Origin: an uncultured Comamonas sp.
Lineage (GTDB): Bacteria; Pseudomonadota; Gammaproteobacteria; Burkholderiales; Burkholderiaceae_C
Direction: 5' to 3'
Assembly: GCA_947306475.1 (NCBI GenBank)
Contig: CAMZGS010000001.1
Location: 372,001 to 436,000, forward strand
DNA length: 64,000 bases
This document shows, piece by piece, positions 1-64,000 of this stretch. The notes below the pieces were generated by a model. It was not told the origin of the DNA and made no database searches. It was given only the letters and a program-made list of their open reading frames with translations. How positions within the stretch are numbered: the stretch's first letter is position 1; the number at the start of each line of letters is the position of its first letter. The position numbers were made by a program, and so were the translations under genes.

Positions 1-605
1 CCACCGGCCAGGCGTGCTTCCATCTCCATGACTTCCTCGGGCTTGACGCCGAGCTTGCTGGCCATGGTGTCGATCTGCTCGGGGGTGAGGCTCTCGCGCA
101 GGGTGGCGTCATCGTCCAGGGCAGCATCGGCCTGCATGCCCTGCTTCATGGAGCGCAGGTTGAAGAACAGCTTGCGCTGTGCCTTGGTGGTGGCCACCTT
201 GACCATGCGCCAGTTCTTGATGATGTATTCGTGGATCTCGGCCTTGATCCAGTGGATGGCGTAGCTGACCAGGCGCACGCCCTGATCGGGGTCGAAGCGG
301 CGCACGGCCTTCATCAGGCCGATGTTGCCTTCCTGAATCAGATCGCCGTGGGGCAGGCCGTAGCCCAGGTACTGACGCGACAGCGAAATCACCAAGCGCA
401 GGTGCGACAGGATCAGGCGCCCGGCGGCGTCCAGATCGTTGTCCTGACGGAGCTTGCGGGCGTATTCCTGCTCTTCTTCCAGCGTGAGCATGGGCATACG
501 GTTGGCTGCGCTGATGTAGGCGTCCAGATTGCCAAGGGAGGGCAGCATGGCCCAGGGGTTGTTTGGCGCCAAGGTCGTTGCAGTGCAAGCGGGGGTGTGA
601 TTCAT
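1..605 (-). CDS. rpoH: RNA polymerase heat-shock sigma factor RpoH (sigma-32), 3' end outside window
   Basis: Sigma factor that directs RNA polymerase to heat-shock promoters. The 201 visible residues begin [11 protein letters not shown] and contain the sigma region 2 core: [37 protein letters not shown], then [19 protein letters not shown]. The linker [18 protein letters not shown] follows, as in RpoH proteins. The frame is still open at the window edge, so sigma region 4 is missing here. The ATG at 605-603 has AAAGGA eight bases upstream (minus 619-614); the nearby ATG at 610-608 is followed by a stop. A perfect CIRCE operator lies just upstream, so HrcA repression of rpoH is likely. Identity is secure for the visible part. 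Confidence 0.95.
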
Positions 606-632
606 TGCATTCGTCCTTTCATCCATCGCAGG

Positions 633-662
633 ATATTAGCACTCGGTAGATGAGAGTGCTAA
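633..662 (-). promoter_or_regulatory. CIRCE operator (HrcA site) overlapping the rpoH promoter
   Basis: The perfect inverted repeat TTAGCACTC (636-644), nine-base spacer, GAGTGCTAA (654-662) is the consensus CIRCE element bound by the HrcA repressor. On the rpoH (minus) strand, TTAGCA (662-657) and TAATAT (638-633), 18 bp apart, could serve as -35 and -10, so the operator would cover the whole core promoter. The operator match is exact; the promoter assignment is inference. Confidence 0.9.
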
Positions 663-694
663 TGCAGAAGTTCCTTGGCTGGTTCACTTTTTGC

Positions 695-1054
695 TTAAAA
701 AGTCAGGACCTTGTCGGCGGTCATGATCCACTCGGTCAGTTCCGTCAGATTGCCGATGCTGATGCCGTCAAGCAGGGGCAGATGCAGCAAGCCCCGGTTC
801 TGGGCGCAGGTGCGGCACACGCGCACGGTGGCCCCGGCTTGCAGCAGCATTTCCACGTGGTTTTGCAGGCCCTTGCCGCCCTGGCCATCGTCCTGCCCGG
901 GCAGTGCCAGCACGGTGGCATCGGACATCAGGAAGACCGTCACCTCGGGCTGCTCGTCGTGTGCGGCCAGCATGTTGGCAATACGCAGGGCCGAGAGGCA
1001 GCGCTCGCTGCCGTAGGGCGCAGCGTGGATGACGATGGCGATTTTTTGCGGCAT
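695..1054 (-). CDS. DsrE/DsrF-like small protein
   Basis: A 119-residue protein beginning MPQKIAIVIHAAPYGSERC, with the Rossmann-like pattern of the DsrE/DsrF/YchN family: an initial beta strand, then AALRIANMLAAH-type helix, then VTVFLMSDATVLAL. It has a C-x-x-C (CRTC) in the middle of the chain, after ATVRV. Family members take part in sulfur relay or are of unknown function, and nothing here fixes a substrate. The ATG at 1054 has AAGGAG at a good distance; an upstream extension of the frame lacks such a signal. It lies between rpoH and cysK on the same strand, with about 90 bp to rpoH and 230 bp (including a palindromic repeat) to cysK, so it is probably transcribed separately. Confidence 0.75.
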   Translation of the reverse strand: MPQKIAIVIHAAPYGSERCLSALRIANMLAAHDEQPEVTVFLMSDATVLALPGQDDGQGGKGLQNHVEMLLQAGATVRVCRTCAQNRGLLHLPLLDGISIGNLTELTEWIMTADKVLTF

Positions 1055-1146
1055 GGGAAGGCTCCTTGGAATGGTGGTGCGGCAACAGCGGCACGGGTTG
1101 GTTGCTCCGAGGATACGGCAGCGCGCCCGCTGCCGCGCCAATCCTG

Positions 1147-1239
1147 TTTTTGATAGCTGCTGGCGCTTATCTGATATGGGTTTCAGGCTATTTTTGCGCT
1201 GAAATCCAATCTTTTAAAGCGCAAGCAGCTATGAAAAAA
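1147..1239. repeat. dispersed palindromic repeat, copy 1
   Basis: The left arm at 1147-1168 (core GATAGCTGCTGGCGCTT) is the imperfect reverse complement of the right arm at 1216-1238 (core AAGCGCAAGCAGCTATG). An inner hairpin, GGGTTTCAG (1178-1186) against CTGAAATCC (1199-1207), sits inside. The same architecture recurs about nine times in this window. This copy is between cysK and the DsrE-like gene, and its right end supplies the A-tract that becomes the T-run of the cysK terminator. Confidence 0.8.
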
Positions 1240-1255
1240 CCGCGCCGTGGCGGTT
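1234..1255 (-). terminator. intrinsic terminator of cysK
   Basis: Read on the minus strand: AACCGC (1255-1250), loop CACGGC, GCGGTT (1243-1238), followed by a run of T (to 1234). It lies about 30 bp past the cysK stop codon. The T-run coincides with the end of palindromic repeat copy 1. Confidence 0.75.
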
Positions 1256-1283
1256 CTTTCAGGGTCAGGCTGTGTGCTGCCTG

Positions 1284-2204
1284 TCAGGCGGTGGGCAGGA
1301 AGCCTTCGACGGACAGATAGCGCTCGCCCGTGTCGTAGGCAAAGCCCAGCACGCGGCTGCCGGCGGGCAGGTCGGGCAGCTTTTGTGCAATCGCGGCCAG
1401 TGTGGCGCCGGAGGAGATGCCGACCAGCAGGCCTTCCTCACGCGCTGCGCGGCGGGCGTATTCGCGGGCATCCTCGGCTTCCACCTGGATGACGCCATCG
1501 AGCAGGCTGGTGTCCAGGTTCTTGGGGATGAAGCCAGCGCCAATGCCCTGGATGGCATGCGGGCCAGGGGCGCCGCCGGAGATCACGGGCGAGTCCTTGG
1601 GCTCCACGGCAAACACCTTGAGCTGCGGGTACCTGGCCTTGAGCACCTTGGCCACGCCGGACAGGTGGCCGCCGGTGCCCACGCCGGTGATCAGCACATC
1701 CAGCCCATCGGGGAAGTCGGCCAGCACTTCCTGCGCGGTGGTGTTGACGTGGGCCTCGATGTTGGCGGGGTTCTCAAACTGCTGGGGAATCCAGGCGCCA
1801 GGGATTTGTGCGGCCAGCTCTTCAGCACGGGCGATGGCGCCCTTCATGCCCTTTTCCTTGGGGGTGAGGTCGAACTTGGCACCGTAGGCCAGCATCAGGC
1901 GGCGGCGTTCGATGGACATGCTCTCGGGCATCACCAGGATCAGCTGGTAGCCCTTGACGGCAGCCACCAGTGCCAGGCCCACGCCCGTGTTGCCGCTGGT
2001 CGGCTCAATAATGGTGCCACCGGGCTTGAGCTGGCCGGATTTTTCTGCCGCTTCCACCATGGCCAGGGCGATGCGGTCCTTGATCGAGCCGCCGGGGTTG
2101 CTGCGTTCGGACTTGACCCACACCTGGGCATTGGCGCCTAGCAAGCGGTTGATGCGCACAACGGGGGTGTTGCCGATGGTTTGCAGGATGCTGTCAACTT
2201 TCAT
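1284..2204 (-). CDS. cysK: cysteine synthase A (O-acetylserine sulfhydrylase)
   Basis: PLP enzyme that makes L-cysteine from O-acetylserine and sulfide. The 306 residues begin [20 protein letters not shown], the standard start of the family. The PLP lysine is in [11 protein letters not shown], the phosphate-binding loop in [12 protein letters not shown], and a further signature is [16 protein letters not shown]. The C-terminal GISSGA loop is typical. Length fits CysK (300-325 residues). The CysM isozyme is related, so the CysK name rests on overall resemblance. The ATG at 2204 is preceded by a GGAG about 12 bases upstream; open frame continues far upstream, across rnpB on the other strand, but has no homology to the family. 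It is divergent from rnpB and ends at an intrinsic terminator. Confidence 0.9.
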
Positions 2205-2371
2205 GGTGGAAGACTCCAATGTGTGTAATGTGGGGAGTGAGGGGCGCGCCTTCGCATGTGTGCGGCGCTTTGCGACGATGCCAGCCATTGTGGCGCAGCC
2301 GTTCCCACAGGCAACCATATGAATATGCGCTGCATAGATAAAGCCGTCCGGGTTTGCCTGGATAATGGCGC

Positions 2372-2716
2372 CCGTGAAGCCCACCAGACCGCCGCCGGTG
2401 CAAGTGCTGAAAAGCCGCACTGGAGGAACGTCCGGACTGCACAGGGCAGCGTAGCAGCTAACGGCTGTCCACCGTGAGGTGAGGATCAGAGCAACAGAGA
2501 CGAGTCCTGGGGGAGTGTCGCAAGGCAGACCACCAGGGGTGAAACGGGCAATCTCTACGCGCAGCAACACCAAGTAGGCACACGTTGACGGGGCCCCCGG
2601 AGTGTGCGGGTAGGTGGCATCGAGCCGGTGGGGCGACCCCCGGCCCAGAGTAATGGCGGTCACGCCCAGGCAACTGGGTGCACAGAATCCGGCTTATCGG
2701 TGGGCTTCACACTTTG
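2372..2716 (+). ncRNA. rnpB: RNase P RNA, bacterial type A
   Basis: Catalytic RNA of RNase P, which matures the 5' end of tRNAs. The long-range P1 helix is visible as GTGAAGCCCACC (2374-2385) against GGTGGGCTTCAC (2699-2710). Conserved internal blocks are GGAGGAACGTCCGGACTGC and ACAGGGCAGC near 2423-2450, GAGTAATGGCGGTCACG near 2647, and CAGAATCCGGCTTAT near 2682. The order and spacing match type A RNAs. A T-rich tract follows at about 2714-2722. A GATAAT at 2361-2366 could be the -10 element, but I see no convincing -35. The ends are accurate to a few bases. Confidence 0.95.
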
Positions 2717-2793
2717 CTTTTTCCCTCAAGCGCTCGCAGGCGGCGTGACCGTGCTGGCAGCTTTTGTGCCCTGCCTGGGCAAATAATGCGGCC

Positions 2794-4488
2794 ATGCTTC
2801 GAACCGAATACCTGCTTCATCCCCAGCGCGCCAGCGCTCCCTTGCTCGACGCCGCCACTTTGCTCCTGCTGCGCGACCGGCCAGTCCGTTCCCCGGGCGA
2901 CGTGGCCCATTGGGAGGTGCTGATGACGCGCCGCTCCAGCAAGGCAAGTTTTGTACCCGGTGCCTACGTCTTTCCGGGCGGCGGCATCGAGGCACAGGAT
3001 GCCCAGGACGATCTGCCCGTCCTCGCACGCCCGGACATGGACGCTGCCGAGCGTCAGGCCGCAATTGCTGCCGTACGCGAAACCTTCGAGGAAATGGGCC
3101 TGCTGCTGGCCGTGCACGCCGATGGTCGCCCGGCCACCCAGGCCGATGTCGATGCGCTGCAGCGCAATGCCCCGCTGTGGCCGCAGCTCAAGGCCCGTGG
3201 GCTGCAGCTGGACCTGCGCGGCGTGTGGCAGCTGGCGCACTGGACGGCCGACCCCATCGTGCCCAAGCGCTTTGCCGTGCCCTTCTTCGTCGCTCTGGCG
3301 CCACAGGGGCAGACGCCGCAGGCCGATGAGAGCGAGCAGTTCGAGCCCGTCTGGGTGCAGCCCCGGCAGGCGCTGGAGCAGCACTACGCCGGGCAGATGC
3401 CCATGATCTACCCGACCATCCGCACGCTGGAGCGTCTGTCCGGTTACGCCGACGCCCAGGCACTGCTGCAGGCCATGCGCAACGGCCCGCTGTGGCGCAG
3501 CATGCCGCGCTCCGGCCGCATGGGCAGCCAGGAATACCGCTGCATGGAAGACGAGGCACCCTATGGCGAGCTGTGCCTGGTCTGCCCCGATGGGCAGGAT
3601 GTGCACCAGTTGCAGTGGGACAGCACCCAGGTGCGGCCCCTGCGCAAGAATTTGCTGCGCCTGACGGCGCCCAACGCCAGCATCATGACCGGGCCGGGCA
3701 CCAACAGTTATCTGGTGGGCGAGGCGGCCACGGGCTACATCGCCATCGACCCGGGGCCGGACGATGCCGCGCATGTGCAGCGCCTGTTCGATGCGGCTGG
3801 TGGTGACATCCGTCAGATCGTCTGCACCCACTCCCACCCCGACCATGCGCCCGGCGCGTGGCTGCTGCAGGCGCTGTGCGTGCAGCATGGGCGCGCCAGG
3901 CCGCCGGTGCTGGGTTTGCCCTCGGGGCCTGGTGCCTCCGCCCACAGCCAGTTCAGTCCCGACCGGGTGCTACAGGATGAGGAGCTGCTCACGCTGTCTG
4001 GACAAGGTGGAAACGGCAAAATAACCCACAGCTTGCAGGTGCTCTACACCCCTGGCCACGCCAGCAACCACGTCTGCCTGCTGCTGGTGGAGGATGCGCT
4101 GTTGTTCACGGGCGACCACATCCTCAACGGCAGCACCACCATCATCAACCCGCCCGATGGCAACATGGCCGCCTATCTGGACAGTCTGCAACGTCTGGAC
4201 GAGGTATGCGTGGCGCATCAGGTGGAGTTCCTGCTGCCGGCGCACGGCTACGTGCTGGGCAATGCCCGTCAGGTGATTGCCCAGTTGCGCGCACACCGCC
4301 TGGCGCGCGAGGCCAAGGTGCTGGCCGCCATGCGGGTGCGGCCCGATGGCGATGAGCAGGACTGGGTGGCGCTGGCCTATGCCGATACGCCCCAGGCGCT
4401 GTGGCCGCTGGCCACCAGAAGCCTGCAGGCGCATGTGGAGCGCATACATGCTTTAGGCTTACTGGATGTCGCACACCCTCACGCTTAA
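2794..4488 (+). CDS. Nudix domain fused to metallo-beta-lactamase-fold hydrolase
   Basis: A 564-residue two-domain protein. The N-terminal ~230 residues resemble a Nudix hydrolase: AYVFPGGGIEAQD followed, after an insertion of about 20 residues, by AVRETFEEMGLLLA, which carries the RExxEExG core. The C-terminal half has the metallo-beta-lactamase signature CTHSHPDHAPGAW (about residue 345), a TPGHASNHVC strand and TGDHILNG (about residue 440), as in LACTB2-type nucleases and hydrolases. The substrate is unknown. The ATG at 2794 is chosen because the frame upstream runs into the rnpB 3' region and because MLRTEYLLHP looks like a natural start. Its last 23 bases overlap the next gene, which suggests translational coupling. 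The fold calls are firm; joint function is not known to me. Confidence 0.8.
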   Translation: MLRTEYLLHPQRASAPLLDAATLLLLRDRPVRSPGDVAHWEVLMTRRSSKASFVPGAYVFPGGGIEAQDAQDDLPVLARPDMDAAERQAAIAAVRETFEEMGLLLAVHADGRPATQADVDALQRNAPLWPQLKARGLQLDLRGVWQLAHWTADPIVPKRFAVPFFVALAPQGQTPQADESEQFEPVWVQPRQALEQHYAGQMPMIYPTIRTLERLSGYADAQALLQAMRNGPLWRSMPRSGRMGSQEYRCMEDEAPYGELCLVCPDGQDVHQLQWDSTQVRPLRKNLLRLTAPNASIMTGPGTNSYLVGEAATGYIAIDPGPDDAAHVQRLFDAAGGDIRQIVCTHSHPDHAPGAWLLQALCVQHGRARPPVLGLPSGPGASAHSQFSPDRVLQDEELLTLSGQGGNGKITHSLQVLYTPGHASNHVCLLLVEDALLFTGDHILNGSTTIINPPDGNMAAYLDSLQRLDEVCVAHQVEFLLPAHGYVLGNARQVIAQLRAHRLAREAKVLAAMRVRPDGDEQDWVALAYADTPQALWPLATRSLQAHVERIHALGLLDVAHPHA

Positions 4489-5461
4489 GAAAAAACCCAC
4501 CCCAACAGCCACAACGTCCGGCGCAGGCCGCACGCGCCCGGCGCGTCCGACACCGGCTGGCAGGGGGCCGGCACCTGTCGCCCGGCAGCGGGCGTCGGGT
4601 CGTGGCCCTGTGGCTGCCAGCGCTGCTGCACCTGCCAGGTCAGGGACAGCACAACCCAAACCCCAATCTTCCCGGCCGCCCGTGCGTGCGGCACGGCCCC
4701 CTGCGCGCGAGCCTGGAGGCGAGCGCCTGTCCAAGCGCGTGATGCAGCTGCTGGGTTGTTCGCGCCGGGAGGCGGAGTACTACATCGAGAACGCCGCCGT
4801 GCAGGTCGATGGGCAGACGGTGGAAGTCGTGGGCCAGCGCGTGCTGCCACAGCAGCAGGTGCAGGTGCTGCCCGGCATTCGCCCGCAGCCTGTGGCGCCG
4901 GTGACCCTGCTGTTGCACAAGCCTGCTGGCTGGAGCTTTGGTCAGACCGAGCGCCCGCGGCAGATGCAGGGCAACGCCTGGCAATTGCTCACGCCCGAGC
5001 GCTGGAGCCAGGGTAATGCCCCCGCGCCGCTCAAGCTGCTGCAAAAGCATTTTCAGGCGCAGCAGCCTCTGCTGATGCTGCCGGTGGCGGCCAGCGGGCT
5101 GTGCGTGCTTTCCCAGGATCGGGGTGTGGTGCGCAAGCTCACGCAGGATGCGCTGTACATCGAGCAGGAAGTCATCGCCCACGTGCGTGGCCGCGAGCAC
5201 ATGGACCCCGACGGCCTGCAGCGCCTGTGCGATGGCACGTCCATCGCCGGCAAACGCCTGCCGCGCATCAAGGTCAGCTGGCAGAACGAGGAGCACCTGC
5301 GCTTTGCCCTGCAAGGCATCTTCGCGCACGAGGTGCAGGCCATGTGCCAGGGCGTGGGGCTGGAGTTGATCGGCCTCAAACGCCTGCGCATCGGGCGCAT
5401 TCCCCTGGGTGGTCTGCCCGAGGGGCATTGGCGCTACCTACAGCCCTGGGAGCGTTTCTAG
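4466..5461 (+). CDS. S4-domain RsuA/RluB-like protein lacking the catalytic Asp
   Basis: A 331-residue protein of the RsuA/RluB/RluF pseudouridine synthase family. A basic, low-complexity Pro/Ala/Arg-rich N-terminus (about 80 residues) precedes an S4 RNA-binding domain, RLSKRVMQLLGCSRREAEYYI (about 88-110). TLLLHKPAGWSFG matches the family's start of the synthase domain, and GLKRLRIGRIPLGGL its end. In active enzymes the catalytic Asp is in GRLDxxTSGLLLLT. Here the aligned stretch is LMLPVAASGLCVLSQD, so the Asp position is Pro and the Arg-Leu before it is also changed. It therefore probably binds RNA without modifying it, though a shifted catalytic residue cannot be excluded. It overlaps the preceding gene by 23 bases. 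Confidence 0.8.
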   Translation: MSHTLTLKKKPTPTATTSGAGRTRPARPTPAGRGPAPVARQRASGRGPVAASAAAPARSGTAQPKPQSSRPPVRAARPPAREPGGERLSKRVMQLLGCSRREAEYYIENAAVQVDGQTVEVVGQRVLPQQQVQVLPGIRPQPVAPVTLLLHKPAGWSFGQTERPRQMQGNAWQLLTPERWSQGNAPAPLKLLQKHFQAQQPLLMLPVAASGLCVLSQDRGVVRKLTQDALYIEQEVIAHVRGREHMDPDGLQRLCDGTSIAGKRLPRIKVSWQNEEHLRFALQGIFAHEVQAMCQGVGLELIGLKRLRIGRIPLGGLPEGHWRYLQPWERF

Positions 5462-5518
5462 GACCCGTGCTGGTGCTGGTCATAATCGCCCTGTTTAGCC
5501 CCTCATTGATCTGTAGAC

Positions 5519-6223
5519 ATGCACACCCCTAACTCTCCTGTTTTCAGCGATCAGCAAGTTGCCGACTACCTGTTGCAGCACCCTGAGTTTTTCGAACACC
5601 ACGCCGAGCTGCTGGCCAAGGTGCAACTGCGCAGCGGCCACGACCAGCGTGTCATCAGCCTGCAAGAGCGTCAGGCGCAGCTGCTGCGCGAGAAAAACCG
5701 CGCGCTGGAGCTGCGCATTGCCGAGATGGTGCGCCACAGCAGCGAAAACGCCAGCATCGCGCACAAGGTCCACCGCTGGAGTTGCGCCCTGGCAGCAGTG
5801 CCCGATGCGCGTGCACTGCCCCACGTCATCAGCGAAGGCTTGCAGAGGGAATTCGACGTGCCCCAGGTGGCCGTGCGTGTGTGGCAGGTGGCCGGGCCGT
5901 TCATGGGCCTGCCCTTCACGCTGGGGGTGAGCGAGGATGCCAAGGCCTTTGCCACCTCGCTGACCATGCCGTTCTGCGGCCCCAACCTGGGCTTTGAGCC
6001 CACCACCTGGCTGCCGCGCCCCGATGAGGTGCAGTCCCTGGCGCTCTTGACGCTGCGCGAGGGGCCCAACGACAGCCAGACCCCGGCCTTTGGCCTGCTG
6101 GTGCTGGGCTCGCCCGATCCGCTGCGCTTCGATGCCACCATGGGCACGGAATTTCTGGCCCGCATTGCCGAGCAGGCCAGCGCCGCGCTGGCGCGGCTGC
6201 GCGTTGGTGGTGGCGGCAACTAA
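5519..6223 (+). CDS. DUF484 family protein
   Basis: A 234-residue protein of the DUF484 family. The start MHTPNSPVFSDQQVADYLLQHPEFFEHHAELLAKV shows the family's typical D-V-x-x-Y-L-x-x-H-P-x-F-F pattern. A short coiled-coil stretch, RVISLQERQAQLLREKNRALELRI, follows, then a GAF-like domain. The molecular role is unknown. In many proteobacteria this gene precedes xerC, as it does here with overlapping ends, so co-expression with the recombinase is likely. The ATG at 5519 is the first in frame; there is no strong ribosome-binding site. Confidence 0.85.
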   Translation: MHTPNSPVFSDQQVADYLLQHPEFFEHHAELLAKVQLRSGHDQRVISLQERQAQLLREKNRALELRIAEMVRHSSENASIAHKVHRWSCALAAVPDARALPHVISEGLQREFDVPQVAVRVWQVAGPFMGLPFTLGVSEDAKAFATSLTMPFCGPNLGFEPTTWLPRPDEVQSLALLTLREGPNDSQTPAFGLLVLGSPDPLRFDATMGTEFLARIAEQASAALARLRVGGGGN

Positions 6224-7292
6224 TGAATCTGCCCGCGCTGCGGCAGATGTCGCTGTGGCGCTGCAGTCCCCCACCGCCAGTGGGCAGGATGAGGCCTGGG
6301 TGCAGGGCTATCTGCGCCACGTCACCCACGAAAAGCGCCTGGCTGCGCGCACTGTGGCGCTGTACGGGGATGGCCTGCAGCGTCTGCTGGGCATTGCCCG
6401 GCAGCAGGACTGTCCCTTGGCACAGTTGCAGCCGCAGCACCTGCGCCAGTACCTGACGCAACACTACGGCCAGGGCAGCAGCAGCGCCAGCCTGGCGCTG
6501 TGGCTGTCGTGCTGGCGCGGTTTTTTTGCCTGGCTGGCCGGGCAGATCGATCTGGCGCGCAACCCGGCACAGGGCCTGCGCCCGCCGCGTGCGCCCCAGC
6601 GCCTGCCCAAGGCCCTGGCGGTGGATGCCGCCGTGCGGCTGGCTTCCTACCGTGCGGATGACGCAGGCGATGCCTGGCAGGAAGTGCGCGATGCTGCGAT
6701 CACCGAGCTGCTCTACAGCAGTGGCCTGCGCGTAGGGGAGCTGGTGCAGCTCGATGCCGGCCCCGGCGCCGACTCCCTGGGCTGGGTGGACGTGGCAGCG
6801 CGGCTGGTGCACGTCACCGGCAAGGGCAGCAAGCGCCGCAGCGTGCCGGTGGGTGCCCCGGCGCTGGCGGCGTTGCAGCACTGGCTGGCGCTGCGCGCCC
6901 GGCCGTTTGGGGCCGCCTGGGCCGAGCCAGCGCTGTTTGTCGGTGTGCGTGGCCGGCGCCTGAGCGCAGCCCAGGTGTGGCAGCTCCTGCGCCAGCGCAG
7001 CACGCAGGCGGGGCTGGACCAGCCGGTGCATCCGCACATGCTGCGCCACTCCTGCGCCAGCCATGTGCTGCAGTCCAGTGGCGATCTGCGTGGTGTGCAG
7101 GAGCTGCTGGGGCATGCCAGCATCACCAGCACGCAGATCTACACCCGGCTGGATTTTCAGCATCTGGCACGGGTGTACGATCAAGCCCATCCCCGCGCGC
7201 GCCGGCAGTCTGGGCAGTCTGCCTCGTCCCCCCAGGCTGCAGACCGTGCGCCGGACGAGGATCCGGGCGACACCCCGGACGCTGTGCCGTAG
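6207..7292 (+). CDS. xerC: tyrosine recombinase XerC
   Basis: Site-specific recombinase that resolves chromosome dimers at dif together with XerD. The N-terminal SAM-like core-binding domain includes WVQGYLRHVTHEKRLAARTVALY. The catalytic domain shows the R in SGLRVGELVQL, the K in TGKGSKRRSVP, the H-x-x-R in HPHMLRHSCASH, the H in LGHASITSTQIYT and the Tyr in the same motif. The start is uncertain: there is no ATG, and in-frame GTG codons lie at 6207, 6210 and 6255; the first two overlap the DUF484 stop. From 6207 the product is 361 residues, longer than the usual ~300, with a polar C-terminal tail. Context and sequence point to the housekeeping enzyme, not an integrase. Confidence 0.9.
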   Translation: MVAATNESARAAADVAVALQSPTASGQDEAWVQGYLRHVTHEKRLAARTVALYGDGLQRLLGIARQQDCPLAQLQPQHLRQYLTQHYGQGSSSASLALWLSCWRGFFAWLAGQIDLARNPAQGLRPPRAPQRLPKALAVDAAVRLASYRADDAGDAWQEVRDAAITELLYSSGLRVGELVQLDAGPGADSLGWVDVAARLVHVTGKGSKRRSVPVGAPALAALQHWLALRARPFGAAWAEPALFVGVRGRRLSAAQVWQLLRQRSTQAGLDQPVHPHMLRHSCASHVLQSSGDLRGVQELLGHASITSTQIYTRLDFQHLARVYDQAHPRARRQSGQSASSPQAADRAPDEDPGDTPDAVP

Positions 7293-7330
7293 GCGCGCGC
7301 ACGGCGCAGCATCAGGCAGCAGGGTGCTCT

Positions 7331-7436
7331 GTTTTCAGGAGTTGCAGCCGCTGTTGGTACAAGGTTTTCAAGGCATTTTCATATTAAAACTCTTGTACTT
7401 TGAGCGCCTGCAGCTATTGTTTTTTCGTTGTGCCGG
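7331..7436. repeat. dispersed palindromic repeat, copy 2
   Basis: Imperfect inverted repeat in the xerC-GTPase gap. The left part (AGTTGCAGCCGCTGTTGGTACAAG ending near 7363, in pieces) faces the right part CTTGTACTTTGAGCGCC and TGCAGCTATTG (7393-7420). The inner arms GTACAAGGTTTT and AAAACTCTTGTAC pair well. Same family as copy 1. Confidence 0.65.
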
Positions 7437-7478
7437 CCGCAGGCGCAACGGTTTCGTTTTCGACAAGGTGAATATTTC

Positions 7479-8597
7479 ATGGCTTTGATTCCAACCACCA
7501 TCCTCACCGGCTTTCTGGGCGCAGGCAAGACCACGCTGCTCAAGCGTGTGCTCAGCGAAGCCCACGGCATGAAGATCGCGGTGATCGAGAATGAATTCGG
7601 CGAAGAGAACATCGACACCGACATTCTGAAAACCGAATCCAAGGAGCAGATCCTGCAGATGAGCAACGGCTGCATCTGCTGCACCATCCGCGAGGACCTG
7701 CGCCAGGCCCTGCAACTGCTGGCGGCCAAGCGCCGCAAGGGGCTGGTGGAGTTCGATCGCGTGGTGATCGAGACCACCGGCCTGGCCGACCCCGGCCCGG
7801 TGGTGCAGACCTTCTTCATGGACGATGAAATTGCCGAAACCTATCTGGTCGATTCCATCATCACCCTGGTCGATGCCAAGCACGCACAGCAGCAGCTGGA
7901 CGACCGTCAGGAAGCACGTCGCCAGGTGGGCTTTGCCGACCAGATCTTCCTGAGCAAGACCGACCTGATCAGCGAGGAGGAAAAGGAAGCGCTGATCCAC
8001 CGCCTCAAGCACATGAACCCGCGCGCGCCCATCGAAGCGGTGCACTTCGGTCAGGTCGATCTGAAGAAAGTGCTGGACCTGCGCGGCTTCAACCTCAACG
8101 CCAAGCTGGAAGTGGACCCCGACTTTCTGGAGGACGACGAACACGACCACAGCCACTGCGATCACGAGCATGGCCATTGCGAACATGAGCACGACCACAG
8201 CCACTGTGACCATGAGCACGGCCACTGCGCGCACGACCATGACCACAAGCACGGCGCGCACTGCAAGCACCCGCACCACCATCACCACGATGACGATGTG
8301 AAGAGCTTTGTGTACCGTGCCACACGCCCCTTCGACCCGGCAAAACTGGAAGATTTTCTGGGCGCAATTGTGAATATTTATGGACCGCGCATGCTGCGTT
8401 ACAAGGGCGTGCTGCACATGCAGGGCACCAGCCGCAAGGTCATCTTCCAGGGTGTGCACCAGCTCATGGGCAGCGACTTGGGCCCCGAGTGGGGCGCAGA
8501 CGAGCCCCGCGAGAGCCGTATGGTGTTCATCGGCATCGATCTGCCGCAGGACATCCTGCGCCAGGGGCTGGATCAGAGCCTGGTGGCCTCCGCCTGA
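7479..8597 (+). CDS. COG0523/CobW-type GTPase, probable zinc chaperone
   Basis: G3E-family P-loop GTPase of 372 residues. Walker A is GFLGAGKTT (11-19). The metal-binding CxCC motif is CICC (65-68) after MSNG, and ETTGLADPGPV and LSKTDLI give the other GTPase motifs. Residues about 220-272 form a loop of alternating His, Asp, Glu and Cys (for example CDHEHGHCEHEHDHSHC), ending in HPHHHHHDDD, suited to hold several metal ions. The CobW C-terminal domain follows (FVYRATRPFDPAKLEDFL). Relatives deliver zinc, cobalt or iron to client proteins; the His-rich loop and the neighbouring zinc-finger-less DksA favour zinc. The ATG at 7479 is chosen because MALIPTTILTGFLGAGKTT matches the family start. 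I found no Zur-like operator upstream. Confidence 0.85.
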   Translation: MALIPTTILTGFLGAGKTTLLKRVLSEAHGMKIAVIENEFGEENIDTDILKTESKEQILQMSNGCICCTIREDLRQALQLLAAKRRKGLVEFDRVVIETTGLADPGPVVQTFFMDDEIAETYLVDSIITLVDAKHAQQQLDDRQEARRQVGFADQIFLSKTDLISEEEKEALIHRLKHMNPRAPIEAVHFGQVDLKKVLDLRGFNLNAKLEVDPDFLEDDEHDHSHCDHEHGHCEHEHDHSHCDHEHGHCAHDHDHKHGAHCKHPHHHHHDDDVKSFVYRATRPFDPAKLEDFLGAIVNIYGPRMLRYKGVLHMQGTSRKVIFQGVHQLMGSDLGPEWGADEPRESRMVFIGIDLPQDILRQGLDQSLVASA

Positions 8598-8649
8598 GCC
8601 GGGCGGCAGACCGGTGTTCACCCCCAGTTCGGGTTTACACCAGTTTGCT

Positions 8650-8677
8650 TTGACCAGCCCTGGCCGTGCGATATAAA
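8650..8677 (+). promoter_or_regulatory. sigma-70-type promoter of dksA
   Basis: TTGACC (8650-8655), 16-bp spacer, TATAAA (8672-8677). It sits about 130 bp upstream of the dksA ATG in the only sizeable gap before the gene, which implies a long 5' untranslated leader. Confidence 0.65.
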
Positions 8678-8809
8678 GGCGGCCTGTTGAACGGGGGGTC
8701 GATACAATCGCGCCCGCCTGCTCAAGCAGGTGGCCTGGCTGCTCACAAGCGGGCAGCCACCTCCCATCACCCCGGCAGCGCTGGCTGCCCCTGTTGTGAC
8801 GCGAAAACT

Positions 8810-9304
8810 ATGACTACGACCACTTCTGCGCCCCTCTCTTTGGTGACCAAACGCGACCCCAAGCTGGCCAACAACTGGAAGACGAAGCCTGTCGAGGAGC
8901 TGACCGATGCTGATATCGTGGCCATGCCCGACAGTGAGTACATGAACGACGTCCAGCTGGCCTACTTCCGCCTGAAGCTGCTCAAGCTCAAGCAGGACAT
9001 GCACGCCAATGCCGGTGAGACCGCGGAGAACCTGCGCGAAGACACGGTGGTGGTTCCTGATCCGGCCGATCGCGCCACCATCGAGGAAGAGCATGCCCTG
9101 GAGCTGCGCACCCGCGACCGCGAGCGCAAGCTGCTCAAGAAGATCGAGCAGTCGATTGCCAGCATCGACAGTGGCGAGTACGGCTACTGCGATGAAACCG
9201 GCGAGCCCATCGGCGTGCTGCGTCTGCTGGCCCGCCCGACGGCCACCCTGTCGCTTGAAGCACAGCAGCGACGCGAATTGAAGCAAAAAATGTTCGGTGA
9301 TTAA
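8810..9304 (+). CDS. dksA: RNA polymerase-binding transcription factor DksA, single-cysteine type
   Basis: Coiled-coil factor that enters the RNA polymerase secondary channel and works with ppGpp. The 164-residue product has the coiled coil (QLAYFRLKLLKLKQDMHAN to ERKLLKKIEQSIASID) with the tip segment ADRATIEEEHALE. The four-Cys zinc-finger region keeps only its first Cys: CDETGEPIG where zinc-binding forms have CxxC, and LSLEAQQ where they have CxxC. Only one of four ligands is therefore present, as in zinc-independent DksA proteins. The ATG at 8810 starts the native MTTTTSAPL; upstream frame is leader sequence. Its neighbour is a COG0523 GTPase. Confidence 0.93.
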   Translation: MTTTTSAPLSLVTKRDPKLANNWKTKPVEELTDADIVAMPDSEYMNDVQLAYFRLKLLKLKQDMHANAGETAENLREDTVVVPDPADRATIEEEHALELRTRDRERKLLKKIEQSIASIDSGEYGYCDETGEPIGVLRLLARPTATLSLEAQQRRELKQKMFGD

Positions 9305-9312
9305 GCCTTGGC

Positions 9313-9333
9313 ACTAGCGGCGATGCCGCTAGT
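9313..9333 (+). other. perfect hairpin at the start of the STAS-like gene
   Basis: ACTAGCGGC (9313-9321), loop GAT, GCCGCTAGT (9325-9333): a nine-base-pair perfect stem. It lies 8 bases after the dksA stop and ends 9 bases before the next ATG. No T-run follows, so it is not a standard intrinsic terminator; it may affect translation initiation or mRNA end formation. Confidence 0.5.
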
Positions 9334-9342
9334 ATCAGCACC

Positions 9343-10938
9343 ATGAGCAACGAGGCAAACACCAGCAAATCCGGCGGCGGTTTCTTCTCCAAGGTCATGC
9401 ACATGGTGCGTGGCAAGGAGGATCCGGCGTTGGGCGGTCAGGGCGACACCCTGGGGCTGGATAGTCGCCAGGAGCTGCAGCACACCATGCAGCGCAAGCG
9501 CCGCAACGATGCCATTCGCATGCAGGAGTTTGCGCAGCTGCGCCAGTTGCGCCAGCAGAATGCGCAAGGCCAGATCCAGGTGCCCGCCCCCGCTCCTGTG
9601 CAGAGCTTCCTGCCGGCCGAGGAGCAGGAAAACACGCTGAAGAGCACCCAAACGCTGCGCAAGATTGATGTGATTGAGGCGCAAATGTCCAGCCAGTGGT
9701 GGGGGGACAACGAGGCTGTCAAGAGCGCAGCCCGCAGGCCTGCCGTCCAGGCAGTGGAGCCAGAGCCTGAAGAGCAAGCCGTTGCCGGCGCAGATACCGC
9801 AAACATGCCTACCCAGGAGCGCCGTGTCGTGGAGTTTCAGCCACACCCCGATTTGGAAGAGCCCGCCATTTTGTTCGCCCACGGCGACGTCTCGGCGGCG
9901 CGTACCCGGCTGCTGGAGCATCTGGCACAGGTTCTGGGCACCGAGCCCGTGGACAACCAGCAGGTGGCGGCCTTGTGGCACGCTGCGCTGGACCTGTGTC
10001 GCGCCAGCGGCGATGAAGAAACCTTTGAGCCTCTGGCCATCGACTATGCCGCGCACTTTGGCAAGTCGGCGCCGCTGTGGACGTCGCTGCCAGCCCAGCT
10101 GGGCATGGCGCCGCTGCAAGGCGGCAGCGCACCCCAGCCCACCGCGCGCAAGGGCCAGTGGCAAAGCCCTGCTACCCTGAGCACCAGCTCCATCACCGCA
10201 TTGCAGGCGGCCATTGCACGCGCTTCGGCGCCCTGGGCCATGTCCTGGCAGCGCCTGCATGCCATCGATGAGGCGGCGCTGCCGGCGCTGACCCAGTTGC
10301 TGCATCGCTGGGCCGAGCAAAAAGGCGGGCAGTTCGTCTGGTCCCACGCGGGAGTGTTGCTGCAGTTGCTCAAGCAGCATACGGTGCCGGAGCAGCGGGA
10401 CGTCTCGCCCCAGTGGTGGCTGCTGCGCATGGCGGTGCTGCGCTTTGTGCACCGCATGGAAGAGTATGAGCAGGTGGCGCTGGACTACTGCATCACCTAC
10501 GAGGTCTCGCCACCGCAGTGGCAGGAGCCCCAGCACCAGTGCCTGGTGGAGGAAGAGGGTGAGGTGGACATGACCACCCTGCAGGACTCCAGCCTGCTCT
10601 CCGGCACGGAAGGCGGCAAGGCAGATGCCGCTGCTGCGGCGCCGCTGCAGCTGCCCATGCTGGGCGATGGCCTGTTCGGCATTCTGGAGGGCGACGTGCA
10701 GGAGCCGCTGGAGGCCATCGAGGCCAAGGCCGGCAGCACCCCCGGCCCGGTGGATGTGGATTGCAGCCTGCTGATCCGCCTGGATTTTGTGGCGGCAGGC
10801 GGCTTGCTCAACTGGGCCGCGGCCATGCAGGGGCGTGGCTACAGCCTGCGCTTTGTCAATCTGCACCAGCTCACGGCGGCCTTCATGCACGTCATCGGTG
10901 TGCATGAGCATGCCAGGCTGATGTTGCGCGCGGTCTGA
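9343..10938 (+). CDS. uncharacterised protein with a C-terminal STAS-like domain
   Basis: A 531-residue cytoplasmic-looking protein whose function I do not recognise. The N-terminal ~150 residues are polar and charged, low-complexity in places (RQLRQQNAQ, VEPEPEEQA). A middle section (about 165-430) is helical and holds a repeat-like DLCRASGDEETFEPLAIDYAAHFG segment. The C-terminal ~60 residues, DCSLLIRLDFVAAGGLLNW onward with GRGYSLRFVNLHQLTAAFMHVIGV, have the strand-helix-strand pattern of STAS domains, as in anti-sigma antagonists and MlaB. There is no signal peptide or membrane segment. It lies between dksA and hslV on the same strand, with short gaps. Confidence 0.6.
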   Translation: MSNEANTSKSGGGFFSKVMHMVRGKEDPALGGQGDTLGLDSRQELQHTMQRKRRNDAIRMQEFAQLRQLRQQNAQGQIQVPAPAPVQSFLPAEEQENTLKSTQTLRKIDVIEAQMSSQWWGDNEAVKSAARRPAVQAVEPEPEEQAVAGADTANMPTQERRVVEFQPHPDLEEPAILFAHGDVSAARTRLLEHLAQVLGTEPVDNQQVAALWHAALDLCRASGDEETFEPLAIDYAAHFGKSAPLWTSLPAQLGMAPLQGGSAPQPTARKGQWQSPATLSTSSITALQAAIARASAPWAMSWQRLHAIDEAALPALTQLLHRWAEQKGGQFVWSHAGVLLQLLKQHTVPEQRDVSPQWWLLRMAVLRFVHRMEEYEQVALDYCITYEVSPPQWQEPQHQCLVEEEGEVDMTTLQDSSLLSGTEGGKADAAAAAPLQLPMLGDGLFGILEGDVQEPLEAIEAKAGSTPGPVDVDCSLLIRLDFVAAGGLLNWAAAMQGRGYSLRFVNLHQLTAAFMHVIGVHEHARLMLRAV

Positions 10939-10992
10939 TTTTTCGCAGGGCCGCTCTTGCAATCGGCGGCGCAGCCGCCAACTGCGGCTGCT

Positions 10993-11562
10993 ATGGAACA
11001 ATTTCACGGCACCACCATCCTCAGCGTGCGGCGTCAGACGCCGCAGGGCATTGAAGTCGCCATCGGTGGCGACGGGCAAGTCACCCTTGGGAACATCGTC
11101 GTCAAGGGCAGCGCACGCAAGGTGCGCAAGCTCTACCAGGGCAAGGTCCTGGCCGGCTTTGCCGGCGCCACGGCCGATGCGTTCACCCTGTTCGAGCGTT
11201 TCGAGGGCAAGCTGGAAAAGCACCAGGGCCACCTGATGCGCGCGGCCATCGAGCTGACCAAGGAATGGCGCACCGACCGCGTGCTGCGCCGTCTGGAGGC
11301 CATGCTGGCCGTGGCAGACCACACCGCCTCGCTGATCATCACCGGCAACGGCGATGTGCTGGAGCCGGAGCACGGCATCGTCGCCATCGGCTCCGGTGGT
11401 GCCTACGCCCACTCCGCCGCCAAGGCATTGCTGCACAACACCGAGCTGTCGGCCCAGGACATCGTGAAAAAGTCGCTGGAAATTGCCGGCGAGCTGTGCA
11501 TCTACACCAACATGCACCACACCATCGAAGTGCTGCCTGCCCAGGCGGATAGTCAAAAATAA
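10993..11562 (+). CDS. hslV: ATP-dependent protease subunit HslV (ClpQ)
   Basis: Proteolytic subunit of the HslVU complex, an N-terminal-threonine hydrolase related to proteasome beta subunits. The product (189 residues from ATG 10993) begins [15 protein letters not shown]. The active Thr is expected to be the first T of GTTILSVRR, so a short propeptide (MEQFHG) must be removed, as in other betaproteobacterial HslV proteins. [15 protein letters not shown] is the conserved late motif. A TTG at 10957 would add 12 residues and has no better ribosome-binding site. hslU follows after 54 bases that contain a palindromic repeat; the stop codon lies within that repeat. Confidence 0.95.
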
Positions 11563-11606
11563 GAGCTTTTAGCGCTTGCTGGACAAGCGCTGGAGGCCAT
11601 TTTTCT
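11554..11606. repeat. dispersed palindromic repeat, copy 3 (short form)
   Basis: GAGCTTTTAGCGCTTG (11563-11578) faces CAAGCGCTGGAGGCC (11584-11598), flanked by AAAAAT and ATTTTT. It lies between hslV and hslU and includes the hslV stop codon. As RNA it forms a stable hairpin that could protect or separate the two cistrons. Confidence 0.65.
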
Positions 11607-11616
11607 TGGATAAATC

Positions 11617-12936
11617 ATGTCGTCCATGACTCCTCAGGAAATCGTCAGTGAACTGGATCGCCACATCGTTGGCCAGCAGGGAGCCAAACGTGCCGTGGCC
11701 ATTGCGCTGCGCAACCGCTGGCGCCGTCAGCAGGTCGATGAGGCACTGCGCGCCGAGATCACGCCCAAGAACATCCTCATGATCGGCCCCACCGGGGTGG
11801 GCAAGACCGAGATCGCCCGCCGTCTGGCCCGTCTGGCCGATGCGCCCTTCATCAAGGTGGAGGCCACCAAGTTCACGGAAGTGGGCTACGTGGGCAAGGA
11901 CGTGGATTCCATCATCCGCGACCTGGCCGAGGTGGCCATCAAGCAGGCACGCGAAAGCGAGATGAAGAAGCAGCGCATGCGCGCCGAGGATGCAGCCGAG
12001 GAGCGCATTCTGGACGTGCTGCTGCCCCCGGCGCGCACCCACGACGTGCAGCCGGCCGACAACGGCACGCGTCAGGTGTTCCGCAAGAAGCTGCGCGAAG
12101 GCCAGCTGGACGACAAGGAAATCGAGATCGACCTGCTCGATGCCCGCCCGCACGTTGAAATCATGGGCCCGCAGGGCATGGAAGAGATGGCCGAGCAGCT
12201 GCGCGGCCTCTTCAGTCAGATGGGCCAGGAGCGCCGCAGGACGCGCAAGCTCAAGATCAAGGAAGCGCTCAAGATCCTGATCGACGAGGAAGCGGCCAAG
12301 CTGGTGAACGAGGAGGAGCTGAGGACGCGCGCCATTGCCAACATGGAGCAAAACGGCATCGTCTTTCTGGACGAGATCGACAAGGTGGCCTCGCGCCAGG
12401 AAAGCGGCGGCGCCGAAGTCTCGCGCCAGGGGGTGCAGCGCGACCTGCTGCCGCTGGTCGAAGGCACCACCGTCTCGACCAAGTACGGCATGGTCAAGAC
12501 CGACCATATCCTGTTCATTGCCTCGGGGGCATTTCACCTGTCCAAGCCCAGCGACCTGATCCCCGAGCTGCAAGGGCGCTTTCCCATCCGCGTGGAGCTC
12601 GACAGCCTGTCGGTGCAGGACTTTGAGGCCATCCTCACACAGACCCATGCCAGCCTGGTCAAGCAGTACCAGGCCTTGCTGGCCACGGAGGGGGTGACGC
12701 TGGAGTTCACACCCGATGGCATCACGCGCCTGGCGCACACGGCCTTCACGGTCAACGAGCGCACCGAAAACATTGGCGCGCGGCGTCTGTCCACCGTGAT
12801 GGAGCGGTTGCTTGACGAGGTCAGTTTTGATGCCGTCAAGCACCAGGGCAAGACCGTGGTGATCGATGCGGCCTACGTGGATGCGCGCCTGGAGCAGCTC
12901 AGCCAGGATGAGGATTTGTCGCGCTACATTCTTTGA
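11617..12936 (+). CDS. hslU: HslU ATPase (ClpY)
   Basis: AAA+ unfoldase that feeds substrates to HslV. The 439-residue protein has an N-terminal [17 protein letters not shown], Walker [10 protein letters not shown], the conserved pore loop in [16 protein letters not shown], the I domain (about 110-240), Walker [10 protein letters not shown], and sensor region [11 protein letters not shown]. It ends in LSRYIL, the C-terminal tail that in HslU activates HslV. It is full length. A strong -35-like TTGACA overlaps its stop codon, but without a -10 at suitable distance. Confidence 0.97.
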
Positions 12937-12982
12937 CACCCCTGCGTCCTCCTCTGAATGGGGCGCTCGCTTAAAATGCCCA

Positions 12983-13021
12983 CCCCTGGCAGAAGTGCAC
13001 TCTGTCAGGGGTTTCTCTTTT
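12983..13021 (+). terminator. hairpin between hslU and rsmH (terminator-like)
   Basis: CCCCTGGCAGA (12983-12993), loop AGTGCAC, TCTGTCAGGGG (13001-13011) with a single G-U pair, then TTTCTCTTTT. It resembles an intrinsic terminator for hslVU but ends only about 20 bases before the rsmH start. A TAAAAT at 12972-12977 just upstream could be the -10 of the division-cluster promoter, in which case the hairpin would be the 5' end of that transcript. Confidence 0.55.
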
Positions 13022-13040
13022 CACCGTTCGGGGCTGCGTT

Positions 13041-13970
13041 TTGAATCCACCGTTAGAACACATCACGGTTTTGTTGCATGAAGCCGTGGATGCCTTGCTC
13101 GGCCATGCCGATGCCCGCCCTGCCGGCACTTGGGTGGATGCCACTTTCGGGCGCGGGGGACACACCCGCCTGGCGCTCAGCCGCCTGGGCCCGCAGGCGC
13201 GCCTGATTGCCTTCGACAAGGATCCGCAGGCCATTGCCCAGGCCGCGCAGATCGACGATGCACGCTTTTCCATCCGGCATGAGGGCTTTCGGCACATTGC
13301 CGAGCTGCCGCCGGCCAGCGTCGATGGCATCCTGATGGACCTGGGGGTCAGCTCCCCGCAGATAGACACGCCGCAGCGCGGCTTCAGCTTTCGCTTCGAT
13401 GGCCCTCTGGACATGCGCATGGACACCACGCGCGGCATGAGCGTGGCTGAGTGGTTGCAGGATGCCGAGGTGCAGCAGATCGCCGATGTGATTCGCGACT
13501 ACGGCGAGGAGCGCTTTGCCTTTGCCATTGCCAAGGCCATCGTCGCCCAGCGCGAGGTCCAGGGGCCGCTGCGCACCACCTCCGAACTGGCCAATCTGGT
13601 GGCCCGTGTGGTCAAGACACGCGAGGCAGGGCAGCACCCGGCCACGCGCACCTTTCAGGCGCTGCGCATCTTCATCAACGCCGAACTGGAAGAATTGCAG
13701 GAAGCGCTGGCCGCCAGCCTGACGGTGCTTAAGCCCGGCGGACGCCTGGTGGTGATCAGCTTTCACTCGCTGGAAGACCGCATCGTCAAGCAGTTCATCG
13801 CCGAGCACGCCAAGGAAACCTACGACCGGCGCGCGCCGTTTGCGCCGCCACGGCCCATGCACCTGCGGGCGCTGGCGCGCATCAAGCCCAGCGCAGAGGA
13901 AGTGGCGGCCAACCCGCGCGCGCGCAGCGCCGTGATGCGCGTGGCAGAACGCACCGACGTACCCATCTAG
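13041..13970 (+). CDS. rsmH: 16S rRNA m4C1402 methyltransferase RsmH (MraW)
   Basis: SAM-dependent N4-methyltransferase acting on C1402 of 16S rRNA. The 309 residues start [19 protein letters not shown]. The SAM loop is [18 protein letters not shown], and [26 protein letters not shown] and [14 protein letters not shown] are the family's signatures. The start codon is TTG at 13041; the residues [12 protein letters not shown] match the usual start so the site is well placed, but no good ribosome-binding site is seen. It opens the division and cell-wall cluster; mraZ, usually next upstream, is not present. Confidence 0.95.
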
Positions 13971-13991
13971 GTCAGACAGGAGGCCAAGGCG

Positions 13992-14270
13992 GTGCTGCGC
14001 ATTCCGTTGCTGTTGCTGCTGGCAGTCATTGCCAGTGCCCTGTATCTGGTGCATACCCAGTACGAGTCGCGGCGTTTGTTCACCGAGCTGGATCAGGCCG
14101 TTTCCCAGGGCCGGCAGCTGGCGACCGAACGCCAGCGCCTGCAAGTGGAAAAGCGGGCCCGCTCGGCGCCTTCGCGCATCGAGAGTCTGGCCCAGGCCCA
14201 GGGCTTGCAGCCCGTGACCCCGGCGCTGACCCACTATGTGCGTGACGACCACAGCGTCGGGGAGCCATGA
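13992..14270 (+). CDS. ftsL: cell division protein FtsL
   Basis: Small bitopic divisome protein that forms a complex with FtsB and FtsQ and activates FtsWI. The 92 residues hold one membrane segment (IPLLLLLAVIASALYLVHTQY, written here in part, about 4-23) followed by a periplasmic leucine-zipper-like coiled coil (SRRLFTELDQAVSQGRQL). The start is GTG at 13992, supported by AGGAGG at 13978-13983. Its TGA overlaps the ftsI ATG as ATGA. Confidence 0.9.
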   Translation: MLRIPLLLLLAVIASALYLVHTQYESRRLFTELDQAVSQGRQLATERQRLQVEKRARSAPSRIESLAQAQGLQPVTPALTHYVRDDHSVGEP

Positions 14271-16012
14271 TGCGCCGCGGCCTTTCCTACAGCACCAGCC
14301 CTTTGCTGGCCCACAAGACCCAGCTGTGGCGCAGCCGCTTCGTCATGATTCTGGTGGCCCTGGGCTTTGCTGGCCTGGCCGGGCGCGCGGCCTATGTGCA
14401 GCTGATCGGTAACGACTTTTTCCTGCGTCAGGGGGAGGTGCGCTTTGCCCGCACGCTGGAGCTGCCCGCCAACCGGGGCAGGATTCTGGACCGCAATGGC
14501 CTGATCCTGGCTTCCAGCATTCCGGCCGCCAGCATCTGGGCCAACCCGGAAGAGGTGGACCAGAACGACGCGGAAATCCGGGCCAAGCTGCCCGAACTGG
14601 CCCGTCTGGTGGGCATGAGCCTGCCGCAGCTGCAGCAAAAGCTGGACTCCGACAAATCCTTTGTCTGGGTCAAGCGCCTGCTCGACTGGGAAGTGGGCCA
14701 GCAGATCAAGGCGCTGGGCATCAAGGGCATCTACCAGAACCGTGAGTACCGCCGTGAGTACCCGGAAGGTGAGGCTGCTGCGCATGTCGTCGGGTTCACC
14801 AACGTGGAGGACAAGGGGCAGGAAGGCATGGAGCTGGCCTTTGAGAGCGAGCTGGCCGGTCGGCCCGGGTCGCGCCGCGTGATCAAGAACCGCCTGGGGC
14901 AGGTGATCGAGGGCGTGGGCGAGGAAATTCCGCCCATGGACGGGCGCGACATCCAGTTGTCCATCGACAGCAAGATCCAGTTCTTCACCTACCAGAAGCT
15001 CAAGGAACAGGTGCTGGCGCACAAGGCCGCAGGTGGCACGGCCGTGGTCATGGATGCGCGTACTGGCGAGTTGCTGGCCCTGGCCAATTACCCCAGCTTC
15101 GACCCGTCCAACCGCAGGAATCTCACGGGTGAGCAGCTGCGCAACCGCGCCCTGACCGACGTGTTCGAGCCGGGCTCGACCATCAAGCCCATCACGGTGG
15201 CCATGGCGCTGGAGGCTGGCGTGGTCAAGCCCGGTACGGTGATCGACACCACGCCCGGGCGCCTGACGATCACCGGCTCGACCATCTCCGACACGAAGAA
15301 CTACGGCGCGCTCACGGTGGAAGGCGTGATCCAGAAATCCAGCAATGTGGGCACGGCCAAGATCGCCCAGCAATTGTCGGCCCAGCAGATGTGGGAGACG
15401 TTTTCTGCCGTCGGCTTCGGACAGAAGCCGCAGCTGGCGTTTCCTGGCGTGGCCAGCGGGCGCCTGCGCCCCTACAAGAGCTGGCGGCCCATCGAGCAGG
15501 CCACCATGTCCTACGGCTACGGCCTGTCGGCCAGCCTGTTGCAGATGGCGCGCTCCTACACCGTGTTTTCCAACGACGGGCGGGTGATTCCGGCCTCCAT
15601 CGTCAAGCTGGACAAGCCGCCGGTGGGGGTGCCGATCTTCTCGATCAAGACGGCCGATGCCGTGCGCAAGATGCTGGCCCTGGCCACGGGGCCGGGCGGC
15701 ACCGGCCAGCGCGCACAGACGGAAGGGTATTCCGTGGGCGGCAAGTCCGGCACGGCGCGCAAGCAGGTGGGCAAGCACTATGCCGTGGGCAAGTACCGTG
15801 CCTGGTTCACCGGCATGGCACCGATCGAGGAGCCGCGCGTCATCGTGGCGGTGATGATCGATGAACCCAGCAATGGCGTGTATTACGGTGGTGCGGTTGC
15901 CGCACCGGTCTTCAGTGCCGTGGTGCAGCAGAGCCTGCGCCTGATGGGGGTGCCCCCCGATCTTGCCGTGCAGCCACAGATCGTGGCTAATCCGGTGGAG
16001 GAATCTTTGTGA
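14267..16012 (+). CDS. ftsI: peptidoglycan D,D-transpeptidase FtsI (PBP3)
   Basis: Septal class B penicillin-binding protein of 581 residues. A short cytoplasmic N-terminus and one membrane segment (FVMILVALGFAGLAG, about 26-42) precede the pedestal domain (RILDRNGLILASS). The transpeptidase motifs are S-x-x-K in GSTIKP (about 303), S-x-N in SSNVGT (about 357) and K-S-G in GKSGTARK (about 493). It works with FtsW. The ATG at 14267 overlaps the ftsL stop; a second ATG follows directly at 14270. Confidence 0.96.
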   Translation: MMRRGLSYSTSPLLAHKTQLWRSRFVMILVALGFAGLAGRAAYVQLIGNDFFLRQGEVRFARTLELPANRGRILDRNGLILASSIPAASIWANPEEVDQNDAEIRAKLPELARLVGMSLPQLQQKLDSDKSFVWVKRLLDWEVGQQIKALGIKGIYQNREYRREYPEGEAAAHVVGFTNVEDKGQEGMELAFESELAGRPGSRRVIKNRLGQVIEGVGEEIPPMDGRDIQLSIDSKIQFFTYQKLKEQVLAHKAAGGTAVVMDARTGELLALANYPSFDPSNRRNLTGEQLRNRALTDVFEPGSTIKPITVAMALEAGVVKPGTVIDTTPGRLTITGSTISDTKNYGALTVEGVIQKSSNVGTAKIAQQLSAQQMWETFSAVGFGQKPQLAFPGVASGRLRPYKSWRPIEQATMSYGYGLSASLLQMARSYTVFSNDGRVIPASIVKLDKPPVGVPIFSIKTADAVRKMLALATGPGGTGQRAQTEGYSVGGKSGTARKQVGKHYAVGKYRAWFTGMAPIEEPRVIVAVMIDEPSNGVYYGGAVAAPVFSAVVQQSLRLMGVPPDLAVQPQIVANPVEESL

Positions 16013-17487
16013 GTTCTGCTGTGCATGTATTGCCCGATGTGGTCCAAGCCCTGCAATGGTTGCGTTCGCGTGGCGCAGGTCAGCTGCGCACCGACAGCCG
16101 CCAGGTGCAGCCGGGGGACGCCTTTATTGCCTGGCCCGGCGCCAGCACCGATGGGCGCGCCCATGTGCCCGATGCCCTGGCGCGTGGCGCCGTGGCGTGC
16201 CTGGTGGAGCAGCAGGGCCTGGAAGCATTTGATCTGGCCGGGGCGCAGATTGCGGTGCTGCCCGGTTTGAAAGCGGCCACCGGCATCTTGGCCGCGCAGT
16301 GGTACGGGCAGGCCTCGCAGCAGCTCAAGGTACTGGCGGTGACCGGCACCAATGGCAAGACCAGCACCGCCTGGTGGCTGGCCCATGCCCTGCCGCAGTG
16401 CGCCATGGTGGGCACCCTGGGGGTGGGCGTGGCGCCCGACTTTGTTTCCACCGGCATGACCACGCCCGACCCTGTGTTGCTGCAGGCGGCGCTGGCCGGT
16501 TTTGTGGCCCAGGGGGTGCAGCACTGCGCCATGGAAGCTTCCTCCATCGGCATCGTTGAACAGCGCCTGGCTGGTGTACATGTCGATACCGCCATCTTCA
16601 CCAACCTGACGCAGGACCATCTGGACTACCACGGCACCATGCAGGCCTATGCCGAGGCCAAGGACCGTCTGTTCGACTGGCCCGGGCTGCGCGTGGCGGT
16701 GGTGAACGTGGACGATGCCCACGGTCAGCATCTGGCCCAGCAGTTGCAGCAGCGCAGCGATCTGGACCTGTGGACCGTGGCGGTGCAACGCCCGGCGCGC
16801 CTGCGCGCCGTGGACGTGCACCATGGTGCGCAGGGCCTGGCCTTTGTGCTGGAGGAAGGCGCGCAGCGCCTGCCCATGCAGACGGCTCTGGTCGGGCAGT
16901 ACAACATCAGCAACCTGCTGGGCGTGCTGGCGACCTTGCGCGGCCTGGGGCTGGAGCTGGCTCAGGCCGCACAGATCTGTGCCCGCCTGCAGCCCGTGCC
17001 CGGACGCATGCAGCAAATCGCCCAGCCCGGTCAGCCCCTGGTGGTGGTGGACTATGCCCACACCCCCGACGCCCTGGCGCAGGCCCTGGCGGCGCTGCGC
17101 CCGCTGGCGCAGGCGCGGGGCGGGCGGCTGTGGTGCGTGTTTGGCTGCGGGGGCAACCGCGATGCCAGCAAGCGCCCGCTCATGGGTCAGGCGGCCGAGC
17201 AGGCCGCCGATGTGGTGCTGGTGACCAGCGACAACCCGCGCCTGGAAGATCCCGAAACCATCGCACGCGACATTCTGGCGGGCATGCGTGCTGGCACACC
17301 CTGTGTGCTCGATCGCGCCCAGGCCATTGCCCAGGCCATTGCCCGGGCCGATGCACGCGACGTGCTGCTGCTGGCTGGCAAGGGCCACGAGGACTACCAG
17401 GACATACAGGGCGTCAAACGCCCGTTTTCTGACAAAGAGCAGGCGCTGCAGGCATTGCAGCAGCGCCGGGAAAGCACAACACCGTGA
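16009..17487 (+). CDS. murE: UDP-MurNAc-tripeptide synthetase MurE
   Basis: ATP-dependent Mur ligase that adds the third residue (meso-diaminopimelate in Gram-negatives) to UDP-MurNAc-L-Ala-D-Glu. The 492 residues carry the P-loop TGTNGKTSTAWW (about 111-122), TPDP near the substrate loop, and the DNPRLEDP motif, the signature of diaminopimelate-adding enzymes. The start is GTG at 16009 overlapping the ftsI TGA as GTGA, with GGAGG at 15997-16001 upstream. Confidence 0.95.
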   Translation: MSSAVHVLPDVVQALQWLRSRGAGQLRTDSRQVQPGDAFIAWPGASTDGRAHVPDALARGAVACLVEQQGLEAFDLAGAQIAVLPGLKAATGILAAQWYGQASQQLKVLAVTGTNGKTSTAWWLAHALPQCAMVGTLGVGVAPDFVSTGMTTPDPVLLQAALAGFVAQGVQHCAMEASSIGIVEQRLAGVHVDTAIFTNLTQDHLDYHGTMQAYAEAKDRLFDWPGLRVAVVNVDDAHGQHLAQQLQQRSDLDLWTVAVQRPARLRAVDVHHGAQGLAFVLEEGAQRLPMQTALVGQYNISNLLGVLATLRGLGLELAQAAQICARLQPVPGRMQQIAQPGQPLVVVDYAHTPDALAQALAALRPLAQARGGRLWCVFGCGGNRDASKRPLMGQAAEQAADVVLVTSDNPRLEDPETIARDILAGMRAGTPCVLDRAQAIAQAIARADARDVLLLAGKGHEDYQDIQGVKRPFSDKEQALQALQQRRESTTP

Positions 17488-18890
17488 TGATGACTTTAGA
17501 GCAGGCCCATGCCTGGATCGCCCGCCGCCTGCCCGGCGCACAGCTGCTGGGCCGTGGCGATTGCGCCCTGGCGCGCGTGCATACCGACAGTCGCAGCCTG
17601 CAGGCGGACGACTTTTTTGTGGCCCTGCGCGGCGAGCGCATGGATGGCCACGACTTCCTGCCCCAGGCACAAGGCCAGGGTGCCGCTGCGGCGCTGGTGG
17701 AGCCCGGACGCGGCGTGCCGGGCCTGCCGTGCATTGAAGTGCCCGATACCACCCAGGGGCTGGGCGCCCTGGCCGCCGGCTGGCGCGCACAGTTTGCTCT
17801 GCCGTTGATTGCCGTGACAGGCAGCAATGGCAAGACCACGGTCACGCAGATGCTGGCCAGCATCCTCCAGGCACACGCCGGTGAGGCCAGCCTGGCCACG
17901 CGCGGCAATTTCAACAACGCCATTGGCGTGCCGCTGACGCTGCTGCGCCTGCGCGCCGAGCACCGCATTGCCGTGGTCGAACTGGGCATGAACCATCCCG
18001 GTGAGATCGCCACCCTGGCGCAAATGGCCCAGCCCACCGTGGCGCTGGTCAACAACGCCCAGCGCGAGCACCAGGAGTTCATGCACACCGTGGAGGCAGT
18101 GGCGCAGGAAAACGGCAGTGTGCTCACCTCCCTGCCGGCAGACGGCGTGGCCGTCTTTCCCGCTGGCGATGCATTCACCCCCTTGTGGCGCAAACTGGCC
18201 GGTGCGCGCCAGGTGCTCACTTTTGGCTTTGCCGATGCCGACGTCTGGGCGCGCACGGTGCAGTGGCAGCAGGGCGGCTGGCAAGTGACGCTGGCCACGC
18301 CCGCTGGTGAGGTGCAGACGCGCCTGCACATTGGCGGGCGTCACAACGTGCTCAACGCGCTGGCCGCCACAGCCTGCGCGCTGGCCGCCGGGGTGCCGCT
18401 GACAGCGATTGCCCAGGGTTTGCAGGCCTTTGCCCCGGTAAGCGGGCGCTCACGCGCGCTGGTGCTGTCCTGGAGCGGTGGGCGCACGGTGCAGGTGATC
18501 GACGACAGTTACAACGCCAACCCCGACTCGGTGCAGGCTGCCATTGCCATGCTGGCCGAGCTGCCTGGGCCACGCCTGCTGGTGCTGGGCGACATGGGGG
18601 AAGTTGGCAGCCAGGGGCCGGCCTTTCACGCCGAGGTGGGCGCCAGCGCCCGCGCGGCGGGGATTGAGCATCTGATTGCCTATGGCGCGCAGGGCGCACA
18701 CACAGTGGCGGCTTTTGGCACCGGTGCGCAGCCCGCACCCGACAAGGCAGCGGCCAGCGCGAACGCGCGGGCGCTGGTGGACGCGGGGGTGGCCAGTGTG
18801 CTGGTCAAGGGCTCGCGCAGCATGGGCATGGAGGCCGTGGTGCAGGATCTGCAAGGCGCAGCAGCACAGAAGGAGGGCGCAGCATGTTGA
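17487..18890 (+). CDS. murF: UDP-MurNAc-tripeptide--D-Ala-D-Ala ligase MurF
   Basis: Adds D-Ala-D-Ala to complete the UDP-MurNAc pentapeptide. The 467-residue protein has the P-loop [12 protein letters not shown] (about 110), [10 protein letters not shown], the H in [10 protein letters not shown] and [10 protein letters not shown], all typical of MurF. Start codons GTG 17484, ATG 17487 and ATG 17490 are adjacent and in frame; 17487 overlaps the murE stop by one base. Its end overlaps mraY by 7 bases. Confidence 0.95.
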
Positions 18891-20062
18891 TCTGGCTGGC
18901 GCAATGGCTGCAAGGCATGCAGCCGGACTGGACGTTTCTGCGTGTGGTGCAGTACATCACCTTCCGTGCAGTGATGGCGGCATTGACGGCATTGGTGGTG
19001 GGGCTATGGATCGGGCCCAAGGCCATCCGCATGCTCACGGCGCTCAAGGTGGGGCAACCCATCCGGGGCTATGCCATGCAGACGCACCTGATCAAGAGCG
19101 GCACGCCCACCATGGGCGGGGTGCTGATCCTGTTTGCCGTGGCCATTTCCACCCTGCTGTGGTTCGAGCCGTCCAACCGCTTTGTCTGGATCACGCTCAT
19201 CGTCACCCTGGGCTTTGGCGCCATTGGTTGGGTGGACGACTGGCGCAAGGTGGTCAACAAGGACCCCGAGGGCATGCGCTCGCGCGAGAAGTACTTCTGG
19301 CAGTCGGTGATCGGCCTGCTGGCAGCGCTGGCGCTGGTGTTCAGCATTTCCGAGGTCTCCACCGGCCGCGCGCTGGAGCTGTTCATCACCTGGGTGCAGT
19401 CCGGTTTTGCGCTGGATTTGCCGCCGCAGGCCGGGCTGATGCTGCCGTTTTTCAAACAGGTGAACTATCCGCTGGGCGTGTTCGGCTTTGTGTTGCTCAC
19501 CTATCTGGTGATTGTGGGCGCCAGCAATGCGGTGAACCTTACCGACGGGCTGGATGGCCTGGCCATCATGCCGGTGATTCTTGTGGGCGCCTCGCTGGGC
19601 ATTTTTGCCTATGTGACCGGCAGCAGCACCTACGCGCGCTACCTGCACCTGCCGCACATTCCCGGCACGGGCGAGCTGCTGGTGTTCTGCGGCGCCATGG
19701 CCGGTGCCGGTCTGGCCTTTCTGTGGTTCAACGCCCACCCGGCGCAGATCTTCATGGGCGACGTGGGCGCACTGGCCCTGGGCGGCGCGTTGGGCACGAT
19801 TGCCGTGATCGTGCGCCAGGAAATGGTGCTGGCCATCATGGGGGGCATTTTTGTGGTGGAAGCGCTGTCGGTGATGCTGCAGGTCAGTTACTTCAAGTAC
19901 ACCAAAAGGCGCTATGGTGAGGGACGGCGGCTTTTGAAGATGGCACCGCTGCACCACCACTTCGAAAAGAGCGGCTGGAAGGAAACCCAGGTCGTCACGC
20001 GCTTCTGGATCATCACCATGCTGCTGTGCCTGATCGGGCTGTCCACCCTCAAACTGCGCTGA
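18884..20062 (+). CDS. mraY: phospho-MurNAc-pentapeptide translocase MraY
   Basis: Integral membrane enzyme that makes lipid I from UDP-MurNAc-pentapeptide and undecaprenyl phosphate. The 392 residues form about ten membrane segments. Signatures are [19 protein letters not shown] (catalytic Asp pair region), [10 protein letters not shown] and [13 protein letters not shown], and the C-terminal [11 protein letters not shown], a magnesium and nucleotide site. Length is slightly above the common 360. The ATG at 18884 overlaps murF. Confidence 0.97.
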
Positions 20063-20071
20063 GTTGCTGCC

Positions 20072-21886
20072 ATGTCCGATGATGTAAAAAACATAGCTTC
20101 TTGCGCTGATGAACAGCCAGTTTCACAGAGTAATGATGCTAAAAACCTTGCAGAGCAAGCGCTAAAAGCTCCTGAAAAAGAAGCTGAAGCCATCCCCAGC
20201 ATCGACAGCCTGCACGCCGCGCGCGATGCGGCGGCCTTTGTCGCGCAGATTTTTGCGCACAGCGAAACGCCAGAAGCAGCCCCCGCTGCTGCCCCACCAG
20301 AACTGGCTCCGGATACGCCGCCAGAACCAGGCCTGCCCTCCGTGCCGCACGACTGGCCGCACGGCGCCGAGCAGCATCTGCACGGCCAGCGTGTGCTGGT
20401 GCTGGGGCTGGGTGCCTCGGGCATGGCCATGGCGCGCTGGTGCGCACGCGCGGGTGCGCAGGTGACGGTGGCCGACACGCGCAGCGCCCCGCCGCAGCTG
20501 GCCACGCTGCAGACCGAACTGCCCCAGGTGCGCTTTATCGGCGGGCCTTTTACGGCCGATCTGGTGCAGGGCCAGGACATCACCAGCGTGTACCGCTCAC
20601 CCGGTCTGGCGCCGCAGGACATCGCCCCCGTGGTCGATGCCGCGCGCGCTGTGGGGCTGCCCGTGGGTGGCGAGCTGGACCTGTTTGCCCACGCCCTGCG
20701 CGCGCTGCAGCAACAACACGGCTACGCGCCCAAGGTGCTGGCCATCACCGGCACCAATGGCAAAACCACCGTCACCAGCCTGACCAGCCAGCTCTTGCAG
20801 CACGCCGGTTACAGCGTGGCCACGGCGGGCAATATCGGCCCGACCTTGCTCGATACCCTGAGCGCGCACATCAACGCCCAAGACCTGCCCCAGGCCTGGG
20901 TGCTGGAGCTGTCGAGCTTTCAGCTCGATGGCGTGCAGGGCTTTGAGCCGACGGCAGCCGTGGTGCTCAACGTCACGCAAGACCACCTTGATTGGCACGG
21001 CAGCATGCAGGCCTATGCCGCAGCCAAGGCGCGCATTTTTGGCGACCAGGCGCTGATGGTGCTCAACCGCGAGGATGAGCACGTCATGGCCATGCTGCCT
21101 GCGCCCGTCAGGCTCAAGGGCGGCAAGCTGCAGCAGCGTGCGCATGTCACCTTTGGTGCCGGTTTGCCACAGCAGCCGGGTGACTTCGGTCTGGAAGAAG
21201 TCAACGGCATGCGCTGGCTGGTGCGTGCGCACAACGAGGACGAGGGTGGCAACACCCGCCAGGCGGCGCAACAGCCGCTGCACCTGCAACGCCTGATGCC
21301 CGCCGATGCGCTGCGCATTCGCGGCCAGCACAACGCCTGCAACGCGCTGGCGGCGCTGGCGCTGGCGCAGGCCGCAGGTTGCGCGCTGGCACCGCTGCTC
21401 TATGGCCTGCGCGAGTACCGGGGCGAGCCGCACCGCGTCCAACCCATCGGCATGGTGCAGGGCGTGGAGTACTTTGACGACAGCAAGGGCACCAACGTCG
21501 GCGCCACGGTGGCGGCGTTGCAGGGTCTGGGGCCACAGCAGCGCATCGTGCTGATCCTGGGCGGCCTGGGCAAGGGCCAGGACTTTGCGCCGCTGGCCGA
21601 TCCGGTGGCGCGCTATGGCCGCGCGGTGGTGCTGATTGGCCGCGATGCGCCGCAGATTCGCGCCGCGCTGGCCGATGTGGGCATTGCGCTGCTGGAGGCA
21701 AGCGACATGCCGCAGGCCGTGCAACTGGCCAGCAGCCAGGCCCGGGCGGGCGATGCGGTGCTGCTCTCGCCTGCCTGCGCCAGCATGGACATGTTCCGCG
21801 ACTACGCGCACCGCGCGCAGGCCTTTGTGGATGCGGTGCAGGCGCTGGCCGATGAGGCCGGGCAGGTGCTGGAGGTGGGCTGGTAA
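20072..21886 (+). CDS. murD: UDP-MurNAc-L-alanine--D-glutamate ligase MurD with long N-terminal extension
   Basis: Adds D-Glu to UDP-MurNAc-L-Ala. The product is 604 residues, against roughly 440-500 for well-known MurD proteins. The conserved core begins only at about residue 104 ([20 protein letters not shown]) and continues with the P-loop [12 protein letters not shown] (about 225), [11 protein letters not shown] and [11 protein letters not shown]. The first ~100 residues have no counterpart in the classical fold; residues 5-36 are encoded by a palindromic repeat and 60-90 are Ala/Pro/Glu-rich. The ATG at 20072 is the first in frame after mraY and lacks a clear ribosome-binding site, and I see no ATG close to the core start. 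The extension is therefore probably translated but this is unproven. Confidence 0.9.
20085..20180. repeat. dispersed palindromic repeat, copy 4, inside murD
   Basis: AGCTTCTTGCGCT (20095-20107) faces AGCGCTAAAAGCT (20158-20170), flanked by an A-tract at each end, the same layout as the intergenic copies. Local base composition is AT-richer than the rest of murD. It is read in frame as about residues 5-36 of MurD. Confidence 0.7.
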
Positions 21887-23184
21887 TGGCGCGCAGCTGG
21901 GGCTCTTCCTCCGACGGCAGCGGGCGCTGGCAGGCGCTGCGTGCGCGGCTGGGTGGCTGGCTGCGCGGGCCGCAGGAAAAGCCGGTGGATGTGCTGCCCG
22001 TGCGCGTGGGCGGCACCGACTACCGCAGCAAGGCCGTGCCGCCCACGGCGGTGGGGCTGGACCAGGCGTTGATCTGGGTGGTGGTCGGCCTGCTGTCCTG
22101 GGGGCTGGTGATGGTGTATTCGGCCTCGATTGCCATGGCCGACAACCCGCGCTTTGGCCAGATTGCGCCCTACCACTTCGTCATGCGCCATGCCATTGCC
22201 CTGGGGGTGGCCTTTGTTGCGGCCTTCATGGCCTTTCAGGTGTCCATGCTCACGTGGCAGAAGCTGGCGCCGCGCATCTTCCTGCTGGCGCTGTTGCTGC
22301 TGGTGCTGGTGCTGGTGCCGCACGTGGGGGTGGTGGTCAATGGCTCGCGGCGCTGGCTGCCGCTGGGGGTGATGAACTTTCAGCCGTCCGAGCTGGCCAA
22401 GTTCGCCGTGTTGCTCTACGCCGCCGACTACATGGTGCGGCGCATGGACGTCAAGGAGCGGTTCTTCCGTGCCGTCCTGCCCATGGGGGTGGCCGTCGGG
22501 CTGGTGGGCATTCTGTTGCTGGCCGAGCCGGACATGGGCGCCTTCCTGGTGATCGTCATCATCGCCATGGGGATTCTGTTCCTGGGCGGCGTCAACGCGG
22601 GCATGTTCTTCGGCATGGGCGCCCTGGTGGTGATGGCCTTTGTGGTCATGATTGCGGCCTCGCCCTGGCGGCGCGACCGCATCTTTGCCTATCTGGACCC
22701 CTGGGACATGGAGCACGCCCTGGGCAAGGGCTACCAGCTCACGCACGCCCTGATTGCCATCGGCCGGGGGGAGTTTTCCGGCGTCGGTCTGGGGCGCAGC
22801 GTGGAAAAGCTGCACTGGCTGCCCGAGGCACACACCGACTTTCTGCTGTCCGTGATTGGCGAGGAGTTCGGCTTTGTCGGCCTGATGGTGATCATCGTGG
22901 CCTTTTACTGGCTGATGCGCCGCATGACGCTGATCGGGCGTGAGGCGATCCTGCTCGATCGCGTCTTCTCCGGCCTGGTGGCGCAGGGCGTGGCGATCTG
23001 GATCGGTTTTCAGGCTTTCATCAACATGGGCGTGAATCTGGGAGCCCTGCCCACCAAGGGGCTGACCCTGCCGCTGATGAGCTTTGGCGGCTCGGCCGCA
23101 CTCTTCAACCTGATCGCCATTGCTGTCGTGCTGCGCATCGATTACGAGAACAAGCAATTGCAAAACCCGAGGATGCGAGCGTGA
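21886..23184 (+). CDS. ftsW: lipid II polymerase FtsW (SEDS family)
   Basis: Septal peptidoglycan glycosyltransferase that pairs with FtsI. The 432-residue protein has a ~50-residue cytoplasmic N-terminus and about ten membrane segments. SEDS signatures are [52 protein letters not shown], and the late [10 protein letters not shown]. The ATG at 21886 shares one base with the murD stop (TAATG). Co-location with ftsI and the mur genes favours FtsW; the RodA homologue is at 37.3 kb. Confidence 0.96.
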
Positions 23185-24248
23185 CGCAGAAAAAAACCGC
23201 ATTAGTGATGGCCGGTGGCACCGGTGGCCACATCTTCCCAGGTCTGGCCGTGGCGCAGGCGCTGCGCGCGCAGGGCTGGCAGGTGCACTGGCTGGGCGCT
23301 CCGGCCAGCATGGAGGCGCGCCTGGTGCCCGAGCAGGGCTTTACCCTGCACACCATCGATTTTTCCGGTGTGCGCGGCAAGGGCGTGCTCACGCTGGCGC
23401 TGCTGCCGCTGCGCCTGCTCAAGGCCTTTGCCCAGGCCTGGGGCGTGGTGCGGCGCGTGCAGCCGCAGGTGGTGGTGGGGCTGGGCGGCTACATCAGTTT
23501 TCCCGGCGGCATGATGGCCGTGCTGGCCGGCAAGCGCCTGGTGCTGCACGAGCAGAACTCGGTGGCTGGCATGGCCAACAAGCTGCTGGCGCAGATTGCC
23601 GACCGCATCTTCACGGCCTTCCCCAACGTGCTGCCGCGCGGCCAGTGGGTGGGCAACCCGCTGCGCGCGGCGTTCCTGCAGCAGCCCGAGCCACGACAGC
23701 GTTTTGCCGGGCGCAGTGGGCCGCTGAAGGTGCTGGTGGTGGGCGGCAGCCTGGGTGCGCAGGCGCTCAATGAGGTGGTGCCCAAGGCGCTGGCCCTGCT
23801 GCCTGCCGAGCAGCGCCCGCAGGTGCTGCACCAAAGTGGCGCCAAGCAGATCGACGCCCTGCGCGCGAACTACGCTGCCGCCGGTGTCGAGGCAGAGCTG
23901 ACGCCCTTTATCGACGACACCGCGCAGGCCTTTGCCCAGGCTGACCTGATCATCTGTCGCGCTGGCGCCAGCACGGTGACGGAAATTGCCGCCATTGGCG
24001 CAGCCGCCATCTACGTGCCGTTTCCGCATGCGGTGGACGATCACCAGACCACCAACGCGCGCTTCATGGTCGATGCCGGAGCCGGGTGGCTGGTGCCCCA
24101 AACGCAGTTGACTCCTGAAAAGCTAGCAGAAATGCTCCAAAATATGCAGCGCTCGGCGCTGGTAGATATTGCCGAAAAGGCCAAAAACATGCAAAAGATC
24201 CAAGCCACCGAACTGGTGGTCGCAGCCTGCGAGGAGCTGGCTGCATGA
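23181..24248 (+). CDS. murG: lipid II synthase MurG
   Basis: Membrane-associated GT28 glycosyltransferase that adds GlcNAc to lipid I. The 355 residues begin with the glycine-rich [17 protein letters not shown] loop; other signatures are [42 protein letters not shown] and the nucleotide-sugar site in [15 protein letters not shown]. The start is GTG at 23181 overlapping the ftsW stop. The final ~45 codons are noticeably AT-richer than the rest. Confidence 0.96.
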
Positions 24249-25648
24249 AACACGTCATCCAGAACATCCATTTCGTGGGCATTGGTGGCTCGGGCATGAG
24301 CGGCATTGCCGAGGTGCTGCACAACCTGGGCTACACCGTCTCGGGCTCGGACCTGGCCGACAGCGCCACCCTGCAACGTCTGCACGATCTGGGCATCACC
24401 ACCTACGTTGGCCATGCGCCGGAGCATGTGCAGGGTGCGGACGTGATCGTCACTTCCACCGCAGTGCGCGCCGACAACCCCGAAGTGCTCCAGGCGCGGG
24501 CCACGAAGATCCCGGTCGTGCCGCGTGCCCTGATGCTGGCCGAGCTGATGCGCTTCAAGAACGGCATCGCCATTGCCGGTGCCCACGGCAAGACCACCAC
24601 CACCAGTCTGGTGGCCAGCGTACTGGCCGAAGCGGGGCTGGATCCGACCTTTGTGATCGGTGGGCGCCTGAACAGCGCAGGTGCCAATGCCAAGCTGGGG
24701 CAGGGCGACTACATCGTGGTCGAGGCCGATGAATCGGATGCCTCGTTCCTGAACCTGTTGCCCATGATGGCGGTGGTCACCAACATCGATGCCGACCACA
24801 TGGAGACCTATGGGCACGACTTTGGTCGTCTGCAACAGGCCTTCATCGATTTTCTGCACCGCATGCCCTTCTATGGCCGCGCCATTGTGTGCGCCGACGA
24901 TCCGGCGGCGCGGGCCATCCTGCCGACCCTGGCGCGCCCCGTGACCACCTACGGTCTGGGCGAGGACGTGCAGGTGCGCGCCGTGGACGTGCGCGCCGAG
25001 CAGGGCCGGATGTGCTTCACCGTGCTGCGCCAGAATGGCCGCAACCATCCGCCGCTGCACGTGCGCCTGAGTCTGCCCGGTGTGCACAACGTGCTCAATG
25101 CCCTGGCAGCCGTGGCGGTGGCCATGGAGCTGGAAGTGGAAGATGCGGCACTGCTGCGTGCCCTGGAGAACTTCAAGGGCGTGGGGCGGCGCTTCCAGCG
25201 CTATGGCGAGCAGCCGTGTCGCACGGCACCGGGGCAGTTCACCCTGATCGACGACTACGGCCACCATCCGGTGGAAATGCGCGCCACCCTGGCGGCTGCG
25301 CGCGGCGCCTTTCCGGGGCGGCGGCTGGTGCTGGCCTTCCAGCCGCACCGCTTCACCCGCACCCGCGACTGCTTCGAGGACTTCGTGCAGGTGCTGGGGC
25401 AGGCCGATGCCGTGCTGCTCACCGAGGTCTATGCCGCAGGCGAGGAGCCGATTCAGGCGGCCGATGGCCGGGCGCTGGCCCGTGCGCTGCGCGTGGCGGG
25501 CAAGGTCGAGCCGGTATTCGTGGCCCAGGTGGGCGATCTGGCGCAGACCATCGTGGACAATGCGCGCCCGGACGATGTGGTGCTCTGCATGGGGGCTGGC
25601 TCCATTGGCAGTGTGCCGGCTCAGGTGGTGCAATTGCTCTCAAAATAG
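24245..25648 (+). CDS. murC: UDP-MurNAc--L-alanine ligase MurC
   Basis: First Mur ligase, adding L-Ala to UDP-MurNAc. The 467-residue protein opens with [18 protein letters not shown], followed by the P-loop [12 protein letters not shown] (about 112), [24 protein letters not shown], and the [10 protein letters not shown] motif. ATG 24245 overlaps the murG stop as ATGA. Its last codons (LLSK) lie in an AT-rich stretch that looks like a degenerate copy of the palindromic repeat. Confidence 0.96.
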
Positions 25649-25677
25649 ATGCTTGTAGCACTGTCAGGTAGTGGTTT

Positions 25678-26667
25678 ATGACGCAAAAACTTCAAGAAAA
25701 CAATGCAGCCGTTGATGTCCATGCTATGGGTAAGGTAGCGGTGCTGCTGGGTGGCGCTTCTTCGGAGCGCGAGGTCTCCCTGATGTCCGGCCAGGGCGTG
25801 CTGCAGGCCTTGCGGGCGCAAGGGGTCGATGCCCATCCCTTCGATCCTTCCGAGCAGCCCCTGTGTGCCCTGAAGGAGCAGGGCTTTGCGCGCTGCTTCA
25901 TCGCCCTGCATGGCCGCCACGGCGAGGATGGCACGGTGCAGGGCGCGCTGGAGCTGCTGGGCATCCCCTACACCGGCTCGGGCGTGATGGCCTCCAGCAT
26001 CGCCATGGACAAGATCATGACCAAGCGCATCTGGCGCTTTGAAGGTCTGCCCACGCCCGACTGGCGCCTGGTGGCCAGCGTGCAGGACACCGAGGCGGCC
26101 TTTGCCGCGCTGGGCAGCCCGATGATCGTCAAGCCCGCGCGCGAGGGTTCCACCATCGGCCTGACCAAGGTGACGGATGCGGCGCAGTGTGCCCAGGCCT
26201 ACGCCCTGGCCTCGCGCTACGACCCCGAAGTGCTGTGCGAGCAGTTCATCGACGGCGATGAAACCACCTGCCCCGTGCTGGGCGAGGGCGCTGGCGCGCA
26301 GGCGCTGCCGGTGATCCGCATCGTGGCGCCGGACGGCAACTACGACTACCAGCACAAATACTTCACCGACGACACGCAGTACCACTGCCCCAGCGGCCTG
26401 CCCGCCAGCGAGGAGCAGGCCATTCAGGATCTGGTGGTGCGCGCTTACCGCACCCTGGGCTGTCGCGGCTGGGCACGCGCCGACGTGATGATCCGCCGCA
26501 GCGATCGCCAGCCGTTTTTGCTGGAGATCAACACCTCGCCCGGCATGACGGGACACTCCCTGGTGCCCATGGCCGCGCGTGCGCGCGGCATCAGCTACGA
26601 ACAGTTGTGCCTGCAACTGCTGGCAGGTGCAACGCTGGACGGGGTTCCTTCGCAAGCCAAGGATTAG
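25678..26667 (+). CDS. ddl: D-alanine--D-alanine ligase
   Basis: ATP-grasp enzyme making the D-Ala-D-Ala dipeptide used by MurF. The 329-residue product includes [44 protein letters not shown], and the ATP-grasp metal site [15 protein letters not shown]. The annotated ATG (25678) adds a 16-residue AT-rich lead ([16 protein letters not shown]); many Ddl proteins start at [10 protein letters not shown], which here is the ATG at 25726. Either start is possible. Confidence 0.95.
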
Positions 26668-26677
26668 GACAGAGGCC

Positions 26678-27517
26678 ATGCGCCCCCTGACGATCAATGC
26701 CCCCCTGGATGTGCGTCTGATGAATGTGACGGCTTCGTTCATGTTCGGCGGCGCGTGCATCCTGGTGCTGGTGATGCTGGTCGGCTGGGCGCTGCATCAT
26801 CCGGTGTTTGCTATTTCGCGCATCGTGGTGGAAGGGGAGCTGGTGCACAACAACGCCGTCACGCTGCGCGCCAACGTGGCGCCGCAGCTGGCGGGCAATT
26901 TCTTCACCATTGATCTGGAAAAAGCGCAACAGGCCTTCGAGCAGGTGCCCTGGGTGCGTCGCGCCCAGGTGCGCCGTGCCTACCCCAATAGCCTGCGCGT
27001 GATCCTGCAGGAGCATGTGGCCCAGGCCTACTGGGGGGAGGAAAGCGGCGCCGCCATGATCAATACGCTGGGCGAGGTGTTCGAGGCCAATCTGGGTGAG
27101 CTCGATCGTGAGGGCATGCCGCGCCTGGCCGGACCGCCGGACACGGCTCCGGAGGTATTGCGTATGCTCTACGCCCTGGAGCCGCTGTTTGCGCCGCTGG
27201 GGCGCGAAATCGATGCGCTGACGCTGCGGGACCGTGGCAGCTGGCTTGTGGTGTTGGACAATGGTGCCCGTATCGAATTGGGCGCTGGCGGTGTGGAGGA
27301 AGTGTTGCAGCGCGCCCAGCGTCTGGTGCGTACCCTGCCCACGGTGCTTCAGGAGTACCAACGCAGCAGCGATGCGCTGGAATATGCCGATCTGCGCTAC
27401 GCCGACGGCTATGCTCTGCGTCTGCACGGCGTGGCCACGATCTCGCGTGAGGCAGCTCAGGCGATGGCAGTGCGGGCAGCCGCATCCTCTAGGAAACAGG
27501 AAAAAAAGAACCACTAG
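26678..27517 (+). CDS. ftsQ: cell division protein FtsQ
   Basis: Bitopic divisome protein that scaffolds FtsB and FtsL. The 279 residues have one membrane segment (about 20-40, MFGGACILVLVMLVGWAL), a POTRA domain (FAISRIVVEGELVHNNAVTL to VPWVRRAQVRRAYPN) and the FtsQ beta domain. The ATG at 26678 is supported by AGAGG seven bases upstream. The frame is open further upstream inside ddl, but those codons overlap conserved ddl sequence. Confidence 0.93.
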   Translation: MRPLTINAPLDVRLMNVTASFMFGGACILVLVMLVGWALHHPVFAISRIVVEGELVHNNAVTLRANVAPQLAGNFFTIDLEKAQQAFEQVPWVRRAQVRRAYPNSLRVILQEHVAQAYWGEESGAAMINTLGEVFEANLGELDREGMPRLAGPPDTAPEVLRMLYALEPLFAPLGREIDALTLRDRGSWLVVLDNGARIELGAGGVEEVLQRAQRLVRTLPTVLQEYQRSSDALEYADLRYADGYALRLHGVATISREAAQAMAVRAAASSRKQEKKNH

Positions 27518-27540
27518 CGTACGAAGTAGGCACGAGATAT

Positions 27541-28770
27541 ATGGCAAGAGAATACAAAGATGTGGTCGTCGGCCTGGACATAGGTACCTCCAAGGTCATG
27601 GCTGTGGTGGCGGAGGTGGTGCCCAGCGGGGAACTCAAGCTCGCTGGTCTGGGGGTTGCGCCCAGCAACGGGCTCAAACGTGGCGTGGTGGTGAACATCG
27701 AAGCCACGGTGCAAAGCATTCAGCAGGCGCTCAAGGAAGCGGAGCTGATGGCCGACTGCAAGATCCAGCGTGTGCACACCGGTATCACGGGCAACCACAT
27801 CCGCGGGCTCAACCAGAGCGGCGTGGTGGCGATCAAGGACAAGGAAGTCTCGCCCACCGACGTGGCACGCGTGATCGAAACGGCCAAGGCCGTGAGCATT
27901 TCTTCCGACCAGCGTCTGCTGCTGGTGGAGCCGCAGGAGTTCGTCATCGACGGCCAGGACGTCAAGGAGCCCATCGGCATGAGCGGCATCCGCCTGGAAG
28001 CCAAGGTGCACATCGTCACTGGCGCGCAAAGTGCGGCGGAGAACATCATCAAGTGCGTGCGCCGCTGCGGCCTGGAAGTCGAGCAGCTGCTGCTCAACCC
28101 GCTGGCCGCCAGCCAGGCCGTGCTCACCGACGATGAGCGCGAGCTGGGCGTGGTGCTGGTCGATATCGGCGCCGGCACCACCGATGTAGCGATTTTCACG
28201 GGCGGCGCCATTCGCCACACGGCCGTGATTCCGATTGCGGGCGACCTGATCACCAGCGACATCGCCATGGCGCTGCGCACGCCCACCAAGGATGCCGAAG
28301 ACATCAAGGTCGAAAGCGGCTATGCCAAGCAGATGCTGGCCGATCCGGATGCGCAGGTGGAAGTGCCAGGTCTGGGCGATCGCGGCCCGCGCATGATCAG
28401 CAAGCAGGCGCTGGCCGGCGTCATCGAGCCGCGCGTGGAAGAAATTTTTGCACTGGTGCACCAGGTGGTGCGCGAATCGGGCTACGAAGAAGTGCTGTCT
28501 TCGGGTATCGTGTTGACGGGCGGCAGCTCCGTCATGCCCGGCATGGTGGAGTTGGGTGAAGACATTTTCCTGAAACCCGTGCGCCGTGGCGTTCCCAAAT
28601 ACTCCAGCGCCCTGGCCGACATGGTGGCTCAGCCCCGTTCTGCGACGGTAATGGGTCTGCTGGAGGAAGCGCGCCTGGCGCGTTTGCGTGGTTTCAAGGT
28701 GGCACAAAAAAGTGGGTCCATGAAGACGGCTTTAGGCCGATTCAGGGACTTTATTGTGGGAAACTTCTAG
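27541..28770 (+). CDS. ftsA: cell division protein FtsA
   Basis: Actin-like ATPase that anchors FtsZ to the membrane. The 409 residues show the actin-fold phosphate-1 loop VVGLDIGTSKVMAVV, SHS2 domain region (QRVHTGITGNHIRGLNQSG), phosphate-2 loop VDIGAGTTDVAIF and adenosine motif VLTGGSSVMPGM. It ends with an amphipathic helix (TALGRFRDFIVGNF), the usual membrane-targeting tail. Confidence 0.97.
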   Translation: MAREYKDVVVGLDIGTSKVMAVVAEVVPSGELKLAGLGVAPSNGLKRGVVVNIEATVQSIQQALKEAELMADCKIQRVHTGITGNHIRGLNQSGVVAIKDKEVSPTDVARVIETAKAVSISSDQRLLLVEPQEFVIDGQDVKEPIGMSGIRLEAKVHIVTGAQSAAENIIKCVRRCGLEVEQLLLNPLAASQAVLTDDERELGVVLVDIGAGTTDVAIFTGGAIRHTAVIPIAGDLITSDIAMALRTPTKDAEDIKVESGYAKQMLADPDAQVEVPGLGDRGPRMISKQALAGVIEPRVEEIFALVHQVVRESGYEEVLSSGIVLTGGSSVMPGMVELGEDIFLKPVRRGVPKYSSALADMVAQPRSATVMGLLEEARLARLRGFKVAQKSGSMKTALGRFRDFIVGNF

Positions 28771-28902
28771 CTCTTTGAATGCGATGCCCGAAACTGCGGA
28801 TTCTTACCGCCATTGTCAGTGGTTGCCAAGTTGCAGAAAACCATCGTTTTCCAAAAAATACTAGCATCGAATGTTTGAAAAGGTTTCCAGAGGAGCTCCA
28901 GC

Positions 28903-30144
28903 ATGACCATCGAAATGATTGACGCCGAAAGATTCAACCAGGGCACCCAGATCAAGGTGATCGGTGTTGGCGGTGGCGGTGGCAACGCAGTGGAGCACAT
29001 GATTGCCAATGCCGTGCAGGGCGTGGAGTTCGTTTGCGCCAATACCGATGCGCAGGCGCTGATTCGCAGCAATGCCAACCGCACCATTCAACTGGGACAA
29101 AGCGGTCTTGGTGCTGGCAGCAAACCCGAAAAGGGGCGTGAAGCCGCAGAGGCTGCGGTGGATGACATCCGTGCGGCCATTGATGGCGCGCACATGCTCT
29201 TCATCACCGCCGGCATGGGCGGTGGTACCGGTACCGGTGCCGCTCCCGTGATTGCCCGTGTGGCCAAGGAAATGGGCATTCTGACCGTGGGTGTGGTCAC
29301 CAAGCCCTTTGAATGGGAAGGCAGCCGCCGCATGAAGAATGCGGACGAGGGCCTGGCCGAGCTGGAGGCCAATGTGGACTCGCTCATCGTGGTGCTCAAC
29401 GAAAGGCTGCTGGAAGTGCTGGGCGAGGACGTCTCTCAGGAAGAGGCTTTCGCCCAGGCCAATGACGTGCTGCGCAATGCCGTGGGCGGTATTGCCGAGG
29501 TGATCAACGAGTACGGACACGTGAACGTGGACTTTGAGGACGTGCGCACCGTCATGGGCGAGCCCGGCAAGGCCATGATGGGCACGGCCCGCGCCAGCGG
29601 CCCCGACCGCGCCCGTATCGCCGCCGAGCAGGCCGTGGCCTGCCCGCTGCTGGAAGGTATCGACCTGTCCGGTGCCAAGGGCGTGCTGGTGCTGGTGACC
29701 GCCGCACGCGGCAGCCTGAAGCTGGCCGAGTCGCGCCAGGCCATGAACACCATCAAGGCCTACGCCTCGGACGATGCCCACGTGATCTACGGCGCTGCCT
29801 ACGACGACTCCCTGGGTGAGGACATCCGCGTGACCGTGGTGGCCACCGGCCTGTCGCGTCCTGCTGCCCGCCGTCAGGCCATGACCGTGGTGTCCGGCGG
29901 TCTGCGCACCGGTACCGACAACACCCCCGTTACCGCCTCCCTGGGTGGTCCCGGTACTGTGGTGGGTACTGCCGGCCCTGTGGGCACTGCCACTGGCACG
30001 GCTGGCTACGCTGGTGGTGATGTGGCTGTGCCCAGCGTGTGGCGCACCAACCGCACCCATGCAGGTGCCCGCGTGGATGCGCTGGCTTCCGGCGGCATGG
30101 ATGAGCTGGAAATCCCCGCCTTCCTGCGCAAACAGGCCGACTGA
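28903..30144 (+). CDS. ftsZ: cell division protein FtsZ
   Basis: Tubulin-like GTPase that forms the Z-ring. The 413 residues include VIGVGGGGGNAVEHM, the tubulin signature GGGTGTGAAPV (about 106-116), the T7-loop region (NVDFEDVRTVMGEPG), a Gly/Thr-rich linker (about 330-380) and the C-terminal peptide DELEIPAFLRKQAD that binds FtsA and other partners. The ATG at 28903 has AGAGGAG upstream. A 132-bp AT-rich gap separates it from ftsA and probably carries an extra promoter, but I could not settle on its elements. Confidence 0.98.
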   Translation: MTIEMIDAERFNQGTQIKVIGVGGGGGNAVEHMIANAVQGVEFVCANTDAQALIRSNANRTIQLGQSGLGAGSKPEKGREAAEAAVDDIRAAIDGAHMLFITAGMGGGTGTGAAPVIARVAKEMGILTVGVVTKPFEWEGSRRMKNADEGLAELEANVDSLIVVLNERLLEVLGEDVSQEEAFAQANDVLRNAVGGIAEVINEYGHVNVDFEDVRTVMGEPGKAMMGTARASGPDRARIAAEQAVACPLLEGIDLSGAKGVLVLVTAARGSLKLAESRQAMNTIKAYASDDAHVIYGAAYDDSLGEDIRVTVVATGLSRPAARRQAMTVVSGGLRTGTDNTPVTASLGGPGTVVGTAGPVGTATGTAGYAGGDVAVPSVWRTNRTHAGARVDALASGGMDELEIPAFLRKQAD

Positions 30145-30164
30145 TTCATTCCCGTCCTTCAGGG

Positions 30165-30184
30165 CGCGGTGTTCAGGCACCGCG
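30165..30184 (+). other. hairpin after ftsZ
   Basis: CGCGGTG (30165-30171), loop TTCAGG, CACCGCG (30178-30184): a perfect seven-base-pair stem about 20 bp after the ftsZ stop. No T-run follows, so it could be a weak or Rho-assisted end, or a processing signal, before lpxC. Confidence 0.45.
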
Positions 30185-30266
30185 ATGCATGCCACCCATG
30201 GCCGCGATAGAAACTTCCATCGCCGGGCATCGGGTGGTTTTTCTTGGCCGTCCTTAGAATCCGGGC

Positions 30267-31190
30267 ATGCTAGAGCAAAGAACCATCAAGACCCTGACCC
30301 GTGCCGTCGGTATGGGCCTGCACAGTGGCCAGCGCGTGGAAATGACGCTGCGTCCTGCCCCTCCCGATACGGGCATCGTGTTTCGCCGTGTGGATTTGCC
30401 GGAACCGGTCGAGATTGCCATTTCTGCCGAAGCGGTGGTCGATACGCGCATGGCCTCCACCATTGGTGCGCAAGGCGCCAAGGTGCATACGGTGGAGCAT
30501 TTGATGTCGGCCCTGTGCGGTTTGGGTATCGACAATATCGTGATCGATATCACCGCCGAAGAGGTGCCCATTCTGGATGGTTCTTCGTCCTCCTTCGTGT
30601 TTCTGCTGCAAAGCGCCGGGGTGCAGGTGCAAAAAGCGGCCAAGAAATTCATTCGCGTGCTGCAACCGGTGGAGGTGCGCGAGGGCGAAGGCAACCAGCT
30701 CAAATGGGCGCGCTTTGAGCCCTACCACGGCTTCAAGCTGCGCTTTGAAATTGATTTTGCCCATCCGGCAGTCGATTCCACAGGCCAGAGTTTCGAGTTC
30801 GATTGGGGCCAGGGCGATTACGTGCGCGACATTGCCCGCGCCCGCACCTTTGGCTTTACGCGCGATGTGGAAATGCTGCGCAACCACGGCCTGGCACTGG
30901 GCGGCGGGCTGGACAATGCCATCGTGATGGACGACTACAAGGTGCTCAACAGCGATGGTCTGCGCTACGGCGACGAGTTCGTGAAGCACAAGATCCTGGA
31001 TGCCATTGGCGACCTGTACCTCATCGGCCACCCCATCCTGGGCGCGTACAGCGCCTTTCGCTCCGGCCATGCCATGAACAATCAGCTGCTGCGGGCCCTG
31101 CTGGCGCAGGATGGGGCCTGGGATATTGTCACCTTCGACAACGCACGCAAGGCCCCGGCCGGCTTTGACCAGCTGGCACCGTCCTGGTAG
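30267..31190 (+). CDS. lpxC: UDP-3-O-acyl-N-acetylglucosamine deacetylase LpxC
   Basis: Zinc hydrolase that performs the committed step of lipid A synthesis. The 307-residue protein begins [21 protein letters not shown]. Zinc ligands are the His in [10 protein letters not shown] and the His and Asp in [15 protein letters not shown]; the late His is in FRSGHAMNN. Its usual place after ftsZ is kept. A TAGAAT at about 30255-30260 just upstream could be a -10 element, giving a very short leader. Confidence 0.97.
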
Positions 31191-31225
31191 GCAGGGCGGC
31201 ACAGCACAGGAGTAGGGGGCAGGCA

Positions 31226-31402
31226 ATGCTGATTTTTCGCTGGCTGGTGATGCTCTTGCTGCTGATGGCAGCGCTGAGCTTTGCCTTTTACCTGGGCACC
31301 GGCAAGGTGCATTACCGGCGCTGGAGCTTTCTGACGCTCAAGTGGAGCGTGATTGCCGGCCTGACCTTCTTTGCCGTGCTCTTTCTGGGGCGCATGCTGT
31401 AG
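31226..31402 (+). CDS. 58-residue two-helix membrane protein downstream of lpxC
   Basis: A short gene starting MLIFRWLVMLLLLMAALSF, continuing through a charged loop GTGKVHYRRWSF and a second hydrophobic segment VIAGLTFFAVLFLG, and ending RML. Two membrane helices with a basic loop between them. A purine-rich AGGAGTAGGGGGCAGG precedes the ATG. It lies 35 bases after lpxC and is probably co-transcribed with it. I do not recognise a characterised homologue; the codon use and ribosome-binding site make it a believable gene. Confidence 0.7.
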   Translation: MLIFRWLVMLLLLMAALSFAFYLGTGKVHYRRWSFLTLKWSVIAGLTFFAVLFLGRML

Positions 31403-31420
31403 GGGCGGGCGGCACCGCCC
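31403..31420. terminator. GC-rich hairpin between convergent genes
   Basis: GGGCGG (31403-31408) faces CCGCCC (31415-31420) in the 34-bp gap between the small membrane-protein gene and ruvC, which converge. The following tract is C/T-rich (CTCCCTTTCCCTC) and not a clean T-run, so the terminator role is only likely from position. Confidence 0.4.
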
Positions 31421-31436
31421 GGCGCCTCCCTTTCCC

Positions 31437-31994
31437 TCAATAGGCCCGCCCGCCCTTGAGCATGGCGTGCTGGCGTCGCTGCAAGGGGCTGACCGACCCC
31501 AGGCGTTGCAGCATGGGTGCGGCGTGGGCATGGGTGATGGCCAGGCCCAGCGCGTCGGCAGCATCCGGGCCGGGCAGGCCGGGCAGTTGCAGCATGTGCT
31601 GTACCATGGCCTGAATCTGGGCCTTGGCCGCACGGCCATTGCCGGTGATGGCCTTTTTCATCTGCAAGGCGGTGTATTCGGCCACGGGCAGGTCGTGGCT
31701 GACCAGGGCGGTGAGCGCTGCGCCCCGGGCCTGGCCGAGCAACAGGGTCGATTGCGGGTTGACGTTGACAAAGACGATCTCCACCGCCGCCTGCGTGGGC
31801 TGGTACTGCTGCACGATTTCGCCAATACCCTGAAAAAGAATTTTCAGACGCGCCGGCAGGTCGCCCAGGGTCACGCCGGGGGTGCGGGTGGTGCGGATGG
31901 TGCCGCTGGCCACATAGCGCAGCTGTGCGCCCTGGCAGTCGATGATGCCAAAGCCCGTGGTTTGCAGACCGGGGTCGATGCCAAGGATGCGCAT
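31437..31994 (-). CDS. ruvC: Holliday junction endonuclease RuvC
   Basis: Resolvase that cuts Holliday junctions handed over by RuvAB. The 185 residues begin [18 protein letters not shown] with the first catalytic Asp. The Glu is in AAVEIVFVN, and the paired Asp residues are in [18 protein letters not shown] short basic tail follows. ruvA and ruvB are not adjacent in this window. The ATG at 31994 lies a few bases from palindromic repeat copy 5. Confidence 0.95.
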
Positions 31995-31996
31995 AT

Positions 31997-32090
31997 GAAA
32001 AATGTAGCTGTTGGCGCTTTTCTGTAAGCAGTTTCAGGGTGAAAGATTCCGAAAAACAAGTAAGGACAAGCGGAAGCTGCTCTTGTTTTC
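31997..32090. repeat. dispersed palindromic repeat, copy 5
   Basis: AATGTAGCTGTTGGCGCTT (32001-32019) faces AAGCGGAAGCTGCTCTTG (32068-32085), with A and T tracts at the outer ends and GCAGTTTCAGGGTGAAAGATTCC between. It fills the gap between mtgA and ruvC. Confidence 0.7.
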
Positions 32091-32799
32091 AAGGAATCTG
32101 GGTGTTGCCCATGCGTGCCGCAATGGTGCGCGTGCGCGCTTGCAGGTAGGGCGAGTGCGGCTGCCGTTCATAGTGGCGCGGGTTGGGCAGCATCACCGCC
32201 AGGCGCGCGGCTTCCAGGCGCGTGAGCTGGCTGGCGGACTTGTTGAAGTAGTGGCGCGCTGCTGCCTCTGCTCCAAACACGCCACGGCCCCATTCGGCGT
32301 GGTTCAGGTACAGCTCCAGGATACGGCGTTTGTCCAGCAGCAGTTCCAGCGCGTGCGTCAGCAGCAGCTCCTGCCCCTTGCGCAGCAGGCTGCGCTCGCC
32401 CGAAAGCAGCAGGTTCTTGGCCAGTTGCTGGGTGATGGTGGAGCCGCCCCGCACCACGTTTTTGCCCTGCTGCTGCGCCTGCTGGTTGCGCTGCCAGGCC
32501 TTTTCGATGGCCTGCCACTGCACGCCGTTGTGCTGGACGAAGGTGTCGTCCTCGGCGGTGAGCACGGCCTGCTTGAGGGCGGGGGCGATGCGTTCGTAAT
32601 CCACCCACTGCTGGCGCCAGACGTGGGGCGTGCTGGCTGGCTGCCAGGTGTGCCACAGCTGGCTGCGCTCAAAGGCCGTGGAGGCCGGGTTCCACCATGC
32701 CATCAGGGCAATGCGCAGCACGAAGAACAGCTGCAACACCAGTGCGGCGGCCAGCAGCCAGGCCAGCCATTGGCCGATGGCGCGCTGCCAGCGCTTCAT
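32089..32799 (-). CDS. mtgA: monofunctional peptidoglycan glycosyltransferase MtgA
   Basis: GT51 enzyme that polymerises lipid II without a transpeptidase domain. The 236 residues have a membrane anchor (LAWLLAAALVLQLFFVL, about 13-30) and GT51 motifs: AVLTAEDDTFVQHNGVQW with the catalytic Glu, GGSTITQQLAKNLLL, RKGQELLLTHALE, and KRRILELYLNHAEWGRGVFG. The ATG at 32799 overlaps the aroE TGA as ATGA, so the two genes are translated together. Confidence 0.95.
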   Translation of the reverse strand: MKRWQRAIGQWLAWLLAAALVLQLFFVLRIALMAWWNPASTAFERSQLWHTWQPASTPHVWRQQWVDYERIAPALKQAVLTAEDDTFVQHNGVQWQAIEKAWQRNQQAQQQGKNVVRGGSTITQQLAKNLLLSGERSLLRKGQELLLTHALELLLDKRRILELYLNHAEWGRGVFGAEAAARHYFNKSASQLTRLEAARLAVMLPNPRHYERQPHSPYLQARTRTIAARMGNTQIP

Positions 32800-33659
32800 G
32801 CGGCGGCGGCCAGCAGGGCTCGCAGTTCCTCCAGCACCTGGGCGGCCGGGGGCTCGATGCCACGCCACAGGGTGAATGCGGCAGCAGCCTGCTCCACCAG
32901 CATGCCCAGGCCGTCGCGTGGCTGCGCACCATGCTGGGCAGCCCAATCCAGAAAGCCTTGTGCAGCAGGGCCGTACATCATGTCGTAGGCCAGGCTGCCC
33001 GGGCGCAGCACGTGCGCCGGAATGGGGATGCCACCCCCTTGCAGGCTGGCGGCGGTGGCGTTGATGATGATGTCAAAATCGCCCTTCAGTCCTTGCTGGT
33101 CCTGCGCCTGCAGCTCTACTTTTTGCTGTGCGGCCAGGGTGCGGTGGCTGTCCACCAGGGCCTGGGCCCTGGCAGCGGTGCGGTTGCAGATGGTCAGGCT
33201 GCGCGGTTGCTGCTCCAGCAGTGGACCGAGCACGCCAGCGGCGGCGCCCCCTGCGCCCACCAGCAGCACGTCCTTGCCCGTCAGGCTGCGGCCAGCGTTG
33301 CGCGTGATGTCGGCCACCAGGCCCAGACCATCGGTGTTGTCGGCGTGGATGCGGCCCTGCGCGTCGATCAGCAACGTATTGGCCGCACCGGCCAGCTGTA
33401 CGCGCTGGCTGACGCTGTGCGCGCAGGCGGCAGCTTCGTGCTTGAAGGGTACGGTGACGTTGCAGCCCCGGCCACCTTCGGCAATGAAGGCCTGCACGCT
33501 GGCGGCAAACCCGTCCAGCGGTGCCAGGCGCGCCTGGTAGTCGAGGTGCTGCCCGGTCAGCGCAGCAAAGCGTGCGTGGATCCAGGGCGAGCGGCTGTGC
33601 CCGATGGGGTGGCCAAAAACGCAGTACAGGTCAGGAGAGGTAGGCTGGGCAGCGTGCAT
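32796..33659 (-). CDS. aroE: shikimate dehydrogenase
   Basis: NADPH enzyme that reduces 3-dehydroshikimate. The 287-residue protein contains CVFGHPIGHSRSPWIHARF (substrate loop), NVTVPFKHEAA with the catalytic Lys, NTDGLGLV, the NADP loop VLLVGAGGAAAGVLG, ICNRTAARAQAL and the late DGLGMLVEQAA. The ATG at 33659 (MHAAQPTSPDLY) has GGGCTCACC-type context and no strong ribosome-binding site; the frame starts 7 bp beyond the end of the TonB-like gene. It is part of a minus-strand run with mtgA. Confidence 0.95.
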   Translation of the reverse strand: MHAAQPTSPDLYCVFGHPIGHSRSPWIHARFAALTGQHLDYQARLAPLDGFAASVQAFIAEGGRGCNVTVPFKHEAAACAHSVSQRVQLAGAANTLLIDAQGRIHADNTDGLGLVADITRNAGRSLTGKDVLLVGAGGAAAGVLGPLLEQQPRSLTICNRTAARAQALVDSHRTLAAQQKVELQAQDQQGLKGDFDIIINATAASLQGGGIPIPAHVLRPGSLAYDMMYGPAAQGFLDWAAQHGAQPRDGLGMLVEQAAAAFTLWRGIEPPAAQVLEELRALLAAAA

Positions 33660-33666
33660 GGTGGGC

Positions 33667-34521
33667 TCATTGCACATTGGTCTTGAGGGTTTGTTCGCGC
33701 GTGAAGGAGAAGCGGGCCACCACGGCGATCTGGTCGGCCTTGGAGCGCATGGCCGGGGTGAAGTGCCCGAAGGGTCCAGCCGCGTAGGCAATGGCCTGGG
33801 CGCGGCGGTCCAGATGGGTGTTGCCCGAGCTTTCCACAATTTCGGTGTTGAGCACGCGGCCATCGTGGTTCACTGTCAGGATCATGATCAGATCGCCATA
33901 CAGCTTGCGGCCCTGATGTTCGGGGAAATTGCTCGTGCCCTTGTCCTCCACCTTGTGGCGCAGCGCGGTGTAGTACACGGCAAAGGCTTCTTCACGCGTG
34001 GCCGGGCTGATGTAGCGCTTCTTGGGGCGGGCGTTTTCCTCGTTGATGCGCCTCTCGATCTCGGCCAGCAGTTTGACGAGCTGCTTGCGCTTTTCTTCCT
34101 GCTGCTCGCGCGCCTGCTGCTGCGATACCTCGCGCGGATCGAATTCGGGCAGGCTGGCCAGTTGCTGGCGCAGCTGTGTCAGCAAGGTGGCCTGGCGCTC
34201 CTGCAAGGCATCGAGCTGGCGCTGGCGTTCCTCGAAATCGTCGCCCACGCTGGTCAGGGCCGAATAGGGCATGGGGCTGCTGGCGCGGCCCTGGGCTGCG
34301 TCGCCACCACCGGCCAGCGATGCCTGGGCAATCGCCTGGGGTGTCTCGGGCTGTTCCTGGCTGTGCGCGTTCACCAGGATCACTTCCAGCGGGGTGTCCT
34401 GAAAGATGCGGTTGAACTGGTGGGGTGCGACAAAGCGCACGCTCAGCAGCACCAGGTGCACGGCCAGGGAGAAGGTCAGGGCAATCGTCAGGGGAGAGGC
34501 GCTACGCAGCGCGGCAGGCAT
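33667..34521 (-). CDS. TonB-like energy-transducer family protein
   Basis: A 284-residue envelope protein. One N-terminal membrane segment (TIALTFSLAVHLVLLSV, about 11-29) is followed by a periplasmic region with a long Gln/Glu/Arg coiled coil (about 95-165, including EERQRQLDALQERQATLL) and a C-terminal TonB-like domain (LYGDLIMILTVNHDGRV, IVESSGNTHLDRRA). It lacks the long Pro-Glu/Pro-Lys spacer of classical TonB, and no exbB or exbD is near. ATG 34521 and GTG 34527 are both in frame; the GTG overlaps the stop of the preceding exonuclease gene. The partner receptor is unknown. Confidence 0.75.
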   Translation of the reverse strand: MPAALRSASPLTIALTFSLAVHLVLLSVRFVAPHQFNRIFQDTPLEVILVNAHSQEQPETPQAIAQASLAGGGDAAQGRASSPMPYSALTSVGDDFEERQRQLDALQERQATLLTQLRQQLASLPEFDPREVSQQQAREQQEEKRKQLVKLLAEIERRINEENARPKKRYISPATREEAFAVYYTALRHKVEDKGTSNFPEHQGRKLYGDLIMILTVNHDGRVLNTEIVESSGNTHLDRRAQAIAYAAGPFGHFTPAMRSKADQIAVVARFSFTREQTLKTNVQ

Positions 34522-34523
34522 TT

Positions 34524-36602
34524 TCACGGTGCAGCAGGGGTGGGGTCGGTGCCGTCGGTATCGTTGAGATCGACGGCGATGGCAATCGGGCCGGCGACGG
34601 GGCTGTTGTCTTCGCCATCCTCGTCGTCCAGGGGAGCGTCGTCGCTGGAGTCATCCGGGTCATCCAGACGGGCCGTGATGGTGCCGTGAATGTCCAGGCT
34701 GATCAAGTCGGCCTGGCCCAGCCGCACGCGCACGCGCGCGCCTCGGCCCATGCCCTGGGCACCCAGCACGTTGATGACCAGCGGCAGGGTGTCGGCACGC
34801 ACCAGCGCGCTGCCCGAGTCATCGTCACGGATGATGGCGCCGTCCAGCTCGGTGATGGCGTTCTGTTCCAGGTAGCGCAGCGTCCAGTAGCGCTCCATGC
34901 TGGCCTGGTAGCCGTTGTAGGCGCTGTAGGTGCTGTCAAAGCTGCTGATGATGGAGAACAGATCTGCATCCTTGGGCTTGAAGGGTGCCGCCAGCGCTGC
35001 CGTGGTGCCGTGGCGGGCGCAGGCGATGATCTGCCACTGGTTGACCAGGTCCACGTAGCGGCGCAGCGGCGAGGTGGCCCACACATAGCAGGGCACGCCC
35101 ATGCCGGCGTGGGGCAGCGCCTTGGTGCTCATGCGTACCTTGACGCCCGGGGCCATGCTGGCCTGGCTGCGGTAGATGCCGGGCACGTTGCATTCGGCCA
35201 GCCACTGGCCCCAGCTGCTGTTGGCCACGATGGCTGCCTCGGCCACGATCAGGTCCAGCGGCGCGCCGCGCTTGCGCGTGCTGATGCGCACCACTTCCTG
35301 ACCGGTGGGCACGCCCTTGCCATTGCCTTCCAGACGGAAGGTGTAGTCCGGGCGGGTGAAGGTTTCCGGCTTGCCGCGCACCTGCTCGCGCTGCGCCTTC
35401 AGGTGCTGGGCCAGCCGGTGCAGGAAGGCCAGCTCATGGCGCACGCCTTGCAGCTCGGCCGGGGTGTCGGGTACCACCAGATCGGGGTTGGCCAGCCATT
35501 CGGCGGTGATGATGTGGTCCAGCCTGTCGTGGCGGAAGTTGTGCACCACGGGCACGCGCTCCAGGCGGGTGGTCTTGTTCAGCACCTCCAACGAGGCTTC
35601 GTCGTAGGTGACGTAGAGCGACACGGCCGGGTTGTTGCGTCCGGCATCCAGTGTGTAGGTCTGCACCACGGCATCGGGCAGCATGGTGATCTTGTAGCCC
35701 GGCATGTACACCGTGGACAGGCGGTTGCGCCCGAGCTTGTCCAGGTCCGAGCCGGGGGCAATTGCCAGGCCCGGTGCGGCAATGTGGATGCCCACCGTCA
35801 CCTGTCCCGTACCCAGGCCGGTCACGGACAGGGCGTCGTCGATCTCGGTGGTTTGCGAGTCGTCGATGGAGTAGGCCTGCACCTCGGCCAGCGGCAGATC
35901 GTCTGGCGGCGGCGGGGCGGGCAGATCGGCAAAGCCCGTGCCCTTGGGAAAATAGTCCAGCAGAAAACGCTGCCAGTGGAATTCGTAGGCCGAGGCAATT
36001 GCCCCCGCCTGTTGCAGCAACTGCAAGGGCGCCTGCTGCGCCTGGCGGCTGGCCTCGACCACGGCCTTGTATTCGGGCGCGTTCTTGTCGGGGCGAAACA
36101 GGATCTTGTACAGCTGCTCGCGAATCGGCGTCGGGCACTGGCCGCCGATCAGCTCCTGCGCCCAGGCGTCGATCTGTGCCTGGATCTGCTTCTTCTTCTC
36201 GATGGCGGCCAGCGCCTGTTGCAGGATTTCCGCCGGGGCCTTCTTGAAGCGCCCCTTGCCCGCGCGGCGGAAGTAGTGCGGTGCAGCAAACAGTGCCAGC
36301 AGCATGGCCGCCTGTTCGATCAGGCTGGCGTTTTCCGAGAAGTACTCGCGGGCGATGTCGGCAAAGCCAAAGTCGTTGTCCGGGGCAAATTCCCAGGCCA
36401 GATCCAGATCCACCTCGCCAGCCAGCGCCTGTGCCTGGGCGAGCAAATCGGCTGGTCCGGGCTTGTTGAACTTCAGCAGGATGTTGGCGGCCTTGACCTT
36501 GACCCGTTTGCCCGAGTCCAGCTCAATCTGCGAGGAGGCCTCGGCCTCCGAAAGGATGCGCCCAGCGAGAAACTTGCCAGCGTCTTCAAACAATGCGTGC
36601 AT
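34524..36602 (-). CDS. RNase II/R-type exoribonuclease (RNB domain)
   Basis: A 692-residue protein with the RNB catalytic core: AYSIDDSQTTEIDDALSVT carries the Asp cluster that binds magnesium. HIAAPGLAIAPGSDLDKLGRN, LSTVYMPGYKITMLP and WATSPLRRYVDLVNQWQ are further RNB signatures. The N-terminal ~230 residues are diverged from RNase R, and the C-terminal S1-like region ends in an acidic tail rich in Asp (DDPDDSSDDAPLDDEDGED). It degrades RNA 3' to 5' by family; specificity is not deducible. ATG 36602 is chosen; GTG 36620 is possible. Confidence 0.85.
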   Translation of the reverse strand: MHALFEDAGKFLAGRILSEAEASSQIELDSGKRVKVKAANILLKFNKPGPADLLAQAQALAGEVDLDLAWEFAPDNDFGFADIAREYFSENASLIEQAAMLLALFAAPHYFRRAGKGRFKKAPAEILQQALAAIEKKKQIQAQIDAWAQELIGGQCPTPIREQLYKILFRPDKNAPEYKAVVEASRQAQQAPLQLLQQAGAIASAYEFHWQRFLLDYFPKGTGFADLPAPPPPDDLPLAEVQAYSIDDSQTTEIDDALSVTGLGTGQVTVGIHIAAPGLAIAPGSDLDKLGRNRLSTVYMPGYKITMLPDAVVQTYTLDAGRNNPAVSLYVTYDEASLEVLNKTTRLERVPVVHNFRHDRLDHIITAEWLANPDLVVPDTPAELQGVRHELAFLHRLAQHLKAQREQVRGKPETFTRPDYTFRLEGNGKGVPTGQEVVRISTRKRGAPLDLIVAEAAIVANSSWGQWLAECNVPGIYRSQASMAPGVKVRMSTKALPHAGMGVPCYVWATSPLRRYVDLVNQWQIIACARHGTTAALAAPFKPKDADLFSIISSFDSTYSAYNGYQASMERYWTLRYLEQNAITELDGAIIRDDDSGSALVRADTLPLVINVLGAQGMGRGARVRVRLGQADLISLDIHGTITARLDDPDDSSDDAPLDDEDGEDNSPVAGPIAIAVDLNDTDGTDPTPAAP

Positions 36603-36644
36603 GGGGGCGGATTGTCCCACGGGCCTGCCCGTGTGGTTGAAAAA

Positions 36645-37229
36645 TTAGGCCAGCTCCAGAAACGCCATCAGCACCGGCAGATGCTGGGCAAAGTCGCTGA
36701 TGGCGTGGTCGCTGCCTTCGATGATGTACTGCTGCGCCTGGGGGTAACGCTGCACCATGTCGAGCCAGTTGAGCACCTCGTCGCCGGTGCAGAAGATGCC
36801 CAGCTCCGGCCCTGCCGGGGGCTGCCCGCGCACCGAAAGCGCGCGCAGCTCGTCGATGTACTCGGGGCGGAAGAAGATGACATCTTCCGGGTTGTGCCAC
36901 TGGGGCTGGGTGCCGATGTACTGCGCCAGGGTCTGATCGGGAAACACGGCGGGATTGAGCAGAGCGCTTTTGCAGCGCTTGTGGTGGGCCACGTAGCTGG
37001 CGTAGTAGCCGCCCAGCGACGAGCCGACCACGGCCATGTGCTCGCCGGGCCAGTGCTTCACGGCCTGCATCACCTGCTGCATGGCCTCAGCGGGCGAGGC
37101 GGGCAGTTGCGGACACAGCCACGTCACCTGCGGGTGGTGGCGCTGGACGTAGTCGGCCACCAGGCGGGCCTTGGCCGATTGGGGTGAGGAGCGAAAACCG
37201 TGCAGATAGAGCAGGTGGGTGGTGGGCAT
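36645..37229 (-). CDS. YqiA-type alpha/beta-fold esterase
   Basis: A 194-residue alpha/beta hydrolase of the YqiA/YcfP (UPF0227-related) family. LLYLHGFRSSPQSAKARLV is the oxyanion segment, VVGSSLGGYYASYVA the nucleophile elbow G-x-S-x-G with the catalytic Ser, and EGSDHAISDFAQHLP the catalytic His. There is no signal peptide. The natural substrate is unknown. The ATG at 37229 (MPTTHLLYLHGF) fits the family start. It is divergent from rodA, with 64 bp between the two starts. Confidence 0.8.
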   Translation of the reverse strand: MPTTHLLYLHGFRSSPQSAKARLVADYVQRHHPQVTWLCPQLPASPAEAMQQVMQAVKHWPGEHMAVVGSSLGGYYASYVAHHKRCKSALLNPAVFPDQTLAQYIGTQPQWHNPEDVIFFRPEYIDELRALSVRGQPPAGPELGIFCTGDEVLNWLDMVQRYPQAQQYIIEGSDHAISDFAQHLPVLMAFLELA

Positions 37230-37293
37230 GGTGTGGGCGGGAAAAGGAAAGCGAACCCGCAGCGCGGGCGGGGGCACAGGATAATCGCGGGCT

Positions 37294-38466
37294 ATGTCTG
37301 CCGAATTTGACAAGCCCTCCCTGCTGCGCCGCATTGTGCCCATGTTCCAGGGGTTCGACTGGTGGTTGCTGCTGGTGATTGCGCTGCTGGCGGGCACGGG
37401 CCTGCTGGCCATGTATTCCGCAGGCTACGACCATGGCACGCGCTTTGCCGATCATGCGCGCAACATGCTGCTGGCGGCAGCCATCCTGTTTGTGATTGCG
37501 CAAATTCCCCCGCCCAGGCTCATGCTGGCGGCGGTGCCGCTGTATGCCCTGGGGGTGGTGCTGTTGCTGGCGGTGCTGCTGTTTGGCATCACCAAGAAGG
37601 GGGCCACGCGCTGGGTGAATGTCGGGGTGGTGATCCAGCCGTCCGAGCTGCTCAAGATTGCCATGCCGCTGATGCTGGCGTGGTGGTTTCAGCGCCGCGA
37701 GGGGCAGATCCGCGCCTGGGACTTCGTGATTGCCTTTGGCCTGCTGGCCCTGCCTGCGGCGCTGATTTTGAAGCAACCCGATCTGGGCACCGCGCTGCTG
37801 GTGCTGGCTTCGGGGCTGGCGGTGATCTTTTTTGCCGGGCTGCCCTGGAAGCTGGTGTTGCCCCCGGTGCTGCTGGGCGCGGTGGGGATTTTCCTGCTCA
37901 TCATGAATGAGGAGCGCCTTTGCGCCGATGGAGTGAGCTGGTACTTCCTGCACGACTACCAGCGCACGCGCGTGTGCACCCTGCTGGATCCGATGCGCGA
38001 CCCGCTGGGCAAGGGCTTTCACATCATCCAGGGCATGATCGCCATCGGCTCGGGCGGGGTATGGGGCAAGGGCTTCATGGCCGGCACGCAGACCCACCTG
38101 GAATTCATCCCCGAGCGCACTACCGACTTCATCTTTGCAGCCTATGCCGAGGAGTTCGGGCTGGTCGGGGTGCTGTTTCTGATCACCTGCTTTTTGCTGC
38201 TGGTCTGGCGCGCCCTGCTCATTGCCCTGCGGGCCAATTCCCTGTTTGGCCGCCTGATGGCTGCGGCCGTGGCGGTGATCTTCTTCAGTTACTCCTTCGT
38301 CAACATGGGCATGGTCAGCGGCATCCTGCCCGTGGTGGGCGTGCCACTGCCCTTCATCAGCTATGGCGGCACAGCCATGGTGACCCTGGGGCTGGCGCTG
38401 GGGATTCTGATGTCGGTTTCACGCGCGCAGCGGCTGGCTGCTCGTGCGGCACGGCGCAGCCTGTAG
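37294..38466 (+). CDS. rodA: rod-shape SEDS glycosyltransferase RodA
   Basis: Peptidoglycan polymerase of the elongasome, partner of PBP2. The 390 residues form about ten membrane segments. SEDS signatures: [57 protein letters not shown] and the late [13 protein letters not shown] are seen in part. The short N-terminus and the WG(K)[15 protein letters not shown] loop separate it from FtsW. mrdA and mreBCD, which often adjoin rodA, are not in this window. Confidence 0.93.
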
Positions 38467-38491
38467 GTTGTGCTCTCTACAATCGCTTCCC

Positions 38492-39952
38492 ATGATTTCA
38501 CGCGAACCCACTATTGAGCGCTTGGCCACGGCCAGGCAGTTGTTGCTTGAGCCGTTTGGCTTGGACGAAAGCCACCTGGCGCGGGCGCTGGCCGCCATCC
38601 GCGCCCATCAGGTGGACGATGCCGATTTGTACTTTCAGTACACCCGCACCGAGGGCTGGAGTCTGGAAGAGGGCATTGTCAAAACCGGCTCGTTTTCCAT
38701 TGACCAAGGCGTGGGCGTGCGCGCCGTCAGCGGCGAAAAAACCGCCTTTGCCTATTCGGACGATTTGTCGGTGGCTTCGCTGATGGATGCGGCGCACACC
38801 GTGCGCGCCATCGGCAGCGCAGGCAAGAGCGCCAGGGTGCGCATTCCCAAAACCAGGGTGGCGCCCAGCCGCAGCCTGTACCCGGCGCTGGACCCCATCG
38901 CCACCATGGATAGCACCGACAAGGTGCAGCTGCTGGGCCGCGTGGAAGCGCTGGCGCGCGCGCAGGACCCACGCATCGTGCAGGTGATGGCCGGCCTGGC
39001 CAGCGAGTACGACGTGGTGCTGGTCGCACGCGCCGATGGCACGCTGGCAGCCGATGTGCGCCCGCTGGTGCGCCTGTCGGTGACGGTGATTGCCGAGCAG
39101 GGCGGGCGCCGCGAGGTGGGTTCGTCCGGCGGCGGTGGCCGCTTCGGGCTGGCCTATTTTGACGATGCGCTGATTGCCGAATACGTGGGCGAGGCCGTGC
39201 GCCAGGCGCTGACCAATCTGGACGCGCGCCCGGCTCCGGCAGGCGAGATGACTGTGGTGCTCGGCCCCGGCTGGCCCGGCGTGCTGCTGCACGAAGCCGT
39301 CGGCCACGGTCTGGAAGGCGACTTCAACCGCAAGGGCTCCAGCGCCTTCAGTGGCCGCATCGGCCAGCGCGTGGCGGCCAGGGGCGTCACCATCGTGGAC
39401 GACGGCACCTTGCCCGATCGCCGTGGTTCGCTCAACATCGACGACGAAGGCCATGCCACCCAGGCCAATGTGCTGATCGAGGACGGCATCCTGGTCGGCT
39501 ACATGCAGGATGCCCTCAACGCTCGCCTGATGGGCGTGGCTCCCACCGGCAATGGCCGCCGCGAAAGCTATGCCAGCCTGCCACTGCCGCGCATGACCAA
39601 CACCTACATGCTCGGCGGCGACAAGGACCCGCGCGAAATCATTGCCAGCATCAAGAAGGGCCTGTACGCCACCAACTTCGGTGGCGGGCAGGTGGACATC
39701 ACCAGCGGCAAGTTCGTCTTCTCGGCCAGCCAGGCCTTCTGGGTGGAAAACGGCAGGATCCAGTACCCCGTCAAGGGCGCCACCCTGGTGGGCCATGGCC
39801 CGGAGTGCATGAAGAAGGTCAGCCTGATCGGCAACGACATGCGTCTGGACAGCGGCGTGGGCACCTGCGGCAAGGAAGGCCAGAGTGTGCCCGTCGGTGT
39901 GGGCCAGCCCACCATGCGCCTTGACGGTCTGACGGTGGGTGGCACCGCCTGA
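38492..39952 (+). CDS. tldD: metalloprotease TldD
   Basis: Catalytic subunit of the TldD/TldE protease, known for maturing microcin B17 and CcdA handling. The 486-residue protein holds the zinc site [11 protein letters not shown] (H-E-x-x-x-H), [28 protein letters not shown] and [19 protein letters not shown]. The ATG at 38492 is chosen because [11 protein letters not shown] starts where family members do; a TACAAT just upstream (about 38478-38483) could be a -10 box. tldE (pmbA) is not nearby. Confidence 0.95.
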
Positions 39953-39974
39953 GTGGCCACTACCGACAAAAACT

Positions 39975-40075
39975 ATAAATAAAGTAGCTTCTTGCGTTTG
40001 GTATGCCTATGTTTGGATTGGTTTTATTCCTGAAATCCATATGGAGCAGGCGCAAGAAGCTCTTTTAAAAATAGC
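39975..40075. repeat. dispersed palindromic repeat, copy 6
   Basis: AAGTAGCTTCTTGCG (39982-39996) faces CGCAAGAAGCTCTTTT (40051-40066), with TTTTATTCCTGAAATCC between. It fills the first part of the tldD-aroG gap. The small open frames across it are not convincing as genes. Confidence 0.75.
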
Positions 40076-40250
40076 AATCATCGTCGTGTGGCTGCCGCAG
40101 GGCGACATTCAGACGCCTGATGGTGTTGCGTAATTTTTATGAAATCGCACTTTTATTGCGTGCAGGCTGGAAAAATCGAGGAATCCACCGAAGCTACTGC
40201 AGTTTTGCGGTTGTCTTACAGTTTTATTGAATCTTGCGCGTGCTCTCTTG

Positions 40251-40279
40251 TTGCGCTGCGGCAAAAGTAGTGCTACATT
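40251..40279 (+). promoter_or_regulatory. candidate promoter of the aro leader
   Basis: TTGCGC (40251-40256), 17-bp spacer, TACATT (40274-40279). If used, transcription would begin only a couple of bases before the leader ATG at 40288, making the leader mRNA nearly leaderless. A weaker pair further upstream (TTGCGG 40205-40210 with TTGAAT 40227-40232) would give a normal leader. The sequence alone does not decide. Confidence 0.45.
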
Positions 40280-40287
40280 GATCCGCT

Positions 40288-40344
40288 ATGCAAACGTTCA
40301 GCGCTTTCTATTTTTACTTTTGGTTCTCGGTCCAAGGCGGATGA
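40288..40344 (+). CDS. aromatic-rich leader peptide of the DAHP synthase attenuator
   Basis: An 18-codon open frame, MQTFSAFYFYFWFSVQGG, followed by TGA. Eight residues are aromatic: five Phe, two Tyr and one Trp, eight of them within positions 4-13. It lies 126 bp before the aroG-type gene and 44 bp before an intrinsic terminator. The last codons (GGC GGA, 40336-40341) contain GGCGG, which can pair with CCGCC in the terminator's 5' arm. This is the layout of ribosome-mediated attenuation: stalling at the aromatic codons when charged tRNA is scarce would favour read-through into the biosynthetic gene. No ribosome-binding site is visible before the ATG. The peptide, pairing and terminator are seen directly; regulation is inferred. 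Confidence 0.88.
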   Translation: MQTFSAFYFYFWFSVQGG

Positions 40345-40394
40345 GAGGAAAGCGCTCGCACTGAAACGAACACACCACCTCCCAAGCAACCGCC
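40336..40394 (+). promoter_or_regulatory. candidate antiterminator helix of the aro attenuator
   Basis: GGCGG (40336-40340) pairs with CCGCC (40390-40394), and GAGG (40345-40348) pairs with CCTC (40378-40381) inside it. The CCGCC block is also the 5' arm of the terminator, so the two structures are mutually exclusive. A ribosome finishing at the TGA (40342-40344) would cover both left-hand segments and let the terminator form. Confidence 0.65.
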
Positions 40395-40421
40395 GCAGCT
40401 GCAAAGCCCGGCGGTTTTTTT
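40388..40421 (+). terminator. attenuator terminator upstream of the DAHP synthase gene
   Basis: AACCGCCG (40388-40395), a 13-base loop, CGGCGGTT (40409-40416), then a seven-base T-run (40415-40421). A textbook intrinsic terminator placed 50 bp before the aroG-type start and after the leader peptide. Confidence 0.9.
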
Positions 40422-40470
40422 ACACCCAGGTTTTTTCTTCAAGCATCCCTACGACAAACGAGGCCGATAC

Positions 40471-41637
40471 ATGACCGCTCAATACTCCCCCCCCACCGGC
40501 GATTCCTGGTACCGCAGTGCTGCCTTCAAGACTGGACAGACCGACGACGAACGTATCAAGGACATTACCGTGTTGCCCCCTCCTGAGCATCTCATCCGCT
40601 TCTTCCCCATCCACGGCACGCCTGTGGAAGCGCTGGTCAGCCAGACCCGCAGCAGCATCCAGCGCATCATGCGCAACCAGGACGATCGCCTGCTGGTCAT
40701 CGTCGGCCCCTGCTCCATCCACGACCCGCATGCCGCGATGGACTACGCCCGCCGCCTGGCCGATGTGCGTGAGCAGTACAAGGACACGCTTGAAGTGGTG
40801 ATGCGCGTGTACTTCGAAAAACCGCGTACCACCGTCGGCTGGAAGGGCCTGATCAACGACCCCTACCTGGATGGCAGCTACCGCATCGATGAGGGCCTGC
40901 GCATTGCGCGCCAGCTGCTCATCGACATCAACCGCCTGGGCGTGCCGGCGGCCAGCGAATTCCTGGACGTGATCTCGCCCCAGTACATCGGCGACCTGAT
41001 CAGCTGGGGCGCCATTGGCGCGCGCACCACCGAAAGCCAGGTGCACCGTGAGCTGGCCTCCGGCATCTCGGCGCCGATTGGCTTCAAGAACGGCACCGAC
41101 GGCAACATCCGCATCGCCACCGACGCCATCCAGTCGGCCAGCCGGGGCCACCACTTCCTGTCGGTGCACAAAAACGGCCAAGTGGCCATCGTGCACACCG
41201 CAGGCAACCAGGACTGCCACGTCATCCTGCGCGGCGGCAAGGCGCCCAATTACGACGCTGCCAGCGTGGCTGCCGCCTGCGCCGATCTGGAAAAGGCCGG
41301 GCTGCCCGCCACCTTGATGATCGATTGCAGCCACGCCAACAGCAACAAGCAGCACGAGCGCCAGAAGGACGTGGCCGCCGACATCGCCGCGCAGATTGCC
41401 GGTGGCTCGCGCCAGGTGTTCGGCGTCATGCTGGAAAGCCACCTGGTCGCCGGCGCACAGAAATTCAGCGCCGGGCAGGACGATGTGTGCAAGCTGGTCT
41501 ATGGCCAGAGCATCACCGACGCCTGCATCGGCTGGGCCGACACGGTGGATGTGATCGAGCAACTGTCCCAGGCCGTGCAGGCGCGTCGCGACCTGGCCAG
41601 GAACGCTGCCGGCGCCAGCGCCGAGCTGGTGGCCTGA
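40471..41637 (+). CDS. aroG: 3-deoxy-7-phosphoheptulonate (DAHP) synthase, class I
   Basis: First enzyme of the shikimate pathway, condensing phosphoenolpyruvate and erythrose 4-phosphate. The 388 residues show the AroFGH-type motifs: IVGPCSIHDPHAAMDYA, MRVYFEKPRTTVGWKGLINDP in part, SQYIGDL-type ISPQYIGDLISWGAIGART, GFKNGTDGNI, HTAGNQDCHVILRGG, IDCSHANSNKQHERQ and GVMLESHLVAG. The symbol is given for the family; which amino acid inhibits this isozyme cannot be read here. GAGG at about 40459-40462 precedes the ATG. Expression is very probably attenuated by the Phe/Tyr/Trp leader. A strong terminator follows. Confidence 0.93.
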   Translation: MTAQYSPPTGDSWYRSAAFKTGQTDDERIKDITVLPPPEHLIRFFPIHGTPVEALVSQTRSSIQRIMRNQDDRLLVIVGPCSIHDPHAAMDYARRLADVREQYKDTLEVVMRVYFEKPRTTVGWKGLINDPYLDGSYRIDEGLRIARQLLIDINRLGVPAASEFLDVISPQYIGDLISWGAIGARTTESQVHRELASGISAPIGFKNGTDGNIRIATDAIQSASRGHHFLSVHKNGQVAIVHTAGNQDCHVILRGGKAPNYDAASVAAACADLEKAGLPATLMIDCSHANSNKQHERQKDVAADIAAQIAGGSRQVFGVMLESHLVAGAQKFSAGQDDVCKLVYGQSITDACIGWADTVDVIEQLSQAVQARRDLARNAAGASAELVA

Positions 41638-41701
41638 GGCCCGTGCAGGGCACGCACCGCGTGCTTTGTCTCTAAGGTGACTTTTGGCAACAACGCCTTA
41701 T

Positions 41702-41728
41702 GGGAGCTACGTTGTTAGCTCCCTTTTT
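41702..41728 (+). terminator. intrinsic terminator after the DAHP synthase gene
   Basis: GGGAGCTA (41702-41709), loop CGTTGT, TAGCTCCC (41716-41723), followed by TTTTT. Perfect eight-base-pair stem 65 bp past the stop codon. Confidence 0.9.
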
Positions 41729-41843
41729 ATTGTTGTTTTTCTCCACTGTTGCTGACAATCCCCATGTTACGGAATGCACCGTCTGGGGTATGCTGGCCCG
41801 GTTGTGACGTACGACGGTGTTGTCGGAATTTTGTGAGGAACCT

Positions 41844-42155
41844 ATGCATAAAGAAGTCATCGTGCGCCTGTCGGGCGAAAGGGAATACCACGTGGATCTG
41901 GAGCGCCTGGAGCCCATGGGGATGGAGGATGCCCGCCGCTGGCTGGACGAGCAGTTCACCGAGCTGGAGTGTGAGCCCCTGCGTGCCAGCGGCAAGGTGC
42001 TGCTGGCCGACAAGGTGCTGGTGGTGGCCCAGGCGGCCAGCGAGCGTCTGCTCAACGATGAGACCTGGCTGAAAATCTATGCCCGCGCCACGCACGCCGT
42101 ACTCGCCAAGCCCATCATCACGGTGGATGTGAGCGCCATGGCGGTGACTTACTGA
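41844..42155 (+). CDS. uncharacterised 103-residue protein
   Basis: Small soluble protein beginning MHKEVIVRLSGEREYHVDLE and ending VDVSAMAVTY. It looks like a compact alpha/beta fold: N-terminal beta hairpin, an acidic helix (MEDARRWLDEQFTELE), then KVLLADKVLVVAQAASERLL. There is no signal peptide, membrane segment or metal motif. GAGGA lies six bases before the ATG. It stands alone as a transcription unit between two strong terminators (41702-41728 and 42195-42227). I do not recognise the family. Confidence 0.75.
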   Translation: MHKEVIVRLSGEREYHVDLERLEPMGMEDARRWLDEQFTELECEPLRASGKVLLADKVLVVAQAASERLLNDETWLKIYARATHAVLAKPIITVDVSAMAVTY

Positions 42156-42194
42156 TCCGTGCCGCTCCCGCAGCCGCTTGCGCTGCACAGACAC

Positions 42195-42227
42195 AAAAAA
42201 ACGCCGATCGCAAGGTCGGCGTTTTTT
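42195..42227. terminator. bidirectional terminator
   Basis: An A-tract (42195-42200), ACGCCGA (42201-42207) against TCGGCGT (42216-42222), then a T-tract to 42227. It works on both strands and separates the small protein gene (plus) from mpl (minus), which converge here. Confidence 0.9.
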
Positions 42228-42248
42228 GATGGGCGTTTGGCTCAGGCG

Positions 42249-43649
42249 CTAGCTGCCCAACTTTTCGGTCAGCGCCTGCAGCAGCTTGGCGTGGATGCCG
42301 CCAAAGCCGCCATTGCTCATGCAGACGATATGGTCACCGGGCTGCGCCGCAGCCACCACCTGCTGCACCAGCGCATCGATGTCGTCCACCACATGCCCGG
42401 CATCGCCCAGCGGGGCCAGGGCTTCGCTGGCGTCCCAGTCCAGGCCGGCGCTGTGGCAGAAGGCCACATCCGCTTCCTTGAGCGACCAGGGCAACTGCGC
42501 CTTCATGGTGCCCAGCTTCATGGTGTTGCTGCGCGGCTCGAACACCGCCAGGATGCGCTGCTGCTGGCCCACTTGGGCGCGCAGGCCATCGAGCGTGGTG
42601 CGAATGGCGGTGGGGTGGTGGGCAAAGTCGTCGTACACCGTGATGTTCGCCACCGTGCCACGCAGCTCCATGCGGCGTTTGACGTTGCGAAAGCGGCTCA
42701 GCGCCTGCGCAGCCACGGCGGGGCTGACGCCCACATGCTCGGCAGCCGCAATCGCTGCCAGGGCGTTGAGCTGGTTGTGCTCGCCGCTCAAGGACCATTC
42801 CACGCGCCCCACCACCTGGCCCCGGTGCAGCACATCAAAGGCATGGTGCTCGCCGCGCGCGGTGAAGTCGCTCACCGCCGCGCCAAAGCCGCGCTGCTCG
42901 CTCCAGCAGCCCTGGTGCAGCACGCGCACCAGCGCTTCTTCCAGATCGTTGACCACCACGCGGCCCGAGGCGGGCACGGTGCGCACCAGATGGTGGAACT
43001 GGCGCTCGATGGCGGCCAGATCGGGGAAGATGTCCGCGTGGTCGAACTCCAGGTTGTTTAGCACGGCGGTGCGCGGGCGGTAGTGCACAAACTTGCTGCG
43101 CTTGTCGAAAAACGCCGTGTCGTACTCGTCGGCTTCAATCACAAACAGCGAGCGCTCTTGACCAGCAGCTTGCTGCCCCAGTCGCGCCGAGACGCCAAAG
43201 TCCAGCGGCACGCCGCCCACCAAAAAGCCCGGCGTCAGACCGGCGCACTCCAGGATCCAGGCCAGCATCGAGGTGGTGGTGGTCTTGCCGTGCGTGCCGG
43301 CCACCGCCAGCACATGGCGGCCTTGCAGCACATGTTCGCTAAGCCACTGCGGCCCGCTGGTATAGGGTAGGCCCTGGTCCAAAATGGCTTCCATCAGCGG
43401 GAACTTGGGCGAGCCATCGGCCAGGCGCGCGCGGCTGACCACATTGCCCACGACGAAGATGTCGGGTTTGAGCGCCAGTTGCTGCGTGCCATAACCTTCG
43501 ATCAGCTCAATGCCCAGGGCGCGCAGCTGGTCGCTCATCGGCGGGTACACCCCCGCATCGCAACCCGTCACCGTATGCCCCGCCTCGCGCGCCAGCGCCG
43601 CCACGCCACCCATGAAGGTGCCGCAAATGCCCAGAATGTGTATATGCAT
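42249..43649 (-). CDS. mpl: murein tripeptide ligase Mpl
   Basis: Recycling enzyme joining UDP-MurNAc to the L-Ala-D-Glu-diaminopimelate tripeptide. The 466-residue protein resembles MurC but starts MHIHILGICGTFMGGVAALA, typical of Mpl. The P-loop is [15 protein letters not shown] (about 112), followed by VIEADEYDTAFFDKRSKFVHY and DDFAHHPTAIRTTL. The ATG at 43649 is unambiguous by homology. It is convergent with the small protein gene and divergent from the next gene. Confidence 0.95.
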   Translation of the reverse strand: MHIHILGICGTFMGGVAALAREAGHTVTGCDAGVYPPMSDQLRALGIELIEGYGTQQLALKPDIFVVGNVVSRARLADGSPKFPLMEAILDQGLPYTSGPQWLSEHVLQGRHVLAVAGTHGKTTTTSMLAWILECAGLTPGFLVGGVPLDFGVSARLGQQAAGQERSLFVIEADEYDTAFFDKRSKFVHYRPRTAVLNNLEFDHADIFPDLAAIERQFHHLVRTVPASGRVVVNDLEEALVRVLHQGCWSEQRGFGAAVSDFTARGEHHAFDVLHRGQVVGRVEWSLSGEHNQLNALAAIAAAEHVGVSPAVAAQALSRFRNVKRRMELRGTVANITVYDDFAHHPTAIRTTLDGLRAQVGQQQRILAVFEPRSNTMKLGTMKAQLPWSLKEADVAFCHSAGLDWDASEALAPLGDAGHVVDDIDALVQQVVAAAQPGDHIVCMSNGGFGGIHAKLLQALTEKLGS

Positions 43650-43711
43650 GGGCGCAGATTGTAGGGGGCGCGCCAGCGTGCGGCCGGCGGTGGTCAAGGT
43701 GTTTGCGCTAT

Positions 43712-43803
43712 GTTAAAGATAGCTGTTTGCGCTGGTTGGATAATGATCTTAAGCTTTTATTTGTGTGAAACTGTTTATCCATCGGCGCAACCAGCTCTTT
43801 TAT
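43712..43803. repeat. dispersed palindromic repeat, copy 7
   Basis: AGATAGCTGTTTGCGCTGG with TTGGATAA (43717-43743) faces TTATCCATC and GGCGCAACCAGCTCTTT (43775-43800). It occupies the gap between the divergent mpl and the following unknown gene, so any promoter for either lies inside or next to it. Confidence 0.8.
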
Positions 43804-43918
43804 TTAGAGCGTTCCCCGAGTTTTGTCCGCAGCGCCTGCGGGGCTGCCCGATATTCCCATAATGCCGGATGGGCACGCGCAGGGCGTGCCGCTGGTTTAC
43901 AGAAAGCGTGCGTCATTC

Positions 43919-44512
43919 ATGACATTGCCTTTGGCAACCTTGGAAATTGCCCAGACCGCTGCCCGCATGGTGGTGGAAGAGGGCCTGGATTGGGGCGCGG
44001 CCAAGCGCCGGGCGCTCAAGCAGCTGGGGCTGCCGCCGCGCACGGCCCTGCCCGACAACGATGTGCTGGAAGCGGCGGTGCGTGAATACATCGAGCTGTT
44101 TTGCGCCGACACCCAGCCGCAGGAGCTGCGCGCCCTGCGCGAGCTGGCGCTGGTGTGGATGCAGCGGCTGGCCGAGTTTCGCCCGCATCTGGCCGGCGCT
44201 GTGTGGCGCGGCACGGCCACGCGCCTGTCGGATATCTACATCCAGCTGTTTTGTGATGACCCCAAATCGGCAGAGATTGCGCTGATTGACCACAACGTGC
44301 GCTTTGAAGTGCGTCAGGTGCCGGGCCTGCACGGCAGTCTGGTCGATGCGCTGAGCATCCACAGCCTGTGCCAGCCGCTGGGCGAGACCGTGGGCGTGCA
44401 TCTGCTGGTGCACGATTTTGACGATGTGCGTGGCGCGCTCAAAACCGATGCCCAGGGGCGCAGCCTGCGCGGCGACACAGCGGCGTTGCAGGCGCTGCTG
44501 GCGGCTGAGTGA
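43919..44512 (+). CDS. uncharacterised 197-residue protein between mpl and tlpA
   Basis: A soluble alpha-rich protein beginning MTLPLATLEIAQTAARMVVEE and ending TAALQALLAAE. The stretch WRGTATRLSDIYIQLFCDDPKS loosely resembles a nucleotidyltransferase-type G-x-x-x-x-x-SD-I-x-L motif, but this is weak. In-frame alternatives are ATG 43862 and TTG 43823; I prefer ATG 43919 because the sequence from there looks like folded protein. The tlpA-like gene starts 7 bases after the stop, so the two are probably co-transcribed. No function can be assigned. Confidence 0.7.
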   Translation: MTLPLATLEIAQTAARMVVEEGLDWGAAKRRALKQLGLPPRTALPDNDVLEAAVREYIELFCADTQPQELRALRELALVWMQRLAEFRPHLAGAVWRGTATRLSDIYIQLFCDDPKSAEIALIDHNVRFEVRQVPGLHGSLVDALSIHSLCQPLGETVGVHLLVHDFDDVRGALKTDAQGRSLRGDTAALQALLAAE

Positions 44513-44518
44513 CACCAC

Positions 44519-45115
44519 ATGAGCGTGCAGGGATCTGGCATGAACGACAGAAAAACGACAGAAAAAAGCCCCCAACCGGCGCAGCCACAACCGGGCACAC
44601 GCCGCCAGTGGCTGCTGGGTGCAGGGGGCGTACTGGCCGCCGCCGGTGCAGGCGTCTGGGCGTGGCAGCGCTGGAGCGGCCAGGCTGGTGCCGGGCAGAC
44701 AGCGGCCGAGCAGGCCTTCTGGGCGTTGCAACTGCCCGGGCTGGATGGGCAATTGCAGGCATTGCAGCAGTACCAGGGACGGCCCTTGCTGGTGAACTTC
44801 TGGGCCACCTGGTGCCCGCCCTGCGTGCGCGAGCTGCCGCTGCTGAACCATGTTGCGCGCCAGCAGCCGCAGGTGCAGATGCTGGGCATTGCCGTGGACA
44901 AGGCGGCCAATGTGACCAAATGGCTGCAGCGCGAACCGCTGGCCTTTCCGGTGTTGCTGGCCGAAACCGGCGGCATGGGGCTGACGCGCGAGCTGGGCAA
45001 CATCAACGGCGGTCTGCCGTTCTCCATCCTGTGGGATGCGACAGGGCGGATGCGACAGCGTAGAATCGGCGCATTTTCCGAAGACATCCTGCAGCGCTGG
45101 ATGACGTCCGTTTGA
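44519..45115 (+). CDS. TlpA-like thiol-disulfide oxidoreductase
   Basis: Membrane-anchored, periplasm-facing thioredoxin-fold protein of 198 residues. A polar N-terminus with RRQWLLGAGGVLAAAGAGVW (about 28-47) serves as a signal anchor; the twin Arg suggests a possible Tat signal. The active site is WATWCPPCVREL, the C-P-P-C of ResA/TlpA proteins used in cytochrome c maturation and reduction of periplasmic thiols. GGLPFSILWDATGRM holds the cis-Pro region. ATG 44519 or 44540 could be the start. Confidence 0.85.
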   Translation: MSVQGSGMNDRKTTEKSPQPAQPQPGTRRQWLLGAGGVLAAAGAGVWAWQRWSGQAGAGQTAAEQAFWALQLPGLDGQLQALQQYQGRPLLVNFWATWCPPCVRELPLLNHVARQQPQVQMLGIAVDKAANVTKWLQREPLAFPVLLAETGGMGLTRELGNINGGLPFSILWDATGRMRQRRIGAFSEDILQRWMTSV

Positions 45116-45284
45116 CACCAACTGACACCAAAAAGCCCGAAGATGCTGCCAGGCAGAGGGCAGCCAGGGAGTGAGAAAAATCAAATCCTCGTGGAAGATC
45201 GCTAAAAATAGCTTGTAAAGACCGAAGAAGACCGAAATTAAGGTACATTCGCGCCCTTAACCAGTTTTAGTTGTTGGAGCTTCC

Positions 45285-45743
45285 ATGGATCTGCGTAAAC
45301 TCAAAACCCTCATCGACCTGGTGTCCGAGTCCAATGTGTCGGAGCTGGAAATCACCGAGGCCGAGGGCAAAGTCCGCATCGTCAAGAGCGCTGGTGTGGT
45401 GCAGCAAATCGTCACCGCACCGGTGGCTGCAGCCGCGCCGGCACCGACACCTGCAGCAGCTGCGCCCGCAGCACCCGTGGCTGAGTTGCCAGCACCTGCC
45501 GCTGCGACAGGCCACCAGGTGAAGTCGCCCATGGTGGGCACGTTCTACCGCGCTTCCAGCCCTGGCGCCCGTCCGTTCGTGGACGTGGGGGCGCAGGTCA
45601 AGGAAGGCGACACCCTGTGCATCATCGAGGCCATGAAGATCCTCAACGAGATCGAGGCCGACAAGGCGGGTACCGTGACCCGCATCCTGGTCGAAAACGG
45701 CCAGGCTGTGGAGTACGGCCAACCGTTGTTCATCATCGAGTAA
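45285..45743 (+). CDS. accB: biotin carboxyl carrier protein of acetyl-CoA carboxylase
   Basis: Carrier of the biotin that moves carboxyl from AccC to the AccAD transferase. The 152 residues start [20 protein letters not shown], pass through an Ala/Pro-rich linker (about 48-75) and end in the biotinyl domain, with the biotinylated Lys in [13 protein letters not shown] and the thumb region [13 protein letters not shown] precedes the ATG. accC follows after 67 bases. Confidence 0.96.
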
Positions 45744-45810
45744 TTTTTCTCTACGGTGCGCCCCCACTTGCGTGTCCCTGGGGCGAGGAACAACGAGGAG
45801 CCTGTTTTCC

Positions 45811-47166
<1,356 letters not shown>

Positions 47167-47185
47167 TCTGGCGGTCTAGTTTATC

Positions 47186-47275
47186 TAAAACCATAGCGTT
47201 TGCCGCTTTTAACGCCTGGGTTTCAGGTGCAATCAAGCGTGAACCCCAGGCGTTAAAAGCGGTAATAGCTATTAA
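47186..47275. repeat. dispersed palindromic repeat, copy 8, with a perfect 18-bp stem
   Basis: CCGCTTTTAACGCCTGGG (47203-47220) and CCCAGGCGTTAAAAGCGG (47245-47262) are exact reverse complements, with 24 bases between. Outer flanks ATAGC and AATAGCTATT extend the symmetry. It lies between accC and prmA and ends about 20 bases before the prmA start. Confidence 0.85.
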
Positions 47276-47295
47276 AAACGTAAAGAACCTTCCCC

Positions 47296-48186
47296 ATGTT
47301 TGAGCTGTACCTGATGTGCCCCCAAGAGCAGGTGGAAAGCGTGAGCGACGCGCTGGATGCGCTGGAGGCGCTCAGTGTCTCGGTCGAGGACATGGATGCG
47401 CACACCGAGGCCGAACAGGCGCTGTTTGGCGAGCCCGGCATGCCCCCGCCCAAGGACGGCTGGAACCGCAGCCGCATCGTGGCGCTGTTCCAGGAACGCG
47501 CGGGCGCCGAGGAAGCGGCCAGACTGCTGCCCCTGCAGGATTTCTTTGAGGGCTGCCAGGTGCTGGGCGTGCAGGAGTTGCAGCAGCAGGACTGGGTGCG
47601 CCTGACGCAGTCGCAATTTCAGCCCGTGGACATCACGCCCGAGTTCTGGATCGTGCCCACCTGGCACGAGCTGCCCGAGGCGGCCAAGGTCAGCATCCGC
47701 CTGGACCCCGGTCTGGCCTTTGGCACCGGCACCCACCCGACCACCCGCATGTGCCTGCGCTGGATCGCGCGCCAGCCGGCGGGCAGCCTGGGGCGTGTGC
47801 TGGACTATGGCTGCGGCTCGGGCATTCTGGCCATTGGTGCGGCCAAGTTCGGCGCGCAGGACATCGATGCGGTGGACATCGACCCCGATGCCGTCACTTC
47901 CTGCCAGCTGAACGCCCAGGCCAACGGCGTGCAGCTGAACGTCGGCCTGCCCGACAAGGCCCAGGGCCTGTACCAGACCGTGCTGGCCAACATCCTGGCC
48001 ACGCCGCTGAAAGTGCTGGCGCCGCTGTTGTGCAACCATGTGCAGGCCGGTGGTCACCTGGTGCTGGCAGGCATTCTGGAGCGCCAGGCCGAGGAATTGA
48101 TCGAGGCCTACGCCCCCTATCTGCCGCTGACGGTGGCCGATAGCGAGGACGGCTGGGTCCTCATGACCGCGCAGCGCGCTGCCTGA
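47296..48186 (+). CDS. prmA: ribosomal protein L11 methyltransferase PrmA
   Basis: SAM enzyme that trimethylates ribosomal protein L11. The 296 residues comprise an N-terminal substrate-binding domain (MFELYLMCPQEQVESVSDAL) and a Rossmann methyltransferase domain with LDYGCGSGILAIGAAKFGA (SAM loop), DIDPDAVTSCQLNA and LANILATPLKVLAP. DPGLAFGTGTHPTTRMCL precedes the SAM loop, as in all PrmA proteins. No good ribosome-binding site is visible; the upstream hairpin may influence initiation. Confidence 0.95.
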   Translation: MFELYLMCPQEQVESVSDALDALEALSVSVEDMDAHTEAEQALFGEPGMPPPKDGWNRSRIVALFQERAGAEEAARLLPLQDFFEGCQVLGVQELQQQDWVRLTQSQFQPVDITPEFWIVPTWHELPEAAKVSIRLDPGLAFGTGTHPTTRMCLRWIARQPAGSLGRVLDYGCGSGILAIGAAKFGAQDIDAVDIDPDAVTSCQLNAQANGVQLNVGLPDKAQGLYQTVLANILATPLKVLAPLLCNHVQAGGHLVLAGILERQAEELIEAYAPYLPLTVADSEDGWVLMTAQRAA

Positions 48187-48246
48187 CGCGCCGCCAGGCG
48201 TGCCCGGCCCAAGTGCGCCCCGCGCCAGCTTCTACAATCGTGCGCG

Positions 48247-49611
48247 ATGAGCTTGTTGACTTGCTGCCCCTCATGCGGCACCCAGTTTCGGGTGGTGTCC
48301 GACCAGTTGCGTATCTCCGATGGCTGGGTACGCTGTGGCCGCTGCCAGGAAGTGTTCGATGCCAGCCAGTCGCTGCAGGAGTACCACGAGCCTGAGCCTG
48401 AATCGCTGTTGAGCCGCCCGCCAGCGCCCTCGGTATCCACAGGTCAGGCCGCGCGGCAGGAGCCAGCGGCGGCCGCGCCCGCAGCGCCCTTGCCGTCTGC
48501 TCCGGTGGTTGCGTCCCCGTCGGTGCCGGCTGCTCCCACGCTGGTGGATGAGCCGGATTCGTTCGCTGCGGCTGCCACCAGTCCCAGACCTGTGCCCCGG
48601 CCCACCCCCGAACCTGAACCAGCGTCCAAGCCGCAACTGGAGCCGTTCGCCGAGCCGCAGCAGGGTTACGAACTGCCTGCGCCTGCGGACGATGGGCCGG
48701 CGCTGGAGGAGCCCGTCGCTTCGGCACCCGCACCTGCAAGCCAGGTGACACCTGAGCCCGAGCCGGTGCTACAACCGGAGCCCGTGCTGGATTTCGAGCT
48801 TGCGCCTGAGCCGCAGCCTGTGGCAGCAAAGTCCGAACCGGCGCCAGAAGCACCGTTGGAGCCGGTGCTCGTCCCGCAGCAGCCGGAACCTGCCGACGTC
48901 CCTGTCGGAACACCCCGGCGTGCCGATGAACCGACGCTGGACGATGTCGTGCCCCAGGCGCCTGCCGATGCAGGCCAGGCGGAGGAGGGCGCCGTCGAGC
49001 CGGGCGATGCCGGCGGTGACGAAGGTGGCGGCAAAGAGCCGCCCACCGGGTCCGAAGAGGCGCGTCGGACGACCGACACCGATCTGGATGAGACGCCCAG
49101 CTTTGTGCGCCAGGCCCGCCGTCAGGAGCGCTGGCGCCGTCCCTGGGTGCGCATGGTGCTGGGGGCTTTGCTGTTGCTGCTGCCCTTGCTGCTGCTGGGG
49201 CAGATTGCGGTGCACGAGCGCAATGCCCTGGCAGCGCGCGCGCCGGCGCTGCAACCGGTGTTGGCGGCACTGTGCCAGGCGCTGGGCTGCCAGCTGGCGC
49301 CGCCGCAGGACATTGCCATGGTGGTCATCTCCGGCTCCTCATTTTCGGAAGCGGGGCCCGATGCCGGGCGCTACCGCCTGGATGTCAGCCTGCGCAATCA
49401 GTCCACCTCCCTGGTGGCCACGCCAGCGCTGGAGCTGACCCTGACCGATGCCAGCGACCAACCCCTGGCACGCAAGGTCTTTCTGCCTGCCGACCTGCGT
49501 GCGCCCCAGGCCCTGGGGCCACGCGCCGAGTGGAATGGCAGCTTCCCCGTGCAGCTGAACGAACTGCCTCAGCCGGTCGTCGGCTACCGGGTGCAATTGT
49601 TTTATCCCTGA
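48247..49611 (+). CDS. DUF3426 zinc-ribbon membrane protein
   Basis: A 454-residue protein with an N-terminal MJ0042-type zinc ribbon: CPSCGTQFRVVSDQL then VRCGRCQEVFDA (about 7-40). A long Pro/Glu/Ala-rich linker (about 50-270) follows, then one membrane segment (VRMVLGALLLLLPLLLLG, about 300-318), and a C-terminal DUF3426 domain (LCQALGCQLAPPQDIAMV onward). Function is not known; the topology is a cytoplasmic zinc ribbon joined to a periplasmic domain. It normally follows prmA in this group. The first Cys-rich residues support ATG 48247. Confidence 0.85.
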   Translation: MSLLTCCPSCGTQFRVVSDQLRISDGWVRCGRCQEVFDASQSLQEYHEPEPESLLSRPPAPSVSTGQAARQEPAAAAPAAPLPSAPVVASPSVPAAPTLVDEPDSFAAAATSPRPVPRPTPEPEPASKPQLEPFAEPQQGYELPAPADDGPALEEPVASAPAPASQVTPEPEPVLQPEPVLDFELAPEPQPVAAKSEPAPEAPLEPVLVPQQPEPADVPVGTPRRADEPTLDDVVPQAPADAGQAEEGAVEPGDAGGDEGGGKEPPTGSEEARRTTDTDLDETPSFVRQARRQERWRRPWVRMVLGALLLLLPLLLLGQIAVHERNALAARAPALQPVLAALCQALGCQLAPPQDIAMVVISGSSFSEAGPDAGRYRLDVSLRNQSTSLVATPALELTLTDASDQPLARKVFLPADLRAPQALGPRAEWNGSFPVQLNELPQPVVGYRVQLFYP

Positions 49612-49639
49612 CATTTTTTTGAGATTGGAGTGTGCAGCC

Positions 49640-50542
49640 ATGTCTGCCTTGATTTGTGGCTCGCTGGCCTTTGACACCATCATGAGCTTTGAAGGTCGCT
49701 TTGCCGACCAGATCCTACCCCAGCAGCTGCACATCCTGAACGTGTGCTTCCTGGTGCCGGCACTGCGCCGCGATTTTGGTGGTTGCGCAGGCAACATTGC
49801 CTACAGCCTCAAGCTGTTGGGCGATGCCCCTTTGCCCATGGCCACGGTGGGGCAGGACGGCGCCGGCTATGTGCAGCGCCTGCAGGCGCTGGGTATCGAC
49901 ACCCGCTACGTGCGTGAGGTGGCCGACAGCTACACCGCCCAGGCCATGATCATGACCGACCGCGACAACAACCAGATCACCGCCTTCCACCCCGGTGCCA
50001 TGGCGCAGGCGCACATCACCGCCATCGATGGCAGCGAGGGCGCCAGCATTGCCATCGTCGCCCCCGACGGGCGCGATGCCATGCTGCAGCATGCCGCACA
50101 GCTGCACGCTGCGGGCATCCCCTTTGTGTTCGACCCCGGCCAGGGCCTGCCCATGTTCAATGGTGAGGAGCTGCGCACCTTTATCGAGCAAGCCAGCTGG
50201 GTGGCCGTCAACGACTACGAGGCACAGATGCTGTGCGAGCGCACCGGGCTGGATCTGGCCGCGCTGTCGCATAAGGTGCGCGGCCTGTTCGTCACCCTGG
50301 GGGCCCAGGGCTGTGCGGTCTGGGAGCAAGGCAGCAGCACCGTGGTGCCGCCCTGTACCCCGCAGGCGGTGGTGGATCCCACGGGCTGTGGGGACGCCTG
50401 GCGCGGCGCCCTGCTGTACGGCCTGCAGCGTGGCTGGTCGCTGACGCGCTGTGCCGCCCTGGGCAACCGCATGGGGGCGCTGAAGATTGCCGCCCAGGGG
50501 CCACAGAACTACGTGCTGGATTTCGATCCGGCCAGCATGTGA
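49640..50542 (+). CDS. PfkB-family carbohydrate kinase (adenosine/ribokinase-like)
   Basis: A 300-residue PfkB kinase beginning MSALICGSLAFDTIMSFEG, with GGCAGNIAYSLKLLG (substrate loop), NDYEAQML and the catalytic DPTGCGDAWRGALLYGL (usually D-T-x-G-A-G-D; here T-G-C-G-D). ALGNRMGALKIAAQG follows. Substrate could be adenosine, ribose or a related sugar; the N-terminal FDTIMSFEGRF is like adenosine-kinase-type members. ATG 49640 follows GGAGTGTGCAGCC. A strong hairpin lies 42 bp past its stop. Confidence 0.85.
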   Translation: MSALICGSLAFDTIMSFEGRFADQILPQQLHILNVCFLVPALRRDFGGCAGNIAYSLKLLGDAPLPMATVGQDGAGYVQRLQALGIDTRYVREVADSYTAQAMIMTDRDNNQITAFHPGAMAQAHITAIDGSEGASIAIVAPDGRDAMLQHAAQLHAAGIPFVFDPGQGLPMFNGEELRTFIEQASWVAVNDYEAQMLCERTGLDLAALSHKVRGLFVTLGAQGCAVWEQGSSTVVPPCTPQAVVDPTGCGDAWRGALLYGLQRGWSLTRCAALGNRMGALKIAAQGPQNYVLDFDPASM

Positions 50543-50583
50543 TCGCAGCACGCCGGCATGCCAGGCCCAGGGCCTGATGCAGC

Positions 50584-50616
50584 GCGCCCCCAGTGCCTGG
50601 CTGGTACTGGGGGCGC
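50584..50616 (+). terminator. hairpin after the PfkB kinase gene
   Basis: GCGCCCCCAGT (50584-50594), 11-base loop, ACTGGGGGCGC (50606-50616): a perfect 11-bp stem followed by AGGCGTTTT. Strong structure with a short, interrupted T-run. The remaining ~190 bases to the histidine kinase start are AT-rich from 50735 and probably carry its promoter, which I could not place. Confidence 0.6.
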
Positions 50617-50804
50617 AGGCGTTTTGGCGGGCTGGAATGGAGCTGCCGACCGGCACTGCGTGCCCTGACCGATGACCGCCAAGCGTTTGTCAAGAAATGA
50701 CAAAAGCCGCGCAAAAAGGAAATGCGGCTGCTCAGACAGTAAAAAAAACATTGTTACACAATAGAACTTTATTTCTTCCCGTGCCCACGGGGTTTGCGAA
50801 CGCT

Positions 50805-53723
50805 ATGTCCCCTCTTTCTGAATTCTCTGCAATGGCTCCGGCGTGGCAGGCCTTTGTGGTGTCCGCACTGCGTCGGCATCTGGGTGTGGATGAAGTGTCG
50901 CAAAGGACCCAGGTGCTGCAGGAGCTGGAACAGCTGGCAGGCAGTGCCTCGGAGCAGACCCGGGAATTCATTGCCAGGTTGGGTGCCTTGCTGGCCAGCG
51001 AAGTGCCCACAGCGGCGGCGCTGGACATGTGCTCGCCCGCGTACGTGCAGGCCCTGCAGGAGACGGTGAACCGCATGATTGCCCCGACGGGCATCGAGGT
51101 GAAGCACTGGCACGAGCCGGAGATGGTGCTCCCGCAGCTGGAAGCCCTGGCGCGCGGCCTGCATGCCGACCTGCAGGAGCGCATCCATCGCGAGGTGGCC
51201 ATGAACCAGCATGCCATCGTCAGCGCCTCCGACCTGCAGGGCAACATCACCTACGCCAACGACCTGTTCTGCCGGATCAACGACATGCCGCGCGAGGCCT
51301 TGATCGGGCAGAACCACCGCATCCTGGCCTCGGGGGTGCACCCGCCCGAGTTCTTTGCCCAGATGTGGGACACCATCACCCAGGGCCGGACGTGGCACGG
51401 CGAGATCTGCAACCGCACGCCGGTCGGGCGCCTGTACTGGGTGGCGGCCACCATCACGCCGCTGATGGGGGAAGACGGCCTGCCGCAGCAGTACATCTCG
51501 GCACGCACCGAGATCACGGCGCAGAAAAAACTGGAGCAGGCGCTGGCGCGTGAGCGCCACTTCCTGGCCAACATCACCCGCCACATGGGCAAGGGGGTGA
51601 TGGTGCTGGACAAGTACGAGCACTGCACCTTCCTCAATCCCGAGGCCGAGCGCCTGCTGGGCTGGAGCCTGGGGCAGCTGCAGGGCCACGTGCTGCACGA
51701 GAAAATGTACGTTTGCGACTCCGAGGGCTCGGCCGGTGTCGAATGCCCGGTGTGCCTGAGCTACCGTCGGGGCGAAGTGGTCAAGTTCGATGAGCAGGAC
51801 GATCTGGTGCTGGTGCGCCGGGACGGGCGTGCCTTCCCGGCTGCCATGACGGTATCGCCCTTCTTCGAGGACGGGCAGCTGGCCGGCAGCGTGGCGGTCT
51901 TTCACGACATCACCGAAAGCAAGCGCCATGAGGCGGCGCTGCGCAAGGCCAAGGAGCAGGCCGAGCAGGCCAGCCAGGCGCGCAGCAACTTCCTGGCCAA
52001 CATGAGCCATGAAATCCGCACGCCCATGAACGCCATTATCGGCTTTAGCGAGGCCTTGCTGGACACCCCCCTGGATCCCAGCCAGCGGCGTCAGCTGCAG
52101 ACGGTGTACCAGTCCGGGCGCTCCCTGCTGACCCTGCTCAACGACATTCTGGACACCGCCAAGCTGGAGCGGGGTGCGGTGGTGCTGGAAGTGGCCGACT
52201 TCTCCCTGCGTCAGCTGTGCCAGCATGTGATGGACACCCTGCGCCTGAGCGCCCACAAGAAAGGCCTGCAGCTGGTGCTGGACTACCCGGACGATCTGCC
52301 GGAGTACTTCCGCGGCGATGCCCTGCGTGTGCAGCAGGTGCTGCTGAACCTGTTCTCCAACGCCGTCAAGTTCACCGAGCGCGGGCAGGTCAGCCTGATC
52401 GTGCGGCACACAGCAGAGACGGGGTTGCTGCTGCAGGTGCAGGACAGCGGCATTGGCATGTCGCCGGAGCAGATCGAGCGCATCTTCGACCCCTTTGCCC
52501 AGGCCGATGTTTCCACCACGCGCCGCTTTGGCGGCACGGGCTTGGGTACGACCATTGCGCGCCAGCTGGTGGAACTGATGCAGGGGCACATCAGCGTCAG
52601 CAGCCGGCTGGGGCAGGGCTCGGTGTTCAGCGTGCACTTGCCGCTGCCGCTGGGCAGCGCTGTGCAGATGAAGCAAAACCAGGCTGCGGCCGTTCCGGCC
52701 CTGCCAGCACTGCGCATTCTGGCCGTGGACGACATGAGCGAAAACCTGGAGCTGCTGCAGCTGGTGCTGGGGCGCGCCGGCCATCACGTGGTGCTGGCCC
52801 AGGGGGGCGTGCAGGCCGTGCAGATCTTCACCCAGCCGACCGGGCACTTCGACCTGGTGCTCATGGACCTGCAGATGCCCGAAGTCGATGGCTTTACCGC
52901 CGTGGCGCAGATGCGGGCCTGGGAACAGGAACAGCAGCGCCCGCATGTGCCGGTGATTGCGCTCTCAGCCAGTGTGCTGGAGGAGGACCGCCACCGCGCC
53001 CTGGGGGTGGGAATGAACGGCTTTGCCTTCAAGCCCCTGACACCATCGCACTTGTACGCCGAGATACAGCGCGTGCTGGGGCTGCAGGAGCCAGGCCAAG
53101 CTGCATCCGGCAGCGTCCAGGCCGAGTCCATGTCGGCACAGCCGCCGGCACTGGATTGGGCGCATGCCCTGCAGCAGTGGGGCGACGCCCAGGTGCTGCA
53201 GGTGGCGCTGCACCGCTTCCTGAGCGGGCCGACCACGCCCCTGCAGGGACTGCAGCAGGCCCACGCCCAGAGGGACTGGTCCACCCTGGCGAAAGAGGCC
53301 CACCGCCTGCGTGGCGTGGCGGGCAATCTGGCCTTGCAGGCGCTGCAGGCGCTGCTGGGGCAGCTCGAACAGGCAGCCAAGACCGAACAGGCCGGGCAGG
53401 CCCAGGCATGCCTGGAGGCCCTGCCTGCCGCATGGCAGGCGGCGCAGCAGGCGTTGCAGGCTTGTGGTGCTGTGCCCGCGCCGGCGGCGGCCACCGAGCA
53501 GGTGCCACCGCAGGCCATTCCTGTCGAACAGGTACAGACGCTGCTGAGCGAGCTGTGCGCGGCGCTGGACCGTGGAGAGCTGCCGGAGCAGGAACTGCTG
53601 GATCAGTTGCCGCTGGCGCTGCCCGCCACCTGCCAGGAGCCGGTGCTGGAGGCGATAGATCGTTTTGACTTTGCCCAGGCCAGTGCCCTGCTGCGACAGT
53701 GGCATGAGCAGGCCGGTGCGTAA
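50805..53723 (+). CDS. hybrid sensor histidine kinase (PAS-PAS-HisKA-HATPase-REC-HPt)
   Basis: A 972-residue multi-domain kinase without obvious membrane segments. An N-terminal helical region (to ~150) leads to PAS 1 (about 165-285), PAS 2 (about 290-390), HisKA with the phospho-His in LANMSHEIRTPMN (H402), HATPase (N box LLNLFSNAVKF, G boxes DSGIGMSPEQ and FGGTGLGT), a REC domain with phospho-Asp in LVLMDLQMPEVDG (D688) and a C-terminal HPt with AHRLRGVAGNL (H833). PAS 2 carries a Cys cluster, YVCDSEGSAGVECPVCL, which might sense redox or bind a metal. ATG 50805 follows the AT-rich promoter-like stretch; ATG 50697 is an upstream alternative. It sits 12 bp before an HD-GYP response regulator, its likely target. 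Confidence 0.85.
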   Translation: MSPLSEFSAMAPAWQAFVVSALRRHLGVDEVSQRTQVLQELEQLAGSASEQTREFIARLGALLASEVPTAAALDMCSPAYVQALQETVNRMIAPTGIEVKHWHEPEMVLPQLEALARGLHADLQERIHREVAMNQHAIVSASDLQGNITYANDLFCRINDMPREALIGQNHRILASGVHPPEFFAQMWDTITQGRTWHGEICNRTPVGRLYWVAATITPLMGEDGLPQQYISARTEITAQKKLEQALARERHFLANITRHMGKGVMVLDKYEHCTFLNPEAERLLGWSLGQLQGHVLHEKMYVCDSEGSAGVECPVCLSYRRGEVVKFDEQDDLVLVRRDGRAFPAAMTVSPFFEDGQLAGSVAVFHDITESKRHEAALRKAKEQAEQASQARSNFLANMSHEIRTPMNAIIGFSEALLDTPLDPSQRRQLQTVYQSGRSLLTLLNDILDTAKLERGAVVLEVADFSLRQLCQHVMDTLRLSAHKKGLQLVLDYPDDLPEYFRGDALRVQQVLLNLFSNAVKFTERGQVSLIVRHTAETGLLLQVQDSGIGMSPEQIERIFDPFAQADVSTTRRFGGTGLGTTIARQLVELMQGHISVSSRLGQGSVFSVHLPLPLGSAVQMKQNQAAAVPALPALRILAVDDMSENLELLQLVLGRAGHHVVLAQGGVQAVQIFTQPTGHFDLVLMDLQMPEVDGFTAVAQMRAWEQEQQRPHVPVIALSASVLEEDRHRALGVGMNGFAFKPLTPSHLYAEIQRVLGLQEPGQAASGSVQAESMSAQPPALDWAHALQQWGDAQVLQVALHRFLSGPTTPLQGLQQAHAQRDWSTLAKEAHRLRGVAGNLALQALQALLGQLEQAAKTEQAGQAQACLEALPAAWQAAQQALQACGAVPAPAAATEQVPPQAIPVEQVQTLLSELCAALDRGELPEQELLDQLPLALPATCQEPVLEAIDRFDFAQASALLRQWHEQAGA

Positions 53724-53735
53724 TCGGGAAAAGTG

Positions 53736-54725
53736 ATGGCTGAGAAAGACAACCGCCCCACCGTTTTGGTGGTGGACGATGAACCTACCAATCTGCAGGT
53801 GCTGCGCCAGGTGCTGCAGGGCAGCTACCGGTTGCTGTTTGCCACCGACGGTGCGCGGGCCCTGGCCATTGCGCGCGAACAATTGCCGCAGCTGGTGCTG
53901 CTGGACGTGATGATGCCCGGCATGGACGGCTACGCTGTCTGCCAGGCGCTCAAGGCCGATTCGGTCACGGCCGGCATTCCGGTGATCTTCGTCACCGCCC
54001 TGAGCGATGCGGCCGACGAGAGCAAAGGCTTTGATGCTGGCTGCGTGGACTACATCACCAAGCCCATCAGCGCCGCCGTGGTGCGCGCTCGCGTGCGCAC
54101 CCATCTGTCCCTGGTGCGCATGGACGAGCTGCGCGAAACCCGCCTGCAGATCGTGCAGCGCCTGGGGCGCGCTGCGGAGTACAAGGACAACGAAACCGGC
54201 ATGCACGTCATCCGCATGAGCCACTTTGCCCAGCGTCTGGCGCTGGCCGCCGGGTGCAGCGCCGAGTGGGCCGAAGACCTGCTCAATGCCGCGCCGATGC
54301 ACGATGTGGGCAAGATCGGCATTCCCGATGCCATCCTGCAAAAGCCGGGCAAGCTCACCGCCGAGGAATGGGCCGTGATGCAGACCCACCCCCGGATCGG
54401 GGCCGAAATCATCGGCGAGCCCCCCTCCGGCGTGCTGAAGCTGGCGCGCTCGGTGGCCCTGTACCACCACGAGAAATGGGATGGCAGCGGCTACCCGCAT
54501 GGCCTGGCGGGCGAGGCCATCCCCCTGGAGGCACGCATCGTGGCCCTGGCGGATGTGTTCGACGCCCTGACCAGCCAGCGCCCGTACAAGCAAGCCTGGC
54601 CCCCCGAGGAAGCCATGGCGCTCATCCAGGCCCAGGCCGGGCAGCACTTCGACCCGCAGCTGGTGGCGCTGTTCGTGCCCCTGATGCCCGAGCTGCTTGC
54701 CATTCGCCAGCGCTGGGCCGATTGA
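53736..54725 (+). CDS. response regulator with HD-GYP phosphodiesterase domain
   Basis: A 329-residue protein: REC domain (TVLVVDDEPTNLQVLR, phospho-Asp in LVLLDVMMPGMDG, D57, and the Lys in YITKPIS) joined to an HD-GYP domain (MHDVGKIGIPDAIL about 188, THPRIGAEI, YHHEKWDGSGYPHGL about 243, ALADVFDALTSQRPYK). HD-GYP domains degrade cyclic di-GMP, so the pair with the hybrid kinase probably links a signal to c-di-GMP levels. Either GTG 53733 or ATG 53736 starts the gene. It converges on the cyd operon. Confidence 0.9.
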   Translation: MAEKDNRPTVLVVDDEPTNLQVLRQVLQGSYRLLFATDGARALAIAREQLPQLVLLDVMMPGMDGYAVCQALKADSVTAGIPVIFVTALSDAADESKGFDAGCVDYITKPISAAVVRARVRTHLSLVRMDELRETRLQIVQRLGRAAEYKDNETGMHVIRMSHFAQRLALAAGCSAEWAEDLLNAAPMHDVGKIGIPDAILQKPGKLTAEEWAVMQTHPRIGAEIIGEPPSGVLKLARSVALYHHEKWDGSGYPHGLAGEAIPLEARIVALADVFDALTSQRPYKQAWPPEEAMALIQAQAGQHFDPQLVALFVPLMPELLAIRQRWAD

Positions 54726-54780
54726 TGGTGACCGTCTCGCCCGGGTGCCGCAGGCCCAGGGCGAAGACAGTTTCCGATGG

Positions 54781-54906
54781 TTAGGTGCCGATGGATGGGG
54801 TCCGGGCGGGGCGCGCTGCATCGTCCATCAGCTCGTACCACATGGCATTCAGGACCGCCAAGGCAGCGGCCAGCAGCAGTCCGAGGATCCAGGCGAAGTA
54901 CCACAT
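54781..54906 (-). CDS. cydX: cytochrome bd oxidase small subunit CydX
   Basis: A 41-residue single-helix protein starting MWYFAWILGLLLAAALAV and continuing with LNAMWYELMDD, the conserved CydX pattern (W-Y-F-x-W-x-L-G-x-x-L-A with a late W-x-E). It stabilises the haem sites of cytochrome bd. AAAGGAAC precedes the ATG at 54906. It is the last gene of the cyd block, about 50 bases after cydB. It is short enough to be missed by gene finders. Confidence 0.92.
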   Translation of the reverse strand: MWYFAWILGLLLAAALAVLNAMWYELMDDAARPARTPSIGT

Positions 54907-54958
54907 ACAAAAGTTCCTTTCTGTTGGTTGTGCGGTGAGTGTGCTCAGGGGGCGTTGC

Positions 54959-56113
54959 TCAGTAAGCGTGGTCGCCGTGGGTGATGTCCTTCGGGCGCAC
55001 TTTGCCCCACATCACGCGGTACACCCAGGAGGTATAGGCCAGGATCAGCGGCACAAATACGACGGTGCAGACCAGCATGATGAACAGGGTCAGGTGGCTG
55101 GAGGAGGCATCCCACACCATCAGTGCCGAGCGCATATCGGTGGACGACGGCACGATGAAGGGGAACATGGATGCGCCCACGCTCAAAATAATCCCGGCAA
55201 TGCACAGACCGCTGCACACCACCGTCGCACCTTCCCAGCGGGCCCGCAGACCCAGCAGCGTCAGTAGGCCGCCAGCAAAGCCCAGCGCAGGGGCCAGCAT
55301 GGTCCAGGGGTGCTGCAGATAGTTGGCAAACCAAGCGCCAGCCACCCCCGCTTGCACCTGCTTGAGCAGGGGGTTGGAGGGGCCATTCACCAGCGGCGTG
55401 CTGATGAGCTGGTAACCCTGTACCCACCCCCACAGTAGTACCCCGGCCACGCCGTACAGCACCAGGGTGGCCACGCCCGCAACGCTGGCACAGCGGCGCG
55501 CACGTGCGGCAATTGCGCCCTCGGTCTTCAGAGTCAGCCAGGCACCGCCGTGCATCACCAGCATGGCCACCGACACCAGACCGCACAACAGGGCAAATGG
55601 GTTGAGCAAGCCCAAAAAGCTGCCTTCATAGACCATGCGCATGTCTGGAGTGAACCGAAACGGCACCCCCTGCAGGACGTTGCCCAGGGCAACGCCAAAA
55701 ATCAATGCTGGCACCAGCCCCCCGAGGAACAAAGCCCAGTCCCAGCTGCTGCGCCAAGTGGCGCTTTCGCGCTTGCTGCGGTATTTGAAGCCCACAGGCC
55801 GCAGGATCAGCGCGCACAGCACGGCAAACATGGCCAGATAAAAGCCCGCGAACGACATGGCGTAGATGTGGGGCCAGGCGGCAAAAATGGCACCGCCCCC
55901 CAGTACCAGCCAGACCTGGTTGCCCTCCCACACCGGGCCCACGGTGTTGATGACAATACGTCGCTCCAGATCGGTGCGGGCCACGATGGGCAACAGGGTG
56001 CCCACTCCCAGGTCAAATCCGTCGGTCACGGCAAAGCCGATGAGCAACACGCCCAGCAGCAGCCACCAGATGACGCGCAGTACGTCGTAATCGATCAGCG
56101 TATGAAGAATCAT
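54959..56113 (-). CDS. cydB: cytochrome bd ubiquinol oxidase subunit II
   Basis: Membrane subunit of the high-affinity terminal oxidase. The 384 residues start MILHTLIDYDVLRVIWWLLLG, with GFDLGVGTLLP, GPVWEGNQVWLVLGGGAIFAAWP (in part) and a C-terminal WDASSSHLTLFIMLV; about nine membrane segments are seen. GGAGG lies eight bases before ATG 56113. It is downstream of cydA in the same run. Confidence 0.96.
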   Translation of the reverse strand: MILHTLIDYDVLRVIWWLLLGVLLIGFAVTDGFDLGVGTLLPIVARTDLERRIVINTVGPVWEGNQVWLVLGGGAIFAAWPHIYAMSFAGFYLAMFAVLCALILRPVGFKYRSKRESATWRSSWDWALFLGGLVPALIFGVALGNVLQGVPFRFTPDMRMVYEGSFLGLLNPFALLCGLVSVAMLVMHGGAWLTLKTEGAIAARARRCASVAGVATLVLYGVAGVLLWGWVQGYQLISTPLVNGPSNPLLKQVQAGVAGAWFANYLQHPWTMLAPALGFAGGLLTLLGLRARWEGATVVCSGLCIAGIILSVGASMFPFIVPSSTDMRSALMVWDASSSHLTLFIMLVCTVVFVPLILAYTSWVYRVMWGKVRPKDITHGDHAY

Positions 56114-56165
56114 GGATACACCTCCGTGATGTTGTGTGGTGAGTTGGTTGGAGCCAGTACGCAGA

Positions 56166-57764
56166 TCAGTGCTGGCCTTGGTGGGCCACTGGCAGGTGTG
56201 CAGAAGGTGGCGTGTCTTCGGTGTTTGCTGTGCCGGTGTCGGCATTGGGGCCTTTGCGGATGGCCTGGAGCATGAGCTTCATCTCCACCACGATCAGCAC
56301 GGTGTAAATCGCCACAAAGCCCAGCAGGGTGAACAGCACGGTGCTGGCACTCAACTCGGAGACGGCCACTGCCGTGGGCAATACGCCTTCGACGGCCCAG
56401 GGCTGCCGACCCAGCTCGGCCACGATCCAGCCACATTCGGCAGCGATCCAGGGCAGAGGAATGCTCCAGACAGCCAGCTTGAGCAGCCAGGGATGGGCAT
56501 CCAGGCGGCGCTTGGCCGAAAGCCAGAAGAAAACGGCGGTGAGCACAATGAAGTAGAAACCCAGCCCCACCATCACGCGAAACGACCAGAACAGAGGGGC
56601 CACCTGCGGCACGGTGTCCCAGGCAGCCTGGGTGATGTGCTCAGGCGTGGCTTGGCGTGGGTCATCGACGTAGGGCTTGAGCAGCAAGGCATAGCCCAGA
56701 GAGCGGCTGTGGGCATCAAAGGCTTGTGCCAGCTCGGCCGGAATTGGTACGCCGGCTTCCAGTGCCCGGATTTTCTGCAGGGCGTCGTACGCCTGTTGAC
56801 CTTCACGAATGCGTTCCTTGGCGCCTTCGACCAACTCCAGAATGCCGGGGATTTCCGTGGTCAGCGAGCGTGTGCCGATCAGCCCCATGACCCACGGAAT
56901 GTGCACGGCATAGTGTGTGGTGCGGGCTTCCTGATCGGGGAAGCCAAATGCGGTGAAGGCTGCCGGAGCCGGCTCGGTGTCCCACATCGCTTCGATGGCC
57001 GAGAGTTTCATTTTCTGATGCTCGTTGGCGGCATAGCCGCTTTCATCGCCCAGCACCACCACCGACAAAGACGCGGCCAGGCCAAAGGATGCGGCCACCG
57101 CCATGGAGCGCCTGGCCAGCTCAGCATGACGCCCCTTGAGCAAGTACCAGGCTGACACACCCAGCACGAAGAGGGCCGCCACGGTGTACCCGGCCGAAAC
57201 TGTGTGCACAAACTTGGCCTGGGCAACGGGATTGAGCAGTACGTCGTAGAAGCTATCGACTTCCATGCGCAGCGTCTGGGGATTGAGCTTGGCACCCACG
57301 GGGTTTTGCATCCAGGCGTTGGCAATCAGAATCCAGAGTGCCGAGAAATTGGTGCCCAGCGCCACCAGCCAGGTCACCACGCAGTGCGCGACTTTGGACA
57401 TGCGTTCCCAGCCAAAGAAGAACATGCCCACAAAAGTGGCTTCCAGGAAAAAGGCCATCAGCCCTTCGATGGCCAGTGGTGCGCCAAAAACGTCGCCCAC
57501 ATAGTGGCTGTAGTAGCTCCAGTTCATGCCGAACTGGAACTCCATCACGATGCCGGTGGACACCCCCAGGGCGAAGTTGATGCCAAACAGCGTGCCCCAG
57601 AACTTGGTCATTTGCCGCCAGATTGTTCGTCCGGTCATGACGTACACCGTCTCCATGATGGCCAGCAAGATGGACAGTCCCAGCGTGAGCGGCACGAACA
57701 AAAAGTGGTAAAGCGCAGTCATCGCAAACTGCAGTCGGGATAACCCAACGATGTCGAGATCCAT
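56166..57764 (-). CDS. cydA: cytochrome bd ubiquinol oxidase subunit I
   Basis: Haem-bearing subunit that oxidises ubiquinol and reduces oxygen. The 532 residues begin MDLDIVGLSRLQFAMTALYH, with the His ligand region ALYHFLFVPLTLG, GRTIWRQMTKFWGTLFGINFALG (in part), EFQFGMNWSYYSHYVGD, the Q-loop from about residue 250 to 380 and the late Met/Arg-containing FWSFRVMVGLGF. ATG 57764 has AAAGGAT upstream. It is 62 bases from the cydC end. Confidence 0.97.
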   Translation of the reverse strand: MDLDIVGLSRLQFAMTALYHFLFVPLTLGLSILLAIMETVYVMTGRTIWRQMTKFWGTLFGINFALGVSTGIVMEFQFGMNWSYYSHYVGDVFGAPLAIEGLMAFFLEATFVGMFFFGWERMSKVAHCVVTWLVALGTNFSALWILIANAWMQNPVGAKLNPQTLRMEVDSFYDVLLNPVAQAKFVHTVSAGYTVAALFVLGVSAWYLLKGRHAELARRSMAVAASFGLAASLSVVVLGDESGYAANEHQKMKLSAIEAMWDTEPAPAAFTAFGFPDQEARTTHYAVHIPWVMGLIGTRSLTTEIPGILELVEGAKERIREGQQAYDALQKIRALEAGVPIPAELAQAFDAHSRSLGYALLLKPYVDDPRQATPEHITQAAWDTVPQVAPLFWSFRVMVGLGFYFIVLTAVFFWLSAKRRLDAHPWLLKLAVWSIPLPWIAAECGWIVAELGRQPWAVEGVLPTAVAVSELSASTVLFTLLGFVAIYTVLIVVEMKLMLQAIRKGPNADTGTANTEDTPPSAHLPVAHQGQH

Positions 57765-57825
57765 GATGGAAATCCTTTCCTAGGTTGAAAAAACGTTGAA
57801 GAGGCGTGGTGCAGAGGGCCCAGAC

Positions 57826-59571
57826 CTAGTGCTGGCGCAGCGTGGCCAGTACGGCATCGAAGGGCGCGGTGCCACGCCGGTGTTCGGCCACGATGCGGCC
57901 ATGTGCCAGCAGCAGCAGCCGGTCTGCCAGCTGCGCTTCACGGCGCACATGCGTAGCGATCAGGACGGTGTGGGTGCCAGCGTGCTGCTGCATGCGCTGG
58001 AGCACATCGCTGGCCGTAGCACCATCCAAACCTTCGGTGGGCTCGTCCAGCAGCCAACAGGTTGCCGGGTGCAGCAGCAGCCGTGCCAGCGCCAGGCGCC
58101 GGGCCTGCCCGCCAGAAAGTCCCAGGCCACCTTCACCCAGCAGGGTGTCCAGGCCTGCAGGCAGCTGGCGCACAGTGCGCTCCAGACCGCTGTGGCTCAG
58201 TGCCTGCCACAGCTGTGCATCGCTGGCCTGAGGCGCAGCAAGCAGCAGGTTGTGGCGCAGGCTGTCCTGAAACAGCTCAGTGCGCTGCGTCAGCCATGTG
58301 CAGGGGGTGGTTTGCACCTGCCCAGCCTCTGCCGACAGCTCAGCGGCCAGCAGTGCCAGCAGCGTGGATTTGCCTGCGCCACTGCTGCCTATCAGTGCCA
58401 CTCGCTCGCCCGGGGCGATACGCAGGTGGACGTCATGCAGCACCGCCGCCGCACTGCCCGGGTGGCGCACCTGCACGCCGTCCAACGCAAAGGCCGTGGG
58501 GGCATCGTGGGATGCCGGGGCGCTGCCCGGTGCTTGGCGGGGGGCCGATGCGGGCATGGCTGGCGCTTGCAGCTGTGGGCCCAAGCGGCGCGCAGCCAAG
58601 CTGCTGCGCGCCATGTCCAGAGCGCCCCGGCGCAGGGCGGCAAAAGGCTCCAGGGCGGTCAATGTCAGCAGCAAGGCCAGCGCTGCTGCAGGCAGCCCGA
58701 TCTGTTCCCCCTGCACCAGCGTGCCCACGGCCAGCAAAACGGCAGCCACGCTCGCATGCCCTGCCAGTGCATACAGCCAACCGGCACGGGTTTCTAAGCG
58801 GTGCAATGCGTCCTCGGCACGCATCAACCGCGTGTTGCTGCGCGCCACACGCTGGCACTGCTGCGGCAGTTGCCCTGCCATGAGCAGCTCGGTCTGCCCA
58901 GCCACCAGATCGATGGTGTGTGCACGCAGCTGTTCGAGGTGCCTTGCCCGGCGCAGTGCTGCGCGGCGGGCGCGCCGTGCGGTCCACAGGGTCAGGCCCA
59001 GCCCCATCAGAACCAGCCAGACGAACATCCCCAAGCCCAGCCACCCATCCAGCATGCCCAACATACCCGCTGCCAGTGTGGCGGCGGCCAGGGCAGTGGC
59101 CAGTGGCAGTAGGGCACGCAGATACAGCGATTCCAGCGCATCGATGTCTTGGGTGAGGCGAAACAGCAGCCGTGCAGGCCGCTGCAGCAGGTAGCGTGCC
59201 GCTTGGGGCTGCGCCCAGCTGCGAAACAGACGTTCGCGCAGCGCAGCCAATACCGCCAAGGTGGCATCGTGGGTGACGATCCGCTCGCCATAGCGGGCCG
59301 CTGTGCGCCCCAATGCCAGTAGTCGAATGGCGGCACTGGGCGTAAAGACGTTGAACGTCATCGCTGCCGTGGTCGACAGCCCAGCCAGGGCTGTGGCGGT
59401 GATGAACCAGCCCGACAGCCCCAGCAAGCCCATGCCAGTCAGTACGGTAAGGCTACCCAGCAAGCCGCCCAGCAGCAGGCGCCGTGCGGCCATCTGAACA
59501 AAAAAACGGAGCACGGTACGCAGATGGCGTGCAGCTTTTGAGGACTTGGCGTACTTCATACTGCGCTCCAC
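57826..59571 (-). CDS. cydC: ABC exporter subunit CydC (thiol/haem exporter for cytochrome bd assembly)
   Basis: Half of the heterodimeric CydDC exporter of glutathione and cysteine needed to assemble cytochrome bd. The 581 residues have an N-terminal membrane domain (LLGGLLGSLTVLTGMGLLGLSGWF, in part) with SGWFITATALAG typical of CydC, and a nucleotide-binding domain with Walker A IGSSGAGKST, signature LGLSGGQARRLALARLLL (in part) and LLDEPTEGLD. It overlaps cydD by 16 bases, so start could be at ATG 59571 or 59559 (MKYAKSSK). Confidence 0.88.
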   Translation of the reverse strand: MERSMKYAKSSKAARHLRTVLRFFVQMAARRLLLGGLLGSLTVLTGMGLLGLSGWFITATALAGLSTTAAMTFNVFTPSAAIRLLALGRTAARYGERIVTHDATLAVLAALRERLFRSWAQPQAARYLLQRPARLLFRLTQDIDALESLYLRALLPLATALAAATLAAGMLGMLDGWLGLGMFVWLVLMGLGLTLWTARRARRAALRRARHLEQLRAHTIDLVAGQTELLMAGQLPQQCQRVARSNTRLMRAEDALHRLETRAGWLYALAGHASVAAVLLAVGTLVQGEQIGLPAAALALLLTLTALEPFAALRRGALDMARSSLAARRLGPQLQAPAMPASAPRQAPGSAPASHDAPTAFALDGVQVRHPGSAAAVLHDVHLRIAPGERVALIGSSGAGKSTLLALLAAELSAEAGQVQTTPCTWLTQRTELFQDSLRHNLLLAAPQASDAQLWQALSHSGLERTVRQLPAGLDTLLGEGGLGLSGGQARRLALARLLLHPATCWLLDEPTEGLDGATASDVLQRMQQHAGTHTVLIATHVRREAQLADRLLLLAHGRIVAEHRRGTAPFDAVLATLRQH

Positions 59572-61268
59572 GTGCGCACATCCACGATGCGATCCATGCG
59601 AGCAGCCAGAGCACCGTCGTGGGTGGCGACCACCAGGGTGCGCCCCTGTGCCAGCTGCAGCAAGGCATCCACCAGTGCCTGCGCGGTGTCTCTATCCAGG
59701 TGGGCGGTGGGTTCGTCCAGCAGCCAGATATCGGCCTGCGGCATCGCCACGGCGCGTGCCAGGGCCAGCCGCATGGCCTCGCCACCCGACAGACCCTGCC
59801 CCCCTTCGCCCAGGGGGGTAGAGGGAGCAATGCGCGCGCTTGGTGCCAGACCTGCTTGGTGCAGTGCCGACAGCACATGGCCATGCCCCACTTCAGGACG
59901 GTGCAGGGCAACGTTGTCCTGCACCGTGCCGCAAAAAATATGTGGCTTTTGCCCAATCCAGGCCATGCGGCGGCGCAGGAGGTGCGCATGCCGGCCTTCC
60001 AGGGGCGTACTGCCGATGCGCACCGTGCCCGCACACGCTGGCAGCAGTCCTGCGATGGTTGCCAACAACGTGCTTTTGCCGCAGCCACTGGCTCCCACCA
60101 GGGCGATGTGTTCACCTGCCGCCACGTGCAGATGAACCCGCTCCAGCACCGGCGCTTGCGTGCAATAGCCCACGCTGAGGTTGTCGAGGTCCAGCGTTGC
60201 CGGGGTGGTCGCAGGCGGCGCATCGGATGCGGCGGGGGCAGCAGCGTGTGCCAGCTCCTGGGCCACTCCAGGCAAGGGCAGGCGTTGGTTGGAGCATTGC
60301 AGCGCGTGCAGGGCCTGCTCGGCGGCCTGGCCCGCAGCCTTGTCGTGCCAAGCAGTGGCCAGCTCCCGCAAGGGCTCAAAGAAGGCAGGGGCCAAAAGCA
60401 GGATGAACAACCCCTCGCCTAGCGAGAGGCGCTGCCCCCAGCTGCCCCCTGGCAGCTCGCCCAGCAGGTGAAAGCCGATGTACACCGCCACCAAGGCCAC
60501 CGCTAGCGCAGAAAACAGCTCCAGCGCTGCCGACGATAAAAAGGCAATGCGCAGCACCTGCATGGTGCGCTGGCGCACCTCTTGCGCCCAAGCGCGCAAC
60601 CGCAGTGCGGTGGTTTCCACTGCCCCCAGGGCCCGCAGCGTGGCCAGCCCCCGCAGGCGGTCCAGCAAAAAACCCTGCATGCTGCCCAGCGACTGCAACT
60701 GCGCTTGGCTGGCTGCTTGGGCACGCCAGCCAATCCAGACCATGGCCATCGGAATCAAAGGTGCAGCCAGCAGCAAAATCAGTGCCGACAGCCACGAAAA
60801 ATAGGCCACTGCCAGCGCTATGGCCAGAGGTACCAGCACCACCCGCGCCAAGGCGGGTCGGTAGCGCAACTGCCACGGCAGCAAAGCATCGGCTTGCTCG
60901 GCCATGGCACTGGCCGCGTGGCCGGAGCTGGCGCGTGCGCGGTCCAGCGGCGAGGAAGCAGCCAATGCCGCGCAGGCCCGTGACCGTTCGCGGGACACAT
61001 GGGCCTGGGCCGCACGAAACAGCCGCCGCTGCGCCCAGGCTTCCGCCGTGGCGCGTACAGCCCCCAGGGCGCCATAGCCCAGGGCCAGCCCGATCAGCGG
61101 TACGTCATCCGGTGCGTGGGCCAGTTGTTCAACAGCGTACGCCAGCACGCCGGCTTGCGCGATCCAGAGCCACGACGCCGTGGCGTACACCAAGGCCCCT
61201 AGATGTGCGCCAGGCTGCGCGCGCGTGCCAGTTGCGGCAGCTTGTGCTGCCGCAGGAAAACGAGGCAT
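59556..61268 (-). CDS. cydD: ABC exporter subunit CydD
   Basis: Partner of CydC. The 570-residue protein has six predicted membrane helices (first about residues 27-45), Walker A GASGCGKSTLL, signature GQGLSGGEAMRLALARA and LLDEPTAHLDRDT. RERSRACAALAASSPLDRARASSGHA is characteristic of the first cytoplasmic loop. ATG 61268 is the first in frame. As first gene of cydDCABX, it would carry the block promoter in the 94 bp before it, unless transcription starts at the DUF2946 gene. No FNR/ANR-type TTGAT-N4-ATCAA box is visible there. Confidence 0.9.
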   Translation of the reverse strand: MPRFPAAAQAAATGTRAQPGAHLGALVYATASWLWIAQAGVLAYAVEQLAHAPDDVPLIGLALGYGALGAVRATAEAWAQRRLFRAAQAHVSRERSRACAALAASSPLDRARASSGHAASAMAEQADALLPWQLRYRPALARVVLVPLAIALAVAYFSWLSALILLLAAPLIPMAMVWIGWRAQAASQAQLQSLGSMQGFLLDRLRGLATLRALGAVETTALRLRAWAQEVRQRTMQVLRIAFLSSAALELFSALAVALVAVYIGFHLLGELPGGSWGQRLSLGEGLFILLLAPAFFEPLRELATAWHDKAAGQAAEQALHALQCSNQRLPLPGVAQELAHAAAPAASDAPPATTPATLDLDNLSVGYCTQAPVLERVHLHVAAGEHIALVGASGCGKSTLLATIAGLLPACAGTVRIGSTPLEGRHAHLLRRRMAWIGQKPHIFCGTVQDNVALHRPEVGHGHVLSALHQAGLAPSARIAPSTPLGEGGQGLSGGEAMRLALARAVAMPQADIWLLDEPTAHLDRDTAQALVDALLQLAQGRTLVVATHDGALAARMDRIVDVRTWSAV

Positions 61269-61362
61269 AAGAAACTCTCCTGACAGTCATCGCCAACACG
61301 GCGGTATGCGCCAAGCGGGTCCCTGCGGTCTGCAGGGGCCGGAAAGGGCTCATACCACGCGA

Positions 61363-61773
61363 TTACGCGCAGTCAGGAGAGGGAGGGGCGCGACTGTGGC
61401 AGGCTGCCCAGATCGCAGTGGCCGGCGGAGGATTGGAGGGCCGCGCGCGCGGGGTGTGGCGCACCGAGCCATCGGCCAGCACCAGCACGCCTGGCGCGTG
61501 AACAATGTCGGGCAGGTCTTGCTGGAGGCGGCAGTACGGGCAATGGTTCTGCGCTGAGTGGGAACTGTTGGAGCTGTTGGCGGCGCCATCGCGGCTCTCA
61601 TCGGCGGGCATGGCCACCAGCAGTGTGCCATCGGAGGTGCAGACCTCCACCCAGGCGGAGCCGGGAGCCCAAGCATGCATCGAAGCCATCGTCGGCGCGG
61701 CCACCACACCCCACAGGACCGCCAGGATGGCGATCCAGATGGTCAGCGCAAAACGGAAGCGTGGACGGTGCAT
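61363..61773 (-). CDS. DUF2946-like exported protein with HCPYC motif
   Basis: A 136-residue protein starting MHRPRFRFALTIWIAILAVL with a hydrophobic segment (about 8-25) that serves as signal or anchor. A mature part follows with EVCTSDGTLLVAMPAD, a Ser/Asn-rich stretch and NHCPYCRLQQDLP. The pattern E-V-C-T ... H-C-P-Y-C is characteristic of DUF2946 proteins, several of which are linked to copper. Starts GTG 61800 and TTG 61785 are alternatives. It lies 94 bases upstream of cydD on the same strand, so it could share its transcript. A hairpin (CCCTGC 61321-61326 with GCAGGG 61332-61337) lies between. Confidence 0.7.
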   Translation of the reverse strand: MHRPRFRFALTIWIAILAVLWGVVAAPTMASMHAWAPGSAWVEVCTSDGTLLVAMPADESRDGAANSSNSSHSAQNHCPYCRLQQDLPDIVHAPGVLVLADGSVRHTPRARPSNPPPATAIWAACHSRAPPSPDCA

Positions 61774-62023
61774 GTGGATGGGCAAGGCGCGCCGCGTCAC
61801 GGTGTGGACGCACGGCAGCGTTCCAAGTCAGACTGACCGCAGTCTAAGGCTTCGCATCAGGGTTGTCACCAAGACCCACCCACACAACCCCTGGTACGTC
61901 GTTGTGCAGCCTTGTCGTACTGCTGTGGTACCGCCTGCGGCTGCGTGTCCTGTCTCAACCGTAAATCTTCGATGGGCTGGGTGGTGTTGGTGGCCCGAAC
62001 CCCGGGCGCAAGGGGCTCCCAGG
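61774..62023. other. intergenic region between queF and the DUF2946 gene
   Basis: About 250 bp. It ends both upstream of the DUF2946 gene (whose promoter should be here) and downstream of queF on the same strand. I see no clear hairpin with T-run, no believable small gene and no recognised operator. Confidence 0.5.
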
Positions 62024-62881
62024 CTACTGACGCGCCGTGCGGTGGTTGGGCGGCAGTTGCAGCGGGTGGCTGGTGCGCAGCGGGTTGATGTCCAGGCCGC
62101 CACGGCGCGTATAGCGCGCATAGACGGTGAGTTTGATCGGGCGGCAGCGCTGCCAGATGTCCATGAACATGCGCTCGACGCAGTGCTCATGGAACTCGTT
62201 GTGGTTGCGCAGGCTGACGATGTAGCGCAGCAGCCCGGCCTGGTCGATCTGCGCGCCGCTGTAGCTGATCTGCACGCTGCCCCAGTCGGGCTGGCCGGTC
62301 ACCGGGCAGTTGCTGCGCAGCAGGCGGCTGGTGAGCGTCTCGGTCACCGGCGCCTCGTCGTGGTTGGCACTGAGCAGCTCGGGCGCGGGCGTGTAGTGCG
62401 TGCATTCCAGGTCCAGGCGGTCCAGATTGAGGCCGCTGAGCTCGTGCAGCGGCTGGGCATCAAAGTCTTCCGGCTCAACCAGGCGCAGGCCGATGCTGCC
62501 GGGCTGGGGCGCACCGTGCCAGGCGCAGGCCGCCAGATCGGTGCGCAGGCGCTCGCGCACCTCGTCGATGCTGGCAAAGCGCGTGTTGTTGAAGCTGTTC
62601 AGGTAGAGCTTGAAGGACTTGCTCTCGATCAGGCAGGGCGTCTCGCACGGAATGGTGGCCTGCAGCAGCGCTACCTGGGGCTTGCCGCGCTGGTTGAGCC
62701 AGGACAGCTCGTAGCCGGTCCACAAGTCGGCACCAAAGAAGGGCAGGGCGCCGCTGTGCGCCTCATCGATGCCCAGCTGCGCACGCTGCCGGGCACGTGG
62801 CAGGGGAAAGAGCAGGCTGGGGTCGTACTGGTCGGTGTAGTGGGTGGTTTTGCCCAGCTGGGATTGGTCAGGGGTGTTCAT
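62024..62881 (-). CDS. queF: NADPH-dependent 7-cyano-7-deazaguanine reductase QueF
   Basis: Reduces preQ0 to preQ1 in queuosine synthesis. The 285-residue length marks the bimodular (long) type. [24 protein letters not shown] (in part) has the QueF motif E-S-K-S-x-K-L-Y, and the active Cys is in [34 protein letters not shown] and [14 protein letters not shown] are further conserved parts. ATG 62881 begins [15 protein letters not shown]. Palindromic repeat copy 9 lies directly upstream. Confidence 0.95.
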
Positions 62882-62888
62882 TCTCGGA

Positions 62889-62971
62889 ATTGATAGCTTT
62901 TGGCGCTCACTACACAAGGATTTCAGATGGTTTTTTGCCTGAAATCCTTGTATATCCAGCGCTTGCAGTTC
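62889..62971. repeat. dispersed palindromic repeat, copy 9
   Basis: The inner arms ACAAGGATTTCAG (62914-62926) and CTGAAATCCTTGT (62939-62951) are exact reverse complements. The outer arms TGATAGCTTTTGGCGCT and AGCGCTTGCAG complete the same plan as copy 1. It lies between yaaA and queF. Confidence 0.85.
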
Positions 62972-63007
62972 ACATATTGGGAGCAGATGGTGGGCATGCC
63001 CACGATT

Positions 63008-63811
63008 TCATCCCTCGGCCAGGGCGCGGCGGAATACCAGGCGCTGTTCGCTGGAGGCCTCGGGCGCGTAGGCGTAGCCTTCCACGGCGAAGTCCTGCAA
63101 CTGTTCGGGCCGGGTCAGGCGCTGTTCGATGGCCCAGCGCGCCATCAGTCCACGGGCGCGCTTGGCGTAGAAGCTGATGATCTTGTACTTGCCGCCCTTG
63201 AGGTCCTCGAACACGCATTCGACCACCGGGGCGCGCAGCGTCTTCCGGTCCACGCTCTTGAAGTACTCCTGCGAGGCCAGATTGACCACCACCGGCGCTT
63301 CCTGCCCGGTCTGGCCCTGCAGGCGCTCGTTGAGGTACTGGGCAATGCGGCTGCCCCAGAAGCTGTACAGGTTCTGGCCCTGGCTGCCAGCATGCGCCCA
63401 GGCCAGCCTGGTGCCCATTTCCAGGCGGTAGGGCTGCATCCAGTCCAGCGGGCGCAGCACACCGTACAGGCCGCTGAGGATGACCAGATGCTCCTGCGCC
63501 CAGGCCACATCGGGCGCGCCCAGGGTGTAGGCATCCAGCCCCTCATAGACATCGCCATTGAAGGCAAACAGCGCCTGGCGTGCGTTGGCGGCGCTGTATT
63601 CGGGGCGCCAGTCGGCAAAGCGCCGGGCGTTGAGCGCGGCCAGCGCCGGGCTGATGTTCATCAGATCGCCCACTTCCTGCGCCGACAGCTGGCGCAGCTG
63701 CTCGACAAGCACGCTGGCCTGCGCGGTGAAGGTGGGCAGGGTGTGCGCCAGATCGGGCGGCAGGGCGCGTTCGTAATCCAGGGATTTGGCGGGGGAGAGC
63801 AAAAACAGCAT
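63008..63811 (-). CDS. yaaA: peroxide stress protein YaaA
   Basis: YaaA/DUF328 (UPF0246) protein, which in E. coli limits free iron under peroxide stress and binds DNA. The 267 residues begin MLFLLSPAKSLDYERAL, with FNGDVYEGLDAYTL, LSGLYGVLRPLDWMQPYRLEMG (in part), NLASQEYFKSVD and ISFYAKRARGLMARW. ATG 63811 is the family start. Length is usual. Confidence 0.95.
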   Translation of the reverse strand: MLFLLSPAKSLDYERALPPDLAHTLPTFTAQASVLVEQLRQLSAQEVGDLMNISPALAALNARRFADWRPEYSAANARQALFAFNGDVYEGLDAYTLGAPDVAWAQEHLVILSGLYGVLRPLDWMQPYRLEMGTRLAWAHAGSQGQNLYSFWGSRIAQYLNERLQGQTGQEAPVVVNLASQEYFKSVDRKTLRAPVVECVFEDLKGGKYKIISFYAKRARGLMARWAIEQRLTRPEQLQDFAVEGYAYAPEASSEQRLVFRRALAEG

Positions 63812-63841
63812 GCAGCAGACTCCAGAAACGTAGGCCGGAAC

Positions 63842-63864
63842 AAAAACGGGGGCCGAAGCCCCCG
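63842..63864 (-). terminator. intrinsic terminator upstream of yaaA
   Basis: On the minus strand: GGGGGC (63863-63858), TTCG loop, GCCCCC (63853-63848), then G and a run of T (63846-63842). It ends the gene whose tail is at 63879-64000, before yaaA. Confidence 0.92.
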
Positions 63865-63878
63865 CGAGTGCGTGCGCC

Positions 63879-64000
63879 TTAGCGGGCGCTGGTGTCGGAG
63901 GCCTCGAAGGGCAGTTGCAGCTCGGCCAGGTTCTTGCGCGTCTCCACCAGGATCAGCGGACCTTCATCGAGCACGACGGGCGCGGGGCGCTCGCGCGGGA
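63879..64000 (-). CDS. C-terminal end of an unrecognised gene, 5' part outside window
   Basis: The last 40 codons of a minus-strand gene, reading APVVLDEGPLILVETRKNL and then AELQLPFEASDTSAR before TAA (63881-63879). The tail is Ala/Pro-rich and acidic, and codon use fits the genome. A strong terminator follows 15 bases later, so this is the true end of a transcription unit. Too little is visible to name it. Confidence 0.65.
   Translation of the reverse strand, partial: PRERPAPVVLDEGPLILVETRKNLAELQLPFEASDTSAR

Follow-up and report, generated by a model that had tools for sequence, protein, structure and literature searches.

The aroG-type DAHP synthase gene of an uncultured Comamonas sp. is very likely preceded by a real and widely conserved attenuator that works in the classical mode. 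The gene was analyzed in a window of 64,000 nucleotides (GenBank contig CAMZGS010000001.1, positions 372,001 to 436,000), to which unmarked coordinates refer, and all of the leader features described lie on its forward strand. A more specific proposal, to which we give slightly under even chances, is that one leaderless mini-message would serve as an OR switch with three inputs: if any one of Phe, Tyr and Trp ran short, the ribosome would stall within a common 30-nt block and the shared entry step would be opened. The layout spans the order and reaches a second order of the class, and lineages would retune it by gaining or losing the Trp codon with Phe kept, with GGCGG free of the reading frame and otherwise rare TTT codons sharpening the response.

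The leader ORF, MQTFSAFYFYFWFSVQGG, spans positions 40288 to 40344 and has 18 codons, from the ATG at 40288 to the TGA at 40342-40344; it has no Shine-Dalgarno site and is predicted to be leaderless. Eight of the 18 codons are aromatic, at positions 4 and 7-13 (F4 ... F7 Y8 F9 Y10 F11 W12 F13), and form a block at 40297-40326 that contains the predicted stall sites. Segment 1, AGCGCTTTC (40300-40308), pairs with 40348-40356 in the lowest-energy fold, as a possible 1:2 helix. The predicted antiterminator arm GGCGG (40336-40340) has its partner CCGCC at 40390-40394, in the 5' arm of an intrinsic terminator (40388-40421) that ends in seven T (40415-40421), and a second predicted antiterminator pairing joins GAGG (40345-40348) to CCTC (40378-40381). 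The aroG-type gene, encoding 388 aa (TIGR00034 aroFGH, PF00793 DAHP_synth_1), begins with the ATG at 40471 and ends at 41637. The ORF, its eight aromatic codons, the pairing segments and the aroG start had been proposed in an earlier, sequence-only reading of the region, and every coordinate agrees with the sequence. The terminator, called perfect in that reading, is not: beyond a stem of 8 bp (40388-40395 with 40409-40416), the hairpin has a small internal loop followed by three further pairs.

The locus has a leader ORF rich in end-product codons, a terminator before the gene, an antiterminator on the 5' arm of that terminator and a pathway gene downstream, and we regard ribosome-mediated transcription attenuation of aroG, of the classical type, as highly probable. 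In the proposed mechanism, the RNA would start at or beside the AUG and be translated as a leaderless message. When charged tRNA is plentiful, the ribosome would reach the stop codon and keep GGCGG and GAGG unpaired, and the terminator would form. With scarce charged tRNA-Phe, and by the same logic tRNA-Tyr or tRNA-Trp, the ribosome would stall with its front edge just before GGCGG; GGCGG and GAGG could then capture CCTC...CCGCC before the 3' arm of the terminator exists, and RNA polymerase is predicted to continue into the DAHP synthase gene once the antiterminator has formed. RNA that is not translated would terminate.

DAHP synthases were present in 30 of the 31 relatives searched. An aromatic leader with a terminator was found in 121 of 202 regions located 5' of DAHP synthase genes, a share that should not be read as a rate, since the 202 regions include paralogues and close relatives. 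These regions comprise the best 80 of 588 named loci, an order sample and stretches fetched by place; the order sample consisted of 200 genomes, and the upstream regions were taken from the 101 that matched at the strict cut. Three of the 124 initial calls (L146, L147 and L169), being without the CCGCC arm, were removed as false, which left the 121. In the relatives, the aromatic codons, GGCGG and the CCGCC terminator arm were retained jointly before DAHP synthase genes, and this conservation supports the attenuator proposed in the sequence-only reading.

Among the named loci with a family rank (best 80 of 588), the leader was present in all of those from Comamonadaceae (21/21), Sphaerotilaceae (9/9), Oxalobacteraceae (9/9) and Alcaligenaceae (1/1), and in 12 of the 17 from Burkholderiaceae; the five Burkholderiaceae loci without any leader were three of Polynucleobacter and two extra Cupriavidus copies. 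Single loci of Methylophilaceae, Zoogloeaceae and Gemmataceae among the matches listed had no leader, and one Devosiaceae-labelled contig among them carried it. In the order sample the leader was found at 39 of 103 DAHP synthase places (25/30 of those fetched as loci, 14/69 of those fetched by place and 0/4 from another set). The 81 of 202 regions with no accepted leader include Polynucleobacter, the extra Cupriavidus copies and most of the lower-identity places of the order sample; the "no leader" calls for L063 (40 bases upstream available) and L154 (282 in all) are weak. Additionally, second copies of the DAHP synthase gene were without an aromatic leader plus terminator in each of 16 genomes of the genus (16/16), among them the genome of the window; at one such copy (L208), a Trp-rich ORF with no terminator call lies 327 bases upstream.

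Several individual loci deserve mention. Loss of the reading frame with retention of the terminator, which had been named beforehand as evidence against an attenuator, was seen in one case. That case is L090, one of the 12 Burkholderiaceae loci, from the nodule symbiont Candidatus Burkholderia humilis, in which the frame 5' of aroG is broken and GGCGG and the terminator are still there; it looks like a decaying attenuator. In the Polynucleobacter-type loci (L065-L067, L116 and L117), aroG lies so close behind tldD that there is no space for a leader and terminator, and loss of the leader is likely. Three DAHP synthase copies from Cupriavidus (L060, L061 and L115), which cluster with AroG of the Comamonadaceae type, have no leader; the genome of L115 (G166) has a second copy, L136, that does carry one. 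Burkholderiales-like aroG genes were also found on contigs labelled Planctomycetota, Verrucomicrobiia, Gemmataceae, Anaerolineae, Melainabacteria or Devosia (L075, L079, L087, L093, L100 and L107), of which L093 and L107 have an aromatic ORF; these contigs are likely mis-binned.

A search model built from 40 leaders was run on 120 genomes of the family, one per genus, and gave exactly one strong full-length match in 116 of them (E 1.6e-12 or better). The next matches began at E 7.9e-6 and mostly covered the terminator part only, one in G295 being full length (E 3.1e-5). At all 51 of the 116 matches that were checked, the 20 weakest included, aroG lay downstream on the same strand. Among 274 genomes of the class, strong matches were obtained in three of the window's family and in two of family f63, which belongs to another order; the f63 matches (E 1.1e-11 and 7.9e-9) both precede a DAHP synthase gene. 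The corresponding loci, L231 and L232, have a like leader, that of L231 containing ASFYFWYYFPKPLAEEG and a GCCGCC terminator. Forty-two further class genomes gave weak matches (E 1.4e-6 to 0.01), and no DAHP synthase was found near those in the 15 that were fetched. One of these weak matches, in L240 (genome G553, about 1501-1632 of that locus), combines a short IYYF-containing ORF with a G+C hairpin and T run, does not precede a DAHP synthase gene, and is perhaps another attenuator.

The aromatic amino acids encoded were examined in 114 distinct leaders, which have five to nine aromatic codons 5' of GGCGG. Phe is encoded in 114 of them, Tyr in 109, Trp in 81 and all three in 79. Phe is written as TTT in 0.62 of cases in the leaders compared with 0.14 in the same aroG genes, and the share is higher in 103 of 107 leaders, a bias that may favor slow decoding or unstructured RNA. 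An attenuator that senses Phe only, perhaps with Tyr, and in which the lone Trp codon seldom matters, has an appreciable chance of being correct, if one below even. The Phe codons are universal in these leaders, Trp is not, and the presence of Trp switches at least 13 times on the AroG tree; yet among close relatives of the window 64 of 70 leaders encode Trp, a rare residue, and stalling would be expected at a Trp codon inside the stall block as well.

The system closest to this one has reportedly been described by Neshat et al. (2014) as the aroR leader of aroF in Corynebacterium glutamicum. There, a Phe-Tyr-Phe leader precedes the DAHP synthase gene aroF, and ribosome stalling has been reported (PMC4046766). 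A review gives the response of aroR as one to Phe and not to Tyr (PMC11802643), which favors sensing of Phe only, and control by both Phe and Tyr is given in another source (PMC7356990). With its mixed aromatic leader peptide ahead of a DAHP synthase gene, aroR is the nearest precedent in the passages retrieved from these sources; it differs from the aroG leader in belonging to an unrelated phylum and in that those passages name no Trp, and the comparison here is one of descriptions, not of RNA sequence.

A second alternative keeps the same RNA switch downstream and assigns the sensing to the nascent peptide, which would arrest the ribosome in response to an aromatic metabolite. The sequence YFWFS recurs often among relatives of the window, in which TTT TGG TTC TC (Phe-Trp-Phe-Ser) is near-invariant even at third positions. 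Across the order, by contrast, the order of the aromatic residues differs among families (FYFYFFWYL, FFTGYFYFS, HWFFFGFFL), as does the C-terminus, while aromatic content stays constant, and the C-terminal residues shift with the frame of GGCGG. An arrest peptide is therefore set aside as improbable.

In the tail of the leader, a GGCGG-like core was found 3' of the aromatic run in 120 of the 121 leaders, as an exact GGCGG in 112 of the 120, and GGCGG was seen in 108 of 114 tails compared with 15 of 114 expected from shuffled tails. Its frame relative to the ORF is 0, 1 or 2 in 47, 7 and 66 leaders, respectively, with 9 frame changes on the tree. Within the window's genus alone, the core is read as GGC GGA TGA (SVQGG, stop), as CCG GCG GCT GAG AGG TAA (PPAAER, stop) or as GGC GGA CGA GAG GTC TAA (SVQGGREV, stop). 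GGCGG follows the last aromatic codon at a spacing of 10.9 +/- 2.7 nt, and the stop codon lies, more loosely, 1-29 nt beyond GGCGG (sd 6.9). The suggestion that the SVQGG tail is kept for RNA pairing is well supported, as GGCGG persists while its frame and the stop codon shift; the three frames, together with co-variation of the core and its flanks with the terminator arm, indicate that GGCGG is kept as RNA and not as peptide.

Co-variation was tested by pairing leaders on the AroG tree without shared branches and comparing their own with swapped segments by duplex energy. The tree is a quick one, in which 35 of 129 inner branches are well supported. As an unbiased core we took the first GGCGG after the aromatic run, ignoring the terminator; of the 121 leaders, 113 contain an exact GGCGG, and those of them on the tree gave 50 pairs. 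Own segments were favored for the whole antiterminator (24 vs 8, p 0.007, Wilcoxon 0.001) and for the core with its flanks (11 vs 2, p 0.022). The predicted co-variation of GGCGG with CCGCC is thus seen when the flanks are included, and the pentamer, being nearly invariant, says little on co-variation by itself. Taken by itself, the second helix, GAGG with CCTC, is marginal (22 vs 11; p 0.08, Wilcoxon 0.004). An unrelated segment used as the negative control gave 19 vs 18, and the terminator arms gave 16 vs 2. The 1:2 helix, which could block the antiterminator, gave 26 vs 13 (p 0.053), and such a role is suggestive only. For the base before GGCGG and the base after CCGCC, the tree offered 3 independent pairs, with which significance is unreachable; the latter base shows only about 4 changes across the tree.

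It should be mentioned that an earlier choice of core, partly biased by terminator fit, had given 23 vs 11, 13 vs 1 and 21 vs 14 and was replaced, and that no weight is given to all-against-all permutations (0 of 5000), which take no account of relatedness. L054, in which no core was found, was excluded from the core analyses, and L077 and L122, with a core call outside the tail, were excluded from the analyses of spacing, folding and promoters, from the base and frame counts, and from the first swap test and the permutations. Duplicates were collapsed to 110 leaders for the permutations, 114 for spacing and folding and 115 for the promoter and Shine-Dalgarno analysis. A lid hairpin between the pyrimidines of the Trp-Phe-Ser codons and GAGAGG was also considered; it looked persuasive on inspection in several clades and might have accounted for the near-invariant bases of the Phe-Trp-Phe-Ser codons. 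It was rejected: independent pairs gave 14 vs 9 (p 0.40), the longest runs were 6.42 vs 6.15 in shuffled sequences, duplex energy beat the shuffles in 69 of 99, and an all-against-all permutation gave 8 of 3000.

Folding was examined in the 114 leaders for the different positions of the ribosome. With everything upstream of GGCGG hidden and the 3' arm of the terminator not yet made, the antiterminator was the best fold in 114/114, a result that says little alone because a control with shuffled interiors still paired the core in 88%. A ribosome at the stop codon gave the terminator in 114/114, and no ribosome gave the terminator in 110/114 and the antiterminator in 4/114. With a stalled ribosome and the full RNA, the antiterminator stayed the best fold in only 16/114, the terminator being favored in 98/114; since the terminator usually wins at equilibrium, timing must matter, and the antiterminator must form first and persist. 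In the sequence-only reading a ribosome at the TGA would cover both pairing segments; with stop codons 1-29 nt past GGCGG in the relatives, such a ribosome need not cover GGCGG everywhere. Judging by the size of ribosome footprints, the front edge of a ribosome stalled with the last aromatic codon in its A site would lie about 10-11 nt beyond that codon, just short of GGCGG, a probable match to the spacing of 10.9 nt.

The start of the message was assessed from the sequence preceding the leader ATG. In the window, an extended -10-like box, TGC-TACATT, is located at 40271-40279, its TACATT (40274-40279) beginning 14 nt 5' of the ATG, and a weak -35-like TTGCGC (40251-40256), below the threshold of the generic scan, lies 17 nt upstream of the -10 box. 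Among the 70 leaders with an AroG that shares at least 67% identity with that of the window, 61 have a TANNNT box at -15..-12 of the ATG, with TGN ahead of the box in 59; a pyrimidine directly precedes the ATG in 65 of these 70, and Shine-Dalgarno-like 4-mers occur in 1. Among all leaders the box is present in 72 of 115, compared with 5-11 in eight control windows, and Shine-Dalgarno-like 4-mers precede 2 of 115 leaders compared with 72 of 90 aroG genes (any candidate start) or 59 of 90 (first candidate). The positioned -10 box points to a transcript start near 40286-40288, and the leader ORF is probably leaderless in the window's close relatives. Such a start is not universal, the box being at that place in only 6 of 37 more distant leaders. 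The trpL RNA of Sinorhizobium meliloti likewise begins at its leader ATG (PMC7298713), a start measured there and predicted for the aroG leader; trpL differs in counting Trp only and in controlling trpE(G).

A released short RNA or peptide could also act in trans, as described for S. meliloti trpL, with control of aroG being secondary. A leaderless RNA of about 134 nt would result from termination, much like rnTrpL (PMC7298713); however, the element precedes aroG at every family match checked and the ends of the peptide are not conserved, and we consider this reading quite improbable. Trans action may exist in addition to cis control.

The ORF is unusual for its composition, being the sole ATG ORF of 8-60 codons on either strand of the window in which 7 or more of 12 residues are aromatic; 60 simulated first-order Markov windows contained a mean of 0.00 such ORFs, with none in any. 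That the hairpin is the terminator of tldD only, and the ORF a product of chance, is most improbable of all, for although tldD is the neighbor directly 5' of the leader region and the Polynucleobacter aroG close behind tldD has neither leader nor terminator call, the ORF, GGCGG and terminator are jointly conserved with spacing and co-variation, no simulated window held such an ORF, and the hairpin lies more than 400 bp past the tldD stop.

Generic scans of the region 39950-40500 gave three sites with a simple terminator scan (0.7 +/- 0.9 expected), one of which is part of the leader hairpin, and zero promoters with a promoter scan. The region folds with ordinary stability (z -0.73), so the evidence for the attenuator is comparative and not energetic. 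Rfam covariance models gave no family at the gathering score in the leader region, and at E up to 10 neither a Trp nor a Phe leader (Trp_leader and Phe_leader being the Rfam families for enterobacterial leaders), with five chance-level matches to other families. The sole Rfam match at the gathering score in the window is a bacterial RNase P class A RNA at 2376-2712 on the forward strand.

The enterobacterial ilv leaders are an example of one leader counting several amino acids of a branched pathway, in that case the branched-chain ones. The enterobacterial trp, pheA and pheST leaders resemble the aroG leader in having codons for the pathway product and an antiterminator opposed to a terminator, and differ in that each counts a single amino acid (PMC11802643, in part). 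Predicted attenuators of aromatic-pathway genes include a Tyr-tRNA attenuator of aroF in a Shewanella screen (PMC2659441) and putative tyrA attenuators, from Merino's list, in a review of tyrA (PMC1173090); in the passages retrieved, these involve Tyr-tRNA or no named leader and belong to other lineages, with the exception of one Bordetella operon of different genes (gyrA-serC-pheA-tyrA-aroF). The retrieved parts of a survey of proteobacterial regulons name attenuation for trp and pheA (PMC5343134), and in those of an actinobacterial survey, operons for Phe or Tyr showed no conserved element (PMC1262725). Among the matches listed from the open-licence PMC literature, a scope outside which many subscription papers fall, the titles, abstract openings and passages retrieved reported no aromatic leader before aroG in Burkholderiales. 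New with respect to these precedents are the inclusion of Trp in the count, the probable leaderless start, the frame-free pairing tail and the wide spread.

The literature found holds, in the passages retrieved, little on attenuation in this bacterial branch, and the Rfam models searched include no matching family. If the three-input proposal is true, the supply of Phe, Tyr and Trp would be balanced at the first enzyme through one leader. In E. coli, the first step is carried out by three separately controlled enzymes. Moreover, the frame-shifting GGCGG is a clean natural example of a coding sequence that carries a constraint at the RNA level, and the leader may offer a practical handle on aromatic production in Cupriavidus or Comamonas.
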